Below, piece after piece: positions 1-64,000 of a DNA stretch of 64,000 bases (the first letter of the stretch is position 1; each line of letters opens with the position of its first letter). The notes beneath the pieces were generated by a model. The model ran no database searches and had not been told where the DNA came from. It saw only the letters and a list, made by a program, of their open reading frames with translations. The stretch lies in contig JAFRJN010000011.1 of NCBI GenBank assembly GCA_017432225.1, positions 55,728 to 119,727 of the forward strand, read 5' to 3'. Position numbers and translations under genes: made by a program. The stretch is from Candidatus Saccharimonadota bacterium (lineage in GTDB: Bacteria > Patescibacteriota > Saccharimonadia > Saccharimonadales > Saccharimonadaceae).

Positions 1-271
1 CACTTCCCCGGATTGAGCGGAAGCGAATCAGTGAGAACGCACCGAGAATCGCGATCGAAGTCCCGAGATTGCCATTGATCATCATCATTACTGCCATCAC
101 GAGAAGCGGCAAGACCGTTAGCGTTACCAGAAAACCTTTAGTAGTATTTCTAATAGTTAGTTTATGCGCGATTGCAAGTACCAGCCCCATCAGTAGCGCC
201 GCGCCAGCCGCGATTAAGGCAGTGGATACTTCCATTCCTGCCGTGCTAGTGTCAAATATACTATTAAACAT
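1..271 (-). CDS. DUF4956-family membrane protein (partial, C-terminus beyond window)
   Basis: Ninety codons are visible; the gene runs off the left edge. The start ATG at 271 has a GGAG ribosome site about 9 nt upstream and overlaps the stop of the VTC-domain gene by 8 bp, so the two are translationally coupled. The visible part has hydrophobic segments at about residues 15-33 and 45-62, then the family-typical GAFSLIRFRSI segment after a third hydrophobic stretch. DUF4956 proteins are inner-membrane proteins of unknown function and commonly neighbour VTC-domain polyphosphate-polymerase-like proteins, as here. A shared role in polyphosphate or envelope polymer metabolism is inference. Confidence 0.8.
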   Translation of the reverse strand, partial: MFNSIFDTSTAGMEVSTALIAAGAALLMGLVLAIAHKLTIRNTTKGFLVTLTVLPLLVMAVMMMINGNLGTSIAILGAFSLIRFRSIRGS

Positions 272-992
272 TTTTTTCTCCTTTCTTGATCAATTCGTAT
301 ATTTTACCAATTTTCGAAAACCGTGACGGGTAAGCTTTTTCTTTTGACAAAAGCTGTACCAGCCACAGTGGCATTACCTCATGCGCTTTGATTTCCATAA
401 TGATATTCTGGTCGGCCTTGAAACACTTTTTGTCACTCGCCTTTTTCACAAAAGAGAGGTCAGTATCTCGAAAACTCAAATTCTCATCGAAAGTAATCCT
501 TAGCCCATTTTCACCAAGATAACTTTCTCGATCATAATAAACCAGAATCCGCGGCTTGAGGTCAAAATGCGAAATCAAATAATCCACTTCCTTCGCAATC
601 TGGATGTCATCGTTAGTTTCGATTAACTCCGAGGCTAGCTCCACCGCCGTTTTCTCGCCTGCCACCAATTTTTCAAAATCTTTGTGCGTGATGAGGAAAC
701 GTCGCTTGTATCCCACGCGGTATTCGGCTTGTTTCATCTTGGTTTTGATTTCAAGGAATACTTTGTCGTAGCCCTCGTAACTTCTAGCCCGCAGTTTTTC
801 CTTGAAATCTGGATTTTCAATTGATTTGATGATCAGGTCAAAATTATCCGTGTCAAAATACACGTTCATGACCCCAGATTTGAAATACCCGTCCTTTTCC
901 ATGTTCTTCTGGACCTCTTTTAGAATCTCCTTTTTCTGCTTCGCGGAGATTAGATATTTCTTCTCGATCCGATCAAATATTTTGGTATCCAT
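264..992 (-). CDS. VTC-domain (polyphosphate polymerase-like) protein
   Basis: This 242-aa protein resembles the VTC catalytic domain, a tunnel-fold enzyme that in yeast builds polyphosphate from ATP. Family features are visible: basic strands (KLRARSY, EIKTKM, KRRFL) and acidic metal-binding positions such as the late IMEIKAHE segment. I place the start at ATG 992 and not at the in-frame TTG 15 nt upstream, because a TATAAT box (999-1004, minus strand) overlaps that TTG and ends 6 nt before the ATG; the mRNA would be leaderless. It is coupled to the DUF4956 gene. The real polymer and substrate are unknown; triphosphate chemistry is a family-level expectation. Confidence 0.82.
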   Translation of the reverse strand: MDTKIFDRIEKKYLISAKQKKEILKEVQKNMEKDGYFKSGVMNVYFDTDNFDLIIKSIENPDFKEKLRARSYEGYDKVFLEIKTKMKQAEYRVGYKRRFLITHKDFEKLVAGEKTAVELASELIETNDDIQIAKEVDYLISHFDLKPRILVYYDRESYLGENGLRITFDENLSFRDTDLSFVKKASDKKCFKADQNIIMEIKAHEVMPLWLVQLLSKEKAYPSRFSKIGKIYELIKKGEKNV

Positions 993-1040
993 AATCACAT
1001 TATACAATAGAAACCTTAAAAAATACTTTAAAAAAGTATG

Positions 1041-1976
1041 CTAATTTTGAGTTTCCTTAAAATACGTTTCGAGCATTTTCCCGAAGTTTTTGATGTATTT
1101 ATAGTCCACTTTATTCGTCATCACCGTCACGACAAAATCTCTCGTCGTGCCGTCAGAAAGAGGAAATTTCACGATTGCCGTATCATGATAAATATTCCAA
1201 TATTTGCCGTCTGGATTGTAATCCCAGCCGACTTTATTATATACCGAAGCCTCCGTAAATCCACTTGGCAGCCCCTGCCGCCAATCGTAAGTCGTCGCTG
1301 GCTGGTTTAGGAAAGAATCCCACATTGCAGTGAGCAGCTCCGGATTATCAAAATCTGGATGTACATAAAATCTCTGCATTATCTTCGTAATATCCGAAAC
1401 GTTAGAGGTCAGTTTCGAAATATCCGAATCTACGATTTCCCACTCCGTTTCAATAATTGTATCAAGCGCATCATGCCCAATCAGGCTCCACAGAGTCTCC
1501 GCGCAGGGCGAATACGATTCTCTGATGGCAAGGTCGAGGCATTTATTGATAGTGTATCCGGTAGACCCGGCTTTTGCCTTGCCATCCCACTCATCTGTGT
1601 TTACCCGTTTATATCCTTCGTACACCACGAATAGTTTATAAAGCGACGCAGTATTATAATCTTCGGATATATTATATTCACCTACTACTTTGTCTAATTT
1701 TAAATCGTAAATCAAAACACTTTTGTTGCCGCCGACAGTCGTAACCCAACTATCTATCACCGGCTGAAAGTCAATCTCTACTGGCAGTGGCTCGGGCTCC
1801 TCGGGCTCGTCCATGGGGTCTTCGTCAGCTACGGTAGTATCATTGTCGTATGAGGTCGACGAACCGCCCGAAATTATAGGCCAACTTAAAGTCAGCCCTG
1901 TAATCACTCCGCCTAGGATCAATACGCCAAGAAGCGTAAGCCCCAAAATCTTTCCGGTGTCGGCTCGTCTCCTCAT
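1041..1976 (-). CDS. Membrane-anchored serine hydrolase, class A beta-lactamase-like fold
   Basis: A 311-aa protein with a cytoplasmic Arg/Lys-rich start, one membrane helix (about residues 9-34), an acidic proline-rich linker (about 42-66) and an extracellular domain. The domain carries an SxxK tetrad (S111-L-Y-K114) typical of penicillin-recognising serine hydrolases. An SYS segment about 45 residues later could be the SxN equivalent, and a KVG segment late in the protein could stand for KTG. It may act on peptidoglycan or be a beta-lactamase relative; the loops differ enough that resistance should not be assumed. Confidence 0.65.
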   Translation of the reverse strand: MRRRADTGKILGLTLLGVLILGGVITGLTLSWPIISGGSSTSYDNDTTVADEDPMDEPEEPEPLPVEIDFQPVIDSWVTTVGGNKSVLIYDLKLDKVVGEYNISEDYNTASLYKLFVVYEGYKRVNTDEWDGKAKAGSTGYTINKCLDLAIRESYSPCAETLWSLIGHDALDTIIETEWEIVDSDISKLTSNVSDITKIMQRFYVHPDFDNPELLTAMWDSFLNQPATTYDWRQGLPSGFTEASVYNKVGWDYNPDGKYWNIYHDTAIVKFPLSDGTTRDFVVTVMTNKVDYKYIKNFGKMLETYFKETQN

Positions 1977-2050
1977 ATTTCCATTCTACCACAAGTATGT
2001 TATAATTGTAAATGAAGGGTGGTAGTAAATTAATAAGGAGGTGTATTTTT

Positions 2051-3091
2051 ATGTTGAGACATAGACTTTCAGATCCAATCAAAAGAGACTACCAGGAAAT
2101 TGAGTTTGCTAAATACGTCGCGATTCACAAGGGCCAGACCGAGCCCACGGATCCAGACTTCTTCACCAAGCTAAAAGAAGAATATTACGCAGCTCACTCC
2201 TCCATCGAGCAGTCCAAGCTTAACAAAGTTTGGGGGCTGATCGCGCCAAAAATCTCCGAGAATAGAGGTTTAGCAGAGTTTACGAATGATTATCAAGGTC
2301 ATTTATCAGACTATTTCTTCCCCTGGCTTATCAACGTGTTCCGTTCTCCGGCCACTGCATTAGAAATGTCTTATGGCGCTGGTCCAGACCTAAACGAAGA
2401 TTGGCACGACGATATTTTGAGTACAGAAGATCCGATTGTCCCTTTCATCAAGGACGATCCTGCTTTCGTCTACAATCGCGAGCGCCAGCTCTACGTTGCG
2501 GATTTAGCTAGTTCAGTAGTAGATTTAGCTGCTGGCCGAGAAGATCTTGCTAAAATCGTCGATTTTGGCTCTGGTCGTCTGACTTGGATTAGAAATCACG
2601 GCTTTATCCCCTCGAAGGACCGAGTCGAAATCTACGCTTTTGACCAAGACCCCTCGATCAAGCCCGATCAGCTGTTTAGTAGCGATCCCGAAGAGCTAGG
2701 AATCCGCTTCAAGCACGGTAATTTTACTGCTCAATTTAATAACCCAGACTGCAGAAATGCAGACTTGATTATTTTGGGCGGAGTGGTATCTTATATCCCT
2801 GCGGCCAAGTTTATCGACGGTATCGTTCCAGCCATTTACCAGCTGCTAAATGACGTAGGCGTATTTTTCTTCGACCTGCAGATTGATTGCCCATGCTATC
2901 AGCATAGTATGGACATTTTGAGCTGGCCCAAGTTTGATTTGCCGGCCAGCACTAATGAAGCAATCGCTCGAGTGGAAGAATGGCGTAAGAACCTTTGGTC
3001 TAGCGGCATCAAATTCAGTGCCGAATATACCACTGATACTTACAACGAACTTCCGTCTGGCATCATGGTTACAATGCAAAAAGTCACTTAA
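2051..3091 (+). CDS. SAM-dependent methyltransferase-like protein
   Basis: A 346-aa cytosolic protein. The C-terminal half looks like a class I Rossmann methyltransferase: a glycine-rich strand-loop (IVDFGSGR), an acidic strand end (YAFDQD) and a post-II strand (ADLIILGGVVSYI). The N-terminal half, about 150 residues, is charged and unassigned. The start at 2051 is chosen over an in-frame ATG at 2012 because a perfect AAGGAGGTG lies just upstream of it. A TATAAT box at 2001-2006 gives a leader of about 40 nt. Substrate unknown. A bidirectional-looking terminator follows. Confidence 0.6.
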   Translation: MLRHRLSDPIKRDYQEIEFAKYVAIHKGQTEPTDPDFFTKLKEEYYAAHSSIEQSKLNKVWGLIAPKISENRGLAEFTNDYQGHLSDYFFPWLINVFRSPATALEMSYGAGPDLNEDWHDDILSTEDPIVPFIKDDPAFVYNRERQLYVADLASSVVDLAAGREDLAKIVDFGSGRLTWIRNHGFIPSKDRVEIYAFDQDPSIKPDQLFSSDPEELGIRFKHGNFTAQFNNPDCRNADLIILGGVVSYIPAAKFIDGIVPAIYQLLNDVGVFFFDLQIDCPCYQHSMDILSWPKFDLPASTNEAIARVEEWRKNLWSSGIKFSAEYTTDTYNELPSGIMVTMQKVT

Positions 3092-3109
3092 ATCACCCCC
3101 TTCTTTAAG

Positions 3110-3134
3110 ACCCGCCTTTCAAAAGACGGGTTTT
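3110..3134. terminator. Intrinsic terminator between convergent genes
   Basis: An ACCCG/CGGGT stem with further pairing towards the loop, flanked by A and T runs on both sides, lies between the convergent methyltransferase-like and CAP-domain genes and could serve both. Confidence 0.7.
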
Positions 3135-3145
3135 AAATTGTCATA

Positions 3146-4108
3146 TTAGAAATTCGAAAAATACTGCGACCAGTGTGTCTGATATTTGGTCCCCGGGTCA
3201 AAGTAAAAACCGACTGCTAGTTTGGTGAAATCTGGATTTAAGATATTCTCGCGGTGTTTTTCGGAATTCATCCAGGCTGCCACCACCGTCTCCGGCGAAA
3301 CTGCCGAGTTGCCTACTACTAGATTCTCTCCTTCTACGTACGTACTAAAGCCGGAAGGCTCCACGCAGGCCGTATCCCAGCTCGAGCCATCAGGCCGAGT
3401 ATGCGAGTAGAGTTCAACGATTTCCTCCGCGCGAACCTCCGCCGCGCTAGCGCAAGCATCACCCCAGACCAATTTTTCTAGACCATTTCGCACCCGTTCT
3501 TGGTTTACTAGCGACAAAACTTCATATTTCCACTTTTCCGTTGGCACTTCCAGTACGTACACGTCAATCGAATCGCGCCGTGCCCCATCATAAGTACCCG
3601 CGGTAATGGTAGTTTTGCCCACCCCGGCGATCAAAGGAAATCTACAAGTGTCCGAAGAATACCCTAGCCAAGTACGAGCCGTCGGATAAAAGCCCGAGAT
3701 CACGTCGGCGTTGCTAGTCTGCCAATACATATCTCCGAGATTAGTTAAATCTCCACCTACGCAAATATCTACGTTGGCAGTCTGATAAATAAAGATTGAA
3801 TCGCCCGCCCACAGTTCTCCGTCCGGCACCGGCGAGGAATCGATCCCGTCGTTAGTCCGTACCGAGGTAATGTAGGCTTTTTTGGCTTCAGTTAATTCTG
3901 TGTTGCTATTGCTCTCTGCTCCAATCATCTGGGATTCACTGACTTCGCCATCAATCTCGTCACTTCGCTCTGCCACTACCCTAAAGTCTAGCCCGCCATT
4001 CAGCCAAATCGCCCCCGCGATTAAGACGCCAGCAATCAAAATCGCCGCCGCATTGAGCGACAAAAGAATCGTCATTTTGGTCTGTCTAAGACTTGCTGCG
4101 GCTGCCAT
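3146..4108 (-). CDS. CAP/SCP-domain secreted or membrane-anchored protein
   Basis: A 320-aa protein with an N-terminal membrane helix (about residues 13-33), a middle region of about 130 residues that may be beta-rich, and a C-terminal CAP (cysteine-rich secretory/PR-1) domain. CAP signatures are visible: VNQERVRNGL, YSHTRPDGSSW with the family His, GENLVVG, and WMNSEKHRENIL with the second His. The start at 4108 lies inside the end of the upstream membrane-protein gene (23-nt overlap); an alternative ATG at 4075 falls 10 nt after that gene's stop. Bacterial CAP proteins are extracellular; their activity is mostly unknown. Confidence 0.8.
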   Translation of the reverse strand: MAAAASLRQTKMTILLSLNAAAILIAGVLIAGAIWLNGGLDFRVVAERSDEIDGEVSESQMIGAESNSNTELTEAKKAYITSVRTNDGIDSSPVPDGELWAGDSIFIYQTANVDICVGGDLTNLGDMYWQTSNADVISGFYPTARTWLGYSSDTCRFPLIAGVGKTTITAGTYDGARRDSIDVYVLEVPTEKWKYEVLSLVNQERVRNGLEKLVWGDACASAAEVRAEEIVELYSHTRPDGSSWDTACVEPSGFSTYVEGENLVVGNSAVSPETVVAAWMNSEKHRENILNPDFTKLAVGFYFDPGTKYQTHWSQYFSNF

Positions 4109-5432
4109 TTTCGATCAGCGTCCCCATTAAGCTTACAATCATCGCAATTTCGACTAAATCCTTGTACTCCAAAATTGATTTTGAAACCGGCCGACCAAAA
4201 ATCATTTGCCCCACTATCTCGCCGTTTGCTCCAGTCATTACCGCAATTTTCGAAATTTCCATTTCTTTTAACGCCGTAGCATTGAGCTTGCTAGTATCTT
4301 GCCACGCTCCGTGTGCAGGCGCTGACAGCTTTGCGACTTTCGCAAGCAAGTCATTAGGGATTTTACAATCATCTGCCACATAGAATTTACCCTTCACAAG
4401 GAGCCCCACATAGGAAAAATGGAGATTTTCCGAAAGAAACGCCGAAATTTCTTTATAATTTAGCTTTTTCGGGTTCTCTTGCGAAAGTTTTTTTACGATG
4501 TATGGGAGATTGATTTGTTTGGTCATAATTAAAGACTTTGTTAGCGCCATGATTTCCGAAAATGCCGGCACCAGCGCGAGCACGATTGCTACCATAATAA
4601 AGTTTAAAAGAATCACCTGAAACGATGGATTCGCTACTTTAAATAGCGCCGAGAAGACCAAATGGAATATCAAAAGATAGGCGATAAAGGCACTCGAAAG
4701 GATTACGACTCCCGAAAGCATTTTTAGCCACCGCGCGTTGATCGACACCATCTTATATTTCAAAATTGAGAAATATAGCCCGATAATAGTGAGCCCAATT
4801 GTGATTGGCCCTACCCATATCAAATCGTATCTGAATAGCGGCAGCATCAGGTCAAAAATCCCCGACAAAATCCCTGTGCCCATCAGGCTAACCAAAAAGA
4901 ACACGTACCCGTGTCGGGATTTAGCATTTTTGGTATGAGTGATTCGATAAAACAGAAAGCAAAAAATGATGAAATTGAGTGTACAGAAGAAAGCCAAATA
5001 AGAAATATAGTACGGTCCCATGGTGAGAGATACGCTATTGCCAGCGTCTTTCAGAATAATTTCAGAATACAGAATTGACGGGTCGTAGACGAGCAATACC
5101 GAAAGCACTACCGCAAAAATTACAAAAATCGTCGAGATTAATTTACCGATTTTGTACTTCCAGGAAACATAAGCTAGAAGCCCGGCATCCATCACTAGGG
5201 CGCCAATGTAAATCCCCAGTACCATAGACGGAGCTGCTTGGTAGTCTGCCTCTCCACTTCCGAGCGACAAAAATATAGCAATCGACACCGCCCAAATTAC
5301 TTCGCCGATCGCTGCGGTGAGGAACCATAGACTGCGCGGCCTTGCCGACTTGGTGCTTCCAAAAACTAGTGCCAGCGCCGCAAGTATCGTTAGAATTGCT
5401 ACCGCAATTACTAGCATATAAATAAAATGCAT
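4086..5432 (-). CDS. Multi-pass membrane sensor-like protein with a GAF-like tail
   Basis: A 448-aa protein with about eight to nine hydrophobic helices in its first 300 residues, resembling the 7TM input modules found on histidine kinases. The roughly 150-residue cytosolic tail looks like a small alpha/beta (GAF-like) sensor domain, for example FSYVGLLVKGKFYVADD and KIAVMTGANGEIVGQMIFG. No kinase H-box or ATP-binding motif is seen, so it is not a kinase itself. It is cotranscribed with the CAP gene, which overlaps its end. Function unknown. Confidence 0.55.
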   Translation of the reverse strand: MHFIYMLVIAVAILTILAALALVFGSTKSARPRSLWFLTAAIGEVIWAVSIAIFLSLGSGEADYQAAPSMVLGIYIGALVMDAGLLAYVSWKYKIGKLISTIFVIFAVVLSVLLVYDPSILYSEIILKDAGNSVSLTMGPYYISYLAFFCTLNFIIFCFLFYRITHTKNAKSRHGYVFFLVSLMGTGILSGIFDLMLPLFRYDLIWVGPITIGLTIIGLYFSILKYKMVSINARWLKMLSGVVILSSAFIAYLLIFHLVFSALFKVANPSFQVILLNFIMVAIVLALVPAFSEIMALTKSLIMTKQINLPYIVKKLSQENPKKLNYKEISAFLSENLHFSYVGLLVKGKFYVADDCKIPNDLLAKVAKLSAPAHGAWQDTSKLNATALKEMEISKIAVMTGANGEIVGQMIFGRPVSKSILEYKDLVEIAMIVSLMGTLIENGSRSKS

Positions 5433-5484
5433 GTTTGCCTCCGTTACTTGCTTATATTATAGCACAAGCCTTTTAGATTTCAAG

Positions 5485-6978
5485 CTATGGGCGGACCGAG
5501 ACCAATCGATCAAGCCACCACGCCAAAGTCTCGTCGTCTAGGAGTCTAGTCTGCATATCTTTGTCATACACAGTACCGACCAATTTAGTCTGGAGCAATT
5601 TGCCATTATATATATAGTGGGCGAGCACCAAGCTTCTAGTCGTTCCCGGCCACCAGATTTGATCAAAGAATAGATTACCAAGCCCGTAATATATCACACC
5701 GTCGCCGTAAAGCTCGTAAGTCTGTGCCTGGTGGGCACTTGTGCCTACCACCACATCAGCGCCAAGATCAATCAAATGGCGGAAGAGCCCGATTTGGTCT
5801 CCTGCTGAAGAATTTGCTCGGTCGCAAGTCGGATCTTCATATTCTGAAGCGTAGGCGCTACACTCATAATATTGAATATCTACAATCACCAAATCTCCGC
5901 GTGCCTTGGCTTCTTTAATTTGCTCGGCCGCGACTTCTTCGTAATATTGGTTCGCGCCCGGAGTATCATCATAAGTCGCTCCACCAGTCGACTGGTTAAA
6001 AGCTAGCATCGTGATGTTGGAGCCCTTTTTAGAAAGTTCTAAAGGTACGGCTGCCTCGGTTGCGGTTTTGCCGCCCCCGACCATTTTAATTCCATTGGCG
6101 ATATAAGTATCAATAGTCTCAAGCGCTGCAGTGTCACCACAATCTTGATTATGGTTACCGGTCAGTTCCACTACGTCGAGCCCAATCGCAGTCAAAGTGT
6201 CGATAAATCTTTTATCCGAGCAAATATTCGAAGACGAGGCATAATCGGTAAAGGAAGACTCATTCGAGGTATGCGTAATATCAAATGCAGAAAGAAAATC
6301 TTTAATTCCCTCGGCAAAATATGTCGCATCGCCACCCACCGCGTTTAATTTTGCATTCATCCCGCGAGATAGCGCGGTTACACCCGTCTGCGCAAAGGTA
6401 AGAAGCGTATCTTTCGTAGGGGCTTTGACGCTAAAAGTATTAGTGACGAGCGGCTTAATTTCCTCGGCAAACTTCTCCGAGTCGAAGCTCACAATTCGGT
6501 AGACCGCCCCGCTAACGAGCTCGTCCAAATAGTATTTATCATTTAGAGATAGCAGCTTTTTGGTAAAGTCAAGCTCGGAAATCGGGATTAACTCAAACTC
6601 ATTCGCTGCCTGGAAGGTCGGGTCAAAAATTTCTTCTACGGAATTTACCGTTAAATTCGTTTTGGTACTATAAAAATCCGTCACAGGCACATATATATTA
6701 TATATATACTCACCTTCTTTTAAATTTGGCGCCTCCAGCACGTTTTTTGCCGAAATCGTCACATCCTTGTCCAGATCGGTTTGATAGGAAAAAATCTCTT
6801 CTAGTTTAGCTTTTTCATCAGAGCTCAAACTCTCATCATAATAAACTACCCCGGGGATTCGGAAAACTCCAGTTTTGGTAATAAACTGCACCCCAAAGAA
6901 CACTCCCACAAACATAAAAATAAAAAATAGCACAAAGATGGAAATTTTTGTGCCTACGCTTTTGTTTCCTCTACTCAT
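5485..6978 (-). CDS. CapA-family (poly-gamma-glutamate type) metallophosphatase-like protein
   Basis: A 497-aa protein with an N-terminal membrane anchor (about residues 11-34) and a C-terminal CapA domain. The family signatures GNHNQDCG (metal site), GGGKTATEA, SAHQAQTYELYG and YGLGNLFFDQ are all visible. CapA proteins are extracytoplasmic members of the calcineurin-like group linked to capsule or polymer processing. About 200 residues precede the domain and are unassigned. A TATAAT box at 6985-6990 ends 6 nt before the ATG (leaderless). It is divergent from the GH97 gene and shares its short promoter region. Confidence 0.8.
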   Translation of the reverse strand: MSRGNKSVGTKISIFVLFFIFMFVGVFFGVQFITKTGVFRIPGVVYYDESLSSDEKAKLEEIFSYQTDLDKDVTISAKNVLEAPNLKEGEYIYNIYVPVTDFYSTKTNLTVNSVEEIFDPTFQAANEFELIPISELDFTKKLLSLNDKYYLDELVSGAVYRIVSFDSEKFAEEIKPLVTNTFSVKAPTKDTLLTFAQTGVTALSRGMNAKLNAVGGDATYFAEGIKDFLSAFDITHTSNESSFTDYASSSNICSDKRFIDTLTAIGLDVVELTGNHNQDCGDTAALETIDTYIANGIKMVGGGKTATEAAVPLELSKKGSNITMLAFNQSTGGATYDDTPGANQYYEEVAAEQIKEAKARGDLVIVDIQYYECSAYASEYEDPTCDRANSSAGDQIGLFRHLIDLGADVVVGTSAHQAQTYELYGDGVIYYGLGNLFFDQIWWPGTTRSLVLAHYIYNGKLLQTKLVGTVYDKDMQTRLLDDETLAWWLDRLVSVRP

Positions 6979-6984
6979 ACCACC

Positions 6985-7007
6985 ATTATATCACACTATG
7001 CTATAAT
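6985..7007. promoter_or_regulatory. Compact divergent leaderless promoters (capA-like / GH97)
   Basis: Two -10 boxes face away from each other in 23 bp: TATAAT on the minus strand at 6990-6985 and TATGCTATAAT on the plus strand with its hexamer at 7002-7007. Each ends exactly 6 nt before the ATG of its gene (6978 and 7014), so both transcripts should start at or next to the start codon. Confidence 0.7.
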
Positions 7008-7013
7008 ATATAT

Positions 7014-8975
7014 ATGACTTGGTGGGCAAAATTATTTGAAAAAGACGAAGTCGAAAAAACTATTTTTTCTCCTGACGGCAGAATTAAATGTACATTTTTG
7101 CTTAAAAACAGTCAAGTTTTTTATTTTGTGTCAAAAGATAATAAAAAAGTTATCGAAAAATCCCGCCTCGATTTGCAAATTGTTGGTGAGGAGCCGCTTA
7201 AAAATCGTCTCAAATTAATTCGGATGCGTAGTAGTCATCACCAAGAGACTATCGAGATGCCCTGGGGCGAAGATCGTTGCATCGACAATACCTACACCGA
7301 AGCAGTTTTTTATCTTGGTGAGACTGGCGGAGCTCGGCGGATTTATACTTTGAAATTTCGAATTTTTAATAATGCCGTGTCTTTTCGCTACGAAATCCCA
7401 CCGCAGCCCAAATTTTCGGAAATCGCCATCAAAAACGAGCAGACCGAATTTAACGTCAGTCTAAATTCAATCGCTTGGCAAATCCCAGCCTATCAGCCCG
7501 ACCGCTATGAATATAGTTATGAAAAATCTTCCGTTTATGAGCTGCAAAAATCCGTTCACACTCCGCTGACGATGAAACTGCCTAATGGTTTTTATCTTTC
7601 TGTCCACGAAGCGGCGCTTTACAATTATGGCTCCATGACTTTAAAATTAAATGAAGACCAGATATTATCTTCCGATATTATTCCCTTATCTGACGGCGCC
7701 AAGGCCCATGTGATTTTGCCTTTCCAGACTCCGTGGCGGCTCGTCATGATTGCAGACTCATGTATTGAGCTTACCGAAAACCGTACTATGTATGCGTTAA
7801 ATGATCCCCCAAGTGGAGATTTTAGTTGGGTCGAAACTCTCAAATTCATCGGTATCTGGTGGGCAATGTATGTTGGCGAGTGGACTTGGGCGCCCGGAGA
7901 ACGCCACGGCGCTACCACCAAGCACGCCAAAGAATATATTGACGCAGCCGTGCGGCTTGGTATCAAAGGTCTCCTCATCGAAGGCTGGAATGACGGCTGG
8001 GAAGGTAATTGGCTAGAAAACGGCGTCAATAATAAGTTCTCTACTCCCACGGCTGACTTCGATATGGATGCTGTAGCAAGCTACGCCAAGGCCAAAAATA
8101 TTGAATTAGTTGGACACCACGAGACCGTTGGCTTTGTCGACAATTACGAAAATCAGCTCGAAGACGCCTATAATTATTACGCCGCACGCGGCATTCACTA
8201 TATCAAAACTGGCTATGCTGGTAGCATGATTACGATTGGCGGGCACAAAGAATATCACCATTCTCAAGCTGGCGTCAATCATTATCAAAAAACCGTCGAA
8301 CTTGCAGCAAAAAAGCATATCTCACTTGACATCCACGAACCCATCAAAGGCACCGGCATTGAACGTACTTGGCCAAATTTGCTCGCTCGTGAGGGGGCTC
8401 GCGGTCAAGAATACGAAGGTGGGGCGCTTCAACCATCACATGCCTGTTTCTTGCCTTATACCAGACTTCTCGCTGGCGGGATGGATTATACCAATGGTAT
8501 TTTTGATATCGATAACAATGTAAAACGTATTTCTACTACCTTAGCTCGCCAAGCGGCATATTTTGTTACTATCTATTCCGGTATGGCGATGGCGGCTGAT
8601 CGGCCATTTATGTACGAAGAAAAGTTCCCGCAGCTTTTTCAGTTTATCCGCAATGTGCCAGTTAATTTTGAAAAAACTCATCCGCTTGCCGGCGAAATTG
8701 GTGAATATTATGTCGTAGCCAGAAAAGACCGCAATACACCAAATTGGTATCTTGGTGGCGTCACCAACGAGACCGGTCGCCACGTCCATATCAATCTAGA
8801 TTTTCTAGACGAAGGTACTTACCATGCTTATTTCTACACCGACGCTGACCACGCCCATTTTCGTGACAATCCTTACGCTCTCAACCTATACGAAAGACAC
8901 GTCGGCCGAAGCGATAGCCTAGATATTTATATGGCACCAGGCGGTGGCTTTGCTATCGAGTTAGTCAAACTTTAA
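7014..8975 (+). CDS. Glycoside hydrolase family 97 (alpha-glucosidase-like)
   Basis: A 653-aa GH97 protein: N-terminal beta-sandwich (about 1-270), central TIM barrel with family motifs (WWAMYVGEWTWAPGERHGATT, GLLIEGWNDGW, VGHHETVG, DIHEPIKGTGIERTWPN, REGARGQEYEGG) and a C-terminal beta domain. The Glu residues of DIHEP and RGQEYEG match calcium/acid-base positions of SusB-type enzymes. The barrel strand IKTGYAG has no Asp where retaining GH97 members keep their nucleophile, which favours the inverting alpha-glucosidase type. No signal peptide is seen, so it is probably cytosolic. The start is ATG 7014, 6 nt after a TATAAT. It likely works with the downstream glycan genes at 11.7-14.2 kb. Confidence 0.88.
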   Translation: MTWWAKLFEKDEVEKTIFSPDGRIKCTFLLKNSQVFYFVSKDNKKVIEKSRLDLQIVGEEPLKNRLKLIRMRSSHHQETIEMPWGEDRCIDNTYTEAVFYLGETGGARRIYTLKFRIFNNAVSFRYEIPPQPKFSEIAIKNEQTEFNVSLNSIAWQIPAYQPDRYEYSYEKSSVYELQKSVHTPLTMKLPNGFYLSVHEAALYNYGSMTLKLNEDQILSSDIIPLSDGAKAHVILPFQTPWRLVMIADSCIELTENRTMYALNDPPSGDFSWVETLKFIGIWWAMYVGEWTWAPGERHGATTKHAKEYIDAAVRLGIKGLLIEGWNDGWEGNWLENGVNNKFSTPTADFDMDAVASYAKAKNIELVGHHETVGFVDNYENQLEDAYNYYAARGIHYIKTGYAGSMITIGGHKEYHHSQAGVNHYQKTVELAAKKHISLDIHEPIKGTGIERTWPNLLAREGARGQEYEGGALQPSHACFLPYTRLLAGGMDYTNGIFDIDNNVKRISTTLARQAAYFVTIYSGMAMAADRPFMYEEKFPQLFQFIRNVPVNFEKTHPLAGEIGEYYVVARKDRNTPNWYLGGVTNETGRHVHINLDFLDEGTYHAYFYTDADHAHFRDNPYALNLYERHVGRSDSLDIYMAPGGGFAIELVKL

Positions 8976-8984
8976 ACTCAAATT

Positions 8985-9476
8985 CTAAGCTTTAACTGCC
9001 GTTACAATCAGTCGATGCGTGGCATCTTTTTCGCCTACCCTTTGCCCTGCACAGGTCATAATGATTAGCGTAGTTTCTTTACCCGGCATCAGAATTAGAC
9101 TCATATTAATATCGGATTTTTGGAGAGTCTCCATCTCGGTGATTTTGAAAGTTTTATCATCATAATATATTAAATCACCCACTTGTGCGTCTTTAAGATT
9201 TTTGAATACCGTACCAGAATGCCCCACCAGAAAAATCTTACTACTATATTTACTAAAACTACCTACAATAGTGTCCGGAGTTTCTAACTTGTGGTCGACT
9301 AGCTCTAGTGTAGTCACATCTGAAGTCAGCCCAATACTTGGAATCTCAATATTGCCAGAAATTTCATAATGCCTAGCTTCTGCCGGCTGAAAACCAACCA
9401 CAATAAAAGCCAAAAACGCCACTATATATAATATAGTGACAATCCTTCGAAAATCGAACCTCCGCTTTAACTCCAC
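8985..9476 (-). CDS. Sortase-family transpeptidase
   Basis: About 163 aa, with one N-terminal membrane helix followed by a short sortase domain. The catalytic triad is visible: His in LVGHSGT, Cys in IMTCAG and Arg in THRLIV. Sortases join surface proteins or pilins to each other or to cell wall. I choose GTG 9476 because AAGGAG lies 8 nt upstream; an in-frame GTG at 9485 would abut that site directly. It is convergent with the GH97 gene only 9 bp away. No LPXTG-type substrate is seen nearby. It is one of three sortases in this window. Confidence 0.85.
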   Translation of the reverse strand: MELKRRFDFRRIVTILYIVAFLAFIVVGFQPAEARHYEISGNIEIPSIGLTSDVTTLELVDHKLETPDTIVGSFSKYSSKIFLVGHSGTVFKNLKDAQVGDLIYYDDKTFKITEMETLQKSDINMSLILMPGKETTLIIMTCAGQRVGEKDATHRLIVTAVKA

Positions 9477-9511
9477 TTTTAACACTCCTTACGCTAATTA
9501 TAGCACAAGTT

Positions 9512-10057
9512 TTATACGCCGGGCGAAAAAAGTTTGAGTTTTTTGTCATGAATTTTGTAACGAGGGTCGTGCGTCCCTACTTCCGCCCAGAAGGCCTTGG
9601 AATGATCCATGTGGTTGAGATGCGCTAGCTCGTGCAAAATTACGTAATCTCGTAAAGGCTCGGGCAGTTTCATCAGCCCAATATTTAGCGAGATCGTTTT
9701 TCTTGATGAGCAGCTCCCCCACCGCGTATTGGCGTGAGTTAAACGACATTTATCATAATTATAACCATAGAGTTTAGCATAATATTCCAAACGATATGGT
9801 AAATACTCACGCGCTTTTTTCATCAAAACCTTCTTCTGATAGTCGCGCGTTCTCTGCGTCGCGGGGTCATTTACTGGCAATTTTTCACGAATTCGGTCAC
9901 GGTTAGAGTTTAAAAATCTTTTTATCAAAAAATTCGGAGTTCTTGCTGGCACCGACATCGAAAGTCGCCCAGAAGTGGACACCGAAAACTTCACGCCTCG
10001 AGCTAGGGTGTTTTTCCGAACCACCACTTCGCCAAATTCTAAATCACTAATAATCAT
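9512..10057 (-). CDS. YgjP-type (DUF45, WLM-like) metallopeptidase
   Basis: A 181-aa protein ending in a zinc metalloprotease site, ILHELAHLNHMDHSKAFW: HExxH plus a downstream His, as in the YgjP/DUF45 family. The preceding TRWGSCSSRKTISLN segment is also family-typical. Cytosolic, no signal peptide. Its ATG overlaps the stop of the P-loop kinase gene (TAATG), so both are made from one mRNA. The physiological substrate of the family is poorly known. Confidence 0.85.
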   Translation of the reverse strand: MIISDLEFGEVVVRKNTLARGVKFSVSTSGRLSMSVPARTPNFLIKRFLNSNRDRIREKLPVNDPATQRTRDYQKKVLMKKAREYLPYRLEYYAKLYGYNYDKCRLTHANTRWGSCSSRKTISLNIGLMKLPEPLRDYVILHELAHLNHMDHSKAFWAEVGTHDPRYKIHDKKLKLFSPGV

Positions 10058-10554
10058 TAAGCTTTGCCGACTTCAGCAAGACCCGCCAGGACGTGCCTCG
10101 TTTGAGTTTCAAAAGTATGTTTGCCAGAAAGGATAATTGGCTCTTCTGTCTCGGAGGGCGCTTCCATCGCGCTGACTTCTCGTTCGTAAACTTCTTTGGC
10201 TTTGGCTACAGACTTATACCGTACCTTCAAACGATTGCGAATCGTGGTGACGTCAGTCTGAATCCAAATCAGAGAGGGATCGTAGCCAGCCGTTTTGAGC
10301 AAATTGCGGATCTCGTTTCGTTCCTTTTCGGTCGAAAGGCTACCTTCGATGATAATGGTCTTGCCCGTCCTAGCGATTAGGTTAATAATTAAAAGAATAT
10401 TCTTTCTAGTCAAACGGTATTTGACTTTTAGCTCGTCGAAATCATAGAGGGCCAAATCAAACTTTTCGGCGAATTTCTCACTAAAAGTAGACTTACCACT
10501 GCACGGCGCCCCGAAGACAAGTAGAGCTCTTGGTTTTGACTTATTACCTTCCAT
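10057..10554 (-). CDS. P-loop kinase-like ATPase (AAA_33 / zeta-toxin-like fold)
   Basis: A 165-aa protein with a Walker A motif near the N-terminus (GAPCSGKST) followed by YDFDEL, an acidic residue expected near the phosphate acceptor, and a later IEGSL strand. This is the layout of small nucleotide, polynucleotide or antibiotic kinases. No antitoxin-like gene is adjacent, so a toxin role is not supported. It is the first gene of a two-gene unit with the YgjP-type protease. The promoter is TATAAT about 9 nt before the ATG. Substrate unknown. Confidence 0.6.
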   Translation of the reverse strand: MEGNKSKPRALLVFGAPCSGKSTFSEKFAEKFDLALYDFDELKVKYRLTRKNILLIINLIARTGKTIIIEGSLSTEKERNEIRNLLKTAGYDPSLIWIQTDVTTIRNRLKVRYKSVAKAKEVYEREVSAMEAPSETEEPIILSGKHTFETQTRHVLAGLAEVGKA

Positions 10555-10593
10555 AATAGTTTCATTATATCACAAAAGCCTCAAACTCGGCAA

Positions 10594-11454
10594 CTAATTA
10601 TTTACGCCGTGCCGAACTACCGGAGAATCGACTTTTAGAGGCTGAAAATCGTAGCCATTCGCGAGCCCGTATTCTATAATTCTACCTACTGCATCCACCG
10701 AATACCCTTTGATGTCATGTTGCAAAACTACGTTTGCCCCCTCTTTTAGATGCGCAGCCACATTCACAAAAACTGCATCAGAAGTACTAGCACTCGCCGC
10801 ATCGCCAGACGCGACATTCCAATCAAAATAAACATACCCTCGGTTCAAAACTTCTTGAGAAAGTATGCTCATGATTCTGATGCCACCGTCGTATTTTGCG
10901 CTCACAGCATTCGAAGATCCACCCGGGAAGCGAATAATTTTAGCCTCTTCACCCGTGATATTTTTGACCCGCTCCGCCACTTGATTTAAATCGTTGAAAT
11001 ACGCCTCCACACTTCTATACACCAAATCGTATCGATGGGAAAAAGTATGTAGAGCCACCGTATGTCCCTCGTCATATTCACGTTTAATAGTAGCATCATC
11101 ACCCTTGCCGGTCACAAAAAAGGTCGCCTTCACGTTGTAAGATTTTAAAATATCTAGTAGCCTGTCCGTATATTCGCCTGGACCATCGTCAAAAGTCAAA
11201 TAAATCGTGCCGTTTGTATGTTCAAAATTTTCGTCTATGCCGTCAAAATTAGCCTCGAATGTAGTTAATCCCAAAACTTCAAGATCATCATAGTTAGAAT
11301 ACCAGCTCCTTTCCGGCATTACGACCGCTTGGGACGCCACAATTTCCGACGCCATCAAAGTCCCGATTAGACTAAAAAACGTCACGCCAAAAGCCGCCAC
11401 TAGGCTTGAAATTATCAGCTTGTGCTTTCTAATTTTCATTTGCCTTGGTTCCAT
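10594..11454 (-). CDS. Polysaccharide deacetylase (NodB domain)
   Basis: About 286 aa. A membrane helix near the start is followed by a NodB domain with all main motifs: LTFDDGPG (metal-binding Asp), HTFSH (two metal His), RFPGG, FDWNVASGDA and LQHDIK. Likely a surface enzyme that deacetylates peptidoglycan or another cell polysaccharide. The open frame extends upstream to 11526, but that would cross the tRNA-Trp gene; ATG 11454 follows a TATAAT at 11461-11466 by 6 nt and is the supported start (leaderless). Confidence 0.85.
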   Translation of the reverse strand: MEPRQMKIRKHKLIISSLVAAFGVTFFSLIGTLMASEIVASQAVVMPERSWYSNYDDLEVLGLTTFEANFDGIDENFEHTNGTIYLTFDDGPGEYTDRLLDILKSYNVKATFFVTGKGDDATIKREYDEGHTVALHTFSHRYDLVYRSVEAYFNDLNQVAERVKNITGEEAKIIRFPGGSSNAVSAKYDGGIRIMSILSQEVLNRGYVYFDWNVASGDAASASTSDAVFVNVAAHLKEGANVVLQHDIKGYSVDAVGRIIEYGLANGYDFQPLKVDSPVVRHGVNN

Positions 11455-11499
11455 ACTTTCATTATAACACTTTTCGTGGTAAAATAATGACAGACACCT

Positions 11500-11575
11500 A
11501 GGGGTATAGCTCAGCTGGTAGAGCACAGGTCTCCAAAACCTGGTGTCGGGGGTTCAAATCCCTCTGCCCCTGCCA
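11500..11575 (+). tRNA. tRNA-Trp (anticodon CCA)
   Basis: A 76-nt cloverleaf: acceptor AGGGGTA/TGCCCCT, anticodon stem CAGGT/ACCTG with loop CTCCAAA giving CCA, T-arm GGGGGTTCAAATCCCTC, and an encoded 3' CCA. Confidence 0.95.
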
Positions 11576-11589
11576 AATCATATTATTTT

Positions 11590-11609
11590 CGCCTATCTTG
11601 GCGTTTTTT
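11590..11609 (+). terminator. Terminator after tRNA-Trp
   Basis: A short CGCC/GGCG hairpin with a 6-nt loop is followed directly by six T residues, 15 nt downstream of the tRNA. Confidence 0.65.
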
Positions 11610-11716
11610 CTTGCTCTCTCTATCAATAATAGCGCTTCGCAAGAAGAAAACACCAATCTAAGCGAAAATAATTATGATTTCTCTCACAATCGATACTTTT
11701 TATGCTATAATTATAT

Positions 11717-12937
11717 ATGATGAAAATACTCATGCTAGGTTGGGAGCTGCCACCTCACAATAGTGGGGGCCTTGGCGTAGCTTGTCTAAATATGGCGCAC
11801 GCGTTGAGTGACCAAGGCGTGGATATTGACTTCGTTATTCCCTACACCGCCGAGCATCCTCACACCGATTTTATGAACGTAGTTCCAGCAACCCCGCTCG
11901 ACCCGATTTATCGATATGGCGGTGGAGCCTATACAAATCTTGACATTGAGAAAAAGCAAATCCCATCAATCGACCATCCCGATATGCTCTCCATCCGCGA
12001 CGTCCAAAAAAGCTATCAAGAATTTGTCAAAAAACACATGATGGACTTTAAGCCAGATGTAGTACACGCACACGACTGGTTAACCTACGAGGCCGGCGCA
12101 CTTGCCAAGAAAAACTTCGGCGTACCTTTAGTCGCTCATGTTCATGCTACCGAGTATGATCGCGCTGGTATGCACGAGGGGAATCCTCTGATTCACGAAA
12201 TCGAAAAAGAAGGCCTTATGCTTGCAGACAGAATTATTGCAGTTTCTGAATCCACCAAGCGCATCATTCACGAAAAATACCACATCCCTCTAAAAAAGAT
12301 TGACGTAGTCTATAACTCCCTCGACGAAGAGTTCTTGACAGAAGAATATCATTACGACGACACTCTCTATAAATACATTGGCGAGCTCAAAAAATCTGGC
12401 TATACTGTAGTCTCTACGGTTGGCCGGTTCACCATTCAAAAAGGTCTGGAGTTCTTTATGGGTGCCGCCAAGAAAGCTATCGAGAAAAATCCCAAACTCC
12501 TCTTTGTCTTCGCGGGAGATGGCGAGGAGAGAAATCATCTAATTTCCGAAGCCGCTACACTTGGCATATCAAAAAATATAGTCTTTACCGGCTTTATTCG
12601 CGGCCAAAAACTCCGAGATGTTTATTCTCTTTCCGACATTTTCGTGATGAGCTCGGTTTCCGAACCATTCGGTCTGACCGCGCTTGAAGCCGCTCACCAC
12701 GGCGATGCTCTTATTCTCACTAATCAATCCGGCGTTTCCGAAGTGGTCTGGTCGTGTCTCAAATATGATTTTTGGGATGAATACAAGCTTGCCGACGAAA
12801 TTTTAAGTATCGCAAGTAATCCTGCCCTCATGAAATCACTAAAAGAAAACGTCCAGCACGAATACCATCAAATTTCCTGGGACAAAGTTGCGAAAAAGTG
12901 TCAGAAGATATATAATAATGTAAAACGTAAGAGGTAA
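11717..12937 (+). CDS. Glycogen/starch synthase-like glycosyltransferase (GT4/GT5 type)
   Basis: A 406-aa GT-B enzyme. The N-terminus MLGWELPPHNSGGLG is the K-x-G-G-L-type nucleotide-sugar loop of starch-synthase-like enzymes. VVHAHDWLT follows, and the C-terminal half has GRFTIQKG, VFAGDGEE and the E-x7-E donor-binding stretch around SEPFGLTALEAAHHG. It likely extends an alpha-glucan or transfers glucose. ATG 11717 (or 11720) follows TATAAT at 11706-11711. The GH57 gene begins 3 nt after its stop; such GT-GH57 pairs are common in CPR and archaeal glucan metabolism. Confidence 0.85.
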   Translation: MMKILMLGWELPPHNSGGLGVACLNMAHALSDQGVDIDFVIPYTAEHPHTDFMNVVPATPLDPIYRYGGGAYTNLDIEKKQIPSIDHPDMLSIRDVQKSYQEFVKKHMMDFKPDVVHAHDWLTYEAGALAKKNFGVPLVAHVHATEYDRAGMHEGNPLIHEIEKEGLMLADRIIAVSESTKRIIHEKYHIPLKKIDVVYNSLDEEFLTEEYHYDDTLYKYIGELKKSGYTVVSTVGRFTIQKGLEFFMGAAKKAIEKNPKLLFVFAGDGEERNHLISEAATLGISKNIVFTGFIRGQKLRDVYSLSDIFVMSSVSEPFGLTALEAAHHGDALILTNQSGVSEVVWSCLKYDFWDEYKLADEILSIASNPALMKSLKENVQHEYHQISWDKVAKKCQKIYNNVKRKR

Positions 12938-12939
12938 GA

Positions 12940-14172
12940 ATGCGCGCGATTTGTCTATATCTGCATGTTCATCAGCCTGTCCGCTATCGGCAGTAATCGA
13001 TTTTTGACGTCGGCAATACCTCAAACTATTATACTGATAATTTTGACGGCCGCCAGAGCAACGAGCGTATTTTCAAAAAAGTTGCCGAAAAGTCCTATCA
13101 TCCAATGCTCGATCTTATAGAAAAAAATCTAAAGAAATATCCCGACTTCAAAGTCTCATTCTCTATTACCGGCACTTGGCTCGAGCAAGCCGAAAAATGG
13201 GATAAGAGTTTGATTACCCAGCTTCGCCGCATGGTGGCAAGCGGTCAGGTTGAAATTGTTGGTGAGACTTACTATCATTCGCTTAGCTTTTTCTATAATC
13301 TGGACGAGTTTGAGGCCCAAGTTAAGCTCCACGCCGACAAAATCAAAGCTCTGTTTGGTGTTACCCCGCGCGTCTTTCGTAACACCGAGCTAGCCTACAA
13401 CGACAATCTTGCCCATTGGGCCGAGCAAAAGGGTTATACCGGAATCCTCGCTGAAGGCTGGGACAAAGTACTAGGGTTTCGTAGTCCAAATTATGTTTAC
13501 AAGCCTGTTGGCTGTGAGAATTTACGTTTGTTGCTCAAGAACTACCGTCTGTCTGACGACATCGCTTTCCGTTTCTCTGACCGAGAATGGAAAGACTGGC
13601 CACTCACCGTCACAAAATACCAAAACTGGCTAAATGACGCTTGTCTGAACGGCAATCTAATCAACCTATTTATGGATTTCGAGACTTTCGGTGAGCACCA
13701 GTGGGCAGACACCGGGATTTTTAAGTTTATGGACGATCTGATTGCTTCCTGGCTAAATGAATACGAAAATAAATTCGTCACCGTGTCCGAAGCCTGCACA
13801 CTTGAAGAGCCAGATGGCGAGATTTCTATGCCGTCTACCGTCACTTGGGCTGACACCGAGCGTGACTTGTCCGCCTGGCTCTCCAACAGTATGCAAAAAT
13901 CTGCCGAAGAAGATTTGTACGCTTTGCGCGAAAGAGTTATCGCGACCAAAGACGTCGGCTTGATTGACGACTGGCGTTATCTCACTACTTCTGACCATCC
14001 GTATTCTATGTGTACCAAATACTGGAATGATGGTGATGTCCACGCCTATTTCTCTGCCTATGCTTCACCGTACGAGTCATATATGTATTTCATGAATGTA
14101 TATCGCGACATCGAATATCGGCTCCATCTGCTCGAGACCAAGCAAAAATCCGACCCCCGCTACCACATATAA
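12940..14172 (+). pseudogene. GH57 amylase-family gene with an in-frame TAA
   Basis: The frame begins at ATG 12940 right after the glycosyltransferase. Codons 1-18 encode the GH57 region-1 motif (LHVHQPVRYR), codon 19 is TAA (12994-12996), and the same frame continues with GH57-like residues SIFDVG to a stop at 14172. Internal ATG 13105 would give 355 aa lacking region 1. Later motifs are intact: FRNTELAY with the nucleophile-type Glu and MDFETFGEHQW with the proton-donor-type Asp. A single-base change of a Tyr codon would explain the stop. Either a recent nonsense mutation or a sequencing error; activity without the HxHQP strand is unlikely. Confidence 0.75.
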
Positions 14173-14199
14173 AAATATCCCCGTAGATGGGGATATTTT
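14172..14199. terminator. Intrinsic terminator between GH57 and rpmG
   Basis: An AAAATATCCCC / GGGGATATTTT stem with a 5-6-nt loop ends both convergent genes and overlaps the rpmG stop region. Confidence 0.75.
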
Positions 14200-14407
14200 A
14201 ACGCTTTTTCTCTTTGACTTCATTCCGACCAAGGTTCTTCTTCGTCTCGGTAAACACTACGTGCTTCCGGAGGATCGGGTCGTATTTGCGAAGTGAAAGC
14301 TTGTCTGGAGTGTTCATCGTATTCTTCTTGGTATAATAAGCACGAATACCACTCTCTTCAGATACGAGACCAACCAGTTTTCTCTTAGTATTATTCTTCT
14401 TTGCCAT
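14198..14407 (-). CDS. rpmG: 50S ribosomal protein L33
   Basis: A 69-aa basic protein of the L33 family ([29 protein letters not shown]). It has no cysteines, so it is the zinc-free form. The start is ATG 14407; a longer in-frame extension upstream has no matching homology. A TAAAAT box lies about 10 nt before the ATG. It binds 23S rRNA near the E site. It stands alone here, not with rpmB or rpmF. Confidence 0.9.
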
Positions 14408-14463
14408 AATTATTCCTATTTTACCACAAAACTTCCTAGAATTCAAGGGGTTTTCATAGTGAA

Positions 14464-14488
14464 GGGGCCCACGTGACATGAGGGCCCC
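14464..14488 (-). other. GC-rich hairpin, possible terminator without T-tract
   Basis: A perfect 7-bp GGGGCCC/GGGCCCC stem with an 11-nt loop lies between the zinc-finger microprotein gene and rpmG. No T-run follows on either strand, so simple intrinsic termination is uncertain; a processing or attenuation structure is equally possible. Confidence 0.4.
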
Positions 14489-14577
14489 GATATAAAGTAA
14501 ATGGTAAATTAAGGTTGAGGCGCGAAGGGGTTTATGAGTGTCTTGATTGTATTGTTGATGAGTTACATTTGCGTAAA

Positions 14578-14721
14578 TTATACGCAAGATCTGAAACATG
14601 GGCGCCGCGACGAACCGCAAGCTAAATAATGCAAATGCATTTCTGCCTCTGATGTAAATGGTCGTCCGCAACGCGGGCAGCTCCAGGTGATACACCTGAC
14701 TCTGCTTTTAATTCTAGACAT
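14578..14721 (-). CDS. Predicted C2HC zinc-finger microprotein (47 aa)
   Basis: A 47-aa open frame beginning [10 protein letters not shown]. It has a textbook zinc-finger spacing: C15-x2-C18-x3-F22-x5-M28-x2-H31-x3-C35, the C2H2 consensus with a final Cys. It is basic, fitting nucleic-acid binding. Just upstream is AAAGGAGGTGATCC, a 14-nt perfect complement of the bacterial 16S 3' end, 3 nt before the ATG; this strongly supports translation. It lies 58 nt after the helicase-nuclease stop in the same orientation. No family is recognised with certainty; a small DNA- or RNA-binding regulator is inference. Confidence 0.6.
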
Positions 14722-14779
14722 TTAGGATCACCTCCTTTACTAGTTACCTCAAACTTTAAAGTACCATTCGTTAATTTTA

Positions 14780-17700
14780 CTACTTTTTAATATCTTTTGC
14801 AAGCAAAAGCTCGATAAAATCTTTAATATCTTTTAGTTTTAAATCTTTATCCGGTGCTCTAAATACCTCTTTATCATCTAAGAACTTCAATTCTACAATC
14901 TGGTTATAGACCGCTTGAATCAAATCAACCAACATTTTTTCGTCTTCAGGATTAAACTCATAGACCTTATCGTAAACTTCACCGTCATTGTCCGGCCGCA
15001 CAAACAGAATATGCGCCCTTTCAATCCGGTATTTGCTAAAAGTAGGTGAGTTATTGAGTAACAATTTGTAAAACCCTAATTGTAAAGCGTATTTAAACAA
15101 AGCCTCATGGGATTGCCACTTTTCTTTGCGGTACTTGCCCGTTTTGAAATCATAAATTTCAATCAGCTTGGCCTCATTGTCAACCAAAATATGGTCAATT
15201 TTGCCTGTCACCGGCACGCCTTTAATCGCCAAGTGCTCGTAGGATAAATCTACTTCAGCCTTACCTGTAGTGAGAATCGGCCTGAACTCTTGCAAAGCCT
15301 TAAGAAGTTCTGCCGGACCCTTTTCTCGGATTCTATCCTTGATTTCGACCGCAAGGTCACGTTTTTCTAGCTCCGAAAGGTAAAACTCTACCGCCGCCTC
15401 ATCCGAAATTCCCGAATTTGTCACCTTTTCAAAGGTTGCGTGCACCAAGTTGCCGAGCGCCAAAGCTTCGGTCTCGGGCTCAATTTCGGAACGAAGTACC
15501 TGCCGCTTAAAGAACTCTTCTGGCCCCGCGTTTACTATATCGATAAAAGAAGTTAAAGAAGACGCGCTCATCCGGTAGTTTCGGACCCGCTCCTTGTAGA
15601 TACTTCGCATATCCGGCGCATCCGTTATGAACGGAGAAAGATAATTCTTAAGCGCTGTGACTGACCTCTGTTTTTCGGAATATGAAAGGGCGCATTGATC
15701 CACATAATTTTCCGCCAATTTTTCGCCGTCATAGCCAAGCAACACATTTTTTAACTTAACAAACGGAGATACAATCCTAGTCAAACCATTCTCGAGCTTT
15801 TCGGCTCTTTCGTCCAAATATTCTAACCGATCCGGTGCCTTCCCAGCAAAATCATGCAGCGAGTTGGTAATATAAAGCGTACTCTTGGCCCTCGTTAATG
15901 CTACATAGAGGAGGCGAATTTGCTCGCCGTCTGTCATCCCGGTGTGCCGAATCTGCACTAGATTCTTGGGGAGACTAAGTAAATTATTGTTACCCTTACC
16001 TTTGCCCCAAGCCACATGGTCCGCCGAAATGATAAAGACATATTCAAACTCTAGCCCCTTGGCCTTGTGCGCCGAGAGAATCTGCACCGCTTCATCAGCA
16101 TCGCGATATGGGCTAGAAGTAGTGAGCTGCATCTCTGCCGCCGCATAATCATCCGCCATTGTTACTAGATCTCGTATTCTTAAAGGCTTTTCGCCCACAT
16201 ATTTGATCAAACTCGCCCGAAGCGACGCCAAATTCTCATAAAACTTAAACATCTCATGTGGCTCTAGATTACCAACGCCCATTTTCTCTGCAAATTTGTT
16301 TAGTACCAACTCCAGTGGCTCATTAAAGGCCGCCGTGGTAAGCTCCGCAACAAACTCCACCGCGCTTGTCATTTCCGGACTAGTATCAGCTTTTAGTAAA
16401 TAATCGTACACCGATAAATGCGCCGCTCTTGCTTCAGCCACCAGTTTGACCGCCTCTACCGCTGGGACATTTAGCCACGGATAAGCCAAGACCTCCAGCA
16501 TCGAAACCGTCGGTTTCTTTTCTTCGGCCAGCTCAAGAGCTAGACGGCACAGCATAATAATCTCATGAATATAAGTGTCTTCAAACAAATTATCGCGTTT
16601 TTCGTAGGCGATTTTAATCTCTGGATGTTCCTTGAGATATGGCAGCAAGGGTTTAAAATATTTGTGTTTAGAAGAAATTACCGCGATTTCACTCTGCTTC
16701 ACCCCCGCCGCGATAAGTTTTGCAATCTCGTCCGCCACAAACATATATTCTTGGTCGGAAGACAAGAACTCGATCCGTTTAACCTGTGAAGCATCCGGGT
16801 CCGTCTTGTGCGCCGTCAAAATCTTTTCATTCACAAATCGGTTTGGCGCCTGTCCAATAATTTCTCTCGCAAAATCCAAAATCTCTTGCGTACTCCGATA
16901 ATTTTCGGTCAAAGTCACCACATGGGCGTTGTAATACTCTTGAAATTCCGACAGATTTGTCGCCGAGGCCCCCTGAAACTCGTAAATCGCCTGATCGTCA
17001 TCCCCCACTGCCATAATCAAAGGCTTTTCGTAGTCCGTAAGTTCTTTGATAATCCCAAATTGCGCTGGGTTAGTATCCTGAAACTCGTCTAGCATGATAA
17101 ATTGATATTTTTCTTGCAAAGTTTCCTTAAAAGCCGGGTCAAGAGACAGCACTTTGTATGCTTCAATAATCATATCATCAAAATCATACAACCCGTTTTC
17201 CTTTAAATAATCCTGATACCACCCCATAATCTTGGCTACGGAGGCTAGTTTTTTGTTTGCCACACGATCTTTCAAGCGGTAGTTCCCCCGCCCATCTTTT
17301 TCAAAATAATCGTCCTTCCATTTGGTGAGTGGTGTTACCTTTTCTGATGTCTCCGCCTCCAAAATAGCGGTCTTCAAATCTCGTGCCATTCCAGTAATCG
17401 AGCGCTCAATTCGCCCCACAATTGGTGGCAAATCTGCATATTTTTCCAAAAGTTCAAAAATTGGCAAATAGGCGTTTTCGTAAGATTGTTTAAACGCTCG
17501 CGGCACCACGTTCAAAAGCAGTGGCGAAATCGCCTCCGACAAAACTTGATTATCTTCAATATTTTGCTTCGCAATCTGCTCTAAATCGGAAGCCGAAAGT
17601 GAGGCCGCCTTGGCCTCCGAAATCACGCTAATTATGTCCTTCACCTTATCACCAGTCAGAATATCCGAGGCAGGCAATCTCCCCTGTAAATCCTTCACAA

Positions 17701-18049
17701 TTTTAAATTGCGTCACCTCATCTACTGCCGATTCAAGCGCCCTTGTATATTCCGATGAAAAGTTTTTATAATGAGCCAAAATCTCTTGTCCAAACGCGTG
17801 ATAAGTGCCAATATTTACTCTAGTCGCGTCTTTTCCGATCATGGATTTTAAGCGCTCGCGCATATTCGAAGCCCCCGACTCTGTAAAGGTCAAACATAGA
17901 ATATTCGACGGGTCCGCATCGGTATTTTTCAAAATATATTCCACTTTGGAAGACAGAAGTTGGGTCTTGCCCGTGCCTGGCCCAGCTAGCACTAGAAGCG
18001 GCCCTTCCAGATATTCCACCGCCTTTTTCTGATTCTCGTTCAAGCCCAT
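14780..18049 (-). CDS. UvrD/PcrA-type helicase fused to RecB-like PD-(D/E)XK nuclease
   Basis: A 1089-aa SF1A helicase: Q-motif start NENQKKAVEYLEG, Walker A AGPGTGKTQ (about residues 22-30), Walker B FIMLDEFQDTNPAQ, motif III AVGDDDQAIYEFQGA, motif IV ENYRSTQ, motif V SAHKAKGLEFEYVFI and motif VI YVALTRAK. The C-terminus holds a PD-(D/E)XK nuclease with GKIDHI, IYDFKTGK and QLGFYKLLL. This is the layout of AddA/AdnAB-like double-strand-break resection enzymes; no partner subunit gene is adjacent. The start is supported by AAAGGAGGT just upstream. Likely role: recombination and repair. Confidence 0.88.
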   Translation of the reverse strand: MGLNENQKKAVEYLEGPLLVLAGPGTGKTQLLSSKVEYILKNTDADPSNILCLTFTESGASNMRERLKSMIGKDATRVNIGTYHAFGQEILAHYKNFSSEYTRALESAVDEVTQFKIVKDLQGRLPASDILTGDKVKDIISVISEAKAASLSASDLEQIAKQNIEDNQVLSEAISPLLLNVVPRAFKQSYENAYLPIFELLEKYADLPPIVGRIERSITGMARDLKTAILEAETSEKVTPLTKWKDDYFEKDGRGNYRLKDRVANKKLASVAKIMGWYQDYLKENGLYDFDDMIIEAYKVLSLDPAFKETLQEKYQFIMLDEFQDTNPAQFGIIKELTDYEKPLIMAVGDDDQAIYEFQGASATNLSEFQEYYNAHVVTLTENYRSTQEILDFAREIIGQAPNRFVNEKILTAHKTDPDASQVKRIEFLSSDQEYMFVADEIAKLIAAGVKQSEIAVISSKHKYFKPLLPYLKEHPEIKIAYEKRDNLFEDTYIHEIIMLCRLALELAEEKKPTVSMLEVLAYPWLNVPAVEAVKLVAEARAAHLSVYDYLLKADTSPEMTSAVEFVAELTTAAFNEPLELVLNKFAEKMGVGNLEPHEMFKFYENLASLRASLIKYVGEKPLRIRDLVTMADDYAAAEMQLTTSSPYRDADEAVQILSAHKAKGLEFEYVFIISADHVAWGKGKGNNNLLSLPKNLVQIRHTGMTDGEQIRLLYVALTRAKSTLYITNSLHDFAGKAPDRLEYLDERAEKLENGLTRIVSPFVKLKNVLLGYDGEKLAENYVDQCALSYSEKQRSVTALKNYLSPFITDAPDMRSIYKERVRNYRMSASSLTSFIDIVNAGPEEFFKRQVLRSEIEPETEALALGNLVHATFEKVTNSGISDEAAVEFYLSELEKRDLAVEIKDRIREKGPAELLKALQEFRPILTTGKAEVDLSYEHLAIKGVPVTGKIDHILVDNEAKLIEIYDFKTGKYRKEKWQSHEALFKYALQLGFYKLLLNNSPTFSKYRIERAHILFVRPDNDGEVYDKVYEFNPEDEKMLVDLIQAVYNQIVELKFLDDKEVFRAPDKDLKLKDIKDFIELLLAKDIKK

Positions 18050-18087
18050 TTTACCTCCTTTAGTTTAAATAATCCCCCGATGATAGT

Positions 18088-18867
18088 CTAGCCCCAAGCT
18101 TCGCTAGATTTGATCATTTCCTTCAAAATCACCGCTGCGTCTGGCACTGTGATCTCACCCCGCTTGACTTTAGCTAGAGCTGTCAGGCCCTCCACGGTCT
18201 TCTCCGGCTCCGCACCCGGGTTATCTTTGAGAATCTGCCCAAACTCGTAGTTCCTGGACGGATAGTCGCAAGTTAGCCGGAGGTCTCCTTTGCCACAAGC
18301 ATGGTCCACCGTTGAAGGTTTAGCGCCATTAGCGGATAGAAGCGCCTTCATTTCTTCCGCGACCTCTGTCAAATATTGCTCATGCTCACTCGAGCCTGGC
18401 TTCAAATCTAAATACCCTGCGTAGAGCGCATAAATATTCTTGAGCGCCCCGCACATCAACACCCCCTTAGCGTCCGTCGTCATATCAAAATCCAAATAAT
18501 CGGTAGAGAAAAGTTCCACGATCCGCGGGTCTGTAGCGGTCAGATGAGTTTCTTTTCTGGCTTTAATGTCAGAAGCAAAGCCCGGCCCAGACAAGACCAT
18601 ATAATCTTTGAAATCTATAAAATTATGGTCGTCAAGAAACCCTTTCGTCGCCACCACTAGAGGTTTGTCTTTAGGTAAATATGGCAGCAAATAAGGCGCC
18701 GCTTTAGAAGGTACCGCCAGTACTATATATTTGACATTAGAAAGGACGCTCTTTAGACTCTCACGTTCCAATTTGGAATCGTAGTAGTCAATATCGTAGC
18801 CCTTACCAGCTAGAATCTCGCCGAGGGCCGTCCCAAACGCCCCTGCACCCATAATTGCAATTTTCAT
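18088..18867 (-). CDS. gpsA: NAD(P)-dependent glycerol-3-phosphate dehydrogenase
   Basis: A 259-aa protein, shorter than the usual 330 or so. The Rossmann motif GAGAFGTALGE, substrate-domain motifs VVATKGF and LSGPGFA, catalytic-lysine strand GALKNIYALYAG and the DLRLTC-S-RN segment are present. It reduces dihydroxyacetone phosphate to sn-glycerol-3-phosphate for phospholipid synthesis. TATAAT (18874-18879) ends 6 nt before the ATG, so the mRNA is leaderless. Shortening is mainly in the N-terminal domain, in line with CPR genome reduction. Confidence 0.87.
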   Translation of the reverse strand: MKIAIMGAGAFGTALGEILAGKGYDIDYYDSKLERESLKSVLSNVKYIVLAVPSKAAPYLLPYLPKDKPLVVATKGFLDDHNFIDFKDYMVLSGPGFASDIKARKETHLTATDPRIVELFSTDYLDFDMTTDAKGVLMCGALKNIYALYAGYLDLKPGSSEHEQYLTEVAEEMKALLSANGAKPSTVDHACGKGDLRLTCDYPSRNYEFGQILKDNPGAEPEKTVEGLTALAKVKRGEITVPDAAVILKEMIKSSEAWG

Positions 18868-18879
18868 ATATCTATTATA

Positions 18880-19284
18880 TCACGATTTACGATAATTATT
18901 GATAGCGTCTTTCAGCGCATCGTGGCCCAAAATCGAGCAATGAAACTTGTGTTTAGGCAATTTCCCCAAATATTCATCAATGTCTTCAGCGGTAATTTCT
19001 AGAGCTTCATCTAGAGTCTTGCCTTTAGCAATCTCTGAAAGCGCCGAAGTCGAAGCAATCGCTGAAGCGCAGCCATAAGTCTTCCACTTTATATCTTTAA
19101 TTTTATCAGATTTTTTGTCGACCTTGATGTACATTTTCATCTGATCGCCACAAATCGGATTCCCTACAATCCCGCAGGCGTCATAATCAAATTTGCTCTC
19201 ATCTCCCATCAAGAAATTTCTCGGATTCAAAAAATGGTCTTTCACCGTCTCCGAATAAACCCAATCTTGTCCTTCTGTACTCAT
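18880..19284 (-). CDS. iscU: Iron-sulfur cluster scaffold, IscU/NifU N-terminal type
   Basis: A 134-aa scaffold with the three conserved cysteines in NPICGDQ, YGCASA and HCSILG, plus the early VKDHFLNPRN segment. It receives sulfur from the cysteine desulfurase encoded immediately upstream; the ATG overlaps the desulfurase stop as ATGA. Together they supply Fe-S clusters to proteins such as the NrdG activase encoded 3 kb away. The Asp beside the first Cys (GDQ) is kept. Confidence 0.92.
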   Translation of the reverse strand: MSTEGQDWVYSETVKDHFLNPRNFLMGDESKFDYDACGIVGNPICGDQMKMYIKVDKKSDKIKDIKWKTYGCASAIASTSALSEIAKGKTLDEALEITAEDIDEYLGKLPKHKFHCSILGHDALKDAINNYRKS

Positions 19285-20333
19285 AACCCTATTGTACTCA
19301 CTTTCTGCAGCCTGTCAACAATCCCAGGCAAGACTTCCATTACTTTATCTACATCTTCCATGGTGTTTTCTAACCCAAAGGAAAACCGAATCGACGAATG
19401 TGCCACCTCAGCGTCGCCGGTCTTTGCCATCAGAACGTGTGATGGTCTAATATCTCCCGCCGCACAAGCCGACCCCGTCGAGACAATAATCCCCTCCGCG
19501 TCGAGATATAGTTGTATCGACTCCCCCTCTGCCGCTTTAAACGAAGCGTTCAGGATATTTGGCAAACTTTTACCTTTCTCTATATTAGTATTGAGCGAGC
19601 TCCCCGGGATTTCTTTTAGAATTCGCTGCGCCAAAGTGTCTCGTAAATTCCGGACCTCTTTATCGTATTTTTTAAAATTACCTTTGTTTTTAACCGATTC
19701 GAGCGCCCTTCTAAATCCCGAAATTCCGACCGTATTATAAGTCCCTCCGCGCCGCTTTTTTTCTTGAAGTCCCCCGATCAAAAGAGGTTTAAACGGCACC
19801 CCCTCCCTTACATAGAGCGCCCCCACTCCGACCGGCCCACCAATCTTGTGAGCACTAAAAGTCGCATAATCTAGCCCCAGTTTCTTTACATTAACCGGGA
19901 TTTTCCCGAGAATTTGCGTAAGATCTGAATGTAAAAAGCCATCTTTTTTGTCAGGCAAATCCAGGAAATCCCCAATTTCATTATTCGCCAGCATATACGA
20001 ATAGAGCTTCGGCTTCTTTGCACCTTTATACACTCGCGCCGCCTCAATTATCGAATGGTGTTCCAAAGGCGAAGTCTCAATCTCATGCCCCTCAAAAGTC
20101 CGAATCACAGTGTTATTTGACTCTGTCGCCCCAGAAGTAAAAATAATTTCAGAAGGGTCCGCCCCGACCATCTCGGCCAAGATCTCCCGACATCCCTCTA
20201 TCAAGTTGTGGGACAAATGCCCCGGCGTGTGCAGTGCCGACGCATTGGCAAAATATTTTAGCTCCGCCTCATGCATCGCCTTTATCACTTCTGGAAGCAG
20301 CGGCGTCGTCGCCGCATAGTCTAAATACACCAT
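19281..20333 (-). CDS. iscS: Cysteine desulfurase (IscS/NifS family)
   Basis: A 350-aa PLP enzyme starting MVYLDYAATTPL, the family hallmark. Visible: TSGATESNN, SAHKIGGPVGVG with the PLP lysine, GGLQEKKRRGGTYN, and the loop STGSACAAGDIRPSH with the catalytic Cys. ATG 20333 is supported by homology and by TATAAT 9 nt upstream; the longer in-frame extension lies in the promoter. It overlaps iscU by 4 nt. It releases sulfur from cysteine for Fe-S clusters and possibly tRNA thiolation. Confidence 0.93.
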   Translation of the reverse strand: MVYLDYAATTPLLPEVIKAMHEAELKYFANASALHTPGHLSHNLIEGCREILAEMVGADPSEIIFTSGATESNNTVIRTFEGHEIETSPLEHHSIIEAARVYKGAKKPKLYSYMLANNEIGDFLDLPDKKDGFLHSDLTQILGKIPVNVKKLGLDYATFSAHKIGGPVGVGALYVREGVPFKPLLIGGLQEKKRRGGTYNTVGISGFRRALESVKNKGNFKKYDKEVRNLRDTLAQRILKEIPGSSLNTNIEKGKSLPNILNASFKAAEGESIQLYLDAEGIIVSTGSACAAGDIRPSHVLMAKTGDAEVAHSSIRFSFGLENTMEDVDKVMEVLPGIVDRLQKVSTIGL

Positions 20334-20352
20334 CTTATATAGATTATAGCAC

Positions 20353-20376
20353 AAAATCAGCCCCTCTCGGGGCTGA
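20353..20376 (-). terminator. Terminator of the secreted protein gene
   Basis: A TCAGCCCC/GGGGCTGA stem with a TCTC loop is followed on the minus strand by TTTT, just after the stop of the gene ending at 20394 and just before the iscS promoter. Confidence 0.8.
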
Positions 20377-20393
20377 CTATAAGTCGCATAAAT

Positions 20394-20978
20394 TTAGTTC
20401 GCCACGATAGTGTACTCTACCCCACCAGTATAAGTATCCGCCGCTTGAGTCGTAGAAATAGAAACTTTATAATCAGTCCTAAACGAACCGGTTGTCACCG
20501 AAGTGGCCGAGCCAGAATAAGTGATAATTGGGGTCGCTGAAGCTGGAATATTATGATAATCGCTATCGTTATAGCCACTAGCAATCGTTGCTGTGCCACC
20601 AGACACATTGTTAGTTGCGCTAGTCACTTTGAAAGCCCAGTAGGAGCTAGAGCCAGAAGTGCCTGTCGCAATATCAAGTCCAGTAGAATTACCCGAGAGG
20701 TCCGTATCCGGGTTCCCGGCCGCTTTTACCACAAATCCATCCGGGTCGTTGCAGGTCACTGTAGCAGATTTAGTCTCGGATTCCGTATTGTAAGATTGTC
20801 CACCTACCGCTGAAATCACCCAGTCAAAGCCCGAGCTGGTAAACCCGCAAGCATCCGACACTGTCACGGTAGCGTCGCTAGTCACGGCAGCGACCCTGTA
20901 GCTAGAAAGCGCTACCGCCGAAAGGGCAGTTACCAAAGTTAATAATGAAACTGGTAGATAGATAATTTTATTTTTCAT
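20394..20978 (-). CDS. Small secreted beta-rich surface protein
   Basis: A 194-aa protein with a clear signal peptide (Lys-rich start, hydrophobic core, likely cleavage near the end of RVAAVTSDA). The mature part is rich in Ser, Thr, Gly and Val, with two cysteines (SDACGF and TVTCND) that could form a disulfide. No LPXTG-like tail or second membrane helix. It lies just downstream of a WxL-interacting-like (DUF916-like) membrane protein in the same orientation, so the two may form a surface complex; this is inference. The family is not recognised. Confidence 0.7.
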   Translation of the reverse strand: MKNKIIYLPVSLLTLVTALSAVALSSYRVAAVTSDATVTVSDACGFTSSGFDWVISAVGGQSYNTESETKSATVTCNDPDGFVVKAAGNPDTDLSGNSTGLDIATGTSGSSSYWAFKVTSATNNVSGGTATIASGYNDSDYHNIPASATPIITYSGSATSVTTGSFRTDYKVSISTTQAADTYTGGVEYTIVAN

Positions 20979-20991
20979 GATATTGACCTGA

Positions 20992-21879
20992 TTATGATTC
21001 TATTTTATCATCAGTATCTTCAAAATGCAACTGCTTTTTTGATTTTTTTGTCCGCTTTCGCCGCAAAACTTTATAGACAATCGTGGTAATGATGGTGGTA
21101 GCAAGAACCAAAACCAACACCATAAACCAAATTGGGCAAATCAAAATTATTTTTGTGTTAGTAGATAGTTCGTTAATAAATGAGGCGTCTTGGGTCACCT
21201 CGAAAATCCCGAGCGCCGGCAAGCCATCTAGACTTCTCGATACCACCCTAGTACTAGTTGGCAAAATTATCGATTCATAGGTGTCCGTTTCTTCTCCAGT
21301 TAGTGAAAAGACCTGTCCGCCCAGGAGATTTTTAACTTTCAGATCTACCGTCAGAGTTTCGTGGATATTACCAGTGTTTGTCACCGTCACAAAGGTTACG
21401 GGCGAGCCCGATGAGGAGAAACCCGGGATGTAATTTTCTAAAATCTGCCCCTCGTGCACCGTCTCCCCATCTACTTTTGCGTAAATCAAGCTTCCTAGCG
21501 TATAGGCATCCTGCACTTGAGTGCCCTTGTCTTGAAACCTCGGAATCGACGACACCCCAATCATTGCATACTGCCCACCGGCCGGCACTGATTCAGGCAC
21601 CTTGATCTTAAAATGGATAGTTTTTTTCTCATTTGGGGCTAAAGTCCCAGTTGATTCCTCAATAGTAATCCAGTTTACGATTTTTGACCAGTCCGAAACC
21701 GTCTCTAGATCTGGCTCGTTGTTATCGCCTGTCACAAAATAGGGTTTTACCACCACTTTATAATCAAAACTATCCGTCGCCGCAAGCGGATTAGCCACTA
21801 GAATAGATCCCTCGTAAATCTCCCCAGGCCTCAAATCAATTTCTTGTTTCATCGGTGAGACTACGAAAGAAATATCCAT
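20992..21879 (-). CDS. DUF916-like (WxL-interacting-type) surface protein with C-terminal anchor
   Basis: A 295-aa protein. The N-terminal immunoglobulin-like region (VSPMKQEIDLRPGEIYEGSI, VPAGGQYAMIGVS) resembles DUF916 WxL-interacting proteins. It ends with one membrane helix (about 245-270) and a basic cytosolic tail (YKVLRRKRTKKSKK). This topology needs an exported N-terminus, yet the frame opens directly with the mature-like sequence and an upstream in-frame stop follows within five codons, so the signal peptide is missing. It lies 4 nt after nrdG. See findings. Confidence 0.65.
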   Translation of the reverse strand: MDISFVVSPMKQEIDLRPGEIYEGSILVANPLAATDSFDYKVVVKPYFVTGDNNEPDLETVSDWSKIVNWITIEESTGTLAPNEKKTIHFKIKVPESVPAGGQYAMIGVSSIPRFQDKGTQVQDAYTLGSLIYAKVDGETVHEGQILENYIPGFSSSGSPVTFVTVTNTGNIHETLTVDLKVKNLLGGQVFSLTGEETDTYESIILPTSTRVVSRSLDGLPALGIFEVTQDASFINELSTNTKIILICPIWFMVLVLVLATTIITTIVYKVLRRKRTKKSKKQLHFEDTDDKIES

Positions 21880-21883
21880 CGGT

Positions 21884-22435
21884 CTACTCCACGCTTAAAA
21901 TCTTCCCAGTACCAAGCTCGAGATGCAAAAGGCGCTGGTTTTTTGACCCGCGAAATCTGAGGCTCAAATCTTTTTGCCCGATGATAAACGGCCCGTCAAT
22001 CAATGCGTCGAGCGATTTTAGAAACTCCCACGCATCTCCGCCAGCCTCTTTGATTTGTTCATAAGTAAATCCCGAAAAGCTCCAGACGCTCCAGCCGAGC
22101 TCTTTTCGCACCCGATCGGCGATTTCTTTGCAAGCTCTCGGCTGAACAAACGGCTCACCCCCGCAGAAAGTCAAACCATTTTGCCCCTTAAACTTGGACA
22201 AACGCTCCACGATTTCGTCAATAGCTACGAGAAATCCGCCGTCGAAGTCCCAGGTCTCGGGGTTTTGGCACCCTGGACAGTGATTTGGACAACCTTGTGT
22301 CCAGACCACTGCGCGAAGCCCGTCACCATTTACGATATTATCGTGCTCTAGCGGCCCGGAGAGGCGGATCATCCCCTCCGGTGGCTGTTTAGCATTCTTA
22401 ATATTTTCAATTGCTCGTTTATTATAATCAATCAT
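21884..22435 (-). CDS. nrdG: Anaerobic ribonucleotide reductase activating protein
   Basis: About 183 aa, radical SAM. The CxxxCxxC cluster is in TQGCPNHCPGCQNPETW, followed by LTFCGGEPFVQP. It uses a [4Fe-4S] cluster and S-adenosylmethionine to form the glycyl radical on NrdD. The start ATG 22435 overlaps the nrdD stop as TAATG, so the two are coupled. This gene would normally act on a C-terminal glycine that is not visible in the adjacent NrdD; see findings. Confidence 0.93.
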   Translation of the reverse strand: MIDYNKRAIENIKNAKQPPEGMIRLSGPLEHDNIVNGDGLRAVVWTQGCPNHCPGCQNPETWDFDGGFLVAIDEIVERLSKFKGQNGLTFCGGEPFVQPRACKEIADRVRKELGWSVWSFSGFTYEQIKEAGGDAWEFLKSLDALIDGPFIIGQKDLSLRFRGSKNQRLLHLELGTGKILSVE

Positions 22436-24630
22436 TAGTTTCCTTTGGTGCAATTTGCGACTTTTTCGAATGGTGTGTCGCCCTCAAGCCGTCCACAGTG
22501 TGGGCACCTCTCCCCCTTAATTATACCACTAAATCCACACACTGGATCGCGATCGACCGGATGGTTTACCGAGCCGTAACCAATCCCGCAGTCGTGCATT
22601 TTGCGAATCACTGCCTCAAAGGCCGCGATATTCTGCGACGGATCACCATCTAGCTCGATGTAGGTAATATGTCCAGCATTACACAGATTATGATATGGCG
22701 CCTCAATCTCGATTTTATCAAAGGCCGAGATTGGGTAGTACACCGGCACATGGAACGAGTTGGTATAGAAATCCCTGTCCGTTACACCCTTGATCTTGCC
22801 GTATTCCTTACGGTCAATCCGGGTAAACCGCCCCGCAATCCCCTCCGCCGGAGTCGCGAGCAGCGAGAAATTAAGGTGATATTTTTTACAATATTCATCA
22901 CATTTTTCCCGCATGTGGGTGATAATATCTAGCCCCAGCTCTCTCGCGTCGGCATCTTCACCGTGATGCTTGCCGACCATCGCGACCAAAGTCTCAGCCA
23001 GTCCAATGAAGCCGATTGACAAAGTCCCGTGTTTAATCACATCGCGAAGCGTATCATTCCAGCCCAGCTTCTCCGAGCCAAACCAGTTGCCCTGCCCCAT
23101 TAGGAACGGGAAGTTCCTTACGTGCTGATTAGCCTGGAACTCAAACCGTTCCAAAAGCTCGTCTTTCACTAGGTCCATCTTTTCGTCGAGTTCTTTGTAA
23201 AAGCCGTCCCAGTCCGCCTCTTTTCTCTCTTTTAAACAAATCCCGTGCTTGATGCCAATCCGCACCAAGTTAACAGTAGTAAAGGAGCAGTTCCCTCGCC
23301 CCGTCACAATGCCATCTGACTCCGGAAATACACTTGCAAACACCCGTGTCCGGCAGCCCATCGTCGCAATCTCGGTCCGATAGTCGCCTTTTTTATAATA
23401 CTTGAGATTATATGGCGCATCGATAAAGCAGAAATTTGGAAATAGTCGTTTGGCCGAGACTTCCATCGATTTTTTAAATAAATCATAGTTTGGGTCGTCC
23501 GGCTCATAGTTGATTCCCGATTTTACCTTAAAAATTGAAATCGGGAAAATCGGCGTCTCACCCTTGCCGAGACCATTTTCGGTCGCCTGGAGCAGATATT
23601 TCGAGACCAAGCGCCCCGCCGGGGTAGTATCGGTACCGAAGTTAATCGAAGTAAACGGCACCTGTGCCCCCGCGCGCGAATGCATCGTGTTAAGGTTATG
23701 GATAAATCCTTCCATCGCCTGCAGAGTCTCTCTATCGACATCCTCATTGGACGCTTCGATCACCTCTTTTGGCCATTTTGCCTTCTTTAATTTCTCATCA
23801 TCACCAAATTCATAAGTCTCTTTAACTTCTAGGTCGAGTTTTTTGCCAGAGAATTTGTTATATTTCTCTAGATTACGCTTCAAAGCTTTCCTAAAAGATT
23901 TGTTCACCCCCGGCGCCATTGCATAGTCGAAGTTTGGAATCGACTGGCCACCGTGCTGCTCATTCTGGTTCGCTTGGAGGAGAATCGCAGCCAGTGCCCC
24001 ATACGAGCCAATCGAGTTTGGCGTCCTGAGGTGTCCATGTCCAGTATTAAACCCGCCATTTTCAAACAGCACAAACGGATCCGACTGGCAGCAAGTCAGA
24101 GTCCCTGTCGCGTAAAAATCAAGGTCGTGGATGTGGATGTCACCATTATCGTGCGCCGCTGCGATGTCGGGCCGGAGCATCAAGCTCTTCGCAAACACCT
24201 TCGCGCCCTCCGCGCCAAACTGGAGCATCTTACCCATCGCAGAGTTGCCATCTACGTTGGCATTTGACCTTTTTACGTCCGAGTCCTCCGAAGCGTCCGC
24301 ATGAGAAATTGTCTTATAAATGTTCATGAGGTCCGATTTCGCATCGCGCACTCTCGAACGCTCCTGACGGAACCGGATATACTCCCGCGCCGTCCGTTTA
24401 AAGCTCGATTCCATCAAGACTTCCTCTACGATATCTTGAATCTGCTCCACTGATGGCGTCCGCGCGGTGATGGTCTCCTCGGCCTTTTTCAAAACTTTGT
24501 CTGCCAAAGCCTTCGCCCGATCCGCCTTAAATTCTTCTGTCGCCGAGCCAGCCTTCGCAATCGCGTCCGCAATCTTCTCGGGATTAAAGTTTACAATCTT
24601 CCCGTCCCGTTTTTTGATTTTTTTGAACAT
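22435..24630 (-). CDS. nrdD: Anaerobic ribonucleoside-triphosphate reductase, lacking the usual glycyl-radical tail
   Basis: A 731-aa class III reductase. The N-terminal ATP cone (residues about 1-95, KRDGKIVNFNPEKI) is followed by the reductase barrel with GCRTRVF and RGNCSFTTVNL, and a C-terminal zinc ribbon (DPVCGF, CPHCGR). Family members normally continue with an R-x-x-GYL glycyl-radical segment; here the protein ends 16 residues after the ribbon, at CTKGN. No such motif appears in any frame across the nrdG junction. It makes dNTPs from NTPs without oxygen. Two NrdR-box-like sites lie upstream. Confidence 0.9.
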   Translation of the reverse strand: MFKKIKKRDGKIVNFNPEKIADAIAKAGSATEEFKADRAKALADKVLKKAEETITARTPSVEQIQDIVEEVLMESSFKRTAREYIRFRQERSRVRDAKSDLMNIYKTISHADASEDSDVKRSNANVDGNSAMGKMLQFGAEGAKVFAKSLMLRPDIAAAHDNGDIHIHDLDFYATGTLTCCQSDPFVLFENGGFNTGHGHLRTPNSIGSYGALAAILLQANQNEQHGGQSIPNFDYAMAPGVNKSFRKALKRNLEKYNKFSGKKLDLEVKETYEFGDDEKLKKAKWPKEVIEASNEDVDRETLQAMEGFIHNLNTMHSRAGAQVPFTSINFGTDTTPAGRLVSKYLLQATENGLGKGETPIFPISIFKVKSGINYEPDDPNYDLFKKSMEVSAKRLFPNFCFIDAPYNLKYYKKGDYRTEIATMGCRTRVFASVFPESDGIVTGRGNCSFTTVNLVRIGIKHGICLKERKEADWDGFYKELDEKMDLVKDELLERFEFQANQHVRNFPFLMGQGNWFGSEKLGWNDTLRDVIKHGTLSIGFIGLAETLVAMVGKHHGEDADARELGLDIITHMREKCDEYCKKYHLNFSLLATPAEGIAGRFTRIDRKEYGKIKGVTDRDFYTNSFHVPVYYPISAFDKIEIEAPYHNLCNAGHITYIELDGDPSQNIAAFEAVIRKMHDCGIGYGSVNHPVDRDPVCGFSGIIKGERCPHCGRLEGDTPFEKVANCTKGN

Positions 24631-24696
24631 TTATCCTCCTTTACCAGCCGCACCAGTTCATTTTACGACTTTTTATTGTATAACCTTCTATTGCTA

Positions 24697-24745
24697 CCCC
24701 CACATATAGCGTCTATTTACTATTCTACCACACCACATTTAGCGA
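24697..24745 (-). promoter_or_regulatory. Two NrdR-box-like operators upstream of nrdD
   Basis: Two similar 16-bp sites, 24697-24712 and 24730-24745, share CACATnTAGCG and each match 11 of 16 positions of the NrdR box as I recall it (acaCwAtATaTwGtgt). They are 33 bp apart, about three helical turns, as expected for paired NrdR boxes. They lie 67-115 bp before the nrdD start. NrdR, the dNTP-sensing repressor, is not in this window. Confidence 0.5.
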
Positions 24746-24880
24746 TTTCAAGGCTTTTATGCTAAAAAAGTAAAAATTACAACACTTTATCTTACACTAC
24801 GAAATCTACTGCACTAGACAAAATCAAGAATATATGATATAATAAAAAGAGGTGGGTGTTTTTTAATAGGAGGTGGTAAA

Positions 24881-25174
24881 ATGCGTATTTATAAAGTCAA
24901 CAAGGAGTACACTGTAGATTTAAAGCGTATCGTCTCTGTGCGTATTTATCAATACGAAAAAACCGAAGACGGTCATCTAGAAGGCGACGGCTGGTTTGAG
25001 ATTATTCTCGACACCGATCAGATACTAGACATCAACTGTTCAGCCGAAGAAATCAATCAAATGTACGATCAGCTGATCGACGCCTGGAAAGAATACGTTG
25101 GCGACAAAGAAAATGCCAAAACTTATATCATTCCAGACAACAAAAGCAAACGCAGACAAAAACATTGCAAATAA
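24881..25174 (+). CDS. Small hypothetical protein (97 aa)
   Basis: A 97-aa cytosolic protein, not recognised. The N-terminal half reads as beta strands (VDLKRIVSVRIYQYE, WFEIILDTDQILDI), followed by an amphipathic helix and a basic tail (KSKRRQ). A strong AGGAGGTGG ribosome site lies about 8 nt upstream. The mRNA leader begins AGGTGGGTG after a TATAAT, a pattern shared with the genes at 27084 and 43493. An intrinsic terminator follows. It is a free-standing transcription unit divergent from nrdD. Confidence 0.65.
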   Translation: MRIYKVNKEYTVDLKRIVSVRIYQYEKTEDGHLEGDGWFEIILDTDQILDINCSAEEINQMYDQLIDAWKEYVGDKENAKTYIIPDNKSKRRQKHCK

Positions 25175-25195
25175 GCACCCCCTCATTTTATCTAC

Positions 25196-25226
25196 CCCGG
25201 CCATCACCATCGGCCGGGTGTTTTTT
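25196..25226 (+). terminator. Intrinsic terminator
   Basis: A CCCGGCC/GGCCGGG stem with a 9-nt loop is followed by TG and six T residues, ending the 97-aa protein gene. Confidence 0.85.
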
Positions 25227-25239
25227 ATTTCAACAAAAA

Positions 25240-25316
25240 TGGTGGGCTTTACAGGGCTTGAACCTGTGACCTCAGCAATGTGAATGCTGCGCTCTAGCCA
25301 ACTGAGCTAAAAGCCC
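25240..25316 (-). tRNA. tRNA-Val (anticodon CAC)
   Basis: A 77-nt cloverleaf on the minus strand: acceptor GGGCTTT/AAAGCCC, anticodon stem CAGCA/TGCTG with loop TTCACAT giving CAC, T-loop GGTTCAAGCCC, discriminator A and encoded CCA. Confidence 0.92.
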
Positions 25317-25349
25317 ACATTTCAGAATATGTGGTATAATTATTATATC

Positions 25350-26364
<1,015 letters not shown>

Positions 26365-26390
<26 letters not shown>

Positions 26391-27009
26391 TTTCTACGGA
26401 TATGATCTCATCGTAAATGGGGATGTCCTCACCCCTCGCCCGGAGACCGAGCAAATTGTTGACGAAGTTTTGAAACTCTGCGGAGAGCCAATTCTCCCCG
26501 GCGTAAAACCAGACAAGCCAAAGTTGGATTCCAAAAATCTCAAAATCCTCGACGTTGGCACCGGCTCTGGTTGTATCGCCATCACCCTCAAGAAAAAACT
26601 CAGAGGAGCAGAAGTTTACGCCACCGATATTTCAAAAAAGGCCTTAGAAGTCGCACAAAAAAACGCCGAAGCGTTAGATGCCCCCATTACTTTCATTATA
26701 TCACACTTATGCCAAAATGTCAATAATGAGGGCGATTTCACCCCTGATGTCATCGTCGCAAATCTCCCCTATGTCGACAGAAACTGGGACTGGGTCGATC
26801 AGGAATCTTTAAAAGACGACCCGGATTCAGCCCTCTACGCCGAGGACGGCGGCCTCGCCCTCATTAAAGAACTCATCGACACCGCCACCTCCAAATATTT
26901 AATCCTCGAAGCCGACGAAAGCCAGCACGCAGAAATTACCGATTACGCCAAAAACAAATATACCCTACTAAATAAATCCGGCTTCGTCCTCACCTTCACC
27001 AAAAATTAA
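26365..27009 (+). CDS. prmC: Release factor glutamine methyltransferase, short form
   Basis: About 214 aa. SAM-binding motifs [14 protein letters not shown] and [10 protein letters not shown] are clear. The substrate-site tetrapeptide reads NLPY ([11 protein letters not shown]) in place of the usual NPPY. The N-terminal helical domain of about 70 residues that normally recognises the release factor is largely missing, although RPETEQ, which ends that domain, is kept. The position after prfA, with overlapping frames, supports the assignment. It methylates the GGQ glutamine of release factors. Confidence 0.85.
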
Positions 27010-27083
27010 CAGCTTTGACTTTTTAATATTTTTATGCTATAATAACAAGAGGTGGTGTATCTTAAAATTAAGGGGGTGATTAA

Positions 27084-27854
27084 ATGGATGCATTTTCTAT
27101 TTTGACGCGTTATCTATATTATCCTTTAACCTCTAGGGTAGGTAAAAGAGTAATTGAAAAAACCTTAAGGGTTTACCTTCATGGCATTCCGTTATGGACA
27201 TACTACGAGAATGACACTTTTCCAAGACTAGGCAGTTACCTAGGCCACGGTGTCTGCTACGAAGCTTCAGCGCTTCTAATGTTGGCACTCAGAGATTATA
27301 ATAATACCCGTTATGTCTTCGCCGACGCTCCAACCGAGAAATATAAGCGAGCAGACCACGCCTGGGTAGAGTTAAAAGCCTATGGTATTTGGTGGGTACT
27401 TGATCCTACTTGGATCACCTCGGCGATACCTATGCCTAATCTAATCTACAAATTACTTATAAGGGGCAAGGTTACCCGCAGAGTCTCACACCAAGAGTTT
27501 TTCAACGCCAAGCTTTCTCAAGACTTTGCGAAGCTGATTGAAAACCCCAGCACATCTTACATCTTCAATAATCTCACAGCCTTTAGAAAAGTCGCAAAAG
27601 ACAGAGATAGAAGGATGCTCTGGGAAGCCTACGGCATCAATTGTTTTGAGTCTCAAAAGGGCAAATGGAACCCCGGCCTGGTTGGTATCTTTAGTGACAA
27701 AAAACCAATTACGCCCGAGGTCATAAGAGATTTTGTAGTTAGAAAAAAACGAGAAATGCCCAAAAAGCGCACGATTAGAAAAGCCCGCACCATCAACACA
27801 AAAGTTAATAGACTGTTCCAAGAAGCAGCCAAAGCAAATTCAGCCCCTTCCTAA
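27084..27854 (+). CDS. Transglutaminase-like cysteine protease-fold protein
   Basis: A 256-aa protein with the Cys-His-Asp triad of the transglutaminase-like superfamily: GHGVCYEASALLM, DHAWVELKAY and VLDPTWITS. No signal peptide is seen; the C-terminus is strongly basic (KKRTIRKARTINTK), suggesting contact with nucleic acid or membrane lipids. A good GGGGGTGA ribosome site precedes ATG 27084 and the leader starts AGGTGGTG. Members act as proteases, peptidases or cross-linkers; the substrate here is unknown. Its stop is inside the terminator hairpin. Confidence 0.7.
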   Translation: MDAFSILTRYLYYPLTSRVGKRVIEKTLRVYLHGIPLWTYYENDTFPRLGSYLGHGVCYEASALLMLALRDYNNTRYVFADAPTEKYKRADHAWVELKAYGIWWVLDPTWITSAIPMPNLIYKLLIRGKVTRRVSHQEFFNAKLSQDFAKLIENPSTSYIFNNLTAFRKVAKDRDRRMLWEAYGINCFESQKGKWNPGLVGIFSDKKPITPEVIRDFVVRKKREMPKKRTIRKARTINTKVNRLFQEAAKANSAPS

Positions 27855-27867
27855 GAAGGGGCTTTTT
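27842..27867 (+). terminator. Intrinsic terminator
   Basis: A perfect 9-bp AGCCCCTTC/GAAGGGGCT stem with a CTAA loop is followed by T residues. The loop holds part of the stop codon of the transglutaminase-like gene. Confidence 0.85.
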
Positions 27868-27883
27868 GACAGTCTTATATAAA

Positions 27884-29128
27884 TTACTTGTCTGTATGTC
27901 CTTCTAGCGTTACATTTACCGCAATTTCTTGGCCATTCCTGATTACGGTTAGTTGCACGGTATCACCTGGTTTATATTCGCCAATCAATGTCGAAAGCGA
28001 CCCGGCTGCTCCAATTTTTACTCCGTTCACCGCAGTAATAATATCCTTGTCCTTGAGCCCTGCTTTGTCCGCTGGCGAGCCAGAAATAATTGCGGAATAG
28101 CGACCATCAGAAGTATAAAGATAAGCGCCTGTAGTCACCGGCAAATTATAGGTCTTAGCCGAGTCCGCCGTGATTTCAATACCATAAACACCTAGATACG
28201 CTCTCTTGGCCGAACCGGACTCAACCAGCTGCGTTAGCATCCCCTTTACCGCTGCGATCGGGATTGCAAAGCCCATATTCTCCGCCGAAGAAGATGTCGC
28301 CGTATTAATGCCAATCACTTCGCCCGCCGCGTTGATGAGCGGCCCACCAGAGTTACCCGAGTTAATCGCCGCATCCGTCTGAATCATATCGGACAAAGTC
28401 TCGCTCATCGAGCCAGTCGAATCAGACGCGGTCAGCGTCCGCCCTGTACCCGAAATCACCCCCGAGGTTACGCTATTTTGATATTCACCGAGGGCGTTGC
28501 CAATCGCCACCACCTGTTGCCCCACCGTAATAGTCTTGGAGTCGCCCAGCGTCGCTGCCTTGAGATCAGATACATCTTTAATCTTGAGAAATGCCACGTC
28601 GTTTAGCGAGTCCACCGCCGCTACCTCGACATCCTTGTAAGTCGTACCGTCCGCCAGTACCACCTGAATCGACGAAGCTCCCTCAATTACGTGCTTATTC
28701 GTGAGAATATAGCCATCCGACGACACGACAATCCCCGTCCCCGCCGCCGAGCCGGTATAGCTCTGACCATAGTAGCTTGTAGTCTTCACCGAAGTCACGA
28801 TCGATACCACGCTCTCCGACACTTTGCTCACCACTTCAGAAATCGAACCCTCCACGAAATTCGCCGAGTTGCCATCCGTACCAGAGTTTAGAAATGTCAG
28901 AGGGGTACTAGCCTTTTGATAGGAAAGCACCGAGAAAGTCGCACTCACCCCCGAAGCTACCAGTGCAATCGACGCCAAGAAAATCGCCACCCCATTGTTG
29001 GATTTCGGAGCTGATTCCGGCGCCGTCTGTTTCTCCGCATTTTCCACTGATTCCAGCGCCGTTTGTTTTTCCGACACCTCTGTTTTTACTGCCTCATTTT
29101 CGGACACATTTTTAGTATCTTTTTCCAT
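27884..29128 (-). CDS. HtrA/DegP-type serine protease with one PDZ domain
   Basis: A 414-aa protein with a cytosolic N-terminus holding a near-duplicate EKQTALES/EKQTAPES segment, one membrane helix (about 45-68), a trypsin-like domain and a C-terminal PDZ. The triad is visible: TNKHVIEG, DSLNDVAFLK and GNSGGPLINAAG. The PDZ has GSPADKAGLKDKDIITAVNG. It is an extracytoplasmic quality-control protease. A membrane-protein gene lies 15 nt upstream in the same orientation, so cotranscription is likely. Confidence 0.93.
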   Translation of the reverse strand: MEKDTKNVSENEAVKTEVSEKQTALESVENAEKQTAPESAPKSNNGVAIFLASIALVASGVSATFSVLSYQKASTPLTFLNSGTDGNSANFVEGSISEVVSKVSESVVSIVTSVKTTSYYGQSYTGSAAGTGIVVSSDGYILTNKHVIEGASSIQVVLADGTTYKDVEVAAVDSLNDVAFLKIKDVSDLKAATLGDSKTITVGQQVVAIGNALGEYQNSVTSGVISGTGRTLTASDSTGSMSETLSDMIQTDAAINSGNSGGPLINAAGEVIGINTATSSSAENMGFAIPIAAVKGMLTQLVESGSAKRAYLGVYGIEITADSAKTYNLPVTTGAYLYTSDGRYSAIISGSPADKAGLKDKDIITAVNGVKIGAAGSLSTLIGEYKPGDTVQLTVIRNGQEIAVNVTLEGHTDK

Positions 29129-29143
29129 TTTTCCTCCTTTTTA

Positions 29144-29929
29144 TTAATAAATGTTAAATACCGGTTCGCTAAAGAAAATCACAATTATCCCAATTAGCAC
29201 CGCCCCAAATATCACCGGACCGATGATATTTTTAAACCGAAAATCTTCCCGATACCGCACCATCGCCTGCCTTGCATAATTATAAACAAAGGCAAAAATC
29301 GTCATAATAATTGCCGATTGAGGAATACTAATCCCCGTCTCGCCAAAGCTATAAATAATCGCCCACGAGTGGCAAAGCCAAGCAATTTCCGCAAATATCA
29401 GGCCCGAGGCTAGCGTCGTCAGCACAAAATTATCCGACTCCGTCTGCACCAAGACGTGCCGACTCGCAGCATAGCCGATCAGAAATGCGAGTAGCACCGT
29501 AAGAATCGAATCTAGCTCCGCTGTCATAATTGTCGACGCCGAAATCCCGAGGAATACCGCGATGAGCGACTGCGCCAGATTCGCCGCCTCCGACGACATC
29601 GGCTTAATAAAGAGTAGCCACACCACATAGATCGTCATCAGAATCAAATGTACCGGTAAGAACGAGCTACCCGCATAGTAGGACAAAATTACCACCGAGA
29701 GCCCCACGATAATATCCACCAAGTTAGACTTCACATTAATCCAAATATAGCGACTCCGCACGGCAAAGACCCGCCATTTTGACATCAAGACCAAGATAAT
29801 CCCAAGCGCTGGATTCGCACTAAAGACCGTAAGAGCTACAGCCCCAATCCCAAGCAATATATTCAAGAGTACATGTACCGCGCTAGACGCGATATTACGA
29901 GATTTTCTTGCTAAAACATAGTCTGCCAT
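29144..29929 (-). CDS. Multi-pass membrane protein of unknown function
   Basis: A 261-aa protein with about seven to eight hydrophobic helices and short loops. No motif assigns a transport or enzymatic role. A TATAAT box (29938-29943) ends 8 nt before the ATG. It is divergent from lepB and followed 15 nt later by the HtrA gene, so the promoter probably drives both. Function not recognised. Confidence 0.65.
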   Translation of the reverse strand: MADYVLARKSRNIASSAVHVLLNILLGIGAVALTVFSANPALGIILVLMSKWRVFAVRSRYIWINVKSNLVDIIVGLSVVILSYYAGSSFLPVHLILMTIYVVWLLFIKPMSSEAANLAQSLIAVFLGISASTIMTAELDSILTVLLAFLIGYAASRHVLVQTESDNFVLTTLASGLIFAEIAWLCHSWAIIYSFGETGISIPQSAIIMTIFAFVYNYARQAMVRYREDFRFKNIIGPVIFGAVLIGIIVIFFSEPVFNIY

Positions 29930-29997
29930 ATTCTTATATTATAACAGAAAATTTAAAATAAACTTAAAATTTATGCTTGCTGTGATATAATGAAGTA

Positions 29998-30666
29998 ATG
30001 GAAGTAGGTTTTTTTCAAAAACATCCGATTGCAAAAGATATTTTAAGCCTAGCTAGCTTCGTAGTGGCCATTGTACTTTGCACCATGTTTTTAAATACTT
30101 ATATCTACCGCTCATACAATGTAGTCGGTTCCAGTATGGAAAACACTTTGCAAAATGACGACCGCGTCGTGGTCAATCGCGCCGCCGTCTCTTGGGCGCA
30201 TTTCCTAGGCGAAGAGTATGTCCCGGAGCGCGGGCAAATTATCGTCTTTATGAACGAAGACGAAAAGGCCGTCCGCGAGTACAAGTCCCAGGGTGTCGAG
30301 AACCCAATGACTTGCACCGCCCCGAGCAATGTTTCCGATCAATATATTATTAAGCGCGTTATCGCCTTCCCTGGCGAGCGCGTAATTGTGAAAGATGGCG
30401 TCATGACTATCTATAACGAGGAGCATCCCGAGGGCTTTATATATGATACTAAATGGCGCGTCTCCTCTACCGACGGCCCCAAAGAATACACTTCTGGCGA
30501 AGTCGACACCATCGTCCCCGAAGGTGAGCTGTTCGTCTCTGGCGACAACCGCGAAGGCTCGAACTCATGGGACTCTCGTAACGGTCTCGGCACCATTCCA
30601 TACTGCCGCATCATCGGCCCCGTCGTCCTCCGCCTCTTCCCCTTCGACAAAATCCGCGGATTCTAG
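29998..30666 (+). CDS. lepB: Signal peptidase I
   Basis: A 222-aa type I signal peptidase with one N-terminal membrane helix (about 15-36), the catalytic Ser in VVGSSMENTL, the Lys in YIIKRVIAFPGERV and the box-E motif SGDNREGSNSWDSR. It removes signal peptides from exported proteins, of which this window encodes many. TATAAT at 29986-29991 ends 6 nt before the ATG (leaderless). Confidence 0.94.
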   Translation: MEVGFFQKHPIAKDILSLASFVVAIVLCTMFLNTYIYRSYNVVGSSMENTLQNDDRVVVNRAAVSWAHFLGEEYVPERGQIIVFMNEDEKAVREYKSQGVENPMTCTAPSNVSDQYIIKRVIAFPGERVIVKDGVMTIYNEEHPEGFIYDTKWRVSSTDGPKEYTSGEVDTIVPEGELFVSGDNREGSNSWDSRNGLGTIPYCRIIGPVVLRLFPFDKIRGF

Positions 30667-30675
30667 TTTATAAAT

Positions 30676-31866
30676 TTAAACTTCGCCAATCAATTTAACT
30701 GACTCGGCTTCGGGGAGCTCTTCCACGTTCTTGAGTTTCCGTTCAATCTGGCGTGAAGTGGTCTTGGCCGACTCAATCTTATTCGCCGACTCTTGCAGTT
30801 TCTTCTGTACTCCCTCAAGTAAATCTCCAAATTTCCCAAACTGTGCTTTCACCGCGCCCAGTACCTGCCAGACCTCCGCCGAGCGTTTCTCGATCGCCAC
30901 CGTCCGAAAGCCCATCAGGAGCCCCGAGAGCATCACCGGGAGCGTCGACGGCGAAGCAATCGCGATATTATATTTCTGCCGAATCTCATCAGACAGCCCC
31001 GGTACCCGAATAATCTCCGCGTACAAAGACTCCGTCGGCACAAACATCAACCCAAAATCCGTGGTCCTAGGCGGGTCCAGATATTTAGTCGAAATCTTCT
31101 TCGCCTGCTCCTTTACGTCTGAAGCAAGCGCCTTCTGATATTCCGCAATTTCTGCCTTATTTCCGTTGTCATAGGCCGCAATCAACCGCGAATAATTCTC
31201 CACCGGAAACTTCGAGTCAATTGGAAGGAACACGCCCGTCTCTTTCCCTGGCATTTTTACTGCAAACTCCACTCTATCCGAAGAGCCAGTTTTAGTAATA
31301 ATATTTTCCTCATATTGATTTTTACTCAAGGTATCCTCGATAATCGCGCCAAGCTGCACCTCACCATAAATCCCCCGCGTCTTCACGCCTTCCATCACTT
31401 TTTTGAGGTCGCCTACACCGTTCGCCAGTGATTTCATCTCGCCCAGCCCCTGATAAACTTGCGTCAATTGCTGTGAAATCGATTTAAAGCTCTCGTTAAA
31501 CCTCTTCTCCACCGAAGCTTTCAATTTCTCATCCACCGTCTCGCGCATTTCTTCAAGCTTTTTCTCGTTATTGGTCCGCAGCTGTTCCAGGCTTTTCTCG
31601 TTACTACTCCGCACCTGCTCAAGTCCCTTTTCATTACTAGTTTGCAGCCGCTCCAAATTCTCTGCAATCTCTTTGCGATTTTCGCGGAAATTCCGATCAA
31701 TCGACGGATTGATTTCCTTTACCTGGGCCTCCATCCGCACCAAGCGCTCTTGCAAATCTTTAAAATCCGCGTTTGCCCCGTCCGATTTCTTTTTGGCCAT
31801 CATCACAATCAGGACCGCCAAAAGAATTATTATTACTACCCCCATCACACCTAAAATTATTTCCAT
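30676..31866 (-). CDS. rmuC: RmuC-family DNA recombination protein
   Basis: A 396-aa protein: N-terminal membrane helix (about 3-24), long coiled coil with repeated SNEKSLEQLR-like units (about 60-125), then the RmuC PD-(D/E)XK-like domain with GIYGEVQLGAIIED, FLPIDSKFP and YLDPPRTTDFGLMFVP. RmuC limits inversions at short repeats in E. coli and is thought to be a nuclease. The start is leaderless, with TATAAT 6 nt before the ATG. It is convergent with lepB. Confidence 0.93.
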   Translation of the reverse strand: MEIILGVMGVVIIILLAVLIVMMAKKKSDGANADFKDLQERLVRMEAQVKEINPSIDRNFRENRKEIAENLERLQTSNEKGLEQVRSSNEKSLEQLRTNNEKKLEEMRETVDEKLKASVEKRFNESFKSISQQLTQVYQGLGEMKSLANGVGDLKKVMEGVKTRGIYGEVQLGAIIEDTLSKNQYEENIITKTGSSDRVEFAVKMPGKETGVFLPIDSKFPVENYSRLIAAYDNGNKAEIAEYQKALASDVKEQAKKISTKYLDPPRTTDFGLMFVPTESLYAEIIRVPGLSDEIRQKYNIAIASPSTLPVMLSGLLMGFRTVAIEKRSAEVWQVLGAVKAQFGKFGDLLEGVQKKLQESANKIESAKTTSRQIERKLKNVEELPEAESVKLIGEV

Positions 31867-31926
31867 AAACTTATTATATCAAAAACTCACAAAAAATACC
31901 AAAGTATGCTATAATATATATTACAC

Positions 31927-32002
31927 GCCGACTTAGCTCAGTTGGTAGAGCAACGGTTTTGTAAACCGTAGGTCGTCAGTTCAAGCCTGACAGTCGGCTC
32001 CA
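31927..32002 (+). tRNA. tRNA-Thr (anticodon TGT)
   Basis: A 76-nt cloverleaf: GCCGACT/AGTCGGC acceptor, ACGGT/ACCGT anticodon stem with loop TTTGTAA giving TGT, GTTCAAG T-loop, encoded CCA. An upstream TATGCTATAAT promoter is present. Confidence 0.94.
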
Positions 32003-32015
32003 CGAGCGAAAATAA

Positions 32016-32090
32016 AATCGAGAGCTTGCTCTCGTATTTTGTTTTCCGAGTGGTGCCGGGTGTACCCCGTACAGTCGGCTCCATTTTTTT
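32016..32090 (+). terminator. Two hairpins after tRNA-Thr, the second with a T7 tract
   Basis: The first hairpin is CGAGAGC/GCTCTCG. The second (about 32055-32080) pairs GCCGGGTGTAC with CGTACAGTCGGC with one mismatch and ends in seven T residues. The 3' side of the second repeats the last 12 nt of the tRNA (CAGTCGGCTCCA at 32072-32083). Confidence 0.6.
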
Positions 32091-32213
32091 GCCCCGTACA
32101 GTCAGCGTTACTAGTACATAGATTCAAAATCTCATTTTTCAATTCCTCAAATTTGTTCGTTTTTACCATAAGCATGATATAATATATATAACAAAAGTAG
32201 TAGAAAGGAGTTT

Positions 32214-32765
32214 ATGGAAACTACAAGCACGCTAATATCAACTAACACTACCGAGCTAACCGCTGGTCAGGCAGCCGTAGTCGGTGGATTCTTCGGAATG
32301 TTTATGACCGTCGGCATCGCCCTCGTCGTAATCACCATCATCGCTTGGTGGAGGATTTTTGAAAAAGCCGGTGAAAAAGGCTGGAAATCAATCATCCCAT
32401 TTTACAATGTATATATCATGTTTAAGCTCTGCGGGATCAAGGCCTGGTTCTGGATTATCCTCTGTGCCGCTTTTGTCGGTGGTATTCTTACCAGCGTCAA
32501 CCCACCAGCCGAGCTCGTCAACAACGATAACGTCACTTGGGAAACTCTCAATGCTATCGACTGGGGCACCCACACTCCTTACCTCATCGGTATGGTTATC
32601 AGCTGTGTTGCCGGCATTTTTAGTTCGGCTCTTATCGCCGTCAAGCTCGCCAAAGCCTTTGGCAAAAGCGTCTGGTTTAGCGTCGGATTGTTCTTCTTGC
32701 AGTTCATCTTCACGCTAATCCTTGCCTTCGGCAAAGCTAAATACAGCACCAAAAATCTCAAATAA
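32214..32765 (+). CDS. DUF5684-type membrane protein
   Basis: A 183-aa protein with four hydrophobic helices. The cytosolic WRIFEKAGEKGWKSIIPFYN segment is the signature of the DUF5684 family of small membrane proteins, often found with signal peptidases. The N-terminus is Thr/Ser-rich and probably outside. AAAGGAG lies just upstream of the ATG. Function unknown. It ends at a strong shared terminator. Confidence 0.75.
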   Translation: METTSTLISTNTTELTAGQAAVVGGFFGMFMTVGIALVVITIIAWWRIFEKAGEKGWKSIIPFYNVYIMFKLCGIKAWFWIILCAAFVGGILTSVNPPAELVNNDNVTWETLNAIDWGTHTPYLIGMVISCVAGIFSSALIAVKLAKAFGKSVWFSVGLFFLQFIFTLILAFGKAKYSTKNLK

Positions 32766-32776
32766 ATAAACCTATC

Positions 32777-32809
32777 AAAATAGCCCCTTTTAAAAGGGGC
32801 TATTTTTTA
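32777..32809. terminator. Bidirectional intrinsic terminator
   Basis: An AAAATAGCCCCTTTT-type self-complementary stem with a T-run follows the DUF5684 gene and abuts the stop of the rubrerythrin gene on the other strand. Confidence 0.85.
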
Positions 32810-33352
32810 GTAATTCTCGGCTTTTATTTCAAAATAACTTTGCGGATGGTTGCATACCGGACAAACATCCGGTGCAGATTTCCCCACCACGATATGTCCG
32901 CAATTTCGGCATACCCAAATCGCATCACCATCTTTCGAAAACACTTTCTTTTCTCGCACGTTGTCAAGAAGCCTTCGGTATCTCTCCTCATGAGTCTTTT
33001 CGATCGCCGCGACTTGCTCAAACTTTACCGCGAGATCTTCAAATCCTTCCTCACGCGCCGTCTCAGCGAAGCCTTTGTACATGTCGGTCCACTCATAATT
33101 TTCACCGTCCGCCGCCGCTTCCAGGTTTATCTCGGTATCTTCTACCGCGCCGCCGTGGAGCTCCTTGTACCACATTTTGGCGTGTTCTTTTTCATTGTCG
33201 GCCGTCTCGGTAAAGATCGCCGCAATCTGCTCATAGCCATCTTTCTTTGCCTTCGAAGCATAGAAAGTATATTTATTTCTCGCCTCGCTTTCCCCCGCAA
33301 AGGCCTTTTTCAAATTTTCTTCGGTCTTGGTCCCATCGTAAATAGTCTTCAT
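32807..33352 (-). CDS. rbr: Rubrerythrin
   Basis: A 181-aa protein with a ferritin-like di-iron four-helix domain ([38 protein letters not shown]) and a C-terminal rubredoxin-like iron site (CRNCGHI ... CPVCNHP). It reduces hydrogen peroxide in anaerobes. It suits an organism with oxygen-sensitive NrdD and no visible catalase. It lies 9 nt downstream of the SDR gene, so both are likely one operon; the SDR may or may not be functionally linked. Confidence 0.95.
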
Positions 33353-33361
33353 ATATCCTCC

Positions 33362-34123
33362 TTAGATACAAGTATATCCACCATCCACTGGCAATATTAC
33401 GCCATTAACATAAGAGGCTTCTTCTGATGCCAGAAATACCACCGCTGCATCGAGCTCACCTGGCTTGCCATATCTCTGCATCGGTACCATCGTTTTGGCA
33501 AAATTCTGAAATCTCTCCGTGTCAAGCACTGCTGTAGTCAGCTCCGTATAGAAATACCCCGGGCAAATCGCGTTACAAGTAATCCCTTCCGTCGCAAGCT
33601 CCGCCGCCACCGCACGGGTAAAGTTCACTACTGCGCCTTTAGAAGTATGATAGGCTACCGTCGGGATTTCCGTATTTCCAACCAAGCCATACATCGACGC
33701 AATGTTGATAATCCGGCCATATTTATTTTTCTTCATAATCTTGGCAAACGCCCGCGTCATCTTGAATACACTTGTCTCGTCCGTCGCGATGGTGAAGTCC
33801 CATTCCTCATCGGTCATGTCGCAGACACCTTTATCTTTAGAGGAACCCGCACAGTTGAGCAGAATGTCCACCCGACCAAACTTTTTCTCTGCTTCTTTGG
33901 CCGCATTATTAATATCGTCAGACGAAGTCACATCACACTTGATTGGTAAGACTTCCTTGGCACCCTCCTTGAGGAGTTTCGGCGCGAATTCTTCTAACCT
34001 TTCCATTCTTCGCGCTAAAATCACTAGTGACGCACCCTGCCGCGCCAGCGCTAGAGCCATCTGCTGACCCAGCCCGCTCGAAGCGCCAGATACTACCGCC
34101 ACTTTCCCTTTCAAATTAAACAT
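33362..34123 (-). CDS. Short-chain dehydrogenase/reductase (classical SDR)
   Basis: A 253-aa Rossmann oxidoreductase. Cofactor loop SGASSGLGQQ, the Arg-rich end of strand 2 (LARRMER, favouring NADP), NCAGSS, catalytic Ser in IASMYG and Y-x-x-x-K in YHTSKGAV, and the C-terminal motif SYVNGVILPVDGGYT are present. It is closest in style to gluconate-5-dehydrogenase or 3-oxoacyl-reductase-like SDRs; the substrate cannot be told. A GAAAGGAG ribosome site precedes the ATG. Confidence 0.88.
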   Translation of the reverse strand: MFNLKGKVAVVSGASSGLGQQMALALARQGASLVILARRMERLEEFAPKLLKEGAKEVLPIKCDVTSSDDINNAAKEAEKKFGRVDILLNCAGSSKDKGVCDMTDEEWDFTIATDETSVFKMTRAFAKIMKKNKYGRIINIASMYGLVGNTEIPTVAYHTSKGAVVNFTRAVAAELATEGITCNAICPGYFYTELTTAVLDTERFQNFAKTMVPMQRYGKPGELDAAVVFLASEEASYVNGVILPVDGGYTCI

Positions 34124-34188
34124 ATTACACTCCTTTCATTTTTCTTAATTATACCACTTTTTAAATTTATATGATATAATATATCTAT

Positions 34189-34264
34189 GCCTTCTTAGCT
34201 CAGTTGGTAGAGCGCATCCATGGTAAGGATGAGGTCACCAGTTCAAACCTGGTAGAAGGCTCCA
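34189..34264 (+). tRNA. tRNA-Thr (anticodon GGT)
   Basis: A 76-nt cloverleaf: GCCTTCT/AGAAGGC acceptor, CATCC/GGATG anticodon stem with loop ATGGTAA giving GGT, T-loop GTTCAAA, encoded CCA. A TATAAT promoter lies just upstream. Confidence 0.94.
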
Positions 34265-34357
34265 TTTTTATATAAAAATATAGAACCAAAACCAAAAATG
34301 TGCTATAATACTTACCATGTGCGCGTTTTAAAACACACAAATAAAGGGGGTGGAAAA

Positions 34358-34867
34358 ATGAAACTTAAAATCGGAGAGAAGGTCTATCTTCAAAAATATG
34401 AAGTAGCTTTCATGATGCATGAGCTTAACTATATCCACAGTAGTGTATATGGCGAACTCTTCGCACAGCAAGGTTTTTTCTCTATCAGCGGAACCAATGA
34501 CAGCTATGACTTTGTCTGCTCGTTCGAAGATCCCGAAAGCGTCGAATGGCTTATGGCGCAAGATTGGATCGTCGACTACGAGAAATATGCCAAATTATCG
34601 GTTTCGGAATTAATTTCCGTAATTGAAAACATCGGCAAGGAATACTCAAATAGTCTAGCCAAATTTGACAACGAAGATGAAGAATACAAAGAATCGCACC
34701 TCAGCGAAGCGAGAGAAGAGTTTAAAAAATATGATCACATGCTCGGTTCGCTCGCGGATCTTCTGTCAGCCAAAAATGGCAAGCTGAAATTTAAGTTTCC
34801 AAACACACACGGAGAAAAAAGCACCTTTAACATTTTTAGACGGCTATTTTGCCGCAGCGCCCAGTAA
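34358..34867 (+). CDS. Hypothetical cytosolic protein (169 aa)
   Basis: Not recognised. The N-terminal about 75 residues look alpha/beta (KIGEKVYLQKYEVAFMMHEL, DSYDFVCSFEDPESVEWLM); the middle is a highly charged helical region (about 90-140, many Glu and Lys). The start at 34358 is supported by AAAGGGGGTGG upstream; an in-frame upstream extension overlaps the TATAAT promoter and is rejected. The last codons and stop form part of a terminator hairpin. No membrane segments. Confidence 0.6.
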   Translation: MKLKIGEKVYLQKYEVAFMMHELNYIHSSVYGELFAQQGFFSISGTNDSYDFVCSFEDPESVEWLMAQDWIVDYEKYAKLSVSELISVIENIGKEYSNSLAKFDNEDEEYKESHLSEAREEFKKYDHMLGSLADLLSAKNGKLKFKFPNTHGEKSTFNIFRRLFCRSAQ

Positions 34868-34880
34868 TGGGCGCTATTTT
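34856..34880 (+). terminator. Intrinsic terminator
   Basis: An AGCGCCCA/TGGGCGCT stem with loop GTAA is followed by ATTTTT. It includes the stop codon of the gene ending at 34867. Confidence 0.85.
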
Positions 34881-35539
34881 TCTTTGATAATTCTTACGAT
34901 ATCCTTGCCGTCTTGCACCGTACTTTTTAGATGCTCTGGCGTCAAAGCCGAAATCACTTCAAGTGTCCCCGCCACCGTCGTCAGCGCCCCCATCGCCACA
35001 TACCAGCCAATCTCGATCCCGTCCGACATAAAGATAAAACACGGGCCAAGAACTAGTTCCACCACCGTCAGCGCAGTCCGAAGCCAAAACCTTAAGTCTC
35101 TCTGCTCGCGCCTTTTATACAAATTAATCGCGCCAAGCACCCCGTTAAGCGTGGTAAACCCGCCCGCCATTAGATTCAGAATTTTGTCCATAAAGTTTTG
35201 ATTAATCAAAAGAAAAATCCCAAGCCCCGTCACGATTAGATAAAGTATCGTCTCGCTGATTTGTAGAAACAAGGTGAGCCCCATATTTTCTCGAGCCGCC
35301 GCTTCCTTCAAGGCCTCCATCTCCGAGCGAATCCGCCCCACTTTATAAAATGACCAAAACGTCAGAGCCGCCCCCGCAAGCGTAATTCCTAGCGGCATCG
35401 CCACGGTATCATTACCATTGCCTTTAAGCGCCGCAATAAACATCATCACCCCCGAGACCAGCATCATCACCGCCATCGCGATTTTGTTCTTCAAGAATAT
35501 CTTGTAAATCGAAAAACCGTTTTTTAATAGCTTGCTCAT
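34874..35539 (-). CDS. Membrane protein, possibly DUF308-like
   Basis: A 221-aa protein with about six hydrophobic helices arranged in pairs and a charged cytosolic loop (RIRSEMEALKEAAAREN). It faintly resembles DUF308/HdeD-type small membrane proteins; no catalytic motif is seen. TATAAT (35546-35551) ends 6 nt before the ATG, so it is leaderless. It is convergent with the 169-aa gene. Confidence 0.55.
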   Translation of the reverse strand: MSKLLKNGFSIYKIFLKNKIAMAVMMLVSGVMMFIAALKGNGNDTVAMPLGITLAGAALTFWSFYKVGRIRSEMEALKEAAARENMGLTLFLQISETILYLIVTGLGIFLLINQNFMDKILNLMAGGFTTLNGVLGAINLYKRREQRDLRFWLRTALTVVELVLGPCFIFMSDGIEIGWYVAMGALTTVAGTLEVISALTPEHLKSTVQDGKDIVRIIKEK

Positions 35540-35588
35540 AACTTTATTATATCATTTTTCAAAAATCTATGATATAATATAAACACCT

Positions 35589-35674
35589 GCTGGAATCGTC
35601 TAGTGGCAATGACAAGAGACTGTAAATCTCTCGCGCTTCGCGCTTCGTAGGTTCGAGTCCTACTTCCAGCACCA
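35589..35674 (+). tRNA. tRNA-Tyr (anticodon GTA)
   Basis: An 86-nt class II tRNA: GCTGGAA/TTCCAGC acceptor, AGAGA/TCTCT anticodon stem with loop CTGTAAA giving GTA, a long variable arm (CGCGCTTCGCGCTTCG) and T-loop GGTTCGAGTCC. CCA is encoded. Confidence 0.93.
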
Positions 35675-35682
35675 TTTTTGTG

Positions 35683-35715
35683 CAGCAAAAATCCCCCAAA
35701 CATTGGGGGATTTAA
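35683..35715 (-). terminator. Intrinsic terminator, copy 1 of an identical pair
   Basis: AAATCCCCC/GGGGGATTT hairpin followed by T residues on the minus strand. The 33-bp unit is identical to 36681-36713 and ends the gene at 35730-36545. Confidence 0.8.
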
Positions 35716-35729
35716 GGAACAAAGCGCGC

Positions 35730-36545
35730 TTAATCGTCGTGGGACGCGCTTACAGAATCGACCACAGTACTGTGCTCGACACCCAGCCCCTTAAAAGGGC
35801 ATTTAGACTCATCTTCCAAATTGCCGCTTTTAAGTACTTTGTCTAGAGCCTCAAGAGCTTCCTTATGGAGAAACAGCCATGAGTCATCATCAACTATTAT
35901 CTCTGACAGCATGTTTTCGCTAAAGGCAGTCGTCCATATAGCAGTATACTTGACACCAGCTTGATATCCATATTCACCACGATAAATCGTAATCTTTGAA
36001 ATCAAACAAGGTGTATCGTCAGCGTCCCGATCCCCAGATGGCGGCCAGACAACTTTGCAGTCCAAGTCAATGGAAGTTTTGGTTTTCTTGTTATAAAACC
36101 ACATATAATAGGAAGCCCTATCATCATTATCGGATCCAGAATTATTTGTGACCTTATAGCCATTTTGCTTCATATAGCCTACTACATCAAACACGAATTT
36201 CCCGTCATAATATTCGCTCGCGTTTGAGACATATCCATCCTCTAGAGCATTCGAAGCCGGAGTAAATTTCTTTGGCGAAAAGAGAGTCGAATGAAACCAA
36301 GAGACCACTAGCACAGCGAGTATCGTCACTACAACACCAACTAGGCAGTACCAAGCTTGAGATTTATCAAGTTTAGCACTTGTCTTCTGAAGTTCGGCGT
36401 CCAGAGCATCTTTGTCTTTCTGGACTTGCTCGAGTTTCTTCGCTGATTTATCCCGCTCATTATAGGCCACTCTTACTTCGTCTCGAAGCACATCGAGTTT
36501 AGTTAAAAGCTCATTTCTATTCTTATATCTATCCTTTCTTGACAT
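35730..36545 (-). CDS. Single-pass membrane protein with N-terminal coiled coil, unknown function
   Basis: About 271 aa. Residues 1-63 are a charged coiled coil (KLDVLRDEVRVAYNERDKSAKK), then one membrane helix (about 65-87), then an extracytoplasmic domain of about 180 residues with two cysteines (DLDCKVV and DTPCLIS) that could pair. ATG 36545 is preferred over GTG 36554 because AAAGGGGTGG sits at the right distance. The leader is about 85 nt. No family recognised. Its promoter-leader-terminator layout mirrors the small gene at 36745. Confidence 0.65.
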   Translation of the reverse strand: MSRKDRYKNRNELLTKLDVLRDEVRVAYNERDKSAKKLEQVQKDKDALDAELQKTSAKLDKSQAWYCLVGVVVTILAVLVVSWFHSTLFSPKKFTPASNALEDGYVSNASEYYDGKFVFDVVGYMKQNGYKVTNNSGSDNDDRASYYMWFYNKKTKTSIDLDCKVVWPPSGDRDADDTPCLISKITIYRGEYGYQAGVKYTAIWTTAFSENMLSEIIVDDDSWLFLHKEALEALDKVLKSGNLEDESKCPFKGLGVEHSTVVDSVSASHDD

Positions 36546-36680
36546 TTTCTCCACCCCTTTCTAGATAAATATAAACATTTTAAACTACCATACAGATGCC
36601 ACGACACACCCATGATACCTCTAAATATAGCACAAATAGCCAAAAAAGTCAAGCTTATCTGTTTTTAGTCACTACCACAA

Positions 36681-36713
36681 CAGCAAAAATCCCCCAAACA
36701 TTGGGGGATTTAA
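36681..36713 (-). terminator. Intrinsic terminator, copy 2 of an identical pair
   Basis: A 33-bp hairpin unit identical to that at 35683-35715; it ends the 51-aa membrane microprotein gene. Confidence 0.8.
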
Positions 36714-36744
36714 AGTACTACGGTATGAAGTTGTAAATATAAAA

Positions 36745-36900
36745 TTAATTTAAAAATTTGTTGAAGACGATTTCAGATGCAAGATCTGCAAAATACCCTA
36801 TAATAGTTTCAGCATTAGTCCAAAGGACAATCCCTCCAACAATTATCGCGATTAGCATCAGCACCATCAAAATAGCATTTTTCTTGTAAACTTCTCCCAT
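36745..36900 (-). CDS. Single-transmembrane microprotein (51 aa)
   Basis: A 51-aa open frame starting MGEVYKKNAILMVLMLIAI: a short basic N-terminus, one strong membrane helix (residues about 9-27) and an acidic C-terminal tail. AAAGGGGTGG sits at ribosome-site distance before the ATG, and a TATAAT lies about 80 nt upstream (TGCTATAATTAAG). The downstream terminator is identical to that of the neighbouring gene. Translation is supported by the signals rather than by homology. Function unknown. Confidence 0.65.
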   Translation of the reverse strand: MGEVYKKNAILMVLMLIAIIVGGIVLWTNAETIIGYFADLASEIVFNKFLN

Positions 36901-37118
36901 TTTTCCACCCCTTTTCTTTTAATTTACTTTGGTTCAAAAGCCAACTTCATCAATTTATACCGGGCACCGTTTTCCCGACATCTCTTAATTATAGCACAGA
37001 TAGGCCAAAAAGTCAATAATCACAACCATTTTGCTCTTGCATTTTTGCCAAAAGTATGCTATAATAAATACCTAGTAACTATCAATTTGCACATTTACAT
37101 GGGAAGGAGGCGATTCCA

Positions 37119-37970
37119 ATGTATGCTAATCTTGCATATTACGAACCTGACACCAATGCAACCCGACGAGAGCTCACAGAATTGATGCTGCCAGCCTATA
37201 TTTATATCGTTATTTTCAGCCTGCTGGCAAGCCAAATCTGTGGGCGCTTCCTCGTTAAACCTATTACTCTACCTGCCGATTCGCTAGCGCCAAAGAGCGG
37301 AATTACAGAGTATATCGACGAAATTCCAGTTGTCGCCACAGACGTGACACCAAAAGCCGGAATCACCAAATACGTCGAGGATATTCCTATTGTCCCGGTA
37401 GAAATCGCTCCAAAGAGCGGCTTTACTAGCTTCGTGGACGAAATTCCCGTTAGCGCCGAATATGCAGAAGTAGAAATATTAGATTCGGAGTTAGACTCTG
37501 AATCCAATGAATCAGAAGAAACTGTCGGGCCGATTTTTTGGGAGGAAGGTATGAAGGCCCCTTCGAGCAGTTTCTCGGAATACGAGATTATCCAGTTAGC
37601 TATTCTCATCGAGGGTGAAGGCGGAGGACTGGCGTCCTTGACCGAACTCTCTGGTATAGCCTGGGCCGTTGTCAACCGCATCTATTCAAACAGATGCCCT
37701 TATGATGACGTAGTTGGCGTCATCACTCAAAAAGGCCAGTTTGACGGCTACACCATCGAAGGTTATTATTCCGAAAGAAGCTACTGGATGGCGTGCGACG
37801 TACTAGCACGCTACGAAAAGGAACTCGCTGGCGAACAAAACGTCGGCCGTACTCTTCCAGAAGAGTATATATTCTTCCGCGGGGACGGAAAACATAACTA
37901 CTTCTCTGTTGAAGAAGGTGGTGCAGCCTACGTTTGGGGCAGCACCCTAGAGTCTCCTTATATAAGCTAA
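37119..37970 (+). CDS. SleB/CwlJ-like cell-wall hydrolase with three 20-residue repeats
   Basis: A 283-aa protein. One membrane helix (about 24-41) is followed by three tandem 20-residue repeats (57-76, 77-96, 97-116; consensus APKSGITxYVDEIPVV), an acidic linker and a C-terminal Hydrolase_2 domain like spore-cortex lytic enzymes (ILIEGEGGG, SGIAWAVVNRIYS, ITQKGQF). The Glu of the IEGE segment is the likely catalytic acid. GGAAGGAGG precedes the ATG. Presumably it trims the cell's own or a host's peptidoglycan. Confidence 0.8.
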   Translation: MYANLAYYEPDTNATRRELTELMLPAYIYIVIFSLLASQICGRFLVKPITLPADSLAPKSGITEYIDEIPVVATDVTPKAGITKYVEDIPIVPVEIAPKSGFTSFVDEIPVSAEYAEVEILDSELDSESNESEETVGPIFWEEGMKAPSSSFSEYEIIQLAILIEGEGGGLASLTELSGIAWAVVNRIYSNRCPYDDVVGVITQKGQFDGYTIEGYYSERSYWMACDVLARYEKELAGEQNVGRTLPEEYIFFRGDGKHNYFSVEEGGAAYVWGSTLESPYIS

Positions 37971-37984
37971 AGTACATTAAAAGG

Positions 37985-38011
37985 CGGCCGCTTATCAAGC
38001 GGCCGTTTTTT
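37985..38011 (+). terminator. Intrinsic terminator
   Basis: A CGGCCGCTT/AAGCGGCCG stem with a 3-nt loop followed by six T residues ends the SleB-like gene. Confidence 0.9.
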
Positions 38012-38702
38012 ATTTCGCCCGGATCACCCGCTTTGTCGGCTTCGCCGGAGCCACTTTACGTGTTTGCTTCTTTTTCTTGCTCAAATTGTCCTTGGCAATC
38101 TGTTCCTCAATCCGCGCCGTCGTCGCCGCCATCGCCTCCGTATCACCAGAATTTTCGTAAATTGCCAAAATCTGTCTCAAAGTCGACACCGACGGGTCCA
38201 GTTCATACGCATTCTCGAGTGCCTCGATCGCCTTCTTGGTGCTGCCCAGCTTCTCCTCGGTCTTGGCTAGCGCCATGTATCTAGCCGGCACATCGCCCTC
38301 GAGCTCAATCGCCTGCTTAAACGCCATTTCTGCCTTTTCGTACGCTCCCGTTTCCAAATAAATCAGCCCCGCGTTGTGAATCGAAGCCGGGTTATTGTCA
38401 AGTGACTGCGCAATTTCAAAGCATTCCACCGCCTCGTCAAATTTCTTTGACTTCGCATAGAGAATCCCTAGCCGGTTATAGGCCGCCGCGTTTTTTTCGT
38501 CAAATTTCAAAATTGTAAGGAGCGCCTTCTCCGCCCGTGACGGCTTGTGCTCTTTCATCGCAGTCTGTGCCACTTGCCAGAGCTTCTTCATCTGGGCTTT
38601 GTACTTCGGCGATTTCTCTTCTTCTGCTGGCTTTTTAGCCTCAAACGGCAAGAAAAACGCCACGAAAACCGAGAAAGCAAGCATAATCAGTATTGCTACC
38701 AT
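38010..38702 (-). CDS. TPR-repeat membrane-anchored protein
   Basis: A 230-aa protein with an N-terminal membrane helix (about 1-19) and about four tetratricopeptide repeats (AAAYNRLGILYAKSKKFDEA, ASIHNAGLIYLETGAYEKAE, ARYMALAKTEEKLGSTKKAI). The C-terminus is strongly basic (KKKKQTRKVAPAKPTKRVIRAK). Probably a scaffold. The start is near-leaderless: TATAAT at 38710-38715, 7 nt before the ATG. It is convergent with the SleB-like gene. Confidence 0.8.
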   Translation of the reverse strand: MVAILIMLAFSVFVAFFLPFEAKKPAEEEKSPKYKAQMKKLWQVAQTAMKEHKPSRAEKALLTILKFDEKNAAAYNRLGILYAKSKKFDEAVECFEIAQSLDNNPASIHNAGLIYLETGAYEKAEMAFKQAIELEGDVPARYMALAKTEEKLGSTKKAIEALENAYELDPSVSTLRQILAIYENSGDTEAMAATTARIEEQIAKDNLSKKKKQTRKVAPAKPTKRVIRAK

Positions 38703-38754
38703 ATTTACTATTATATCAAAAATCGAGTCAAATGCAATTTTTGAGCCCCTTATT

Positions 38755-39417
38755 TTATATCAAATCCGCCACTAGGTGGAGCTTGATATGTCCATTCGCA
38801 GAAATACTTTCATGTGCCTTCAAAAGCCCCGGGATTTTTGCGAGAAATATCGATTTCCCGGTGATAAAATACGATTTGTACGCCATCTCCACCGCCGTAG
38901 AAAGGATTGAGAGCGCGTTTTCTCGCGCCCCATCTTTTTTCTTGCAAATCTCCTCGGCAATTCCTACCAGATCCCCCGGTTTTGCTATCAAAATTTTCTT
39001 GGCAATAGCTTTGATCTTTTCATCAGCGTCAATATCAGAAATTTTAGAAATTCCCCCTCGCCACACATAGATTTCCGCCCGACTCCGAATCGTCGGCATG
39101 AGCCGAGTCAGAGAGTCGGTCATCAGGACAAAATGCACCTTTTCCTGTGGCTCTTCCAGATTCTTCAAAATCGCATTAGCCGCCTCCGCCGTCATCGCTT
39201 CTGCCGGTCGGATCACGATAAATCGATCAAAATTTTGCCGTGTTTTTAGGGTATCAGTCATATTGTGCACCTGCTCAATCGCGATACTTTGCCTTCCCTC
39301 CGGCGCTAGAATCATCGCTCCGGGTATCACCACCTCTGTATTTTTTGGCACCACAAAAATCGCGCAATTAGTCTTTGTAGTGATTTTTGAAATATCGTTT
39401 AAATTTTCAAAAAACAT
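38755..39417 (-). CDS. holB: DNA polymerase III clamp-loader subunit delta-prime-like
   Basis: A 220-aa protein with the clamp-loader segment ANAILKNLEEPQEKVHFVLMT and sensor-1-like TIRSR; the C-terminus HIKLHLVADLI is typical of HolB. The P-loop is missing, which fits delta-prime, the non-ATPase subunit; the N-terminal domain is shortened. It likely helps load the beta clamp. It is encoded directly after the pseudouridine synthase (1 nt). Confidence 0.75.
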   Translation of the reverse strand: MFFENLNDISKITTKTNCAIFVVPKNTEVVIPGAMILAPEGRQSIAIEQVHNMTDTLKTRQNFDRFIVIRPAEAMTAEAANAILKNLEEPQEKVHFVLMTDSLTRLMPTIRSRAEIYVWRGGISKISDIDADEKIKAIAKKILIAKPGDLVGIAEEICKKKDGARENALSILSTAVEMAYKSYFITGKSIFLAKIPGLLKAHESISANGHIKLHLVADLI

Positions 39418-40299
39418 CTATACCTCCAGATTTTCAAATTCAGCAGGGATTTTTGCTTCAAAAGTTTTGCGAATACCGCCAGGCAAAGTAATTTCTAGTG
39501 CCCCCGCATGGAGATATAGTCGCCCGGCTTTTTCAGAACCATAAATCGGGTCTCCCACAATCGGATGCTCCAAGTATTTCATGTGTACACGAAGTTGGTG
39601 CGTCCGGCCAGAAGTTGGCTTCAATTCCACCAGCGCGTGCTTACCGTCAGATTTGAGAACTTTATAAAAAGTCTCGGCCTGCTTGCCCCGCGGGTCTACT
39701 CGGAAAGTCGTCGGTTTTTTGAGATCTCTCGCGATTGGGAGATCCAGCCGCGCCTCGGGGAGTTTCGGCACTCCCGAAACCACTGCATAGTAAGTCTTGT
39801 GCGCCTTCCTATCCTGGAACTGCCGCCGAAGAAATGTCTGCGTCTCCGGATTTTTCGCGAGAATCACCACCCCAGAAGTGTCCCTATCTAACCGGTGGAC
39901 GAGTAGCCCAAAATCTTCTAAAGTCTTTTCCGGGCAATACCCGCCCTTCGCCATCGAAAGTAGTCCCACCGGCTTATTTAGGACCAAGACATTTTCATCT
40001 TCATAAATCTTTTCCGGCTCCACATCGGCGTTTTTCAACGCCTCCGGCACCTTGAGGTCTATCTTCACCCCCATCGGGAACTTCGCATTTGGCTTGGAAA
40101 CCGGCGCATCATCCACTTCCACAAAGCCATTTTTGATAAATTTCGCGAGCGTCGAACGATTGTAGCTCTTGTAAATCCCCGCCATCATCACATCGAGGCG
40201 GATTAGCTCTGGCTTTTCTTCTTCAATCGAAAGAACCGTGTCGCCATTGATCACTCGCGACATCTCCGGTTTGCTAAATTTTTTCCCCGTCCGTATCAC
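39418..40299 (-). CDS. RluA-family rRNA pseudouridine synthase
   Basis: A 293-aa enzyme: S4 RNA-binding domain (RLDVMMAGIYKSYNRS) then the catalytic domain with VHRLDRDTSGVV (catalytic Asp), FQDRKAHKTYYAVVSG and GRTHQLRVHM. It converts uridine to pseudouridine in 23S rRNA, or tRNA for RluA-like members; the exact site cannot be inferred. GTG 40299 is used since AAGGAG lies upstream; ATG 40263 is an alternative. It is translationally linked to holB. Confidence 0.9.
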   Translation of the reverse strand: MIRTGKKFSKPEMSRVINGDTVLSIEEEKPELIRLDVMMAGIYKSYNRSTLAKFIKNGFVEVDDAPVSKPNAKFPMGVKIDLKVPEALKNADVEPEKIYEDENVLVLNKPVGLLSMAKGGYCPEKTLEDFGLLVHRLDRDTSGVVILAKNPETQTFLRRQFQDRKAHKTYYAVVSGVPKLPEARLDLPIARDLKKPTTFRVDPRGKQAETFYKVLKSDGKHALVELKPTSGRTHQLRVHMKYLEHPIVGDPIYGSEKAGRLYLHAGALEITLPGGIRKTFEAKIPAEFENLEV

Positions 40300-40346
40300 C
40301 TCTAGTCTATCTCCTTATTATATCACGCTTATGGCTATTTGTCAAT

Positions 40347-41360
40347 TTACCTCAAATGCAGCGCTTTTTGTGCTTCGTGCAATTTCTTATTTGCTACTTC
40401 GTTAGCATATTTCTCACCCTTTTCGAGTAAATCCAGCACTTCTGCGTCGGAAATCCTCTCCAGTCTTGCCTGGAAATCCGAGAGTAGGCCCGACACGCTC
40501 GCCGCCACCTGCTTCTTGAGCTCGCCATATTTACTCTCCCCGCGCCACTTTTCTACTACCGTTTCTAGCGGGGTGTCATTTACCAGCGCCTCAATGTAGA
40601 GCAAATTCGAAATTCCCGGCCGCGTTTCAAAGTCAAAATCCACCGCGCCAAGCGAATCCGTCGTCGCACTCATGATCTTCTTCGCCGCCTTCTCTGGCGT
40701 ATCGTCCAGCATAATCTTGGAATTCTCGGCCAAATTCGACTTGCTCATCTTCTTCTCTGGATTCACCAGATCGCGCACCCGGATCGGCTTCGACACCCCC
40801 ATAAATTCCACCTGTGCCTTCGTATCCTCCGGAATTACAAAAATCTCACCGTATTTATGGTTAAATCTCTCGGCAAGATTCCGCGTCAGCTCAATATGCT
40901 GGAACTGATCCTCGCCCAGAGGTACATAATTCGCCGAATAGAGCAAAATATCCGCCGCCATCAGCGCTGGGTAGTCAAAAATCCCCACATTACACGAAGC
41001 CTTACCCTCGGATTTTTCCTTGTACTGCGTCATCCGACTCATTTCGCCCATCGTAGCCGTACAGTTCAAAATCCAGCACAGCTCCGCGTGCGCCGGCACC
41101 CGACTCTGCCGGTAAATATGCACATTTTCGTTAATTATGAGCCCCGCCGCCAGATAATATTTGAGCGTCCGAATCGTATTCTCGGCCAAATCCCCCTCCA
41201 CCTCTGAAATAATCGAGTGCAGATCCGGCACAAAAATGTTGATATTATCCCCCTCGCGGGAATATTTATTCGAAAGCCGCACTATGGGAAGCAGCGCCCC
41301 CAGATAATTCCCCAGTGTCAGCACCGAATTCGCTCTAATACCAGTTAAAATCGTTTTCAT
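40347..41360 (-). CDS. trpS: Tryptophanyl-tRNA synthetase
   Basis: A 337-aa class I synthetase with the HIGH-equivalent TLGNYLGA, the KMSKS loop (EKKMSKSNL) and TrpRS segments such as LCWILNCTATMGEMSRMTQYK. It charges tRNA-Trp, encoded at 11500 in this window. TAAAAT (41367-41372) ends 6 nt before the ATG, so it is leaderless. Confidence 0.95.
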   Translation of the reverse strand: MKTILTGIRANSVLTLGNYLGALLPIVRLSNKYSREGDNINIFVPDLHSIISEVEGDLAENTIRTLKYYLAAGLIINENVHIYRQSRVPAHAELCWILNCTATMGEMSRMTQYKEKSEGKASCNVGIFDYPALMAADILLYSANYVPLGEDQFQHIELTRNLAERFNHKYGEIFVIPEDTKAQVEFMGVSKPIRVRDLVNPEKKMSKSNLAENSKIMLDDTPEKAAKKIMSATTDSLGAVDFDFETRPGISNLLYIEALVNDTPLETVVEKWRGESKYGELKKQVAASVSGLLSDFQARLERISDAEVLDLLEKGEKYANEVANKKLHEAQKALHLR

Positions 41361-41410
41361 ACTTTTATTTTACCACAAGATATGATAAAATAAAACTAAC
41401 CCATCAAAAT

Positions 41411-41486
41411 GGGGTGTTAGCTCATTTGGTAGAGCGCTTCCATGGCATGGACGAGGCGACGAGTTCGAATCTCGTACACTCCACCA
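41411..41486 (+). tRNA. tRNA-Ala (anticodon GGC) with an anticodon-stem mismatch
   Basis: A 76-nt cloverleaf: GGGGTGT/ACACTCC acceptor, anticodon loop ATGGCAT giving GGC, T-arm ACGAG/CTCGT, encoded CCA. The anticodon stem CTTCC/GGACG has a U28-C42 mismatch, unusual but not disqualifying. The identity element G3-U70 is present (third acceptor pair G-T). Confidence 0.88.
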
Positions 41487-41503
41487 GCGTAGGAATCGAA
41501 TAA

Positions 41504-41530
41504 AAATCTCAAATAGCTTTGAGATTTTTT
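41504..41530 (+). terminator. Terminator after tRNA-Ala
   Basis: An AAATCTCAAA/TTTGAGATTT stem followed by T residues, 18 nt after the tRNA. Confidence 0.75.
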
Positions 41531-41607
41531 GATACAGAAATAACCATTGACATTTTGAGTAAAGTGTGCTATAATATAAGTCATATAGTTATTTGGGAGT
41601 TATAGAG

Positions 41608-42252
41608 ATGAAAAACTATATAATGATTATTTTAGCCACCATTTTTGCCACTATTATGATAAATACCGGCACAAATGTCAAGGCTGACACATCTTCAGAG
41701 GCGAATTTTGTTACCAACTCTGCTGAAACTTTGACCCTCTCTAATCTTGACGTTCAAGAAGAGGCTAAGTATTCCGAAATCGCTTCAGAAGTCAATGTAA
41801 CCGCCAAAACTACTACCACCTCTGTATCTACTACCAAAACTACCTCTTCTACCCCTGTCAATTACACCGTGACTGCCACCTCTAATACCGTAGTGACCGA
41901 CCCTGGTAATGAAATTTACAAAACTGCTAATTTGCTTTATGCTCACGCTTATAAACACTTTAGTAATTTGAAAACTTTATCTGTTGGTTCAACTTTTACC
42001 GTTACCCTTAACGGTACAGTTACTACCTATAGAGTATCCGAAGTGCATTATTTTAAGAAACTTGATTCTACTACCTTGGTTCTCTGTCAAAATGGTTTAG
42101 ATGACTGTGGCGGTAAGAGCCAGATGAGTATATTGAGATATGCTAGCTACTATGATGCAAATTCCGCTACTCATCCCCATAGCCTTGCTTTAATGACTTG
42201 TGCTGGCACCAACGATTCTCACCGTCTAGTAGTATTTGCCGACAAGATCTAA
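41608..42252 (+). CDS. Divergent secreted sortase-like protein
   Basis: About 214 aa. A signal peptide (MKNYIMIILATIFATIMI..., cleavage near VKA-DT) is followed by a Thr/Ser-rich linker (about 60-100) and a C-terminal domain with sortase-like residues: His in LLYAHAYKH, Cys in LMTCAG and Arg in SHRLVVF, in the right order. The spacing between His and Cys is short and the strands are divergent, so activity is not certain. GGGAG precedes ATG 41608. Context gives no substrate. Confidence 0.65.
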   Translation: MKNYIMIILATIFATIMINTGTNVKADTSSEANFVTNSAETLTLSNLDVQEEAKYSEIASEVNVTAKTTTTSVSTTKTTSSTPVNYTVTATSNTVVTDPGNEIYKTANLLYAHAYKHFSNLKTLSVGSTFTVTLNGTVTTYRVSEVHYFKKLDSTTLVLCQNGLDDCGGKSQMSILRYASYYDANSATHPHSLALMTCAGTNDSHRLVVFADKI

Positions 42253-42332
42253 CTTAAGAACTAAAAGTCAAAAAGCAAACTATCCCCTAAAGATCCCCAA
42301 AAACTAACTCCTAAGTAACCAAACTAATCTCA

Positions 42333-42359
42333 AAAAGTCTCGAATCACGAGACTTTTTG
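42333..42359 (+). terminator. Intrinsic terminator
   Basis: An 11-bp AAAAAGTCTCG/CGAGACTTTTT stem with a 5-nt loop, between the sortase-like gene and the promoter of the hydrolase gene. Confidence 0.8.
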
Positions 42360-42405
42360 TTCTGCTTATGGTATAATGGTGATAAGTAATTAAAAAGGAG
42401 TGGAC

Positions 42406-43356
42406 ATGTGCACAGGTGTGCGTTTTAGTGATGATAGCGGCAATATGTACTTTGGCCGTAACCTCGATTGGACTGAAGGCTATGGGCAAAAAGTCGTTTT
42501 GACCCCTAGGGAATACAAATATAATTCGGCTTATCTTGGCGAACTGCAGCTGCATCACGGTGCCATTATCGGGATGGCCATCGTGGTAGAAGACACTCCC
42601 CTTTACTTTGACTGCGCCAACGAGGCCGGCCTAGCGATTGCGGGGCTCAATTTCCCAGGTTATGCCCACTACGAAAAGGACCCTGTAGAAGGCAAGACCA
42701 ACATCGCCGCCTACGAGTTCCCACTTTGGGTCACCATGAACTTCTCTACCGTAGACGACGTAGAAGAAGCCTTAAAGGACGCTGCTATCGTCGCCAAACC
42801 GATTAACGATCAGTTCCCAGTTTCCGAATTACACTTTATTATTGGCGACAAAGACCGCTCCATCGTCGTAGAATACACCGAGAAGGGCATGGAAATCTTC
42901 CATAACGATGTCGACATTCTCACCAACCAACCCGGATACGCTTGGCACCAAGAGAATCTCCGCAATTACATGAATCTATCGCCAAAGCGCCCAGAGGACG
43001 TCAAATGGGGCAAGGCCAAAATGGCACCATTCGGCAGTGGCTCGATGATGCGCGGCATCCCTGGCGATTACTACTCGCCATCCCGCTTTGTCCGCGCGGC
43101 TTATCTCAACACGCATTATCCTGTAAAAGATTCCGAGGACGAGAACGTCATGCGTCTTTTCCATACCCTGACCGGAGTAGCAATGATTGACGGCGCCGCC
43201 GCCATGGACGCAGACAAATTCGAAAAAACCATCTATACCGGTGGCTATTCAACCGCCTCCAAGACCTACTATTACAACACCTATGAAAACCCTTCGGTAA
43301 TGCACGTCTCGATGGGTGATTATGACCTAGGTGGTGCTAAACTAGTCGAAGTCTAG
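42406..43356 (+). CDS. Choloylglycine hydrolase family (bile salt hydrolase / penicillin V acylase-like)
   Basis: A 316-aa Ntn-hydrolase. After Met removal, Cys2 (MCTGVRF) is the nucleophile. Other active-site positions are visible: Arg in YFGRNLDW, Asp of the same segment, Asn in GLNFPGYA, Asn in LTNQPGY and Arg in SPSRFVRAAY. The pattern matches bile salt hydrolases well, including TNQP, though penicillin V acylase or N-acyl homoserine lactone activity is possible. No signal peptide, so cytosolic. AAAGGAG precedes ATG 42406. It suggests an animal-gut habitat and is a candidate for horizontal gain. Confidence 0.9.
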   Translation: MCTGVRFSDDSGNMYFGRNLDWTEGYGQKVVLTPREYKYNSAYLGELQLHHGAIIGMAIVVEDTPLYFDCANEAGLAIAGLNFPGYAHYEKDPVEGKTNIAAYEFPLWVTMNFSTVDDVEEALKDAAIVAKPINDQFPVSELHFIIGDKDRSIVVEYTEKGMEIFHNDVDILTNQPGYAWHQENLRNYMNLSPKRPEDVKWGKAKMAPFGSGSMMRGIPGDYYSPSRFVRAAYLNTHYPVKDSEDENVMRLFHTLTGVAMIDGAAAMDADKFEKTIYTGGYSTASKTYYYNTYENPSVMHVSMGDYDLGGAKLVEV

Positions 43357-43371
43357 TTTCTGTATTGCACT

Positions 43372-43406
43372 ATAAAACAGCCACCTTCAAAAGGGGGCTG
43401 TTTTAT
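43372..43406 (+). terminator. Intrinsic terminator
   Basis: An ATAAAACAG...CTGTTTTAT hairpin with extra CC/GG pairing follows the choloylglycine-hydrolase gene. Confidence 0.8.
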
Positions 43407-43492
43407 CTCAAAAAGCACTAGCGGCTTGATTTTTTAAGTAAAATGTGATATAATGAGAAGATAGGTGGGTGCAGCTTAAAAAGGAGGGGAAG

Positions 43493-44404
43493 ATGAATTT
43501 TTTACCTGTTGATTTTGATAAACTTGATACTAATGCAATTTTTTCAAAATATGGCTGGATCATGAGTAGTGAGCGCAAGATTCATCCGGTAAATCACGTA
43601 GGCAAAATTATCAGAAAGCCCGTAAATCTTGCCATCATCGATAGACCAGCCGAGATTTTCCAGATGGTACAGAGGATTTATTCTAATGCCGCTCTAAATT
43701 GTGTGCCGAGAAGTTATAATACTTCTTATAATCTGACCAAAAGCGAAATCGCCTTTGAGTCGATCGGCGGACATACCAATCTAGTCTGTGCGATTTTGGA
43801 CGAGGCTTTAAACTTTTTCTATGGCTACAGCTTCGCCACATCTCAAAATTTCACGATCGATGGCTATCCGCACGCCGTTCTCATGGAAGTCGCCAGAAGT
43901 CACGACCTTGCCGAAGCTAGATATGGCGACAAAGCCGACAATGGCAGTACCAATCCAGAGGAAAAGTTCAATTTAGAGTTTGAGTATCTGAAGTGGTATT
44001 TTAGCACTTATCCAGCTTCGCTTGAGCACGAAAAGGCACAAATTCTAAAATTGTTCCAAGAAATGGAAAGCCAAAGTTCACAGACTGGCCAGATGCTATA
44101 TCTGGCGGACAAGGTAGCGGCACTCTTTATCACTCTTTATCTCGATAGCCTGAAACACTCGCCGATGCTTACTCCTAGTAGCCCAGTGGCTTCAGAGAGA
44201 GATAAAGACGAGATGAAACGCTGCGATCGTTCGTATGACGGGGCTTACAAGGCCAGCGAAATGTGGGCGGTAGACTATTTTATCGAGAGAAAGTTCGCCG
44301 ATATGGACGAAACGCTGTTTTTTACCGCGCTGATTGTCATGATGACTCTAGTTATTAGAGGCCGCTGGTACAATTGGCGAAAAGATTGTTATCCCAAAAA
44401 TTAA
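43493..44404 (+). CDS. HD-domain hydrolase, YfbR-like
   Basis: A 303-aa protein with a metal-binding HD-type domain: His in GGHTNLVC, the HD pair in RSHDLAEARYGD and the late Asp in YLADKVAAL. The order and spacing resemble YfbR/HD_3 nucleotidases, which dephosphorylate dNMPs; here substrate is inference. The N-terminal 85 residues and the C-terminal about 70 are extra. AAGGAGGGG precedes ATG 43493, and the leader begins AGGTGGGTG. It ends at a strong terminator. Confidence 0.7.
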   Translation: MNFLPVDFDKLDTNAIFSKYGWIMSSERKIHPVNHVGKIIRKPVNLAIIDRPAEIFQMVQRIYSNAALNCVPRSYNTSYNLTKSEIAFESIGGHTNLVCAILDEALNFFYGYSFATSQNFTIDGYPHAVLMEVARSHDLAEARYGDKADNGSTNPEEKFNLEFEYLKWYFSTYPASLEHEKAQILKLFQEMESQSSQTGQMLYLADKVAALFITLYLDSLKHSPMLTPSSPVASERDKDEMKRCDRSYDGAYKASEMWAVDYFIERKFADMDETLFFTALIVMMTLVIRGRWYNWRKDCYPKN

Positions 44405-44420
44405 TTCACCCCACCTAAAC

Positions 44421-44450
44421 AAAAAGACCGCCACTTGTGACGGTCTTTTT
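44421..44450 (+). terminator. Intrinsic terminator
   Basis: A perfect 10-bp AAAAAGACCG/CGGTCTTTTT stem after the HD-domain gene. Confidence 0.85.
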
Positions 44451-44503
44451 AAATTCAGGAGACTCGCACCGTAAGGTCCGAGTCTCTTCCTTTTCAGTAA
44501 TAG

Positions 44504-44579
44504 TGGTGGAGTGCAGGAGACTTGAACTCCTCACCTCGACAATGCGAATGTCGCGCTCTACCAGATGAGCTAGCACCCC
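44504..44579 (-). tRNA. tRNA-Ala (anticodon CGC)
   Basis: A 76-nt cloverleaf on the minus strand: GGGGTGC/GCACTCC acceptor with the G3-U70 alanine identity pair, anticodon stem CGACA/TGTCG with loop TTCGCAT giving CGC, encoded CCA. Confidence 0.92.
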
Positions 44580-44601
44580 GTACCACTATTATACCACATT
44601 T

Positions 44602-45984
44602 TTACAAACTTGGCACTGGAAATTTCAAAGCCAAATCTTCCACTTCCTTTTTAATCTCATCCAATTCTTTACTATATTCCTCTAATTTTTCTTCCGTTCC
44701 AGCTTTCACACAAATATCTGCCACCTGCTTCATCCAGCCCGCCAAAGTCACCATTTCCTTTTCTTTAAATCCTCTAGTGGTAATCGCTGGCGTCCCGAGC
44801 CTCACCCCAGATGGACGGAAAGCCCCGCCTTTGTCGGTAGGCAATGCGTTCGCATTCAGAGTCAGTCCCACCATATCGAGCGCCCGCTCGTAAATCTTCC
44901 CGTCAAATTTAAAGCTCTTCATACAGTCGATCAGTACCAGATGATTCTCCGTCCCATCCCCCTGGAGCACGAATCCGAGCGCCTTCAGCTCTTCCGCTAA
45001 TTTCTTGGCATTTTTCACAATCTGTGCCGCATATTTCTTGAAATCTGGCCTTAAAGCCTCGCCAAAGGCTACCGCTTTAGCTGCAATCACGTGCTCGAGC
45101 GGCCCACCTTGCGTCCCTGGAAATACCGCCCGATCAATCAAAATCGGGATATTTTCTAGTTTCTTCTCTGGCCGTTTCAGAGGTGAGGCCACCTTACCTT
45201 TGGACAAAATCAGCCCACCACGAGGGCCCCGCAGAGTCTTGTGCGTAGTCGTCGTCATCACATCAAAGCCAAAATCCAGCGGATTCGGGTGTACCCCACC
45301 GGCAATCAACCCCGCCACGTGGGCCATATCCGCCATCAGCATAATCTCATGACCAAATTTCTTCACCGCCTTGTCCCGTATCGAAACCACCCGCTCAAAA
45401 TCTGGAATTTTCATAAAGGCTGAATATCCGATCAGGATAATCTTCGGGTCCACCTCGAGAGCCTTCGTTTCCAAATCATTATAGTCGATATCGCCATCCG
45501 CATTCACCCCATAGCCTTCAAAGTTATAAATGTGTGCCGACAAAGTCACTGGCGCCCCGTGGGTCAGATGCCCGCCTGCTGGCAGCGACATCCCGAGCAC
45601 CGTATCGCCCGGTTCTAGCCAGGCAAAATACACCGCGTTATTCGCATTCGCCCCGGAATGCGGTTGCACATTGGCGTGGTCCGCGTGAAATAATCGGCAG
45701 GCCCGGTCAATCGCTAGCCTCTCAATCCTATCCACATTCTTTTGCCCACCGTAATACCGGTAATTTGGCAAAATTTCCTCGGCGATTTTCTTCTCATCCC
45801 ATTCATTAGAATCATAGGAAATCCCCTCAAACGACGGATAGCCTTCAGAATACTTATTGGTGAGTACCGACCCCATCGCTTCAAGCACTTCGGAAGATAC
45901 ATAGTTTTCACTCGGAATCAGCTCGAGCCCTTCCTTTTGCCGAATTTTTTCTTCAGAAATCAAATCAAATACTAGATCTTTCAT
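44602..45984 (-). CDS. glyA: Serine hydroxymethyltransferase
   Basis: A 460-aa PLP enzyme with LELIPSENYVS, NKYSEGYP, the PLP-lysine segment TTTHKTLRGPRGG and the late NALPTDKGGAFRPSGVRLG. It transfers a one-carbon unit from serine to tetrahydrofolate, giving methylene-THF for thymidylate synthase encoded in the same operon. About 40 residues longer than the E. coli enzyme, with insertions in the early part. It lies 15 nt after folA with AAGGAG just before the ATG. Confidence 0.96.
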   Translation of the reverse strand: MKDLVFDLISEEKIRQKEGLELIPSENYVSSEVLEAMGSVLTNKYSEGYPSFEGISYDSNEWDEKKIAEEILPNYRYYGGQKNVDRIERLAIDRACRLFHADHANVQPHSGANANNAVYFAWLEPGDTVLGMSLPAGGHLTHGAPVTLSAHIYNFEGYGVNADGDIDYNDLETKALEVDPKIILIGYSAFMKIPDFERVVSIRDKAVKKFGHEIMLMADMAHVAGLIAGGVHPNPLDFGFDVMTTTTHKTLRGPRGGLILSKGKVASPLKRPEKKLENIPILIDRAVFPGTQGGPLEHVIAAKAVAFGEALRPDFKKYAAQIVKNAKKLAEELKALGFVLQGDGTENHLVLIDCMKSFKFDGKIYERALDMVGLTLNANALPTDKGGAFRPSGVRLGTPAITTRGFKEKEMVTLAGWMKQVADICVKAGTEEKLEEYSKELDEIKKEVEDLALKFPVPSL

Positions 45985-45999
45985 ATTTTCTCCTTACAG

Positions 46000-46476
46000 T
46001 TAATTTTTTCGTGTATATTCCACCATCTGATAGGCTAGATCATGGTCCTTTCCTTCCTTTATTACGGTTCTATCATACAAATTTTTATCAAATTCCGGGA
46101 AAAACGCATCCGCCTCCGCCTCTTCCTTATCCACCTCGGTTAGATACAGCCTATCAGCATATTTCAAAAATCCAGAATACACCATCCCACCCCCAATTAC
46201 AAAAATCTCCTCTTTAGAATCTTTATTTTTCTCAATAAAATCAGCGATATCCGACACACATTCGTCCGCCCCCGGGACATCGCGTCGAGAAATCACAATA
46301 TTCGTCCGTCCCGGGAGTTTGCCAGGCAGAGATTCCCAAGTTTTCCGCCCCATCACTACCTTGTGCCCCATCGTGGTTTCTTTAAAAAACTGCATATCTT
46401 CCTTGATATGAAAAATCAGCTTTCCGCCCTTTCCGAGTTCTCGATTTTTCCCGACACAAGCAATCAGACTAAACAT
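46000..46476 (-). CDS. folA: Dihydrofolate reductase
   Basis: A 158-aa enzyme starting MFSLIACVGKNRELGKGGK. VMGRKTWESLPGKLPGR, the substrate-site Asp in HIKEDMQFFKE and the FVIGGGMVYSG segment are visible. It regenerates tetrahydrofolate from the dihydrofolate made by ThyA. It lies between thyA and glyA in one operon, so the whole dTMP cycle is encoded together. Confidence 0.96.
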   Translation of the reverse strand: MFSLIACVGKNRELGKGGKLIFHIKEDMQFFKETTMGHKVVMGRKTWESLPGKLPGRTNIVISRRDVPGADECVSDIADFIEKNKDSKEEIFVIGGGMVYSGFLKYADRLYLTEVDKEEAEADAFFPEFDKNLYDRTVIKEGKDHDLAYQMVEYTRKN

Positions 46477-46547
46477 TTTTGCCCCTGTTCTGCCGCCATC
46501 CTAGCGCCCTTTGTTTTTCCGAAAAATCTTGTCCTAGAACCATCATT

Positions 46548-47513
46548 TTACTCCGTTACTGGCATTTTAATCGTGCCAAGATTTTCATAGTTTTCTAGAC
46601 GAATATCCTTAAGCTCTCTCGAAGAATCGAATTTGTAAAAATCCTTGATTTCCGGGTTTAGCCACAACTTCGGAGCCTTCGGCAAAGTGCCATTTTTTAC
46701 TGCATCTTCGTACCGAGCAATCTGCTCTTTAATTCCCTCTACCTGATTTTCATAAATATGCGCATCATTCGTGATAAATGTAAACTGACCTGGCTTCGCC
46801 CCTACACATTGTGCAATCAAATGACATAGTATCGCATACTGTACGATGTTAAACGGCAACCCCAGTGGCACATCCGAAGACCTAGAAGTTACGAGCAAAT
46901 TTAAACGTCCATCAATCAAATTCCACTGCGAGTTCCACACACAACTCGGCAATGCCGCCGTCTCTAGCCACTCATTTTGCCAGAGCGAGAGCACCATCCG
47001 CCGGTTCCCCGGATTAGTCTTCAAAGTTTCGATTAAATTTTCGACTAGATGGTAGCGGTTTACAATCCACCCGTACGCCGTCCCAATTGTATGGGCAAAA
47101 TCTGTCTCCGGCTCATTTGGATGCCGCTCATGAAAAATCTCATTGATATTCCGCCCCTGATACGAGCCATCCTCCGCAATCTCCCACTCATTCCAAATCT
47201 TTACATTCCTGTCCTGTAGCCACCGCACGTCGTTACTCGCCTGCTGATAAATCCACAAAAGCTCGAGTACAGCAGACTTAAACGCCACTTTCTTGGAGGT
47301 CAAAATCGGAAATTCCTCTGACAAATCAAATTGCAAGACTTGATGTGGCAGCCGAATCGTCCTCGCTTCACTCGCTCCTTGTGCTTTGTGATCCGGAATT
47401 GCATTCGCCACATTAGCGCTTCTAGTATCAGTTTTTTGATAATTCTGCACATTCTCACCATTCTCGAGAATCCGTCGGCATAAATCAATATACTGGTCAT
47501 CAAACTTACTCAT
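46548..47513 (-). CDS. thyA: Thymidylate synthase (ThyA type)
   Basis: A 321-aa folate-dependent enzyme. The active-site Cys is in LPSCVWNSQW; the residue after it is Val, not His, as also seen in Bacillus ThyA-like enzymes. RSSDVPLGLPFNIVQY and the C-terminal NLGTIKMPV are typical. It methylates dUMP using methylene-THF. CAGGAGG precedes the ATG, and a TGCTATAAT promoter sits upstream. It is the first gene of thyA-folA-glyA. Confidence 0.95.
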   Translation of the reverse strand: MSKFDDQYIDLCRRILENGENVQNYQKTDTRSANVANAIPDHKAQGASEARTIRLPHQVLQFDLSEEFPILTSKKVAFKSAVLELLWIYQQASNDVRWLQDRNVKIWNEWEIAEDGSYQGRNINEIFHERHPNEPETDFAHTIGTAYGWIVNRYHLVENLIETLKTNPGNRRMVLSLWQNEWLETAALPSCVWNSQWNLIDGRLNLLVTSRSSDVPLGLPFNIVQYAILCHLIAQCVGAKPGQFTFITNDAHIYENQVEGIKEQIARYEDAVKNGTLPKAPKLWLNPEIKDFYKFDSSRELKDIRLENYENLGTIKMPVTE

Positions 47514-47552
47514 TTTACCTCCTGATTAAGACAATTATAGCATATCATAAAA

Positions 47553-47662
47553 AAAATAAAATAGCCCTTCGAAGGGCCTCCGGAGCGCGGCAGCGCGAGG
47601 ATGAGCGCGAAAACCCCTGTGGCGACAGGGGTTTTCGACGCAGCCCGAGAAGGGCCTATTTT
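47553..47662 (-). terminator. Large nested hairpin element after rpsI
   Basis: An outer arm AAAATAGCCCTTC pairs with GAAGGGCCTATTTT about 90 nt later, and encloses a perfect 12-bp inner hairpin (CGAAAACCCCTG/CAGGGGTTTTCG, about 47609-47637). It ends in T-runs on both strands. It probably ends the ribosomal operon and shields the thyA promoter; the inner part may act alone as a second terminator. Confidence 0.65.
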
Positions 47663-47667
47663 ATTTT

Positions 47668-48066
47668 TTAGCGTTTACTGAACTGTTCTTTCTTACGAGC
47701 CGAGCGCAAACCATATTTCTTGCGTTCTTTCTCGCGTGGATCCCGCTTCATCATTCCAGCCTTCTTCAGCATCGGACGAAGATCCGGCGCTTCGAGAACG
47801 AGAGCTTTCGAGATTGCAAGCTTGATCGCATCTACCTGCCCAGCTAGTCCACCGCCTTTTACTACGATCGTAATGTCATACGACTTTTGCTTTTCGGCGA
47901 TTGCTAGCGGATCGGTAATTTCAGCTAACATAGTCTTGTTGCCAGATAGATATTCTAGAGCTGGTTTGTCGTTGATCGTAAGCGTACCAGAACCTTTGTA
48001 AAGTCTAGCTGTAGCAGTAGCCGATTTGCGGCGACCAAGACCGTATACGTATTTAGAATCTGCCAT
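47668..48066 (-). CDS. rpsI: 30S ribosomal protein S9
   Basis: A 132-aa S9 with YGLGRRKSATATARL at the start and the C-terminal tail ERKKYGLRSARKKEQFSKR reaching the P-site tRNA. Its start overlaps the rplM stop by one base. It is the last gene of the ribosomal operon. Confidence 0.97.
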   Translation of the reverse strand: MADSKYVYGLGRRKSATATARLYKGSGTLTINDKPALEYLSGNKTMLAEITDPLAIAEKQKSYDITIVVKGGGLAGQVDAIKLAISKALVLEAPDLRPMLKKAGMMKRDPREKERKKYGLRSARKKEQFSKR

Positions 48067-48491
48067 TATTTAATCTCCTTCGGGTTCTGAGCCGCGTGAA
48101 GATGCTCGGCTCCAGCATAAACGTGGAGTCTCTTCAGACGGTCAGCAGCCAATTTATTCTTTGGTAGCATCCCTTTGACCGCTGCTTCGATTACACGAGC
48201 AGGATCTTTTTCGATTACCTCTTCAAGCCGCAGCTCTCTGAGGCCTCCCGGGAAACCACTGTGACGATAATATTTCTTTTGTAGCATCTTATCGCCAGTC
48301 ACTACCAAATTTTTAGCGTTGGTCACCACTACGAAGTCGCCATTATCAATGTGCGGAGTGTAGGTAACTTTGCTTTTGCCCATCAATTTATCCGCAATCA
48401 CGACGGCAAGCTTGCCGAGTGGCATAGTGGAGGCGTCAATCAGCCACCATTCGCGCTTGATTTCAGCTTGTTTTTGAGAATAAGTTTTCAT
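48066..48491 (-). CDS. rplM: 50S ribosomal protein L13
   Basis: A 141-aa L13 (WWLIDASTMPLGKLAVVIADKLMGK, HIDNGDFVVVTNA, MLPKNKL). It overlaps rplQ and rpsI by one base each, giving tight coupling. It is an early-assembly 50S protein. Confidence 0.97.
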   Translation of the reverse strand: MKTYSQKQAEIKREWWLIDASTMPLGKLAVVIADKLMGKSKVTYTPHIDNGDFVVVTNAKNLVVTGDKMLQKKYYRHSGFPGGLRELRLEEVIEKDPARVIEAAVKGMLPKNKLAADRLKRLHVYAGAEHLHAAQNPKEIK

Positions 48492-48958
48492 TATTTATCC
48501 TCCTTTTTAGCTTTTTGATCGGAAGATTTGACGGCGCTCCCTTTAGTTCCTTTGGCCCCTTTAGCTTCTTTAGCCTCTGCGGCAGGCTGAACGTCAAGGT
48601 TGATGTCGTCTACAAAGGAAATCGTCCCCATCTCGGCGTTGTCGCCCTTACGATATCCCGCGTGTTCGATCCGAAGGTATCCAGAATCACGCTTAATTTG
48701 CGGAGCAATCACATCCACAAGCAAACTCGCAGTCTCTGGACTATTGAGACGCGAAGCGATGAGTCTGCGATTAGAAAGCCCGCCTTTTTTCGCCCGAGAA
48801 ACCAATTTTTCAGTTTCACGGCGAATTTCTTTGGCCCGAGCCAAAGTCGTTGTAATCGACTGGTATTCAATCAAGGAACAGACCAAACCCCGAGTAAGCG
48901 CTCGTCTCTGATCGGTCTCTCGACCAAACTTCCGGCCTTTATAACCATGTCGGTGCAT
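48491..48958 (-). CDS. rplQ: 50S ribosomal protein L17
   Basis: A 155-aa L17 (MHRHGYKGRKFGRETDQRRA, LVSRAKKGG). A Lys/Ala-rich tail of about 35 residues (AKEAKGAKGTKG) follows the normal domain. It begins 1 nt after rpoA. It binds near the exit tunnel. Confidence 0.96.
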   Translation of the reverse strand: MHRHGYKGRKFGRETDQRRALTRGLVCSLIEYQSITTTLARAKEIRRETEKLVSRAKKGGLSNRRLIASRLNSPETASLLVDVIAPQIKRDSGYLRIEHAGYRKGDNAEMGTISFVDDINLDVQPAAEAKEAKGAKGTKGSAVKSSDQKAKKEDK

Positions 48959-48959
48959 A

Positions 48960-49913
48960 TTAAATATTTAACTCCGTTAACTTTTCTTTTACTTCGTCTA
49001 ACGCTTTCGACCCAAATCCCTTCAAATCTTTGAGATCGCTCTCGGACAAAGTCACGAGGTCGCGAATCGTCTTGATGTCGTTGTTGATTAGAGCGTTAGC
49101 GGTGCGTGCCGAAAGATCCAATTCTTCAATTGGCATCAAAAGGCCTGCATCGTCTTCATCTTCTGCCACACCAGGGGCAGGAGTCTTCTCGAGGCGAGTC
49201 TTACCCGCAAGAGCAGAGAATTGGTTGACTAGGATCGCCGCTGCTTCCTCAAAGGCATCTTCTGGGGTAATCGTACCATCAGTTTCTACCATCAAGGTCA
49301 GCTGTTGCAAATTAGTATCCTGACCCACACGAGTGTTCTCTACCTTGTAGCGTACGCGAAGTACTGGAGTAAAGACCGCGTCAATCGCGATCATATCCGA
49401 GTGGATACGATCTTCTGCACTTTTCTCAATCGTGAGGTATCCTCTACCAGATTCCACCACAAAGTGCATCTTGAGTACAAACTTTGGATCGTCAATGTGG
49501 CAAATCACTTGGTTTGGATTAGAGATTTCCACGTCTGCTGGGAGCTTAATGTCACCCGCAATCACGCGTTTCTCACCATTTTTCTCGGAAGATTGGTCAG
49601 CACCTTTGATATTGAGATCCAGCTCCACTGGATTATCAGTGTGCAATTTGAACCGAATGTTCTTGAGGTTCAGCATGATGTCCACCACGTCCTCGCGGAT
49701 GCCAGGAATCGCAGCAAATTCATGGGTCGAACCCTCAATCGAAAACGAAGTAATCGCAGCACCCTTCACGCTTGAAAGGAGCACTCGCCGGAAAGAGTTT
49801 CCGAGCGTATTCCCGTACCCGTAGTAAAGTGGACGGATTACAAATTCAGCGCTGTTTTCGCCAAGCTTTTTTACTTCGGCGAGCTCTGCTTCATGTATAT
49901 TCTTTGTAGTCAT
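48960..49913 (-). CDS. rpoA: RNA polymerase alpha subunit
   Basis: A 317-aa alpha subunit: N-terminal dimerisation domain (PLYYGYGNTLGNSFRRVLLSS, EFAAIPGIREDV) and the C-terminal helix-hairpin-helix domain (LDLSARTANALINNDIKTIRD), so both domains are intact. ATG 49913 is chosen because AAAGGAGAC lies just upstream; the longer frame has no ribosome site. Confidence 0.96.
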   Translation of the reverse strand: MTTKNIHEAELAEVKKLGENSAEFVIRPLYYGYGNTLGNSFRRVLLSSVKGAAITSFSIEGSTHEFAAIPGIREDVVDIMLNLKNIRFKLHTDNPVELDLNIKGADQSSEKNGEKRVIAGDIKLPADVEISNPNQVICHIDDPKFVLKMHFVVESGRGYLTIEKSAEDRIHSDMIAIDAVFTPVLRVRYKVENTRVGQDTNLQQLTLMVETDGTITPEDAFEEAAAILVNQFSALAGKTRLEKTPAPGVAEDEDDAGLLMPIEELDLSARTANALINNDIKTIRDLVTLSESDLKDLKGFGSKALDEVKEKLTELNI

Positions 49914-49926
49914 TAAAGTCTCCTTT

Positions 49927-50544
49927 TTAGCGTGAGTAATACTCAACGATTAATTGTTCATTAATGCCAGCTTCCGCTTCTTCGCGTTTTGGAAGCCCGG
50001 TCACTTCAATTTTCATTTTCTTCGCGTCGACCTTGAGCCAAGATAGTGGAGTAGCCCCACTAGCAGATATGACATTCGGAAGATTCTTGAAATATTCTGA
50101 TTTTGCTGATTTTGGACGAACTTCCAACACGTCACCCGGGTTCAAGCGAATTGATGGTACATCAACTCTCTTACCGTTCAAAGTAAAATGTCCATGCGAA
50201 ACAAGTTGCCGAGCCTGACGACGAGTAGTGGCAAAACCTGCTCTAAATACTGCGTTGTCTGCTCTTCTTTCTAGAAATTCTAGCAATTTCTCACCGGTGA
50301 GGCCTTCAGCTTTGACGGCTTCACGCATGAGTTTAGCAAATTGTTTTTCGAGTAAACCATACATTCGGCGAACTTTTTGTTTCTCACGCATCTGTGTGAG
50401 GTACAAGCTGCCACCGCGCACGCGCATATCGCCATGCTCGCCTGGAATACCCGGTTTTTTGGCCATAATTTTATGAGCCTTTGGCGCCAGAGCGAAACTT
50501 TCTCTCCGGCTTTGTTTGACTATAGGTGCTCTATCTCTTGCCAT
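49927..50544 (-). CDS. rpsD: 30S ribosomal protein S4
   Basis: A 205-aa S4 with the S4 RNA-binding domain (TTRRQARQLVSHGHFTLNGK) and the family C-terminus EQLIVEYYSR. It is a primary 16S binder. Its start overlaps the rpsK stop by one base. Its N-terminal cysteine zinc site is absent (zinc-free form). Confidence 0.97.
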   Translation of the reverse strand: MARDRAPIVKQSRRESFALAPKAHKIMAKKPGIPGEHGDMRVRGGSLYLTQMREKQKVRRMYGLLEKQFAKLMREAVKAEGLTGEKLLEFLERRADNAVFRAGFATTRRQARQLVSHGHFTLNGKRVDVPSIRLNPGDVLEVRPKSAKSEYFKNLPNVISASGATPLSWLKVDAKKMKIEVTGLPKREEAEAGINEQLIVEYYSR

Positions 50545-51005
50545 TACGGTTTCCTTTCTCCCTTTGGCCTTACCCCACCATGAGCAATCGGAGTTACATC
50601 TGTGATACTATCAATTCTCATTCCAACTGTCGAAATCGCCCGAATCGCCGCGTCACGTCCCAAACCAATTCCCGAGACGTAAACATCTACGGAGTTCATC
50701 GCGTGATTTTTCTTGGCAATGTCAAGTGCCTTCTCGGCAGCCACACCAGCAGCAAATGCTGTCCCCTTCTTCGAGCCTCTAAAGCCATTGGCTCCAGCGG
50801 AGGAAGCGGACAAAACTGCGCCAGTTTTATCGGTTACACTAATAATCGTATTGTTAAAGGTAGCTTGGATGTGCACAGCGCCACTGTTTACAATCCTTTT
50901 ACCTTTTTTGCCTCTGGAAGCTTTTTTGGCACCAGTTTCAGCCGTAGCTTCTGCTGTTGCTTCAGTAGCCTCTGGAGCGGTCTTTTTAATTTCTTCTTCT
51001 GCCAT
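50544..51005 (-). CDS. rpsK: 30S ribosomal protein S11
   Basis: A 153-aa S11 (VHIQATFNNTIISVTDKTG, GFRGSKKGTAFAAG, TDVTPIAHGGVRPKGERKP). It carries an Ala/Glu/Thr-rich N-terminal extension of about 35 residues before the usual domain. It sits on the 30S platform. It is followed directly by rpsD. Confidence 0.97.
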   Translation of the reverse strand: MAEEEIKKTAPEATEATAEATAETGAKKASRGKKGKRIVNSGAVHIQATFNNTIISVTDKTGAVLSASSAGANGFRGSKKGTAFAAGVAAEKALDIAKKNHAMNSVDVYVSGIGLGRDAAIRAISTVGMRIDSITDVTPIAHGGVRPKGERKP

Positions 51006-51017
51006 TTACATTACTCC

Positions 51018-51404
51018 TTAAGTCTTACTTGCAGCCTTAGGTTGTGCACCACCGACCGCGATCGCCTTACCCTTACGAGTACGTGCATTCGTACGAGTAC
51101 GCTGGCCGTTGACTGGTAATTTAGCCTTGTGGCGGATACCCTTATAGGAATTAATATCCTTTAAACGTTTGATATTGTTGCTCACGAGGCGTCTCAAATC
51201 ACCCTCAACATGGTATTTACTAGAAATAATGTCGTTGATTTTTTGTTCGTCAGCCTCGGTGAGATCTTTCACCCGAGTGGTAGGCTCGATTTTAGCCTCC
51301 GCAAGGATTTTCTTTGAGGTGGTTCTACCAATCCCATAAACATAAGTGAGTGCAATCCACACTTGTTTTTCGGACGGAATTACCACGCTAGCTATTCTAG
51401 CCAT
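51018..51404 (-). CDS. rpsM: 30S ribosomal protein S13
   Basis: A 128-aa S13 ([40 protein letters not shown]). It contacts tRNA and forms inter-subunit bridges. It lies 3 nt downstream of rpmJ. Confidence 0.97.
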
Positions 51405-51407
51405 ATT

Positions 51408-51524
51408 TTAACCCTGCCTTTGCTTATTCTTAGGTTTTTTCTTGTTGATGACACGTAGTACACCTTTGCGGCGGACAATAATGTCATCTGGGGAAATTTT
51501 TTTAACACTTGCACGTACTTTCAT
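51408..51524 (-). CDS. rpmJ: 50S ribosomal protein L36
   Basis: A 38-aa protein starting [14 protein letters not shown] and ending KPKNKQRQG, the L36 family. The Cys/His zinc ligands of the usual form are absent (SPDD replaces CEKC), so it is the zinc-free type, matching the L33 in this window. AAAGGATA precedes the ATG. It lies between infA and rpsM in the standard order. Confidence 0.93.
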
Positions 51525-51631
51525 AGTGTCAAAATATCCTTTCTTTATGCTACAAATTAGCCTCTTTTACTTCAGAACACACACAAGACGCGTACGAGCC
51601 TCCGTAATTTCGCAATTTATAGCGGTTAATA

Positions 51632-51856
51632 TTAATCTTTGAGCCGGAAAGAGATGCGCCCCTTCGAAAGATCGTAAGGAGTCAGCTCTACCTCGACTCT
51701 GTCACCTGGCACGAGACGGATGTAGTTTTTACGCATTTTTCCGCTCATGTGGGCAACAATAATATGACCATTCTCGAGTTCCACCCGAAATTGGGTATTA
51801 GGCAGCGCCTCCACGACGATGCCAGTGAGTTTAATCACTTCCTTTTGACTAGCCAT
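51632..51856 (-). CDS. infA: Translation initiation factor IF-1
   Basis: A 74-aa OB-fold protein ([40 protein letters not shown]). It binds the 30S A site during initiation. It is the first gene of the ribosomal protein operon; a TGCTATAAT box (around 51872-51882) lies about 15-20 nt before the ATG. Initiation factors are of added interest given the many leaderless starts here. Confidence 0.96.
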
Positions 51857-51980
51857 AAATTACATTCTTATTATAGCACGTCGCTTTATATTTGTAAATA
51901 CAAAAATTGAAATGGAATTCACTTTCGTTTCAATTTTCAAACTGGTTTCTTTTGTTAGACTTTCTTCCCCAAAGAAAAGT

Positions 51981-52658
51981 CTAATCAACCAATATCGCTC
52001 TTACAAACTGACGCGATAAATACGTACTTTGCGCCTGTGACCATTCCCCAGTGCAAGAGATTAAAGTCACCGACTCCACCCCTCTCATCGGCGACATCAT
52101 CGCAGTCGCCATATAATCGTTCGAATCAGACAGCGCCACCGTCTTATTTTCTATCACCGAGTAGCGAAAAATCGCTCCATCCCCTCGTTCAATCTTGATA
52201 ATATCGCCCTCTCCGAGCGCCGGCAAATCTTTAAACACACCCTGCACGTGCGGTCCACCGTTATGTCCGTCAATCAGTAGCGTCCCACCTTGGCCCGGTT
52301 TACCCGAGGCATAATACCAACCCACATCAAAGATATTGTTTGGCGTCGAGAGCTCGCCCGCATCGTTTATCCCCATCGGCAACACCCTCGCATTAGTAAT
52401 CCCCAGCCGTTCAATCGAAAGATACCGCGGTCGGTCTTCTGGCACTGTATACTCTACTACTTCTTCAGCCGTTGGCGCTACTTCCACGAGCTCTTCGGCA
52501 AACTCCATCGCCACCGCTCGCTCGCTGCCTTCTTTCTCGGAGTAATATTGGTTTTCAAAAACTAAAACCCGGACAAAAAACACCGCAAAGACAATCAAAA
52601 GTATCGAAATAATCCCCCACTTCAGAATCGCCCGCCCGTTATTAATCTTGAGACTCAT
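51981..52658 (-). CDS. Sortase-family protein downstream of secY
   Basis: A 225-aa protein with an N-terminal membrane helix (about 13-32), an acidic linker and a sortase domain: ERLGITNARVLPMG, His in LLIDGHNGG, Cys in TLISCTGEW and Arg in LSRQFVRAIL. This is the style of CPR/actinobacterial class E/F-like housekeeping sortases. It overlaps the end of secY by 17 nt, so it is cotranslated with the translocon. In most bacteria adk and map occupy this position. No LPXTG protein is visible. Confidence 0.85.
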   Translation of the reverse strand: MSLKINNGRAILKWGIISILLIVFAVFFVRVLVFENQYYSEKEGSERAVAMEFAEELVEVAPTAEEVVEYTVPEDRPRYLSIERLGITNARVLPMGINDAGELSTPNNIFDVGWYYASGKPGQGGTLLIDGHNGGPHVQGVFKDLPALGEGDIIKIERGDGAIFRYSVIENKTVALSDSNDYMATAMMSPMRGVESVTLISCTGEWSQAQSTYLSRQFVRAILVD

Positions 52659-54075
52659 TTTTGAAATCGTCGTAAGTTATCATTAATGCTCTCGAATCCA
52701 CCGACCTGAGATTCTCTAGTGCCACCGTCACTACAATCAGAAGCCCCGTACCAGAAATCGAAAGACCTAGCGGCGCCCCCGTCGTCATAATAAAGATATA
52801 ATCCGTCGCAAATGGCAGCATTGCAATTAGACCAAGCGCCAAAGCGCCAAAGAGGTCGAGCCTTCTCACTACCTTTGCCAGATAGTCGGCAGTTTTAATC
52901 CCTGGCCTTACCCCCTCAATAAACCCACCTTGCTTCTGTAAGTTGTCCGCAATTTCCTTCGTGTTGAAGATAATCGAAGTGTAGAAATAGGTAAATGCAA
53001 ATACTAGAAGGAAGTACATAATCGGATAAACGAACCATTGCCCTGTAATCCCATCCGGATATTGTGTAGTAAAGTTAGCAGCGCTCGGTGCCGAAAATAC
53101 TGTGGTGAGCCATGCGCCTACTTCATTCCCTGAATCAAACGAGGTAATCACTTGCCCGACCAGCGCCGGCAGTGACAAGAATGCCGTCGCAAAAATCACC
53201 GGGATCACCCCCGCCGCAATCAGCTTGATCGGCAGAATCGACTTAATCCCACCATAAGATGAATTCCCATGCACCCGCTTGGCATAGTTAATCGTAATAA
53301 TCCTCTGCGCTTCGTTTAGCTTCACCAAAAGATAAATCACCACTACCATCGCCACCGCAAATCCGAGGATAATCCAAAATACCGTCGGGTTGACCGGCAG
53401 CTCCAGCCCGCCAAAGAGCTGCAAAGTCCCCTCCGAGGTATCAAATAGTGCCGAGCCGAGCTGTGCCATCGTGGTCGGAAGCTGCGAAATAATCGAGGCA
53501 AAAATTAGAGTCGAGATACCGTTGCCAATCCCTTGCTCGGTAATCAGCTCGCCCATCCACATCAGAATCAATGACCCCGCTGTCATCGCCGTGACCGACA
53601 GCACCCAGTCACCCATCGACGGCACAAAATCCGTCGAGATATTCGCCGCAATCGTCGACTGATACAAGATAAAGATATACGCAATCGACTGCACGATCGC
53701 AAGTGGCACTGTCAGCATCCGCGTCCACTGGTTAATCTTGCGCCGACCAGTCTCACCATCCTCCGACAGCTCCTCAAGTCTAGGAATCGCTTTAGACAGA
53801 AGTTGCATAATAATCGAACCGGTAATGTATGGCGAGAGCCCGACCAAAATAATCGAAAACGACGCCAGCCCACCACCAGAAATCAAATTCAGAAAATTCG
53901 AAAAGTCCGACTTCTCCAAGAGATTCGACACTGCCTCTTTGAAGGTCGAAGCATCGCCCATCGGCACTGGAATCTGCGCAAGCAGCCGATACGCCACAAT
54001 GATACCCAGAATCACCCCAATTCTTTTGAGCATATCTTTGTTCTTGAAACTTCTGAAAATTGTCGAAAAATGCAT
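52642..54075 (-). CDS. secY: Preprotein translocase subunit SecY
   Basis: A 477-aa protein with ten predicted membrane helices. SecY features: LAQIPVPMGD near the N-terminus, NLISGGGLASFSIILVGLSPYITGSIIMQLL, MGELITEQGIGNGIS, and the cytosolic loop NSSYGGIKSILPIKLI. It forms the protein-conducting channel. It has been separated from the rest of the spc operon; upstream is a glycosyltransferase and downstream a sortase and infA. Confidence 0.96.
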   Translation of the reverse strand: MHFSTIFRSFKNKDMLKRIGVILGIIVAYRLLAQIPVPMGDASTFKEAVSNLLEKSDFSNFLNLISGGGLASFSIILVGLSPYITGSIIMQLLSKAIPRLEELSEDGETGRRKINQWTRMLTVPLAIVQSIAYIFILYQSTIAANISTDFVPSMGDWVLSVTAMTAGSLILMWMGELITEQGIGNGISTLIFASIISQLPTTMAQLGSALFDTSEGTLQLFGGLELPVNPTVFWIILGFAVAMVVVIYLLVKLNEAQRIITINYAKRVHGNSSYGGIKSILPIKLIAAGVIPVIFATAFLSLPALVGQVITSFDSGNEVGAWLTTVFSAPSAANFTTQYPDGITGQWFVYPIMYFLLVFAFTYFYTSIIFNTKEIADNLQKQGGFIEGVRPGIKTADYLAKVVRRLDLFGALALGLIAMLPFATDYIFIMTTGAPLGLSISGTGLLIVVTVALENLRSVDSRALMITYDDFKNESQD

Positions 54076-54114
54076 AAAACCTCTACTAACTACTAAAACC
54101 TATTCTACCACAAA

Positions 54115-55371
54115 TTATTTAGTTTTTAAACCTTTTTTACAAAGATTATCGTAGATTTCGATAAATCTATCCAAAGTTTTGGCAAACGAATGTTCACTAG
54201 CAATCTCAATCGAGTTTTTGGACATTTGTCCAAGAAGTCTGGGGTCAGAAAGAAGCTTAAACATCGCTTCACTAATTCCCGAGGCGTCACCAGGCTTTAG
54301 CAAATATCCATTTACGCCGTCCCGACAGACTTCAGAAACCGCCCCCGCGTCCACTGCGATCAAAGGCAACCCCGTCGCCGCCGCTTCAATCAGCACTATC
54401 CCTTGCGTCTCAATCTCCGAAGCCGTTACAAATATATCCCCCATCCTATATATATTATATAGATCTTCCCCCGTCACCCGGCCGAGGAATTTAACTTGAG
54501 AGTCAAGACCCATTTTAAGCGCCTCCTTCGCCAAATGGCTTTTGTCCACCCCATCCCCCACCACCACAAACAATGTCTTTGACAAACTGTCAAGTTTATT
54601 ATTATCGCATTTTTGCGAAAAATCCCTAAAGGCCTTGAGCACTACCGAGACTCTTTTCTCGGGGTCCAGCCGCCCCACATATAATACAATCGGCACCCCC
54701 CGAGGAATATCATATTTACGATATAATGCATCTGACGCTTCGCCCGGCTTAAACGCCGTGAGGTCTACACCGTTACTAATCGCTTCAAACGGTATTTCTA
54801 TCTCTTTAGTTTTGAACAAATGTCCAAAAGCAAGCTCGGTCGGCATCGTCATAAAATCAGCCCGAGCTAGCCTCTTTCTAAAATACGAAGACAACACCTT
54901 ATTCGCCGGTCTTTTCAGTACACCGGGGAGAGGCAAAGACTCCGTCAGGACCTCCGGCTGGTTATGCTCCGTCATCACCAAAGGGATGCCATGCTTCTTT
55001 GCATACCTAGAGGCCGCCACCCCAATCGGGTCAGACCCTTGCACGTGGATCACGTCTGGCTGAAATTCGGACAAAATTCTCCGCATTTGTCGCCCCGGCA
55101 TCACCGAAGCCCTCAAGCTATGTTTATATAATAACTTCTTCTTTTTCGGCACCGCATGAATCTGGTCCGGATAGACATGAAGCTTTGTAGCATCAAGATA
55201 CGCCACTTTCACCCCCGAGCTTTTAGACACGTGTCTAATACCAGTTTGGCTCGGCGTAATCACGAGCACTTCATGTCCGCGCGACGAAAGCCCCCTAGCC
55301 AAATTATGCGAAAACACCGCCACCCCATTAATCTGCGGATAATAGACTGGCGTGGTAATTACAATTTTCAT
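54115..55371 (-). CDS. GT4-family glycosyltransferase
   Basis: A 418-aa GT-B enzyme with an N-terminal acceptor domain (VYYPQINGVAVFSHNLARGL, DVIHVQGSDPIG, TEHNQPEV) and a C-terminal donor domain (VLYVGRLDPEKR, FVVVGDG, ETQGIVLIEAAATGLP with the E-x7-E motif). Resembles GDP-mannose- or UDP-sugar-dependent lipid mannosyl/glucosyltransferases. Its start overlaps the S41 protease stop by 4 nt (ATGA). Likely builds envelope glycolipids. Confidence 0.87.
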   Translation of the reverse strand: MKIVITTPVYYPQINGVAVFSHNLARGLSSRGHEVLVITPSQTGIRHVSKSSGVKVAYLDATKLHVYPDQIHAVPKKKKLLYKHSLRASVMPGRQMRRILSEFQPDVIHVQGSDPIGVAASRYAKKHGIPLVMTEHNQPEVLTESLPLPGVLKRPANKVLSSYFRKRLARADFMTMPTELAFGHLFKTKEIEIPFEAISNGVDLTAFKPGEASDALYRKYDIPRGVPIVLYVGRLDPEKRVSVVLKAFRDFSQKCDNNKLDSLSKTLFVVVGDGVDKSHLAKEALKMGLDSQVKFLGRVTGEDLYNIYRMGDIFVTASEIETQGIVLIEAAATGLPLIAVDAGAVSEVCRDGVNGYLLKPGDASGISEAMFKLLSDPRLLGQMSKNSIEIASEHSFAKTLDRFIEIYDNLCKKGLKTK

Positions 55372-56582
55372 AGGCTTTTTGCCTTGTCCATTTGTGGATC
55401 GCGCATTTTGTTAATGTCCTCCGCGGTCATCTCGATCTCCACGTCTGGTTCTACCCCCACCTTGTTAATCGAATTATTATTCGGGGTCAACCATTCCGCC
55501 ACCGTCACTTTGAGCATTCCCCCGCCCGAGAGGTCATACATTTTTTGCACCACGCCTTTGCCGTACGTCGTCTCACCCACAATTGTGGCCTTGTTATAAT
55601 CTTTCAAAGCCGCCGCTACGATTTCCGAAGCCGAAGCGGTCGAGCCATTCACGAGCACCACCGTCTTCATATCCGACAATATCGCTCTCCCAGAAAGAGA
55701 CGAAGTTTTTTCTTCGCCGAAATGCGCCGACCTTTGAATCAAAATCGTCTGCTTATCCACCCACAAAGACAGAAGGTCCTGCGCCGCCGATACATATCCA
55801 CCACCATTGCCGCGAAGGTCCAAAATCACTTTGTTAATACCTTTAGAAGAAAACTCTTTTGCCATCTCTTGCACTTTGGTACCAGTATCGTTGTCAAACC
55901 GAAGCACCGTCACAATCGCCGTAGTGCCATCATATTTTACATAAGCCGACACGTTGTTGATTTCTTCACGCGTCAAAGTAAAATCCAGCGTCTCGCCATC
56001 TCGCACCATCGTCACCGCCACAGTAGTCCCCGCTTCGCCCCTCACGGCATTGCCGATTTCCGTAGCCGACCAAGTATAGACCTCTTCCCCATTAATTTTG
56101 TAAAAAATATCGCCAATCATAATGCCAGCCCGAAGCGCCGGATTGTCCGGCAAGACTCGAAGCACTCTCACATACCCATCGCGCAGGCCAAATTCCACGC
56201 CAATCCCCGCCCCCACATTGCCATGCAGAACCGAGCTTGTATATTCCTGCTTTTCCTCGGCATCCATATAGACCGTATAAATATCTCCCACCGCATCTAC
56301 TAGCCCCGCCTTCGCCCCCTCGACTAGAGCGTCCTTATCAATTTCTCCGTTATACGAAGAGGCCAGTTTATTATAAACTTCATCCAGTGGCGACCAACTA
56401 ATGTTAGAACTGCTCGTCCCGCCAAGATATTGCGAAACCCCCGGTAGCCAATTATTTAAGTTGACGCCTACGAACAGACCAACAAACGCCAGCACCGCAC
56501 CGATAATAATCGCGTTACCAAGCGAAACCTTTTTCTCTTTCCACTCCGGCTCACCCGGAGCACTAGTTCTTTTCTTAACCAT
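55368..56582 (-). CDS. S41-family C-terminal processing protease (CtpA-like)
   Basis: A 404-aa protease: membrane helix (about 20-42), PDZ domain (about 110-190; GLRDGYVRVLRVLPDNPALRA split over the strand-loop), and the S41 catalytic core with VILDLRGNGGGY, Ser in NGSTASASEIVAAAL and Lys in GETTYGKGVVQ. It trims exported proteins outside the membrane. It follows the CHAP hydrolase gene and may process that hydrolase; this is inference. TACAAT lies 7 nt before the ATG. Confidence 0.93.
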   Translation of the reverse strand: MVKKRTSAPGEPEWKEKKVSLGNAIIIGAVLAFVGLFVGVNLNNWLPGVSQYLGGTSSSNISWSPLDEVYNKLASSYNGEIDKDALVEGAKAGLVDAVGDIYTVYMDAEEKQEYTSSVLHGNVGAGIGVEFGLRDGYVRVLRVLPDNPALRAGIMIGDIFYKINGEEVYTWSATEIGNAVRGEAGTTVAVTMVRDGETLDFTLTREEINNVSAYVKYDGTTAIVTVLRFDNDTGTKVQEMAKEFSSKGINKVILDLRGNGGGYVSAAQDLLSLWVDKQTILIQRSAHFGEEKTSSLSGRAILSDMKTVVLVNGSTASASEIVAAALKDYNKATIVGETTYGKGVVQKMYDLSGGGMLKVTVAEWLTPNNNSINKVGVEPDVEIEMTAEDINKMRDPQMDKAKSL

Positions 56583-56613
56583 ATATATTATTGTATCACA
56601 AAACCTAGTTTAA

Positions 56614-56644
56614 TTTTAGTCGAAATGCAGGAACCAGGTATTAG
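56614..56644 (-). repeat. 31-bp repeat, copy A (3' end of CHAP gene)
   Basis: The segment encoding the last residues of the CHAP hydrolase and its stop recurs exactly at 60359-60389 in inverted orientation; its inner 20 bp also recur at 59770-59790. Confidence 0.85.
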
Positions 56645-57752
56645 CCGAGCCGACATTGTTGCGCGAGCAGAAGTCGCCTAGGTGACAGCCAATCGAAGAC
56701 CAGTTTACATTATATTCCGTTACGTTGATAGAGCCATTAGCATTTACACTCTCTACCCACATCACATGGCCATAAGCCCCACCTAGCTGAATCGCAATGG
56801 AATTAGCCGCCGGGTTTTTGTCTACATAAGTCCGCGCGCCAGTCGATGGCACATAATAGCCTACAGCGTTGACATAATTGTAAGCGTGTCCACCCCACGT
56901 ATTAGTGATACCCCACTTTTCGTAAGCTTTGTAGCTAGCGTAGCTCGTACATTGGCAAACCGCCCCACCATAGGCCGAGTAGCGTACATTGTCTTGCGGA
57001 CAATTGTATCGATATGGATAAGTATTATTAGCTCCCCAGTTCCTAGTGCCATTACCGGTCGAATTAGACGGTGGAGTCCAGGCCAAAGCCTTTAGCTGCT
57101 CTTCCCAATAGGAAGCTAGCGCAGTAGCATCACTAGCACTTTTATCATATTCTGCTTTTAATGATTCTTGACTAGATTTCTTCGAGGCGACAAGATTGCG
57201 ATTTTCTTCGGAGATCGCCAGTGCCTTTTCTACTTCTGCTTTTTTAGTAGTTAATTCTTCTTTGATCGTCTTGATACGCTCGCTCGCAGCGGTAATCTCT
57301 TGCTTCGCCACGTCTTCACGCGCCTGTTTTTCGGCGTAATCAGAAATCGTCTTGCTTCCAGCTAGAATCGTAATCGGCTCCGAGTCACCATTAAAATGCA
57401 TATTTATCAACATCTCTGCAAGCGCTGCTTGAGTCTCGGCTAGTTTAGCCTCGTTGGCTTCGATTTCGGCATTTAGCTGGGTGATTTTGGCCTCATTAGC
57501 TGCGATTTCGGCATTCAAAGAATTGATCTCGGCATTTAGCTGGGAAATCACTTGACCCACCGATTCGGCTTTGTCGGTATAGAGCTTGGCCTCGCTCTGA
57601 TTGGCCTGCATATTGGCTTTAGCGGCTTCACACTCGGTATCACCAGTTTTACAATTATACGCGTCTACATGAGCCGTCGTCGCTACGATTAAACCAAGAA
57701 AAGTAAAAACAAACACATACCCGAAAATTTTCTTCAGTATAGTTGTATTCAT
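56616..57752 (-). CDS. PcsB/CwlO-like peptidoglycan hydrolase (coiled coil + CHAP)
   Basis: A 378-aa secreted protein: signal peptide (cleavage near VDA-YN), long coiled coil with repeated NAEIxANEAK units (about 50-225), and a C-terminal CHAP amidase/endopeptidase domain with Cys in GAVCQCTSYASY and His in GAYGHVMWVES. Encoded 21 nt after ftsX; FtsEX normally activates such hydrolases during division. The last codons (NTWFLHFD) are in a 31-bp segment copied at 60359-60389; see findings. Confidence 0.9.
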   Translation of the reverse strand: MNTTILKKIFGYVFVFTFLGLIVATTAHVDAYNCKTGDTECEAAKANMQANQSEAKLYTDKAESVGQVISQLNAEINSLNAEIAANEAKITQLNAEIEANEAKLAETQAALAEMLINMHFNGDSEPITILAGSKTISDYAEKQAREDVAKQEITAASERIKTIKEELTTKKAEVEKALAISEENRNLVASKKSSQESLKAEYDKSASDATALASYWEEQLKALAWTPPSNSTGNGTRNWGANNTYPYRYNCPQDNVRYSAYGGAVCQCTSYASYKAYEKWGITNTWGGHAYNYVNAVGYYVPSTGARTYVDKNPAANSIAIQLGGAYGHVMWVESVNANGSINVTEYNVNWSSIGCHLGDFCSRNNVGSANTWFLHFD

Positions 57753-57773
57753 ATTTTTATTATAGCATATTGT

Positions 57774-58796
57774 TTATGCTTTGTGCAAGTATTTCGACAC
57801 AGCCAGCCCAGCGGCGATCCGACCGATCAAAAGACCGCTCACGATAAAGACTAGAAATACTAGAATCAACTGGTTTGATTCGAGAATATTTGTAATTGTA
57901 GTAACGTCAATCCCGTAACCAGCTAACTTTGGTGCGAGGAATTTGAAGCCAAAATAGCTCGCGGTGCCCGCTACTACTCCGGCAATCAAACCGCAGATTT
58001 CTGCTTCTACGAGGAACGGCCCACGAATGAAGCCTTTGTCTGCTCCTACTAGCTTCATCATGTAAATTTCTTCTCGTCGCGAGAAAATCGCCATCCGGAT
58101 GGTCGAGAACACAATCAAGATCGAAATCACCAAGAATACTACTGCTAGGATAACCCCACCCGTCCGCGCAATCCGTGCCCAAGAAGTGATGGTAGCAATT
58201 TCGGTCTGGTTGACATCATAAGTCGGCGAAAGCTCCGTATCTAGATAGTCAGAAAATACTGGGTTAGTCTCTACAATCGTTTTGATACTTTCAATGTCGT
58301 CAATATTATAGACTTTTATGCGCATCGTAGCCTGCATTTTGGAAATCATTAATTTTCTCATGTCTTCATCAAGAATATTGGTGAGGTCTTCGCTGTCTGA
58401 ATTTTCGTTCAAAAACTTTTCGTATTCTTCTTCCGAATTAGAAGTAGAGACGGTCTTGATATTTTTGTCTTCCGAAATAATATCCGTCATTTGCGCAAGA
58501 ACCTCATCGGACGTACCCGGACGGAAATAAATTGTGATGTCGATTTTGTCGCGCATAATTTCTGCGGTATTGGTGAGAATCACACTCGCTACAATCGTAA
58601 TAAACAAAATGATCATGGTAATCGCCATCACAATAGTCGCCGCAGAAGAGAGCCAAAAGTTCCGCATAAAACCTTTTGCGCCATATTTCATCACGCGCCC
58701 TTCATTACGAATCGGGTGATGCCCACGAGTTTTTCGCATCGCCTTAAGGCCCTTTTTGGAAACTTTTTTCAAATCTTTTTCTTTATTTTCGCTCAT
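57774..58796 (-). CDS. ftsX: Cell-division ABC transporter permease FtsX
   Basis: A 340-aa protein with four membrane helices: one after a basic N-terminus (about 48-75), a large extracellular loop (about 80-200) and three C-terminal helices. ARIARTGGVILAVVFLVISI and IRMAIFSRREEIYMMKLVGA are typical FtsX. It partners FtsE encoded 15 nt upstream and passes ATP-driven motion to the extracellular hydrolase. Confidence 0.94.
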   Translation of the reverse strand: MSENKEKDLKKVSKKGLKAMRKTRGHHPIRNEGRVMKYGAKGFMRNFWLSSAATIVMAITMIILFITIVASVILTNTAEIMRDKIDITIYFRPGTSDEVLAQMTDIISEDKNIKTVSTSNSEEEYEKFLNENSDSEDLTNILDEDMRKLMISKMQATMRIKVYNIDDIESIKTIVETNPVFSDYLDTELSPTYDVNQTEIATITSWARIARTGGVILAVVFLVISILIVFSTIRMAIFSRREEIYMMKLVGADKGFIRGPFLVEAEICGLIAGVVAGTASYFGFKFLAPKLAGYGIDVTTITNILESNQLILVFLVFIVSGLLIGRIAAGLAVSKYLHKA

Positions 58797-58811
58797 TTTC
58801 CCACCTATATA

Positions 58812-59726
58812 TTATATTACATTGGATTTGGTTATTTTTCTCTTATTTACGACCGGCTTCTTGTCAATTTTCGGCATGGCCTTTACTCTAGTTGGAGATT
58901 TTGGTGCGACTTTACGAATGGCGTTTAGATCTTTTTCAAAAGCATCTTCATCAAATTGCTTCTTGACCGGAGCCGGTTTTTTGAGCGCGTGCCCAGGGAC
59001 TTGGATAATTCGCTTCGGTTTTTCTTCTACTGGGGTTTCGTCGAGCTTGTAGACTCCGTTATCCTTTTGGTCATTGACAATACGACCGTCCTTCAAGGTT
59101 ACCACTCGCTTCCCCAAGTCATTAACGATGGTTTCGTTATGAGTAGTGACGAGTATCGTCGTGCCAAAATCATTAATTTTCTTGAGCAAATCGATAATTT
59201 CGCTAGTGGTAAGCTTGTCAAGCTGGCCAGTCGGCTCATCGGCAATCAGAATCTTTGGCTGCCTCGCAACGCTTCTTGCAATACCGACTCTTTGCCTTTG
59301 CCCACCAGATAGCTGGTCGGGGAACTTTTTTGCTTGAGGCAACAAATCTACTAGCTCCAAAACTTTCGGCACGGTCGAGCGGATTTCGCGGCCGCTCATA
59401 CCCATGATTTCGAGTGCAAAAGCGACGTTCTCATAGACCGTCCGCCTAGGCAAAAGCTTAAAATCTTGGAATACTACGCCGAGCCTCCTTCTATAGCTCG
59501 GGATATGGCGTTTTTTTACATAGTCTAGGTCAATCCCACCAATTACAATTTTACCAGAGTCAGGAATTTCTTCCTTGGTTAGCATTTTGATAAGGGTGGA
59601 CTTACCCGCGCCAGATTTACCGACTAGAAATACAAATTCATTCGGCTCAATATGTAGAGACACATTATCAAGTGCCGGTTTAGCATCACCGGGGTACTGT
59701 TTTGTCACCGAATCGAGCAAAATCAT
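58812..59726 (-). CDS. ftsE: Cell-division ATP-binding protein FtsE with a C-terminal extension
   Basis: A 304-aa ABC ATPase: Walker A GKSGAGKST, signature LSGGQRQRVGIARS, Walker B ILIADEPTGQLD, switch TTHNE. The core ends near residue 220; about 85 more residues follow, rich in Lys and Pro (KPAPVKKQ, KKPVVNKRKITK), likely flexible and cytosolic. Such tails occur in some CPR and Firmicutes FtsE. It energises FtsX-controlled peptidoglycan cleavage at division. Confidence 0.95.
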   Translation of the reverse strand: MILLDSVTKQYPGDAKPALDNVSLHIEPNEFVFLVGKSGAGKSTLIKMLTKEEIPDSGKIVIGGIDLDYVKKRHIPSYRRRLGVVFQDFKLLPRRTVYENVAFALEIMGMSGREIRSTVPKVLELVDLLPQAKKFPDQLSGGQRQRVGIARSVARQPKILIADEPTGQLDKLTTSEIIDLLKKINDFGTTILVTTHNETIVNDLGKRVVTLKDGRIVNDQKDNGVYKLDETPVEEKPKRIIQVPGHALKKPAPVKKQFDEDAFEKDLNAIRKVAPKSPTRVKAMPKIDKKPVVNKRKITKSNVI

Positions 59727-59769
59727 ACTACCATTTTAGCATAATTACAATCAAATGCAAGACGCATAG

Positions 59770-59790
59770 TCCTGCATTTCGACTAAAAAT
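59770..59790 (+). repeat. 21-bp repeat, copy C
   Basis: The 21 bp are identical to 60371-60391 in the same orientation; the two copies flank the nuclease-like gene at 59853-60269. It encodes LHFD-stop of the CHAP C-terminus in one frame. Confidence 0.8.
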
Positions 59791-59831
59791 GGAGAGCTTG
59801 GCCTAGCTCAAATAGAACTAGGTCGCTCTCC
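59785..59831 (-). terminator. Intrinsic terminator of the nuclease-like gene
   Basis: A GGAGAGC...GCTCTCC stem with an inner CCTAG/CTAGG pairing, followed on the minus strand by ATTTTT, which is part of the 21-bp repeat. Confidence 0.8.
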
Positions 59832-59852
59832 AATATCTTTATTATACCATGC

Positions 59853-60269
59853 TTATTTAAAAATATCTAGTATAGAATTATTGTTTTCTATAATCATAAT
59901 ACGTTTCATTCCTTTTGATGTTTTAAATATCTGCAAGATATATTTTTCTAACTTCTCTACATCGCCATCGGTCTTTCTTAAATCAAAAATCGCTCTACCT
60001 CCAGACTGCTTCCTGGCCTTGTGAAATCTATTTTGAATTGTATTTTTATTCACCTTCCTCGGGCCTTTTATCTCCCATGTAGTACCCAACATCAATAAAT
60101 CTGGATTTTTACTTTTTGGGATACTGGAAGGTATTATCGTTTCAACGTCAAACCCAAATTCAGACAAGCAAAATAGCGTAGCTTCTTCATGTGGCTTCAA
60201 ATCATGATTTAGCAGTATCACTTTTCCATATTTAGTTTTTGGGACTCTTTTCAAAAAAGATATTTTCAT
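59853..60269 (-). CDS. CdiA C-terminal-like (PD-(D/E)XK-type) nuclease domain protein
   Basis: A 138-aa free-standing protein. The pattern HEEATLFCLSEFGFDVETI, NPDLLMLGTTWEIKGPRKV, KNTIQNRFHKARKQSGGRAIFDLR matches the tRNA-nuclease-like CdiA_C fold, where Glu, Asp and the E-x-K pair form the active site. Such domains occur as contact-dependent toxins and inside phage head proteins. No immunity gene is visible beside it. It has its own terminator and is flanked by 21-bp direct repeats, so it may be a small mobile cassette. Assignment is by motif reading only. Confidence 0.55.
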   Translation of the reverse strand: MKISFLKRVPKTKYGKVILLNHDLKPHEEATLFCLSEFGFDVETIIPSSIPKSKNPDLLMLGTTWEIKGPRKVNKNTIQNRFHKARKQSGGRAIFDLRKTDGDVEKLEKYILQIFKTSKGMKRIMIIENNNSILDIFK

Positions 60270-60358
60270 AATAGCACAAAATCCTATATATTATTAAATA
60301 GTATTCTTGCTATACGAACTGGATATATTATACCATTTTTATTTAAGTTTTTCTATAT

Positions 60359-60389
60359 CTAATACCTGGTTCCTGCATTTCGACTAAAA
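60359..60389 (+). repeat. 31-bp repeat, copy B (orphan CHAP gene 3' end)
   Basis: An exact inverted copy of 56614-56644. It encodes NTWFLHFD-stop on the plus strand with no CHAP gene upstream, so it is either a gene remnant or an attachment-type repeat. Copy B lies just before the template-repeat promoter. Confidence 0.85.
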
Positions 60390-60432
60390 ATTACTTGACA
60401 AATATGCCGCTAAAGCCTATAAAAATAATGCT

Positions 60433-60443
60433 TATGCTATAAT
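60433..60443 (+). promoter_or_regulatory. Promoter of the DGR template RNA
   Basis: TTATGCTATAAT is an extended -10 like those of tRNA genes in this window; a start near 60450 is expected. A TTGACA at 60395-60400 is too far away (37 nt) to be its -35. Confidence 0.6.
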
Positions 60444-60449
60444 ATATAC

Positions 60450-60733
60450 AGGGTGTATTCACTCCGACCTAGGGCCATAGCGGTGGCGAGTGTCTAGCAC
60501 CGACTAGCGTCTTCGTCATGCCAGCATATACCGACAGGCCGCATTTTAACAAGAGGTGGAGGTCCGGAATACGCTTCATGAATGGAGCCAAAATGGCTAG
60601 CTTCGACTAGTCGCTATAGTCTGTTGGATCCCAAGGAATCCAAGACTCGTAAGTTATTCCTCGTCCTAGAGATTTGATACTAGGGCGGACTTCTCTGTCA
60701 GTACTCATTCCTCCGTTGTCCTGCAAAACGCTT
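60450..60733 (+). ncRNA. Leader of the DGR template RNA, possibly structured
   Basis: About 284 nt between the promoter and the template repeat, without a convincing gene. Several self-complementary stretches occur (TTGGAT/ATCCAA, AGCC/GGCT, CGACTAGTCG). It ends directly in the template repeat, so promoter, leader and template probably form one RNA. RNase P, tmRNA and SRP RNA hallmarks were looked for and not seen. Confidence 0.5.
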
Positions 60734-60964
60734 GCTGCCTTTAGCCCAGTCGCTGGGGGCAACTACAATGGCGGTACGCTTAACAATACCGGGAATGGGA
60801 ACTGGTGGTCAGGTAACACGAATGGGGGTACTAATAGGTGGAACTTGAAATACAATAGTTCCTACCTATATACAGAATACAATAGTAGGGTCAACGGCTT
60901 TTACGTACGCTGTGTGCGGTCGTAGGTCGCCCCGGGTACTCTAGGAGTACTCACCTCTCCTCAG
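60734..60964 (+). repeat. DGR template repeat (TR)
   Basis: A 231-bp near-copy of the 3' end of the target gene. It is rich in AAC and AAT codons: ten Asn codons, one Lys and one Glu codon differ from the variable repeat. Of 19 differences to VR, 18 are at TR adenines. The last 40 bp or so are identical in both (IMH region) and contain a GTACTC-TAG-GAGTAC hairpin (60936-60950). It lies on the strand opposite to the RT and meets the RT stop codon. Confidence 0.95.
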
Positions 60965-62166
60965 CACTCCACCTCGCCAAGTTTCTCAAAGTTTTTCCAA
61001 TACTCTCTTGGCAGACCCACGCTCTCGCAAATTTCACAAAGGCATTTATAATGTTTCATGTGTTTCAAATATCCTACATAAGACACTAAAGACACTTCGT
61101 TATGTGCACCATGTGCATATTTATAAAAAGCTTTTCTGGCGTTAGCCTTCAATCTTTTACCCGGATGTATTACGTTAGCATATACCACTGCCCCAAGAAA
61201 CGGAACGCCATTTTTTGCTGGCTGCACCGAAAATTTCTTCGGATGTAGTCTCAGGCCAATTCTCCGCAAAAACCGCCGGATATTTTCCACGTCCGCAAGT
61301 ACCTTTGGCAGCTCTTCTTTTGTCACTACAATATAAAAATCATCTACATATCGCCCATAATGTTTATATCCTAGCACAAACTTTATATAACGGTCCAGCA
61401 TATCCAGAAAGATATTCGACAAAAGTTGCGAAGTTAAATTTCCAATCACAATCCCTATCCCAGGTAGTTGCTTAAATAACGATTTAGTGTCTGGCATCTT
61501 TTTCCAATTTTCCGGCCAACCCTTACGCCGCACACCTTTCACTGGGTCATCCATCACCACTTGACACAAACAAAATTTCACAATGTGATACGTTAGCCCT
61601 TTATGACCCTCAAATTGTAAATCTAGCCCCCAAAGCGCCTGTTTATAAAGTTTTCTCCGATCAAGGCTCATAAAAAATCCTTGTATATCCATCTTAACCA
61701 CATACACCTGTTTGCCAGTAGCCGATACTGACCGAATATGATGCTGTAGCCTTTTTATTCCCAGCTCCGTGCCCTTCCCCTCCCTGCAGGAATAAGAGTC
61801 ATAGATAAAATGCCGATCCCACCAGTCGTAAATTATCATATAAATAAAATGATGCACTACCCTATCTCGAAATGCCGCCGCAAAAATTTCCCTAAGGACT
61901 GGATTAAATATTACGTGTGCCGTCCCTCTTAAAGGCCGGTATTCTTTAAACATAATCGCCTTCATCAAAAGTAACAAATTCTCAAATTCATTTACTTCAA
62001 ACTTATGTTCATCAAAAGTCTTTCTTTTGCCACCTTTTCTCGCCTCAAGATAAGCCGTATAAAGATAAAAATACACCCTATTTTCTGGGTCCCTCAACCA
62101 GTCCAAATCTTCATTTGCCACCAGTTTCACTTTTCTTCGCCTCACCACTGTCTTCAATTGCACCAC
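60961..62166 (-). CDS. DGR-type reverse transcriptase
   Basis: A reverse transcriptase of up to 401 aa. Motifs: catalytic Asp in VKMDIQGFFMSLD (D160), IGNLTSQ (241-247), the DGR hallmark in place of the retroviral motif 4, YVDD (273-276), LHPKK (308-311) and GVPFLGAVV (320-328). DGR RTs copy the template RNA with errors at adenines. The first GTG gives a 56-nt overlap with the accessory gene; GTG 62130 is an alternative start with 20-nt overlap. Its 3' end overlaps TR by 4 nt, convergent. Confidence 0.93.
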   Translation of the reverse strand: MVQLKTVVRRRKVKLVANEDLDWLRDPENRVYFYLYTAYLEARKGGKRKTFDEHKFEVNEFENLLLLMKAIMFKEYRPLRGTAHVIFNPVLREIFAAAFRDRVVHHFIYMIIYDWWDRHFIYDSYSCREGKGTELGIKRLQHHIRSVSATGKQVYVVKMDIQGFFMSLDRRKLYKQALWGLDLQFEGHKGLTYHIVKFCLCQVVMDDPVKGVRRKGWPENWKKMPDTKSLFKQLPGIGIVIGNLTSQLLSNIFLDMLDRYIKFVLGYKHYGRYVDDFYIVVTKEELPKVLADVENIRRFLRRIGLRLHPKKFSVQPAKNGVPFLGAVVYANVIHPGKRLKANARKAFYKYAHGAHNEVSLVSYVGYLKHMKHYKCLCEICESVGLPREYWKNFEKLGEVEC

Positions 62167-63064
62167 TTTTATTATCCCCGCTTGGTGCCCGATAATTCAC
62201 CATTTTACCCACTACCAGATTTCTTAACCCCGCAGCGATTTTGCCCATTCTAGCCATGCTCGATATTTCTAAAAGTTGTAAATCCATTATCATAGACATC
62301 CTATCCATCAGAATATCTATATTCACGACCATCTTTTCCCCCGCTTCTCTCACGTCCATGTCGCCATGCGCCATCAAAGCATAAGTATCCGTAATCGCAA
62401 AAACCGGGCCCAAAATCTTATCTTGCAATATTTCCCGATCAGTCCTCGCGATTTTTAGTAGTTTATGATATACAGTAGTCCTTAAATCCATCGTCTGTTT
62501 GTGTATGTCTGGGAACACTACATTAGTATATAGAATCTTATTAACTTCCTTTACTTCATCGCGGTGCATGGCAATCAAGCCTTTGATGTCGTCTTTCGAA
62601 TATTTCCTTTTTAGTTTGAAATACACAATCAAATCATCATTGTCTCGCGGTACCCGCTCAATACCTACTTGTTTTAATTTTTCAGTGAGAAGTGCCAGGT
62701 CTGCGACCGACACCATTCCGCGTTTGAACTTATAGTACCCATTGTCAAGATCCGGTTTTATTATTACATTATTTCGTCCGATCATTGGCCCAATATCGTA
62801 AGCATAAATAAGCGCAGAATTACCACCCATGTTATAAAACTTTTTCTCTTTATTTGGGTTATTGCCATCCGAAGCCAGAAACAACACCAAATATTCTTCG
62901 TTTCTATCCTCCGCTTCAAATACTATTTTCTTACGTTCATAGTATTCTGCATAGTCGCGCTGCTTCTCGGCTGCAGTCCGACCTCTGCCGTGGTGGTTAA
63001 TTTTTCCTTCAGCCAAAACTTCGCGAATTTGTTTCTTGTTTAATGGTTGTGCTTCTGTTGACAT
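62111..63064 (-). CDS. DGR accessory protein: N-terminal module plus Avd-like helical domain
   Basis: A 317-aa protein. Residues about 185-292 are helical (HKQTMDLRTTVYHKLLKIAR, ILMDRMSMIMDLQLL, MGKIAAGLRNLVVGKMV) and resemble the four-helix Avd proteins that bind DGR RTs. Residues 1-180 form a second module; KKFYNMGGNSALIYAYDIG and LTEKLKQVGIERVPRDNDD weakly recall the mismatch-recognition domain I of MutS (inference). The tail is charged. Typical Avd proteins are about 125 aa, so this one is much longer. It overlaps the RT gene and follows the target gene. Confidence 0.7.
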   Translation of the reverse strand: MSTEAQPLNKKQIREVLAEGKINHHGRGRTAAEKQRDYAEYYERKKIVFEAEDRNEEYLVLFLASDGNNPNKEKKFYNMGGNSALIYAYDIGPMIGRNNVIIKPDLDNGYYKFKRGMVSVADLALLTEKLKQVGIERVPRDNDDLIVYFKLKRKYSKDDIKGLIAMHRDEVKEVNKILYTNVVFPDIHKQTMDLRTTVYHKLLKIARTDREILQDKILGPVFAITDTYALMAHGDMDVREAGEKMVVNIDILMDRMSMIMDLQLLEISSMARMGKIAAGLRNLVVGKMVNYRAPSGDNKSGAIEDSGEAKKSETGGK

Positions 63065-63096
63065 TATATTATCTGCTTATTGCTATATTCTCTGGA

Positions 63097-63121
63097 GCCG
63101 CCCTCCCGCAGGTCGGGCGGC
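63097..63121. other. GC-rich hairpin downstream of the variable repeat
   Basis: A GCCGCCC/GGGCGGC 7-bp stem with an 11-nt loop lies 19 bp beyond the 3' end of VR (minus-strand sense). Hairpins just downstream of VR are known to promote retargeting in characterised DGRs. It may also act as a transcription attenuator before the accessory gene; no T-run follows. Confidence 0.55.
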
Positions 63122-63139
63122 ATTTTCTCCGGTGGAGGT

Positions 63140-63370
63140 CTGAGGAGAGGTGAGTACTCCTAGAGTACCCGGGGCGACCTACGACCGCACACAGCGTACG
63201 TAAAAGCCGAGGACCCTACTACCGTAGTCTGTATATAGGTAGGAACTATTGTAGAACAAGTCCCACCTATTAGTACCCCCAGACGTGTTACCTGACCACC
63301 AGTACCCAGACCCGGTAGTGCTAAGCGTACCGCCAGTGTAGTGGCCCACAGCGACTGGGCTAAAGGCAGC
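63140..63370 (-). repeat. DGR variable repeat (VR)
   Basis: The 231-bp counterpart of TR at the 3' end of the target gene, including its last 63 codons and 39 bp past the stop. Twelve residues are changed by adenine mutagenesis (to H, T, S, T, S, Y, S, D, F, D, G, L in order), plus one Gly-to-Val change at a non-adenine position. The inverted repeat GTACTC/GAGTAC (63154-63168) sits in the shared IMH region. Confidence 0.95.
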
Positions 63371-64000
63371 TTTGTTGCTTGCTGCTGCCGCAATTTGAGA
63401 GTGACTTGGCATAGTCCAGCCACTCGGACAAATGGAGTAGGAGCCGTAGTCTGTACTAGACGCTGCTGCAATCGTACCCGCCGAGGCTGCCGCATAGTTG
63501 TACCAGGCGCCTGTCGTAGCCGAACATTCCATTCTTGGTTGAGTGTAGCTATTACAGCCGCTTGTACTGGAAGAGCTACAAGTAGTGTCGCTTGTATACT
63601 GTGTGCTACTTTTATCTAGATTGTAGGCCGAGCCAGTAGACCAGGTGGTAGTGACGTTAGAATTAGAGTTATCCAGCGAACGTGTGGTTCTTGTGCTACC
63701 GTAAGTAGTCCCAGAGCCAGAGCAGCCAATAGCAAGGTTTCTCGTCATCCAGAGTGTTCTCGCCGCACCGCCGTTATTAGCAGTTACAATGCCCACGGTA
63801 TAGACTTGACCGTCTCGGCTGTCTTTGAGGCTACCGGTAGCATTATCACAGAAGTAGTTGATGTTGGTAGTAAAGTCTTGCATATTGGTCGTAGCACTAC
63901 CGATGGTCTTGATGCAGCTGGTTACAGTGATCACTGCATTAGATGAACTGGAGTTCGGGGTGAAGTAAGTCGTGTTGCTAGACGAGGATGCTAGGGCGCC
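63179..64000 (-). CDS. DGR target protein, Fib_succ_major / C-type-lectin-like (5' end beyond window)
   Basis: At least 273 codons; the frame stays open to the window edge, so the start is outside and the GTG at 63934 is not the real start. The visible part matches the Fibrobacter-major-paralogous type domain: LKDSRDGQVYTV, LWMTRNLAIG, WYNYAAAS, ICPSGWTMPS, WWSGNT and the ending FYVRCVRS. This C-lectin-like fold is a classic DGR ligand-binding scaffold. The upstream part is Ser/Thr/Asn-rich, as expected of a surface protein. Variable residues cluster in the last 60. Probably an adhesin for host or prey. Confidence 0.9.
   Translation of the reverse strand, partial: GALASSSSNTTYFTPNSSSSNAVITVTSCIKTIGSATTNMQDFTTNINYFCDNATGSLKDSRDGQVYTVGIVTANNGGAARTLWMTRNLAIGCSGSGTTYGSTRTTRSLDNSNSNVTTTWSTGSAYNLDKSSTQYTSDTTCSSSSTSGCNSYTQPRMECSATTGAWYNYAAASAGTIAAASSTDYGSYSICPSGWTMPSHSQIAAAASNKAAFSPVAVGHYTGGTLSTTGSGYWWSGNTSGGTNRWDLFYNSSYLYTDYGSRVLGFYVRCVRS

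Follow-up and report, generated by a model that had tools for sequence, protein, structure and literature searches.

A 2026 paper still calls the way in which mutated cDNA from a diversity-generating retroelement (DGR) reaches its target 'incompletely understood' and 'mysterious' (PMC12875486). The locus at the end of our window, a 64,000-nucleotide stretch of contig JAFRJN010000011.1 from a Candidatus Saccharimonadota bacterium, raises the same question. Upstream of its template repeat (TR), in the predicted leader of the template RNA, lies a short slot whose sequence is the complement of the variable repeat (VR) at its 3' end; this is a new observation. Does such a slot choose the DNA to be mutated, or does it serve the template RNA alone?

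An adenine-specific DGR with an inverted template

The identity of the element as a DGR with adenine-specific TR/VR differences is well supported. An ungapped program alignment of the repeats, each 231 nt long, gave 19 differences, 18 of them at TR adenines, in agreement with the by-eye count of the first-pass annotation. Adenines occupy 59 of the 231 TR positions, and the bias of the mismatches toward them is strong (hypergeometric P=3.6e-11). That annotation had counted 12 changed codons, but there are 13 within the repeat: twelve with an altered adenine, ten of these AAC or AAT, and a thirteenth with GGG>GTG. Likeness between the repeats extends to 60973/63131, with C60965>A and A60966>C followed by CTCCACC in both. 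A DGR hallmark, mismatched IMH/IMH* ends (60965-60966) together with an inverted repeat after VR, is present. In the survey, perfect stems of at least 7 bp (loop of at most 10) followed VR in 26 of 85 loci and TR in 13 of 85.

The reverse transcriptase (RT) contains both IGNLTSQ and YVDD, as previously read, and its active site is intact; the SQ motif is typical of DGR enzymes. Its closest relatives come from loci titled Saccharibacteria. Together with a contig of G299 (listed as the same genus), whose leader (L128) is identical to that of a contig titled Candidatus Saccharibacteria (L017), this supports a saccharibacterial identity. An Avd-type accessory protein is present, as fold comparison showed. 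It had no significant family match in Pfam, NCBIfam or PHROGs, and its top match among PDB profiles (E=0.017) was unconvincing; its N-terminal domain, which may be MutS-like, was scarcely covered by the fold-comparison matches. The DGR had been called complete, which is too strong: RT, the Avd-fold protein, TR and VR are present, but the contig (C5) stops within the target ORF. VR is C-terminal in the target, and the matches of many homologs to PF09603/PF07603 suggest a lectin-like fold, whereas a fold search with the target model found no significant match (best E=0.96, not a lectin; C-type lectins begin at E=5.2). The score for a FISUMP domain was below the cut-off. Under the explanation favored below, the target would be a lectin-like surface protein that changes fast, and it might be a receptor for attachment to host cells, as the first-pass annotation proposed. 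Additional VR-like copies, which had been suspected, do exist.

Table 1. Features of the locus, in window positions.
Feature	Position	Strand	Basis
TATAAT -10 box TGCTATAAT, predicted template-RNA promoter, 117 nt 5' of slot	60438..60443	+	read in sequence
Predicted 5' leader of template RNA	60450..60733	+	start inferred from -10 box
Slot part able to pair in cis with TR 3' flank (CTCCACCTC, 60967-60975)	60553..60561	+	RNA fold, complementarity
Predicted guide slot GGTGGAGGTC, perfect complement of VR 3' end	60555..60564	+	complementarity
Post-slot motif (consensus about AARGAAYNCMCYT) and hairpin GCTTC..GGAGC	60565..60588	+	
Template repeat (TR)	60734-60964	+	ungapped alignment to VR
Reverse transcriptase, 401 aa, GTG start as listed	60961-62166	-	Pfam RVT_1 E=1.1e-13
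IMH*-like TR end: two VR mismatches, common CTCCACC, then TC peculiar to TR	60965..60975	+	alignment
Accessory protein, 317 aa: N-terminal alpha/beta domain, C-terminal four-helix bundle of Avd fold	62111..63064	-	
Inverted repeat 3' of VR, 7 bp, GCCGCCC...GGGCGGC, loop 11	63097..63121	-	seen by eye
VR 3' end (IMH-like) GACCTCCACC, slot complement	63131..63140	-	alignment
Variable repeat (VR)	63140-63370	-	ungapped alignment to TR
Target gene, 5' end cut off by contig end; C-terminus = VR	63179..64000	-	ORF listing

TR and the pair of RT and VR occupy opposite strands, with the end of TR overlapping the RT gene at its 3' end. In place of the BPP-1-type cassette, with TR upstream of RT, co-directional with it and a spacer between, TR is found downstream on the opposite strand. 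This layout is common: TR was opposite to RT in 18 of 25 Saccharibacteria-titled loci and in 78 of 100 fetched family loci (14 of the 78 being repeats), and the inverted layout was seen in 86 distinct loci overall. The other fetched loci comprised 18 without a repeat pair and four with another arrangement (L145, L179, L185 and L199). TR alone was inverted in 64 of the 78.

The leader and its slot

The -10 box at this locus was not listed by a consensus promoter scan, and no fitting -35 was found; across the survey, exact TATAAT boxes lie at a narrow distance of 55-100 nt 5' of the slot (28 of 48 surveyed loci, 1.8 expected), a range that the distance here exceeds. A leader starting after this box would be transcribed together with TR. 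Compared to shuffled sequences, the leader alone showed no extra fold stability (z=-0.5) and the whole RNA scored z=-1.7. RNAalifold found no conserved structure in the post-slot region, for which the alignment was gappy; this and the lack of extra stability count against the guide. A search of Rfam 15 over 59700-64000 returned a single chance-level match (E=2.3), outside the leader, which matched no described family. In leave-one-out tests, the post-slot motif recovered the position of the slot end for 41 of 49 loci, and a post-slot stem of at least 6 bp occurred in 32 of 49, with 11.7 expected from shuffles.

Ten nucleotides of the slot are complementary to VR versus nine, in a shifted register, to TR. 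At both TR/VR differences (60965-60966) the slot is of VR type, and at two positions past the common core it is of TR type. The narrow margin of 10 versus 9 nt counts against a guide function at this locus. Orphan VRs on contigs C9 and C11, which have no matching end, also count against the guide and imply a third TR; the 5' ends of the four targets are missing.

We consider it fairly likely that the slot provides the primer strand when mutagenic cDNA is made and also acts as a guide that pairs with the target, so that sequence would flow from TR to VR only. By analogy with BPP-1, the slot would pair in cis with TR and prime; it would also pair in trans with the coding strand of VR, and the trans pairing would pick the target, serving as an address label for new mutations. 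A cis primer combined with a trans guide would account for the one-way transfer.

The slot across loci

Slots of 8-15 nt that lie upstream of TR and match the VR 3' end in reverse complement recur among the surveyed loci. L049 (odd pair) and L020 (no leader) were left out of the slot survey; L074, from another phylum, was left out of the four-model, -10 distance, motif relocation and motif-placed slot analyses; and L023, a near-duplicate of L022, was dropped from the held-out test onward. Of the 78 inverted loci, 14 had leaders resembling those of the first set and another had a short one, and taking these out left 63; removal of 12 cluster duplicates, with L161 kept, gave 52 non-redundant held-out loci. 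L161 was removed as well for the four-model and motif-placed slot tests (n=70).

In the held-out set, the longest stretch of leader complementary to the VR end averaged 8.23 nt compared to 5.96 nt in permuted leaders (z=15.9), and matches of at least 10 nt occurred in 17 of 52 loci where 0.2 were expected. When the slot was placed by the post-slot motif (leave-one-out) rather than by VR, matches to VR of at least 7 nt were found in 45 of 70 loci, with 2.3 expected. The slot co-varies with VR: between sibling DGRs of one genome, it fits its own VR better in 33 of 52 ordered pairs, worse in 6 and equally in 13. The held-out z, the fixed place at the repeat boundary, the motif placement and this 33:6 preference all argue against an ordinary DGR in which chance, or short repeats in the vicinity of TR and VR, produced the slot matches; this is the least probable of the explanations. 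Lone matches of 7-8 nt do arise randomly (control mean 6.7), and a same-sense control averaged 10.2, but this mean fell to 6.9 without the five of 63 loci whose leader window itself holds a repeat copy (same-sense match 42-50 nt).

The TR end also matches the slot far above chance, at 7.40 nt versus 5.97 in permuted leaders (z=10.5, 52 held-out loci) and with at least 7 nt in 33 of 70 motif-placed slots (2.0 expected). A cis helix alone therefore accounts for part of the signal, and the main rival is a slot that acts only in cis, pairing with the TR 3' end in the RNA to present the primer, its likeness to VR being a relic of the common origin of TR and VR. In some loci (L206, L207, L214 and L225) TR is the better fit, and in the 35 of 84 loci that have no slot of at least 8 nt the slot placed by the motif agrees a little better with TR than with VR (5.63 vs 5.37). 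By plain match length, VR exceeded TR in 38 of 70 motif-placed slots and fell below it in 16; in the 63-locus set these numbers were 29 and 22.

What makes a purely cis role rather unlikely is the behavior of the slot where the repeats differ. At TR/VR differences inside the repeat end, the VR-type left side was better in 29 loci, worse in 5 and tied in 36 (n=70; P=3.9e-5). When only columns with identical TR and VR bases were used to choose the core, the adjoining column on the repeat side agreed with VR in 9 held-out loci and with TR in 1 (permuted leaders 0.4:0.4), and in the first set of 20 loci the ratio was 5 to 0 (permuted 0.3:0.1). Past the repeat end, agreement with VR and TR was 9:10 in the held-out loci and 7:1 in the first set, which counts against the guide.

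A signal was also present in 39 co-directional genome loci, mostly Bacteroidales. No complementarity was detected on the spacer side (VR z=-0.6 within 140 nt); a weak signal lay 60-130 nt upstream of TR (VR z=3.7, TR z=5.0), with a TR signal also at 130-200 nt (z=4.2). A TR/TR model scored higher than VR/VR (z=8.1 and 3.8), as cis pairing alone would have it, but of the four models a VR-left/TR-right slot came out on top (z=9.7).

As the complement of the coding strand, the slot is also that of the mRNA, and the leader has its own predicted promoter, as would suit an antisense regulator that binds the target mRNA at its 3' end and adjusts how strongly the target is expressed. This we regard as quite improbable: the TR/VR boundary is where the match lies, and there it sides with VR against TR, and the same element in BPP-1 governs the direction of DNA transfer (PMC3240598).

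The corresponding segment of BPP-1

The BPP-1 spacer contains, at positions 48-56, a segment AGGTGGTCA to which the VR end TGACCACCT is complementary at every base; the spacer has no match of at least 6 nt to TR. Position 56, the end of the segment, we take to be the priming adenine, and cryo-EM of BPP-1 has reportedly shown duplex RNA where synthesis starts, which would suit cis pairing. The spacer motif GTGGTCA is present in 49 of 54 BPP-1-like loci, and 44 of those 49 have TGACCAC in VR. Overall, the VR end has its complement in 46 of the 54 and the TR end in 0 of 54, a result at odds with an exclusively cis function. A second 9-nt VR complement of BPP-1, far upstream in avd, counts against the guide. 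The phage permutation test was uninformative (z=1.2) because the phage guide sequence is nearly invariant.

The direction of transfer in BPP-1 is set by a 21-bp IMH element with five VR/TR mismatches (PMC3240598); three of the five fall in the slot-like segment. BPP-1 and the element described here share adenine-specific TR-to-VR change, RT and Avd, IMH/IMH* ends and an inverted repeat after VR, as described for BPP-1 (PMC3240598, PMC12875486). Common to both, too, is a segment complementary to the VR end; in BPP-1 it lies in the spacer and does not match TR. BPP-1 has TR, spacer and RT all in one direction, with the segment on the 3' side of TR, whereas here it is 5' of TR and TR is inverted relative to RT. 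Unlike in BPP-1, the slot sequence here varies between loci along with VR.

A possible guide beyond this locus, and related systems

A more general proposal, which we put forward tentatively and at near-even chances, is that DGRs are RNA-guided. In the three DGR groups considered here, and perhaps in all, a segment of the template RNA would prime on TR and then pair with the VR 3' end, TR being selected against a full match. In Saccharibacteria, the locus-specific and freely varying 5' leader slot would be a naturally reprogrammable hypermutation address, each DGR in an ultrasmall genome having a guide of its own. A guide that can be read from sequence makes homing testable by simple base changes. 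If true, the proposal would give a reason why IMH and IMH* of BPP-1 differ, would show how at least two DGRs can operate in the same ultrasmall genome with little cross-talk, and would suggest a route to genome-wide prediction of DGR targets.

RNA pairing chooses the DNA target of the IS110 bridge RNA and of group II introns (EBS/IBS). The slot would likewise select DNA by base pairing, a proposed likeness of mechanism, but unlike those systems it would double as primer strand. We know of no target nuclease for a DGR slot system. No such guide is described in the literature searched, which was largely open-access and in part available as partial text, so that an earlier description is possible (PMC3240598, PMC8144416, PMC3521204, PMC4372165, PMC8867640, PMC6642488, PMC10053308, PMC10907252, PMC12875486, PMC7517822).

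The 'inverted' DGRs of Shewanella, Vibrio and Photobacterium, the three cases of DiGReF group 4, also have RT and TR on opposite strands. There, TR, VR and target are all on the other strand, whereas here mostly TR alone is inverted, and the accessible part of that report describes no guide (PMC3521204). Roux et al. 2021 describe DGR clade 2 as confined to Patescibacteria; like this element, its members occur in CPR cells, and the available text describes no slot for the clade (PMC8144416).

The DGR of the window and its relatives in the genome

The window lies at the end of contig C5, part of a 0.62 Mb assembly (18 contigs, 92% complete). The minus strand carries, in order, the target gene, an accessory gene and the reverse transcriptase (RT) gene, followed on the opposite strand by the template repeat (TR), whose end overlaps that of the RT gene. 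The target gene is truncated by the contig end and, judged from its homologs, probably encodes a FISUMP/DUF1566 protein. The accessory protein had no family match in Pfam, NCBIfam or PHROGs; the structure model of its C-terminal half, which is of good confidence, shows the Avd fold. A 6-bp hairpin (GTACTC-TAG-GAGTAC) past the stop codon is present at the same place in the variable repeat (VR) and is kept in both repeats. Just outside the leader, a 138-aa ORF matching a CdiA C-terminal domain (PF18451, E=7.9e-18) is bracketed by a perfect 21-nt direct repeat.

Contig C8 (locus L010) holds a second DGR of the same layout, and C9 and C11 each carry a further VR-like gene at a contig end. Aligned over 185 positions, these two genes show 26 differences, 23 of which fall on adenines in the window's TR (A at 52 of the 185). 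They have 29 differences from that TR in common, and a third template, absent from the assembly, would therefore be implied. No matching repeat end was found downstream of either gene. All four target-like genes found (C5, C8, C9 and C11) are truncated at a contig end, a pattern that assembly breaks at DGR targets would produce.

Coordinates of DGR components and neighboring features
Feature	Location	Strand	Remarks
TR	window 60734-60964	+	differs from VR at 19 of 231 positions, 18 of them TR adenines
VR	window 63140-63370	-	compared with TR over 231 positions
Hairpin	window 60936-60950
CdiA-type ORF	window 59853-60269	-
Direct repeat	window 59770-59790 and 60371-60391
Second DGR, VR	L010:158-400	+	followed by accessory ORF, RT, TR
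Second DGR, TR	L010:2562-2804	-	22 mismatches to VR, 20 at A
Orphan VR-like genes	C9:349-530; C11:19104-19291

The inverted TR is a feature of the clade

RT relatives were collected from species genomes, and the best 80 of 572 were examined. An A-biased repeat pair was present in 60 of the 80, with the TR inverted and downstream of the RT in 20, co-directional in 39 and oddly placed in one (L049). Loci titled Saccharibacteria (25 of these best 80) comprised 18 inverted, 2 co-directional and 5 without a pair; the remaining two inverted loci were titled Clostridia and Peregrinibacteria. In the window's family, 106 of 394 genomes had an RT at E <= 1e-40. A repeat pair was present in 82 of 100 family RT loci fetched; the TR was inverted and lay downstream in 78 and was arranged otherwise in 4. 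The VR was on the RT strand in 64 of the 78 and on the TR strand in 14. Fourteen of the 78 were contigs of the first set, i.e., the inverted loci among the RT relatives (13 with an identical leader; L138, judged by its length, is the contig of L020), so that removing them and adding both loci of the window's genome left 86 distinct inverted loci. Inversion of the TR downstream of the RT is a feature of the clade; two earlier reports treat inverted DGRs as rare cases (PMC3521204; PMC6642488).

In L074, titled Peregrinibacteria (another CPR group), the VR is on the strand of the inverted TR, about 2.5 kb off, and a search of the leader gave no clear slot (see below). Within about 300 nt 5' of its TR, L030 has a further TR-like copy, arranged in tandem, which could mean a single leader for two templates or a duplication of one.

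A leader segment complementary to the VR end

Upstream of the inverted TRs there is often a -10 box followed by a predicted leader. In the first set (21 loci) this leader contains a stretch, the slot, whose reverse complement matches the VR 3' end, although it was not clear in about a third of the loci. Its length was 15 nt in L010 and L034, 13 in L036, 12 in L037, 11 in L017, L028 and L032, and 10 in the window. For 63 held-out loci, akin to the first set but with leaders resembling it removed, the mean longest match was 8.4 to the VR end, 8.0 to TR and 6.7 in control leaders; in 25, no more than 5% of control leaders did as well as the VR-end match. With a tighter search window and 52 non-redundant held-out loci, the VR match was 8.23 vs 5.96 (z=15.9) and reached 10 nt in 17 loci (0.2 expected), and the TR match was 7.40 (z=10.5).

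A motif and a hairpin follow the slot 3' in the survey loci, and TATAAT-like boxes lie 61-100 nt 5' of it (exact TATAAT in 28 of 48, 1.8 expected; 117 nt from box to slot in the window). The downstream motif relocated the slot end in 41 of 49 loci (leave-one-out). Slots placed by the motif, a placement not wholly independent because the matrix was trained on slot ends, matched over at least 7 nt in 45 of 70 loci for VR (2.3 expected) and 33 for TR (2.0 expected). Where no slot reached 8 nt (35 loci), motif-placed slots were above chance for VR (5.37 vs 4.10 expected) and, slightly ahead, TR (5.63 vs 4.05).

The slot follows VR within the repeat end

Because TR and VR have the core in common, the core was picked on agreeing columns only, and the next differing column was then scored. 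Towards the repeat body, the slot followed VR in 14 loci and TR in 1 (first set 5:0; held-out 9:1); outwards, it followed VR in 16 and TR in 11. A VR-type left side fitted motif-placed slots (70 loci) better in 29, worse in 5 and equally in 36. From these column counts the slot is VR-type within the repeat end, then shared core, then a VR- or TR-type flank; in the window the order is VR, core, TR. In 39 co-directional, mostly Bacteroidales DGRs, VR left and TR right was the best of four models 50-200 nt upstream of TR (z=9.7; TR/TR 8.1, VR/VR 3.8, TR left/VR right 1.4).

Several slots fit TR better than VR. Pairing with TR is also real, and action in cis through that pairing may be the whole story. 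The core lies past the last adenine difference and may escape copying, yet it remains identical between TR and VR; a single slot pairing with both repeats would explain this equality.

The BPP-1 prototype

In the Bordetella phage BPP-1, spacer positions 48-56, 3' of TR, read AGGTGGTCA, the exact complement of VR-end TGACCACCT. Three of these nine positions differ in TR, which lacks any 6-nt match to the spacer; a further 9-nt VR complement is located inside avd, some 200 nt upstream. Position 56 is the adenine that primes cDNA synthesis. According to a 2026 paper, priming within IMH*, the TR end, is by an internal spacer adenine (PMC12875486). The differing places fall in the 21-bp element of the VR end (IMH), which has five mismatches and determines the direction of transfer (PMC3240598).

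In viral contigs, a repeat pair close to the RT was present in 54 of 67 BPP-1 relatives, of which 33 had non-redundant spacers. Near-duplicates included, 49 of these 54 spacers contain GTGGTCA. The VR end carries TGACCAC in 46 loci, among them 44 of the 49, and the TR end in none; the departures in TR were many and different. A permutation test for guide/VR co-variation in the phage loci gave z=1.2, and cannot reveal it since the guide is nearly identical throughout; that evidence is supplied by the Saccharibacteria loci. Compared with BPP-1, the putative address part would have shifted from 3' of TR to 5' of it.

A model for one-way transfer

Most likely, the slot would first pair with the mismatched TR end as the primer strand. 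Extension from the slot 3' end would copy TR into cDNA, misreading A, after which the linked RNA and cDNA would anneal as one strand to the VR coding strand. The fit of the slot would be complete for VR but partial for the TR copy, which would make transfer one-way. If this mechanism is true, each DGR would have a private address in genomes holding several. Of 52 ordered pairs of sibling DGRs, 33 favoured the DGR's own slot, 6 favoured the sibling's and 13 were ties.
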